From JBFLYE01 sp040756715 [NCBI: bacterium] (lineage in GTDB: Bacteria > UBA9089 > UBA9088): 13,089 bases of DNA. This document shows positions 1-13,089 of the stretch, piece after piece. The stretch spans positions 1 through 13,089 of the forward strand of contig JBFLYE010000133.1 of the NCBI GenBank assembly GCA_040756715.1, in the 5' to 3' direction. Made by a program: the position numbers and the translations under genes. The notes beneath the pieces were generated by a model that did no database searches, was not told where the DNA came from, and worked only from the letters and a program-made list of their open reading frames with translations. Within the stretch, counting starts at the first letter, position 1, and each line of letters opens with the position of its first letter.

Positions 1-98
1 AATTCAAAATTCAACATTCAAAATTCATAATTTTATAAAGTTTTCCTTAAGATTATCTAAACACATACATTTTGTAAAGCGTTATGGAATTAACTATA
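1..98 (+). repeat. MITE-like element, copy A (right part only, cut by window start)
   Basis: This is the right-hand 98 bases of the repeat family seen complete at 2852-3092. It matches positions 2995-3092 of that copy base for base by eye. It begins at the inner edge of the right arm of the central foldback and ends in ACTATA at 98. A 12-base near-duplicate of the terminus (GCGTTAACTATA) follows at 101-112, like a second end lacking a few internal bases. The left half lies outside the window. No transposase is present, so the element is non-autonomous. Confidence 0.9.
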
Positions 99-122
99 AT
101 GCGTTAACTATAAATATTAGGG

Positions 123-128
123 TATAAT
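123..128 (+). promoter_or_regulatory. Candidate -10 box abutting the start of the DUF2723 gene
   Basis: A perfect TATAAT ends only 6 bases before the GTG at 135. If it works as a -10 element, transcription would begin at or next to the start codon and give a leaderless message. No Shine-Dalgarno sequence is visible before the GTG, which fits. No convincing -35 hexamer lies 16-18 bases upstream; that stretch is the edge of repeat copy A. The same layout recurs before the gene at 1991. Confidence 0.45.
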
Positions 129-134
129 TCTTTT

Positions 135-1931
135 GTGAAGGATAAATTGGGATTTAAAACAAAGGAGGATATATTTGGAAGGCTTGTTTTATTTGCATCT
201 TTTGGATTGTATTTGGTGACATTAAACCCCTCGGTTGGGCTTTATGATGCAGGGGATATGACAACAGCGGCTTGGGTGCTTGGTATTCCCCATCCACCAG
301 GATACCCATTTTATTGCCTCTTTGGCAATCTATGGATGCATCTTATCCCAATAGGAAATATTGCATACAGGCTAAATATGCTCTCTGCCTTTTCCTCATC
401 CATAGCTATAATGCTTATTTATCTCATTAGCCTAAAGATTGTAAAATCACGAATTCCAAGCCTAATTTCCTCTCTTTCTTTAGCCTTCTCAAATACATTT
501 TGGGGCCAGGCAACATTTGCAGGACAATACATCACAAACCTATTCTTTTTTATCCTCCTCCTTTTTCTCCTTTTCAAATACAAGGAGAGGCTTTCTTTAA
601 AAATCCTCTATCTTTTCTTCTTTACCCTTGGTTTATCATTGGCACACCATCGCCAGACATTGTTTATTGTTCCCGCTGCTATACTTTTTATACTAGCCAT
701 TCTATGGAAGAATAGAAAAAAACAATTTAAAATTCAAAATTTAAAATTTAAAATTCCTTTAACGATGGCTTTACTCTTTATCTTGCCCCTTACATTATAC
801 CTATATCTTCCAATAAGGGCATCATCCCATCCTCCTTTAAACTGGAGCGATCCAGAGACACCTAATAGATTTATTTCTCATATAAAGGGAAGTCAATATG
901 ATTTTTTATTCTTAAAGCTTAAGCCAAAAGAATACATTGCTCGGTTTATTAGTCAAATAAGGGGTCTATTCCCTAATGAATTTGGTATTTTATTATTATC
1001 CCTTGGAATTGCTGGTCTTTTTGCTATGGCAATAAAGAGGACATCCATATTCCTCTTTTTGCTTCTTATTTTCTTAACCGATGTCCTTATTTCTGTTACA
1101 TACAACCACCCATCTTTTCAGCTATACTATATGATCCCATTTGCTATATTCTCTTTATGGATAGGCTTTGGAGCATTCTTTATCTTATCATTTTCAAAGA
1201 AAAAGCTTGCCTACATTATTTTTTCGCTTGCTCTCCTTATTATTCCAATTAAGCTCTTTATAAGCAATTATAAAAGAAATGACCATAGCCTTTATTATTC
1301 GCCTTATAACTATTGCCTCAATATATTAAGGCCTATTAAGAAAAATGGGGTTATTATTGCAGAGGATGATACCCATTCATTTTTGCTTGAATATTTTCAT
1401 TATTGTGAATCTGTAAGGAAGGATATAGCCCTCATTGAGCCACACCAGCTTCACTTTGAATGGATGGCAAATCTTTATAGAGAAATGTATCCAGACCTTG
1501 AATTTAAGATGTATCCCGTTAAAAAAGCCATCCTTACATACGATGAGGTAAGGAATCAGAGGATAGAGAGTATGATTGAGATGAATATGGAAAGGAGGCC
1601 GTTCTATATCTTTCCATCCCCAAGCTATCCGTTTATTTCAAGGTATGAATTCCTTCCATGCGGTGTATTCTCAATGGTCATAAAAAATGATATATCTAGC
1701 CAGGAATTGTATAATCTCCTTTTAGAGACAGATTATAAGATGAAATACAGAAAGGATGAGAACGATTCTGTTTATATTATAAACTATGCTACATCTTGCT
1801 TTAACAGAGGCCGTCTTTATTACAATATTAGAAGATATAAAGAGGCAATTCTAATGGCAAAGGAGGCATTGAGGATAAATCCAGGTTATCAATCGGCAGA
1901 AAATTTGCTTAAAATCCTCAAAGAGGAATGA
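135..1931 (+). CDS. DUF2723 family integral membrane protein (GT-C glycosyltransferase-like) with C-terminal TPR-like segment
   Basis: Polytopic membrane protein of 598 residues, probably a lipid-linked-sugar glycosyltransferase of the GT-C type; substrate unknown. The N-terminal signature is typical of DUF2723: an acidic DxxD pair at about residues 38-41 followed by GIPHPPGYP at about 50-58, in the first extracytoplasmic loop after a membrane helix at about 16-30. Many hydrophobic helices run to about residue 375. A soluble C-terminal half follows, presumably extracytoplasmic, ending in a TPR-like helical pair (about 554-598, with NRGRLYYNIRRYKEAI and ALRINPGY). The GTG start is chosen because the reading frame and family homology begin there; there is no Shine-Dalgarno, but TATAAT sits just upstream. 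An odd basic insert, KIQNLKFKI (about residues 198-206), is encoded by AT-rich heptamer repeats. Family assignment is firm; the reaction is inferred. Confidence 0.85.
   Translation: MKDKLGFKTKEDIFGRLVLFASFGLYLVTLNPSVGLYDAGDMTTAAWVLGIPHPPGYPFYCLFGNLWMHLIPIGNIAYRLNMLSAFSSSIAIMLIYLISLKIVKSRIPSLISSLSLAFSNTFWGQATFAGQYITNLFFFILLLFLLFKYKERLSLKILYLFFFTLGLSLAHHRQTLFIVPAAILFILAILWKNRKKQFKIQNLKFKIPLTMALLFILPLTLYLYLPIRASSHPPLNWSDPETPNRFISHIKGSQYDFLFLKLKPKEYIARFISQIRGLFPNEFGILLLSLGIAGLFAMAIKRTSIFLFLLLIFLTDVLISVTYNHPSFQLYYMIPFAIFSLWIGFGAFFILSFSKKKLAYIIFSLALLIIPIKLFISNYKRNDHSLYYSPYNYCLNILRPIKKNGVIIAEDDTHSFLLEYFHYCESVRKDIALIEPHQLHFEWMANLYREMYPDLEFKMYPVKKAILTYDEVRNQRIESMIEMNMERRPFYIFPSPSYPFISRYEFLPCGVFSMVIKNDISSQELYNLLLETDYKMKYRKDENDSVYIINYATSCFNRGRLYYNIRRYKEAILMAKEALRINPGYQSAENLLKILKEE
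725..759 (+). repeat. Five tandem AT-rich heptamers inside the DUF2723 gene
   Basis: The units AATTTAA, AATTCAA, AATTTAA, AATTTAA and AATTCCT follow one another without gaps. Seven is not a multiple of three, so successive units are read in different frames; they give the basic peptide FKIQNLKFKI between two membrane segments. The same AATTCAA-type heptamers build the central foldback of the dispersed repeat at 2852-3092. Together they may derive from a common repeat source, which is inference. Confidence 0.7.
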
Positions 1932-1954
1932 AAAATAAAAGGCCAAAAAGGAAT

Positions 1955-1983
1955 TTGCAAAATTTTTAAGAATAGATTATAAT
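1955..1983 (+). promoter_or_regulatory. Promoter for the DUF5618 gene, predicted leaderless
   Basis: TTGCAA (1955-1960), a 17-base spacer and a perfect TATAAT (1978-1983). The -10 ends 7 bases before the ATG at 1991, so the expected transcription start falls at the start codon itself. No Shine-Dalgarno is seen before that ATG. The -35 matches consensus at four of six positions; spacing is optimal. Confidence 0.6.
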
Positions 1984-1990
1984 TCTAAAA

Positions 1991-2404
1991 ATGGCTAAAA
2001 AGATATTTCCCAAAGACCCAAAAGAGGCATTTTCCAAGGCAAAGAGGTATTTTGCCAATGCAAAAGAAAGTTTATCTAAATCAGGTATTGAATATGACCG
2101 CTATAAGGATGAAAAGTATGTAAAAGAGGCCTCAGCAATGGCTTATCTATCCGCCCTTGCTGCAATTGATGGCCATCTCCTATCCTTAGGGGTATCTTCT
2201 GATAAGCTTCCAACCTCCATTGAGGAATACACAAAGGCAATGAGAAAGATTCCGCATAATGGCAAGCTTATGGCTGCCCTGGGAACGGTTTATGAAAACC
2301 TCCATATCTTTGGCTATTACCGGGGAGGGGTGAGTGTAGAAATGATTAAAGATGGTTTCCAAAAGGCAAGGTTTATTATTGATACATTGTCAAAAGGGGT
2401 TTAA
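1991..2404 (+). CDS. DUF5618 family small helical protein
   Basis: A 137-residue soluble protein without signal peptide or membrane segment. Its character and motifs resemble DUF5618: an N-terminal amphipathic stretch (KAKRYFANAKESLSKSGIEY), then YKDEKYVKEASAMAYLSALAAIDGHL (about 36-62), and a C-terminal helical half with NGKLMAALGTVYENLH and a final KARFIIDTL helix. The family is all-helical, with a layout reminiscent of HEPN-type four-helix bundles, but no RxxxxH nuclease motif is seen, so RNase activity should not be assumed. It begins at an ATG 7 bases after a TATAAT, with no Shine-Dalgarno. The secreted-protein gene follows 2 bases after its stop, so the two are probably cotranscribed. 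Function unknown. Confidence 0.75.
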   Translation: MAKKIFPKDPKEAFSKAKRYFANAKESLSKSGIEYDRYKDEKYVKEASAMAYLSALAAIDGHLLSLGVSSDKLPTSIEEYTKAMRKIPHNGKLMAALGTVYENLHIFGYYRGGVSVEMIKDGFQKARFIIDTLSKGV

Positions 2405-2406
2405 AG

Positions 2407-2856
2407 ATGCAAAGGTCTATTTTTTCTGGTTTGGTGGGAATATCCTTATTTTTCTTGCAAAGCCTTTATGCTGATACAATCTATCTTCATGACGGCTCCT
2501 CTATATTGGGTGAGATTATTGAAAGCATCCCAGGTGTCTCTTACACCCTAAAGAGGAAGGATGAGACAATCCAGGTCTTTAAAATGGAGGATGTTTGGAA
2601 GACAAGCTTTGAAGAAAAAGAAGCCTATGAGGATAGCCTTTATCTTAAGGATGGAGGGATATATTTTAATCTCGGGCTTGCCTTCTTTATCAAGCAAAAT
2701 ATGAAATCTTCCTTAGAGATACTAGGGGAGTGCATTAAGAAATTTGAAAGCCTTTCAAAGGCAGCCTCTGTTTTGGGATTCCCAGCCGATGAGGTTTCTC
2801 TCTCCCTTACTGGCAAGCCAAAGGTGTCCAAGGAAGAGATAAAGAAGCTATTATAG
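2407..2856 (+). CDS. Small secreted protein of unknown function, possibly truncated at its 3' end
   Basis: A 149-residue protein with a clear signal peptide: basic start MQR, hydrophobic core at about 5-20, and likely cleavage after LYA at residue 22. The mature part opens with a short beta-rich module, DTIYLHDGSSILGEIIES (about 23-40), of the 'DGS-IxGxIIE' kind common in small periplasmic proteins. A helical, TPR-like stretch follows (about 85-115, YFNLGLAFFIKQNMKSSLEILGECI). The Shine-Dalgarno AAAAGGGG (2392-2399) lies 7 bases before the ATG, inside the end of the preceding gene. Its TAG stop (2854-2856) lies within the first bases of repeat copy B, so the native C-terminus may have been replaced by element insertion or recombination. 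I do not recognise the family. Confidence 0.65.
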   Translation: MQRSIFSGLVGISLFFLQSLYADTIYLHDGSSILGEIIESIPGVSYTLKRKDETIQVFKMEDVWKTSFEEKEAYEDSLYLKDGGIYFNLGLAFFIKQNMKSSLEILGECIKKFESLSKAASVLGFPADEVSLSLTGKPKVSKEEIKKLL

Positions 2857-3092
2857 TATCTTCCATTACTTAGTGCAAAAATAGATAGGGTTGTGTTTAT
2901 CTGTTAAAAATTCATCCACCTTTTAAGAAATTTTGAATTCTAAATTTTGAATTTTGAATTGAAGGTTTAAGTTTTATAAAATTTTTTCCCTTTTAATTCA
3001 AAATTCAACATTCAAAATTCATAATTTTATAAAGTTTTCCTTAAGATTATCTAAACACATACATTTTGTAAAGCGTTATGGAATTAACTATA
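2852..3092 (+). repeat. MITE-like element, copy B (complete, 241 bp)
   Basis: Complete copy. Its outer 18 bases form imperfect terminal inverted repeats: left TATAGTATCTTCCATTAC and the reverse complement of the right end TATAGTTAATTCCATAAC match at 14 of 18 positions. Both edges can be read as a TA duplication (2852-2853 and 3091-3092) around a TAGT...ACTA core, as in TA-targeting IS630/Tc1-type MITEs. Arms at 2935-2960 and 2995-3020 pair at about 23 of 26 positions around a 34-base loop. It differs from copy C by one indel and one substitution. It supplies the stop codon of the gene on its left and abuts a cyclase lacking its 5' half on its right. Confidence 0.85.
2935..3020. repeat. Central foldback of repeat copy B
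   Basis: Inverted arms built of AATTCAA/AATTTTG heptamers (2935-2960 and 2995-3020) enclose a loop of 34 bases. As RNA or single-stranded DNA this would form a long AU-rich hairpin. It could slow transcription or protect the 3' end of the upstream message, but lacks the GC-rich stem of a standard intrinsic terminator. The equivalent arms in copy C are at 4267-4292 and 4327-4352. Confidence 0.7.
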
Positions 3093-3133
3093 GATATGGA
3101 GAGATAGGCTTTTCAGATTTCAAACAAAAGGCA

Positions 3134-4156
3134 GTGCTGATTGGTCAAACTGGCCCAAGCATTGGCGATTATAGCCCAACCCCTATCTCTTCCTTCTCTC
3201 CCAATCTCTTTATCCACAGAGAGGTAGTCGCCAATCTCCTTGAGGATGATACCCTCTATTCCCCTCCCCTTTGGCTTACTCCCACAATCATTATTCTCTT
3301 TTCTCTCTTGGCCGGGCTTACTACTTTGTTTCCGGTAAGGATAAATGCCCTTCTTTTCCCTGCTTCTCTTTTTATGTATCTTTTCCTTTCCTTTTTTCTC
3401 TTTCTAAAGGGAATTCTTTTAAATGTCTTCTCTCCTATCTTGGCAGGCTTTCTTTCCTATAGCGCATCCACCGGATATGCTTTATTTTTTGAGGAGAAAG
3501 AGAAAAGGAGGATAAGGTTTTTCTTTAAGAGGTATGTATCCGAAGGTGTGGTGGATAAGATATTGAATAGGCAATTTGAGGCATTAAGGAGAAAGGAGCT
3601 TACCATTTTATTTTCTGATATAAAGGGATTTGGTGAGTTTTCCGAAAGGGCACAACCTGAGGAGATAACTGAGATGCTGAGAAGATACTTTGATGAGATG
3701 ACTGAGATTGTCTTTAAATATGGGGGGACATTAGATAAATTTATCGGTGATGGAATGCTTGCCTTCTTTGGTGATCCCGATGAACTCCCTAATCATGCAT
3801 TATCTGCGGTTAACTCTGCGCTTGAAATGCAAAAAAAGGGTTCTCTGCTAAACAAGGAATGGGAAAGGGAGGGAAGAGAGACAATTGAAATAAAGATTGG
3901 GATAAATACAGGGTTTGTCACTGTGGGTGCGATTGGTTCAAAGCGAAGGTCTGAATATACGGTTCTGGGAAGGGAGGTAAACCTTGCCCAAAGGCTTGAG
4001 GCAAAGGCAACCCCGGGAAAGATTCTTATCTCCCACCGAACATTCTCTTTGGTTAAAGATAGGATAAAGGCAAAAGAATTGGGAGAAATAGAGGTTAAGG
4101 GAGAAAGAGAGCCGGTTATGGTCTATGAGGTTGATCCTTCTTTAATCGACCTATGA
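3134..4156 (+). CDS. Class III adenylate cyclase, 5'-truncated (remnant of CHASE2 sensor, transmembrane helices, cyclase domain)
   Basis: The encoded 340 residues begin at the very end of a CHASE2 extracytoplasmic sensor (LIGQTGPSIGDYSPTP and IHREVVANLLEDDTLYSPPLW, about 2-47). Three membrane helices follow (about 49-118), then an intact catalytic domain (about 155-335). Metal-binding aspartates are D162 (FSDIKGF) and D206 (FIGDGM). K202 and T276 are the adenine-type substrate-selecting residues; N283 and R287 are the transition-state pair. It would make cyclic AMP from ATP at the inner membrane. Family proteins carry roughly 250 more N-terminal residues. Here CHASE2-like residues (FSDFKQKAVLIG) continue in frame upstream of the GTG to the edge of repeat copy B at 3092. 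No ATG, GTG or TTG occurs in that upstream frame, which stays open back to 2963, and no well-spaced Shine-Dalgarno precedes the GTG. It is therefore probably a truncated gene, perhaps unexpressed. Confidence 0.8.
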   Translation: MLIGQTGPSIGDYSPTPISSFSPNLFIHREVVANLLEDDTLYSPPLWLTPTIIILFSLLAGLTTLFPVRINALLFPASLFMYLFLSFFLFLKGILLNVFSPILAGFLSYSASTGYALFFEEKEKRRIRFFFKRYVSEGVVDKILNRQFEALRRKELTILFSDIKGFGEFSERAQPEEITEMLRRYFDEMTEIVFKYGGTLDKFIGDGMLAFFGDPDELPNHALSAVNSALEMQKKGSLLNKEWEREGRETIEIKIGINTGFVTVGAIGSKRRSEYTVLGREVNLAQRLEAKATPGKILISHRTFSLVKDRIKAKELGEIEVKGEREPVMVYEVDPSLIDL

Positions 4157-4184
4157 TACCCTGTGATTGACAAGCATCATCACT

Positions 4185-4424
4185 TATAGTATCTTCCATT
4201 ACTTAGTGCAAAAATAGATAGGGTGTGTTTATCTGTTAAAAATTCATCCACCTTTTAAGAAATTTTGAATTCTAAATTTTGAATTTTGAATTGAAGGTTT
4301 AAGTTTTATAAAATTTTTTCCCTTTTAATTCAAAATTCAACATTCAAAATTCATAATTTTATAAAGTTTTCCTTAAGATTATCTAAACACATACATTTTG
4401 TAAAGCGTTATGGAATCAACTATA
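4185..4424 (+). repeat. MITE-like element, copy C (complete, 240 bp)
   Basis: Complete copy in the same orientation as copy B, with the same TATAGT...ACTATA ends and central foldback. Differences seen by eye are one missing T in the left third (GGGTGTG versus GGGTTGTG) and one T-to-C change near the right end (GGAATCAAC). The near identity implies recent spread or ongoing recombination. It begins 28 bases after the cyclase stop, so the truncated cyclase lies between two direct copies. Confidence 0.85.
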
Positions 4425-4554
4425 AGTTATAAAAATGCAATTTTATTTTGAATTTTTTGTTTTACGCTTTGCGTTTTAAGTTTTGAATTTGTTTAAGATT
4501 TATTTACTTTGTGCCTAAATATAGGACAACTAAACACATTCCCATAAATTTATA
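4425..4554. other. Intergenic region upstream of the dapA promoter
   Basis: No coding potential is seen. The first 70 bases are AT-rich, with TTTTGAATTT runs like the repeat interior and a small ACGC-TTT-GCGT inverted repeat (about 4465-4475), perhaps a decayed repeat. No lysine riboswitch hallmarks are visible, and the predicted dapA leader would be too short to hold one. Confidence 0.5.
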
Positions 4555-4583
4555 TAGACAAAGATACATTTTTTTATTATACT
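4555..4583 (+). promoter_or_regulatory. dapA promoter (TAGACA-N17-TATACT)
   Basis: -35 TAGACA (4555-4560) and -10 TATACT (4578-4583), each five of six to sigma70 consensus, with the optimal 17-base spacer. The expected start near 4590 gives a leader of about 26 bases carrying the AAGGGGAGG Shine-Dalgarno (about 4599-4607). The same two hexamers occur before fusA on the other strand. Confidence 0.75.
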
Positions 4584-4615
4584 AGATTTAATTTAAATAA
4601 GGGGAGGAAAAGATT

Positions 4616-5494
4616 ATGTTTAAAGGGTCTATAGTTCCTATCATAACGCCATTTAGGGATGATTGCTCAATTGATTATGAAACATTAGAGAAGCTTATTG
4701 AGTTCCATATTGAGAAGGGGACAAATGGGTTTGTTCCTGTAGGGACAACCGGAGAATCTGCAACCCTATCACATAAAGAGCATCGGGATGTTGTAAAATT
4801 TACCATTGATATTGTAAAAAAAAGAATACCTGTAATTGCAGGTTGTGGTTCAAATTCAACATATGAGGCAATTGAGCTTGCAAAACAAGCAGAAGATGAT
4901 GGTGCAGATGGAATATTAAGCATTACACCATATTACAACAAGCCAACCCAGGATGGCTTAATTGCCCATTTTGAAGAGCTAGCAAAGAATATAAGGCTTC
5001 CTATTATTCTTTATAATGTCCCGGGAAGAACCGGTGTAAATATGATGCCTGAGACGGTTTTTAAATTATCATCTATTGAAAACATTGTTGGAATAAAGGA
5101 GGCATCGGGAAACCTTATTCAGGCAGCAGAGATAATCAAGCTCTGTAATGGAAAAATGGCTGTATTTTGTGGAGAGGATGCCCTAGCGTTTCCAATGATG
5201 ACAATTGGTGCAAAAGGCTCTATTGCCGCAAGTGCGAATGTATGTCCACTTGATTTTGCCTCAATGATAGAGGAGGTAGAGGAAGATATACAAAGGGCAA
5301 GGTCTCTCTATTATAAATTGCTTCCTTTATGCAAGGCGATGTTTTTAGAGACAAATCCAGCACCGGTTAAGGAGGCATTGTTCATAATGGGGCTTATTCC
5401 AAATCCTAAGGTTAGGCTTCCCCTTGTTAGGGTAAAGGAGGAGACAGCCAAAAAGATAAGGGATGTCCTTTTATCGCTTGGGGTTATAAAATGA
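4616..5494 (+). CDS. dapA: 4-hydroxy-tetrahydrodipicolinate synthase
   Basis: Condenses pyruvate with aspartate semialdehyde, the first committed step of the diaminopimelate/lysine branch; cytoplasmic (beta/alpha)8 barrel, usually a tetramer. The 292 residues match the usual family length, and key residues fall at E. coli numbering: T44-T45 in PVGTTGESATLS, Y107 in TPYYNKP, Y133 in LYNVPGRTG with R138, and the Schiff-base lysine K161 in GIKEASG. A strong GGGGAGG Shine-Dalgarno lies 8 bases before the ATG, with a near-consensus promoter upstream. It is the first gene of a dapA-dapB-protease operon; its TGA overlaps the dapB ATG by 4 bases, which favours translational coupling. Confidence 0.97.
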   Translation: MFKGSIVPIITPFRDDCSIDYETLEKLIEFHIEKGTNGFVPVGTTGESATLSHKEHRDVVKFTIDIVKKRIPVIAGCGSNSTYEAIELAKQAEDDGADGILSITPYYNKPTQDGLIAHFEELAKNIRLPIILYNVPGRTGVNMMPETVFKLSSIENIVGIKEASGNLIQAAEIIKLCNGKMAVFCGEDALAFPMMTIGAKGSIAASANVCPLDFASMIEEVEEDIQRARSLYYKLLPLCKAMFLETNPAPVKEALFIMGLIPNPKVRLPLVRVKEETAKKIRDVLLSLGVIK

Positions 5495-6255
5495 TAAAAG
5501 TAATTATTCTTGGGGCAGCAGGAAGGATGGGTTCTTCTATTGCAAGGATAGCAAGCGAGGATTCTCAAATAAGGATCACTGGTTTGGTTGAGAAAAAGGG
5601 TCATCCAATGATTGGAGCAAACCTTTATGGATGCGAGATTTCTAATGAGCTGTTAGATGTTATAAATAAAGGTGATTGTTTAATTGATTTTACAAGCCCT
5701 GATTCCCTGAGAGAACATATTGATATTGCAAAAGAGAATGAAAGGGCGATGGTTATTGGAACAACGGGTCTTTCAAAGGATCAAATGGCACATATGAAAA
5801 GGGCATCAAAGCACATCCCTATTCTCTATTCCTCAAATATGTCCTTTGGGATGAATGTGATATTTAAAATATTGCCCCAAATTTCAAAGCTTCTTTCCTC
5901 CTTTGACCTTGAGATAATTGAGGCACACCATAAGCATAAGCTTGACTCTCCCTCGGGAACCGCAAAGAGGCTCTATGAGATATTAGCAGAATCTCGTGGA
6001 TATGATATTGAAAGAGCAGCCGTGCATGGAAGAAATGGCAAAAAGAAGAAAGAGGACAATGAGATAGGTGTGATGAGTTTAAGGGTAGGTGATGTTGTTG
6101 GAGACCACACAATTATATTTGGTGGTAGTGGCGAGAGAATTGAGCTTACCCATCGGGCAACCTCAAGGGATGTTTTTGCCTATGGTGCGATTAGGGCAGC
6201 TAAATTTATTGTCCATAAAGAGCCAAAATTATATTCTATCCTTGATCTTCTTTAG
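5491..6255 (+). CDS. dapB: 4-hydroxy-tetrahydrodipicolinate reductase
   Basis: Reduces the DapA product to tetrahydrodipicolinate with NAD(P)H. The 254 residues are within the normal range. The N-terminal Rossmann fold has the nucleotide-binding GAAGRMG (about 8-14) and a DFTSPD strand turn (66-71). The substrate domain has the signature EAHHKHKLDSPSGTA, in which H146 and K150 are the catalytic pair and S155-G156-T157 binds the substrate carboxylate. The C-terminal segment GSGERIELTHRATSRDVFAYGA is also characteristic. The start overlaps dapA by four bases (ATGA). The next gene begins on the last base of its TAG stop. Confidence 0.97.
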   Translation: MIKVIILGAAGRMGSSIARIASEDSQIRITGLVEKKGHPMIGANLYGCEISNELLDVINKGDCLIDFTSPDSLREHIDIAKENERAMVIGTTGLSKDQMAHMKRASKHIPILYSSNMSFGMNVIFKILPQISKLLSSFDLEIIEAHHKHKLDSPSGTAKRLYEILAESRGYDIERAAVHGRNGKKKKEDNEIGVMSLRVGDVVGDHTIIFGGSGERIELTHRATSRDVFAYGAIRAAKFIVHKEPKLYSILDLL

Positions 6256-9029
6256 TGAAAAGGCTTCTTTTATTTCTCCTTATCCCATTTCTTGTTTTTT
6301 CTGCTTATAAAGAGGGTGAGGTTTTAGTAAAGGTAAAAGACAAAAAAGCCCTCTCTAACCTTGGCATTTCAATTCTTTCCCAAGAGCATCTTTTTGATAA
6401 AACCTACAAGCTTTCTGTTTCAGGGGATATTTTTGAGATTATCTCATCCTTAAAGAAAAATCCGGATGTAGTCTATGCCGAGCCGAATTATATAAGGCAT
6501 ATTTGTATTAGTCCAAATGACCCTGATTTCAGCAAACAATGGGGGCTTAATAAAGTTTCTGCACCTTCTGCCTGGGATATAAGCACAGGAACAGATAATG
6601 TAATTATTGCAATTGTAGATACAGGGGTTGATTATACTCATCCTGACCTTGCCGGAAAGGTTATAAAAGGCAGGGATTTTGTCAATAATGACAATGATCC
6701 AATGGATGACAATGAGCATGGTACACATGTTGCTGGAATTGCCTCTGCAATTACAAATAATGCTATTGGCATTGCAGGTCTTGCCTGGAATTGTAAGCTT
6801 CTGGCAGTAAAATGCCTTGATGATAAAGGTTTTGGCAATGATGCTGATATTGATAAAGCAATAAGATATGCGGCAGATAATGGTGCAAAGGTGATAAATA
6901 TGAGCTTTGGCGGAGAGGATGTAGGAGAAACCATAAAAGATGCCTGTGATTATGCCTATAATAAGGGTGTATTTCTGGTTGCAGCAGCTGGGAATTACCC
7001 TCAGATACCCTATGGTTCAGAATGTTATCCTGCCGCCTATGATAATGTTATGGCAGTGGCAGCAACCAATCAAAGCGACCGCAAGGCAGATTTTTCCAAT
7101 TATGGCAACTGGGTTGATGTATCTGCACCGGGTGTGGATATTTATAGCACAATAAGAAATAATAGCTATGCCTATAAGGATGGAACCTCAATGGCAACAC
7201 CATTTGTTGCCAGTTTAGGAGGGCTTATTTTCTCAAAAAATCCATTATGGAATAATAATATGGTGATGAGGGCAATTAAGGAAGGTGGTGATGATATTGG
7301 AGAATATAAGATTGGAAGAAGGATAAATGCCAAAAAAAGCCTTAATTTTAATATCTCAACCAAAACCTGGACATTCATGGTCTATTTAGACGCTGATAAT
7401 AACCTGGAAAGCAATGCAATTGATGATTTTTTAGAAATGTCAAGCATTGGCTCAAATGATGATATAAACATTGTTGTCCAGATGGATAGAATTAACGGAT
7501 ATAATTCTTCACATAACAATTGGACAGGAACAAAAAGGTTTTATATTACAAAAGATATGACGCCAGACCCAGAAAATGCTATTGATGAGATAGGAGAGGC
7601 AAATATGGGGGAGGCAAATACCTTAAAGAATTTTATAAATTGGGCAAAAGGCTCATATCCGGCAGAAAATTATGCCTTGGTTTTTTGGGACCATGGAAGT
7701 GGCTGGAAGACAAAGGCATTAGAAAAAAGACCAAAGTGGGTATGTTGTGATGACACAAATAATGATTCCCTTTCCTTAAAGGAATTAAAAGAAGCCTTTT
7801 CTTCCTGTGGAAAGATTAGATTAATTGGCTTTGATGCCTGCTTAATGGCAATGGCAGAGGTTGCGCATCAGATAAAAGATTACGGAGAGATTATGGTTGC
7901 CTCAGAGGAGGTAGAACCAGAGGATGGTTGGGCATATAATAAAATATTGGCTAATGTTAGCTCAAGCACCACCCCATCTTCCTTGGCAGAAACCATTGTC
8001 CAAACCTATGTTTCTTCATATCCAAATAGCGAGGTAACCCTATCTTCCATTGACCTATTAAAGGTAGGAAGCCTTGCCTTATCTTTGGGAAGCATTACCT
8101 CAACAAATGATTGGGACAAAATAAGCACAGCAAGGGATAATGTTATATTTACTGAGGGGGATACCTCATACATTGACCTCTTTGACTTTGCCAATAGGCT
8201 AGAGGTAAGCCTTGTCTCACCTATTCTTTTTTCTTCCCATACCACAGCCTCAAAAAATTACTCTGGCCTTTCTATTTATTTTCCCAAAGAAGACGAGGGC
8301 TATTTGGGAACCTATACCCAGCTTACCTTTGCCAAAGATACAGATTGGGATGAGTTTATCCTATGGTTTCTCAATTTTTATTATAATCCCCAAGAACAAG
8401 CTACGATTTCTACAAATAATCTTGAGCTTCTTATCCCTCCCAATACATTTGATCTGCCTTTTAAAATTTATATCGCCACAAGCTCAGAAACAAATGTGCC
8501 AAAAGGGATAAAGCCGGTGATGGGATGGGATATCTCTGCTTCCGCACCCCTTAAGGGAACACTAACCGCCAGATTTTTTTACGATGAGACAAAAGGCATT
8601 GTAGGAGGAACAATCAAAGAGAGGGATTTATGTATCTTTCAGGATGGAATTGCAATCCCATATTTTATTGATCTCTCATCAAATATAATCATTGCCACAA
8701 TCACAGAGCATCTTTCCTTATTCACCATTGGCGGAACACCAACCTATCCAGAAGAGATAACAAAACCAACCGTATTTCCCAATCCATTTGTTTGGCATAA
8801 GCATGAATTTCTAACCTTTGGAGACCCAAATATAGTAGAAAAGAGGCTTCCTCCTTCTGGAAGCATAAGGATATACAACATTGCCGGTGAGCTAATTGAC
8901 GAGCTTTCTATAAATCCAGAGGACAATGGAAGAAAAATATGGAATCCTAAAGAAAAGAAATTAGCCTCTGGCGTTTATCTATTTGTGATTAACAAAAAAG
9001 CCAGGGGAAAGATTGGAATTATAAAATAA
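6255..9029 (+). CDS. Secreted double protease: subtilisin (S8) domain fused to clostripain (C11) domain, with Por/FlgD-like C-terminal tail
   Basis: A 924-residue exported protein. A signal peptide (KRLLLFLLIPFLVFSA, about 2-17) is followed by an inhibitor-like prodomain (about 18-85, EGEVLVKVKD to VVYAEPNY). The S8 domain (about 95-365) has an intact triad: D122 (VDTGVD), H155 (EHGTHVAG) and S312 (GTSMATP), with oxyanion N247 (AAAGN). A C11 domain follows (about 370-710), beginning TWTFMVYLDADNNLE and carrying the dyad H480 (WDHGSGW) and C529 (FDACLM). After a beta-rich linker, the last 85 residues have FPNPF (841-845), IRIYNIAGELI and LASGVYLF (903-910), as in Por/T9SS-type or FlgD-like tails. 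GTG is chosen because it directly precedes the signal peptide and overlaps the dapB stop by one base (TAGTG). Both activities are predicted; substrate and role are unknown. Confidence 0.92.
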   Translation: MKRLLLFLLIPFLVFSAYKEGEVLVKVKDKKALSNLGISILSQEHLFDKTYKLSVSGDIFEIISSLKKNPDVVYAEPNYIRHICISPNDPDFSKQWGLNKVSAPSAWDISTGTDNVIIAIVDTGVDYTHPDLAGKVIKGRDFVNNDNDPMDDNEHGTHVAGIASAITNNAIGIAGLAWNCKLLAVKCLDDKGFGNDADIDKAIRYAADNGAKVINMSFGGEDVGETIKDACDYAYNKGVFLVAAAGNYPQIPYGSECYPAAYDNVMAVAATNQSDRKADFSNYGNWVDVSAPGVDIYSTIRNNSYAYKDGTSMATPFVASLGGLIFSKNPLWNNNMVMRAIKEGGDDIGEYKIGRRINAKKSLNFNISTKTWTFMVYLDADNNLESNAIDDFLEMSSIGSNDDINIVVQMDRINGYNSSHNNWTGTKRFYITKDMTPDPENAIDEIGEANMGEANTLKNFINWAKGSYPAENYALVFWDHGSGWKTKALEKRPKWVCCDDTNNDSLSLKELKEAFSSCGKIRLIGFDACLMAMAEVAHQIKDYGEIMVASEEVEPEDGWAYNKILANVSSSTTPSSLAETIVQTYVSSYPNSEVTLSSIDLLKVGSLALSLGSITSTNDWDKISTARDNVIFTEGDTSYIDLFDFANRLEVSLVSPILFSSHTTASKNYSGLSIYFPKEDEGYLGTYTQLTFAKDTDWDEFILWFLNFYYNPQEQATISTNNLELLIPPNTFDLPFKIYIATSSETNVPKGIKPVMGWDISASAPLKGTLTARFFYDETKGIVGGTIKERDLCIFQDGIAIPYFIDLSSNIIIATITEHLSLFTIGGTPTYPEEITKPTVFPNPFVWHKHEFLTFGDPNIVEKRLPPSGSIRIYNIAGELIDELSINPEDNGRKIWNPKEKKLASGVYLFVINKKARGKIGIIK

Positions 9030-9104
9030 CCCATAAGGCGATATACCCAAACAAAATTGTTTTCAAGTAATCATTTAAAAAACCTTAAAGTAGATACGAA
9101 AATC
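9030..9104. other. Convergent intergenic spacer between the protease gene and rplD
   Basis: 75 bases separate the two converging genes. No strong GC-rich terminator is visible. The only structure is a weak AT stem (AAACAA/TTGTTT around 9051-9062) inside a sequence that recurs inverted at 12824-12853. It might serve as a weak bidirectional terminator, which is inference. Confidence 0.4.
9041..9070 (-). repeat. Short inverted repeat, left member (pair with 12824-12853)
   Basis: Read on the minus strand, this gives TTACTTGAAAAC, AATTTTGTTT, then GGGTATA. The plus strand at 12824 gives TTACTTGAAAACC, AATTTTGTTT, then CAGTATA. About 27 of 30 positions agree with one indel. The two members face each other about 3.8 kb apart across the fusA-rplD operon. 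Confidence 0.6.
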
Positions 9105-9728
9105 TTAAATTCTAAGTAGCCTTTCTTCTAGCCTTTTAATTCCCTCTTTTGTGATAACAAGCTCATTGTGGGAAAGGACATAGTATGAGCATAGATTTTC
9201 TGCCAAAGAGGAATGGAGGTTTGGTATATTTCTTGTGCTTTTAATAAATTCAGGGCTCCTCTGCGAGAGAACAAACAAGGGTTTTTTAAGGTTAAGCTTT
9301 GAGATTATCTTATCCATTACCTTTGTTTTTGGCTTTTTTAGGTCTATGCTATCAATTACCAATATTTTTTTTTCTAGAGCTTTTATTGAAAGGGAAGAAA
9401 TTAAGGCATTTCTTCTTACCTTTTTATGAAGCTTTATCTTAAAGCTTCTTGGTTTAGGGCCAAAGATAATACCACCACCCTTCCATAGAGGGCTTCTTAT
9501 TGAGCCAATTCTTGCCCTTCCTGTTCCCTTCTGCCTCCAGAGCTTTCTTCCCGAGCCAGAAACCTCACCCCTTCTTTTGGTTGATGCTGTTCCCCTTCTT
9601 TGATTGGCAAGATATGCCTTATTTGCCTCATATATTGTATTGAGATTGGGCTCTTTGGCGAATATCTCATCATTAAGCTCTATTTCTTCTATTTTTTCTC
9701 CCTTTATATTCAATACATCTACTTGCAT
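9105..9728 (-). CDS. rplD: Large ribosomal subunit protein L4 (uL4)
   Basis: Binds 23S rRNA domain I and lines the exit tunnel through its extended loop. The 207 residues are of standard length. The diagnostic loop runs from RRGTASTKRRGEVSGSGRK through WRQKGTGRARIGSIRSPLW to GGGIIFGPKPR (about 44-93). The C-terminal globular half has the usual VIDSIDL strand. The ATG lies inside the end of rplC, with a 10-base overlap. It is the last gene of this operon: the usual next genes (rplW, rplB) are not here, and a converging protease gene lies 75 bases beyond. In some bacteria L4 also represses its own S10 operon; no S10 leader is seen here. Confidence 0.97.
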   Translation of the reverse strand: MQVDVLNIKGEKIEEIELNDEIFAKEPNLNTIYEANKAYLANQRRGTASTKRRGEVSGSGRKLWRQKGTGRARIGSIRSPLWKGGGIIFGPKPRSFKIKLHKKVRRNALISSLSIKALEKKILVIDSIDLKKPKTKVMDKIISKLNLKKPLFVLSQRSPEFIKSTRNIPNLHSSLAENLCSYYVLSHNELVITKEGIKRLEERLLRI

Positions 9729-10324
9729 TTTTTAATTACCACAATGCCATTTATAGGCCCAGGGATTGCTCCCCTTATAAGGATAAGATTTTTTTCAGGA
9801 ATTACCTTTACAACCTTAAGGTTTCTTATTGTAACCATTTTGCCACCCATTCTTCCAGGCATCCCTGTATTCTTCCATACCCTTGAGGGAAATGAGGATT
9901 GACCAACCGAGCCAATGACCCTTCCAAACATAGAACCATGGGTTGCTACGCCGCCAGAAAAATTGTGTCTTCTAACCACACCCTGAAATCCTTTTCCCTT
10001 TGAGATAGCAGACACCTTAACAAGCTCATTTTCTTTAAATATATCAGCACCTATCCTATCACCTATCTTATGGTCAGATTCCCCCCTAAATTCCATAAGA
10101 TGCTTTTTGCAAGAAAGCCCTTGCTTTTTAAAATAGCCTCTTTTTGGAAGATTTGGTCTTTTATCTTCTCCATATCCTAACTGAATTGCACAATATCCAT
10201 TTTTTTCCTTTGTTCTTATATTAACCACAAAGCAGGGACCAGCTGATATAGCGGTTACTGGGGTAACCTTTCCTCCTTCAAATACCTGTGTCATCCCAAT
10301 CTTTTTTCCTAATAATCCATTCAT
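9719..10324 (-). CDS. rplC: Large ribosomal subunit protein L3 (uL3)
   Basis: Early-assembly protein that reaches toward the peptidyl transferase centre. The 201 residues are a few fewer than typical bacterial L3. The sequence opens with [24 protein letters not shown], has the family signature [17 protein letters not shown] in the middle, then a long extension containing [22 protein letters not shown], and ends with [11 protein letters not shown]. The start overlaps the rpsJ stop by four bases (ATGA); the end overlaps rplD by ten. The tight packing implies one polycistronic message. Confidence 0.97.
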
Positions 10325-10626
10325 TTCTTTATCTCAACATCAACGCCTGGGGGAAGATTAAGATCCATCAGGCTGGATATGGTCTCGTTTGTAGGATCTG
10401 CAATATCAACAATCCTTTTGTGAACCCTTATCTCGAATTGCTCCCTTGACTTTTTATCAATGTTTGTTGACCTTAACACTGTGTATCTTGAAATTTTTGT
10501 AGGAAGGGGGATTGGTCCAATACAGATTGCTCCTGTCGTCTTGGCTATATCAACGATATCCCTTGTTGATTTGTCAAGAATTCTATGATCAAATGCCTTA
10601 AGCACTATCCTTATCTTCTCTTTCAT
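10321..10626 (-). CDS. rpsJ: Small ribosomal subunit protein S10 (uS10, NusE)
   Basis: S10 is part of the 30S head and, as NusE, joins NusB in antitermination. The 101 residues are normal for the family. Recognisable segments are [16 protein letters not shown] (5-20), the [18 protein letters not shown] loop and strand (36-53), and [12 protein letters not shown] (64-75). The ATG overlaps the fusA stop by four bases (ATGA), with an AAGGAGAT Shine-Dalgarno inside the end of fusA. In the common bacterial order tuf lies between fusA and rpsJ; it is missing here. Confidence 0.97.
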
Positions 10627-12704
10627 TTTAATATCTCCTTCTGTATCTCAGGAGGAACCTGCTCATAATTAGAAAATTCCATCGTATATATGCCCCTTCC
10701 CTGTGTTATTGAACGAAGAATTGTGGCATAACCAAACATAGAGGAAAGGGGAATCTCTGCCTTTATAATTCTTCCATCGCCTCTTGTTTCTATATTAAGG
10801 ATACGGGCCCTCTTTTTGTTTATATCACCGATAACATCACCCAGATAATCCTCTGGCGTGGTTATCTCTATTTTCATTATTGGCTCTAAAAGAATGGGTT
10901 CTGCCCTTTTCATCCCATCGCGAAAGGCAATTACTGCCGCATTGCGAAAGGCAAGGTCAGATGAATCCACCTCATGGAATGAACCATCATGCAAGGTAAT
11001 CTTTACATCAACCACGGGAAATCCGCCCAAAACACCATTGGTTGCTGCCTCTTCTATTCCCTTCTTAATAGAGGGGATATACTCCCTGGGAATTCTTCCC
11101 TGAATGATTTTATCAACAAACTCAATTCCGCAACCAGCCTCTGCTGGCTCCATTGTAACAATAACATGGCCATATTGACCCCTTCCACCCGATTGCTTGA
11201 TATACCTTCCCTCTGCTTCAACCTTTCTTTTGATGGTTTCCTTATAGGCAACCTGGGGAGGGCTTGTTTTAAGCTCAACGCCAAATTCCCGATAAAGCCT
11301 CTCTACCATTATCTCAAGGTGCAACTCTCCCATTCCCCAGATAATGCTCTGTCCTGTCTCTTGGTTAAATGTCATCTTAAATGTTGGGTCTTCTGTGATA
11401 AGCTTATTTATAGAAATGTCCATCTTCTCCTCATCCTTTGTTGTGGCAGGCGTAATTGCCATAGAGATAACAGGTTCTGGAAAGTGCATACTTTCAAGGA
11501 GTATAGGGTATTCTGGGCTTGCCAATGTATCACCGGTTGATGCCTCTTTAAGACCAACAATCGCACCTATCTCGCCACAATATAGCCTCTCTATCTCCTC
11601 TCTCTTGTTTGCATGAACCCTAAAGATTTTTGTTATCCTCTCGTTTCTATCCTTTGTTGTATTATATACGGTTTTTCCCACCTCAAGATGACCTGAGTAG
11701 ATACGGATATAAATAAGGTTTCCGGCAAATGGGTCTGAGGCTATCTTAAATAAAAGGGAGGATAAAGGCTCATCATCAGAGGCTTGCCTTTCCTCATATT
11801 CATTATTTTTTGGGTTTATTCCCACAATTGAGGAAATGTCAACAGGCGAGGGAAGAAAGGAAATAATCGCCTCCATAAGTGGTTGGACACCCTTGTTTTT
11901 AAATGATGCTCCACAAAGGACAGGGAATATATTACAGTTAATTGTCTCTTTCCTTATCACCCTTTTTATTTCCTCAGAAGATATTGCTTCATCAGAAAGG
12001 TATTTTTCCATAATTCCTTCGTCATATTCGGACAAGCTCTCTACAAGCTTGTGATGAAGGGTGTTTACCTTTTCTTGTAAGTGCTTTGGAATATCTATCT
12101 TTTTATAAATTAAACCATTCTCATCCTCCCAAATAATAAGCTTTTTCTCTATTAAGTCAATTACGCCCCTAAATTCGCTTTCAACTCCATAGGGAATTTG
12201 AATTAAAACAGGCTTTCCAGAAAGCCTCTTTTTCATCATCTCAACAACCTTGTCCATATCTGCACCAGCCCTATCCATCTTGTTGATAAATGCAATCCTT
12301 GGGATACGGTATCTATCTGCCTGTCGCCATACGGTCTCTGTCTGGGGCTGAACACCGCCAACCGCACAGAATATAACAATCGCACCATCAAGGACGCGAA
12401 GGCTTCTTTCAACCTCAATGGTAAAGTCAACATGGCCAGGTGTATCAATGATGTTTATCTGATGGCCCTTAAAGAAACAGGTTGTAGCAGCAGATGTTAT
12501 GGTTATTCCCCTTTCCTGCTCTTGATCCATCCAATCCATAACCGTTGTCCCCTCGTCAACCTCTCCTATTTTATGTGTTCTTCCTGTATAGTAAAGGATT
12601 CTCTCTGTTGTGGTTGTCTTTCCAGCATCTATGTGTGCCATAATGCCGATATTCCTTATCTTTTCAATGGAAATCTCTCTTACCATTTTTTTTGTCTCTA
12701 CCAT
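10623..12704 (-). CDS. fusA: Elongation factor G
   Basis: GTPase that drives ribosomal translocation and, with RRF, recycling. The G domain shows P-loop AHIDAGKTT (about 23-31), switch I region [27 protein letters not shown] and the G5 GASFKNKG. Later domains include the domain IV segment [14 protein letters not shown] and the domain V segment [17 protein letters not shown] chose the second in-frame ATG (12704, 693 residues, sequence [12 protein letters not shown]), a normal EF-G length. The first ATG, at 12725, lies only 12 bases from the predicted -10 box, which would leave almost no leader and no Shine-Dalgarno. With 12704 the leader is about 27 bases and contains only a weak AGAAAG. The third ATG (12686) cannot be excluded. 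First gene of the fusA-rpsJ-rplC-rplD operon. Confidence 0.95.
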
Positions 12705-12737
12705 TTCTTTTCTTTCTGTTAACATAAAATTTTAGAA

Positions 12738-12767
12738 AGTATAACCTATTTTAAAACATTTTGTCTA
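12738..12767 (-). promoter_or_regulatory. fusA promoter (TAGACA-N18-TATACT)
   Basis: On the minus strand, -35 TAGACA (12767-12762), an 18-base spacer and -10 TATACT (12743-12738). The expected start is near 12731. Both hexamers are identical to those of the dapA promoter. It would drive fusA and the three ribosomal protein genes behind it. Confidence 0.7.
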
Positions 12768-12966
12768 TTATTTTTTTCAAGGGGTGCAATAAAGATATTA
12801 TCCTTTTTTAATTCTAAGGGAGTTTACTTGAAAACCAATTTTGTTTCAGTATAGATGAATTAGAAAGATCCCTTGTATGGGATAAAGATGGATACCATGT
12901 ACAAAGAGGCAGTCAATGACCTTGACAGGATATTTTAATTTATGCTACTCTATAGATAGCCTAACT
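12768..12966. other. Intergenic region upstream of fusA with a possible gene remnant
   Basis: No complete gene is seen and rpsL/rpsG are absent. The right half (about 12853-12938) has a coding look but is broken: one frame reads SIDELERSLVWDKDGYHVQ and meets a stop; another ends in MYKEAVNDLDRIF at a TAA. This could be a frameshifted gene end, but no family is recognised and chance is possible. Confidence 0.3.
12824..12853 (+). repeat. Short inverted repeat, right member (pair with 9041-9070)
   Basis: About 30 bases nearly identical to the minus strand at 9070-9041, differing by one extra C and about two substitutions. It lies just upstream of the fusA promoter region, so the pair brackets the translation operon. 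No similarity extends further on either side. Confidence 0.6.
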
Positions 12967-13089
12967 TATAGTTAATTCCATAACGCTTTACAAAATGTAT
13001 GTGTTTAGATAATCTTAAGGAAAACTTTATAAAATTATGAATTTTGAATGTTGAATTTTGAATTAAAAGGGAAAAAATTTTATAAAACT
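12967..13089 (-). repeat. MITE-like element, copy D (inverted, cut by window end)
   Basis: Reverse orientation relative to copies A-C. It matches positions 2970-3092 of copy B base for base by eye. Its right terminus (TATAGTTAATTCC on the plus strand) begins at 12967; the left half lies beyond the window end. With copy A it makes the window begin and end in inverted copies of one repeat, each cut near the central foldback. Confidence 0.9.

What the first reader, a model, noticed from the sequence alone, without database searches (positions are those of the whole stretch)
6255..9029. One polypeptide with two complete, unrelated proteases (S8 subtilisin then C11 clostripain)
Both active sites look intact: D122/H155/S312 with N247 for S8, and H480/C529 for C11, behind a signal peptide and prodomain and followed by a Por/FlgD-like tail. 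S8 and C11 are normally separate secreted enzymes, and C11 enzymes often need proteolytic maturation. A serine protease that matures or presents a cysteine protease in the same chain, both carried by one surface-sorting tail, is a plausible and little-described design.
Basis: partly seen in the sequence, partly recalled or inferred. Interest (0 to 1): 0.72.

Follow-up and report, generated by a model that had tools for sequence, protein, structure and literature searches.

The report
Two unrelated proteases in one protein
One gene of an uncultured bacterium encodes a secreted protein holding a complete subtilisin-type and a complete clostripain-type protease; related bacteria share it, so it is no assembly error, but each protease keeps its own usual self-activation parts, so it looks like a two-in-one surface protease rather than a new activation mechanism.

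Summary
Window 6255-9029 (+) is one 924-residue frame with prodomain, S8 (3e-58) and C11 (9e-55) above Pfam cut-offs, the named catalytic residues, and a weak T9SS-like tail. It is not a misassembly: the same order of parts occurs in G001 (same genus, also behind dapA-dapB), G002 (same family) and G003 (another family of the order), catalytic residues invariant. It was not seen elsewhere: not in the 14 phylum genomes outside this order, nor in any listed C11 frame of 600 aa or more among 839 genomes searched, with capped lists. The host has a SprA-like protein and 22 T9SS-type tails, so type IX export is plausible. Best reading: a self-maturing, surface-displayed dual-specificity protease, a new combination of known enzymes.

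The parts
6255..9029 (+). gene of the S8-C11 protein, 924 aa, GTG start that shares one base with the dapB stop codon
6255..6305 (+). signal-peptide-like N-terminus (residues 1-17: two basic residues, hydrophobic stretch, S-A); judged by eye
   Evidence: sequence; no signal peptide predictor was available
6303..6488 (+). S8 prodomain (residues 17-78, Fervidolysin_NPro-like)
   Evidence: above Pfam cut-off; also in the S8-only paralogue
6594..7277 (+). Peptidase_S8 catalytic domain (residues 114-341); triad D122/H155/S312, oxyanion N247
7356..8372 (+). Peptidase_C11 domain (Pfam 376-617; own profile to about residue 706); H480/C529, S1 acidic D527
   Evidence: fold search of the model finds clostripain first
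7734..7736 (+). Lys494, predicted C11 self-cleavage residue (equivalent of PmC11 Lys147)
8376..8768 (+). segment without a Pfam match (residues 708-838), strands in the low-confidence models; G001 and G002 carry about 90 further residues before it
8772..9026 (+). T9SS type A-like C-terminal tail (residues 840-924)
   Evidence: below cut-off here; G003 orthologue above cut-off; 22 such matches in this genome
4616..5494 (+). dapA, upstream neighbour
5491..6255 (+). dapB, directly upstream; the order dapA-dapB-protease is the same in G001

Best explanation
It is a secreted dual-specificity protease. Shown: one chain with signal-like start, S8 prodomain, S8 domain, C11 domain joined after only 4-12 residues, a further segment and a T9SS-like tail, conserved in two families of one order. 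Inferred: the chain passes the inner membrane by Sec and the outer membrane by the type IX (SprA/Sov) translocon, using the tail; the S8 part frees itself of its own prodomain; the C11 part cuts its own loop after Lys494, which opens an active site whose Asp527 sets a preference for Arg/Lys. The broad S8 and the basic-residue-specific C11 then digest outside protein at one spot on the cell surface, as two separate surface enzymes would, but in fixed 1:1 ratio.
For: Both domains above cut-off and all named catalytic residues invariant in 4 orthologues. Same architecture in 4 genomes. dN/dS of G000 against G001 is 0.31 for S8 and 0.32 for C11, of G000 against G002 0.26 and 0.13: both halves are under purifying selection. 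K or R at the PmC11 Lys147 column in 13 of 13 C11 rows, 4 fused and 9 unfused. The S8-only paralogue of 559 aa in G000 has the same kind of prodomain, S8 and tail without C11. SprA-like protein in 19 of 19 genomes of the phylum by an own profile, the one of G000 matching TIGR04189 at 3.1e-40 (137.5 bits, cut-off 200); TIGR04183 tails in 19 of 19 genomes, 22 matches in G000. A self-activating S8 that is a putative T9SS cargo is described (PMC11982257, abstract and passages).
Against: No activity, secretion or cleavage is shown. The tail of the window protein is below both cut-offs. SprA of G000 is below the curated cut-off and was missed by the Pfam SprA_N model in all five genomes of this order; the other T9SS parts (PorU, PorV, motor) were not looked for. 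A basic residue in the C11 loop is not universal: among the loops of more distant unfused C11 domains printed several have none near that place, by eye. A shared substrate for the two sites is inference. The fixed fusion over an order, with so short a linker, could mean a closer cooperation than mere co-delivery.
Confidence: 0.6

Rival explanations
1. Zymogen coupling in cis, the first reader's idea: the S8 part, once free of its prodomain, cuts the C11 loop or the S8-C11 junction and so switches on the C11 part.
For: PmC11 needs a loop cut for full activity (PMC4850288); S8 lies directly before C11, where clostripain has its own propeptide (residues 28-50, PMC11296011); only 4-12 residues lie between the two profile matches.
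Against: The C11 self-cleavage lysine and the Asp expected to make C11 cut after it are kept, as in the unfused near relatives. The standard route therefore needs no S8. The structure jobs do not fix how the domains face.
Confidence: 0.13
2. Reverse coupling: the Arg/Lys-specific C11 part cuts the S8 prodomain junction (a conserved Tyr-Ile-Arg before the mature start) or removes the chain's own T9SS tail, acting as its own sorting peptidase.
For: Tyr-Ile-Arg stands at the prodomain end in the window, G001, G002 (contig piece L116) and G003 proteins. A clan CD enzyme of family C25, PorU, removes T9SS tails (recalled).
Against: The S8-only paralogue has a similar prodomain without C11, and S8 enzymes normally cut their own prodomain. 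PorU was not searched here.
Confidence: 0.07
3. Two genes joined by misassembly or a frame error in this draft genome.
For: The window is a whole contig of a 218-contig draft.
Against: The same order of parts in one frame occurs in G001, G002 and G003 at 52-79% identity, with other neighbours in G002 and G003.
Confidence: 0.01
4. One half is catalytically dead in practice and serves as a binding module.
For: None found.
Against: The catalytic residues of both halves are invariant in the four orthologues, with dN/dS well under 1 for both.
Confidence: 0.05

Closest known systems
Thermitase / AK.1 protease (S8 family)
   Same: S8 domain; best solved relatives (1dbi 4.9e-78, 1thm 9.5e-73), triad conserved
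   Different: those chains (279-280 residues) hold the S8 part only
Clostripain and PmC11 (C11 family)
   Same: fold, His/Cys dyad, Asp at Cys-2, basic residue at His+14 in the self-cleavage loop
   Different: no S8 part in the domain layout seen; clostripain has its own short propeptide and loses a nine-residue linker at two arginines, PmC11 is cut once
T9SS-tailed S8 peptidases, such as SpBcA of Bergeyella cardium (PMC11982257)
   Same: secretory S8 with propeptide; putative T9SS cargo
   Different: no C11 domain in the domain figure legend seen; its propeptide is of another kind
559-aa S8-only paralogue of the same genome (G000:C186, L119)
   Same: same kind of prodomain, S8 and tail; its S8 groups with the S8 of the fusions
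   Different: weak Ig-like matches in place of C11
C11 proteins with T9SS-like tails in the same phylum (for example G003:C1, L122)
   Same: C11 plus tail
   Different: no S8; cohesin and dockerin matches instead

Membership tests
Peptidase family S8 | Asp/His/Ser triad in S8 motifs with oxyanion Asn | tested here: met
Peptidase family S8 | catalytic activity on protein | not testable with these tools
   needs an assay
Peptidase family C11 | His/Cys dyad in the C11 fold | tested here: met
Peptidase family C11 | acidic S1 residue two before Cys | tested here: met
   D527; Asp in 13 of 13 rows
Peptidase family C11 | basic self-cleavage residue in the loop after His | tested here: met
   K494; K or R in 13 of 13 rows at this column; cleavage itself not testable here
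Clostripain as named by NCBI (TIGR02806) | score over the equivalog cut-off | tested here: not met
   97 bits against 550: a C11 relative, not clostripain itself
T9SS cargo | type A sorting domain at the C-terminus | tested here: inconclusive
   window tail below cut-offs, G001 tail below; G003 orthologue above
T9SS cargo | host has a SprA/Sov-like protein | tested here: met
   own profile, 3.9e-217; the direct TIGR04189 match is significant but below its curated cut-off (137.5 of 200 bits)
T9SS cargo | other T9SS parts (motor, ring, PorU, PorV) | not tested

The most novel reading that the evidence does not exclude
An order-specific protease cascade folded into one chain: two unrelated zymogens mature each other in a fixed sequence on the cell surface after type IX export, so that neither is active before the other is in place.
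Probability: 0.12. Interest if true: 0.65.

Novelty: new variant of a known kind. Interest (0 to 1): 0.38.

Why it matters
Two complete proteases of unrelated catalytic type in one secreted chain, kept over two families, is an architecture that none of the papers listed by my searches names in its title or the shown start of its abstract (one search listed 12 of 457). It gives a natural case to ask whether zymogens joined in one chain depend on each other. As a by-product, all 19 genomes held of this uncultured phylum carry SprA-like proteins and T9SS-type tails.

Tried and rejected
Misassembly: rejected by the orthologues.

S8-C11 fusion as a common architecture: not seen outside the order; 19 genomes of the phylum searched with the whole-protein profile (all 19 have some match); the whole fusion is in G000, G001, G002 and G003. 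G004 (78% complete) has only a contig-end N-terminus (L155), which cannot be told from an S8-only gene. C11 in 80 of 386 genomes. The listed frames of about 600 aa or more were fetched (one overlooked, G339:C118) and scanned with own S8 and C11 profiles: of 135 C11 frames in loci L001-L264 (104 distinct), S8 only in the four known genes. S8-C11 junction profile in 17, 7, 400 and 39 genomes. About ten listed rows begin 5-60 profile positions before the C11 boundary, so row ends alone do not decide. Together 839 different genomes bear handles G000-G838. Limits: lists were cut off ('more matches are not listed'); searches scored at most five and three candidates per genome; frames cut by contig ends may hide an S8 part.

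Single origin of the fusion: not shown, not rejected. S8 tree: holding the four fusions together costs 7.0 log units, p-AU 0.138. C11 tree: the four form one side of a branch at 56/57 support, while in a wider set of rows the G003 copy was unresolved.

Structure: the job for residues 366-924 had mean pLDDT 50, good only over the C11 core; the whole-chain job had mean pLDDT 58, good over prodomain and S8. They do not tell how the two sites face. A joint alignment put C11 rows onto the S8 part and was discarded.

Promoters and terminators: counts as in shuffles, nothing to use.

Naming the phylum: failed; no tool told kinship of named genomes.

Full report
Observation. The frame at 6255-9029 (+) is real: 924 residues, GTG start, sharing one base with the stop of dapB. 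Pfam finds the Fervidolysin-type prodomain (17-78), Peptidase_S8 (114-341, 3.2e-58) and Peptidase_C11 (376-617, 9.2e-55), all above their cut-offs, and a weak Por_Secre_tail match at 840-916 below the cut-off (NCBIfam likewise). The best solved relatives of the S8 part are AK.1 protease and thermitase, and of the C11 part clostripain.

Not an artefact. The window is one contig of a 1.55 Mb draft genome. A whole-chain match is found in G001 (same genus, 1031 aa, also directly behind dapA and dapB), G002 (same family; the 5' end lies at the end of one contig, L116, and the rest at the start of another, L114, and the two translations share 16 residues) and G003 (another family of the same order, 808 aa). 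Aligned (identity to the window 79, 64 and 52%), the catalytic residues, D527 and K494 are invariant. Pfam finds S8 and C11 in all three. dN/dS is below one in both halves: 0.31 and 0.32 against G001, 0.26 and 0.13 against G002; the distances to G003 are near saturation.

How far it goes. In the 19 genomes of the phylum that are held, the whole fusion is seen in those four, all in one order; the fifth genome of the order, G004, is 78% complete and has only a contig-end piece. Outside, C11 was found in 80 of 386 genomes, a set that includes those 19, and the junction profile was run on 17, 7, 400 and 39 genomes, some of them the same; 839 different genomes in all. Every listed C11 frame of about 600 aa or more was then fetched and scanned for S8; both domains in one frame were found only in the four known genes. 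The lists were cut off, one search scored at most five and at most three candidates per genome, and contig ends cut some frames, so a rare fusion elsewhere may have been missed. Trees neither show nor reject one origin. The S8 of the fusions groups with a 559-aa S8-only paralogue of the same genomes (93/91, 69/83 in the smaller set).

Maturation. PmC11 is held inactive by a loop and cuts itself after Lys147, with dyad His133/Cys179 and Asp177 in the S1 pocket; clostripain cuts at Arg181 and Arg190, with His176/Cys231 and Asp229 (PMC4850288 and PMC11296011, passages seen). Here the spacing is the same: His480, Lys494 (+14), Asp527, Cys529. In the alignment of 13 C11 domains (14 were given, one row with a stop was left out), 4 fused and 9 unfused, the column holds K or R in 13 of 13 (8 K, 5 R). 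These are near relatives, 8 of the 9 unfused ones from this phylum; among the more distant C11 loops printed several have no basic residue there, so the residue is not universal. The fused C11 thus keeps the parts of a self-activating enzyme, and the S8 keeps the prodomain that the S8-only paralogue also has. Between the two profile matches lie only 4-12 residues, so the domains are close.

Export. The tail is weak in the window protein and in G001 but passes TIGR04183 in the G003 orthologue (32.1 bits, cut-off 23). The Pfam SprA_N model found 7 of 19 genomes of the phylum, 2 of them over its cut-off, and none of this order. Three of these long proteins were held against NCBIfam: one passes the SprA family cut-off (211.9 of 200 bits), two fall just short (193.3 and 187.8). 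A profile made from the seven found 19 of 19 genomes, with a 1953-aa frame in G000 that matches TIGR04189 directly at 3.1e-40 but below the cut-off. As a check, the same profile was run on 33 of the 80 named genomes and found 9, among them Bacteroidetes, KSB1, Zixibacteriota and Krumholzibacteriia, and none of the Planctomycetota, Omnitrophota or Chloroflexi ones given; two of the nine (Armatimonadetes, Poribacteria) rest on frames too short for SprA. T9SS-type tails are in 19 of 19 genomes, 22 matches in G000. [quoted passage not shown] the phylum of the window could not be named, so I make no claim about that.

Literature. Searches for the combination listed 15, 1, 11 and 12 papers (the last out of 457), none with an S8-C11 chain in its title or the shown start of its abstract; a survey of prokaryotic serine protease architectures has no occurrence of C11, clostripain or cysteine in its main text (PMC2605481, find). 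The library holds only open papers.

Verdict. A true and conserved new domain combination of two known peptidase families, most likely a surface protease of two specificities that matures itself by the ordinary routes of each half. Moderate interest.

Noticed in passing
window 2851-3092 and 4184-4424: A direct repeat of about 240 nt (a 41-nt and a 204-nt part, 99-100% identical, spacing about 1332) flanks an adenylate/guanylate cyclase gene (3134-4156) whose frame begins in the last quarter of a CHASE2 match (24.9 bits, cut-off 26.3), so the front of that gene seems lost.
   Followed up: partly
G000:C50:5067-10766 (L258) and 18 other genomes of the phylum: SprA/Sov-like proteins in all 19 genomes held of this uncultured phylum, in the window's order missed by the Pfam SprA_N model.
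   Followed up: partly
window 8373-8380, against L113 and L114: The window copy lacks about 90 residues between C11 and the next segment that G001 and G002 have.
   Followed up: no
L125 (G000:C138): The only other C11 of the genome sits in a frame of 2627 aa that is open at both contig ends and, by eye, holds repeats resembling parallel beta-helix proteins.
   Followed up: no
L010 (G017:C336): One in-frame TAG inside a C11 match.
   Followed up: no
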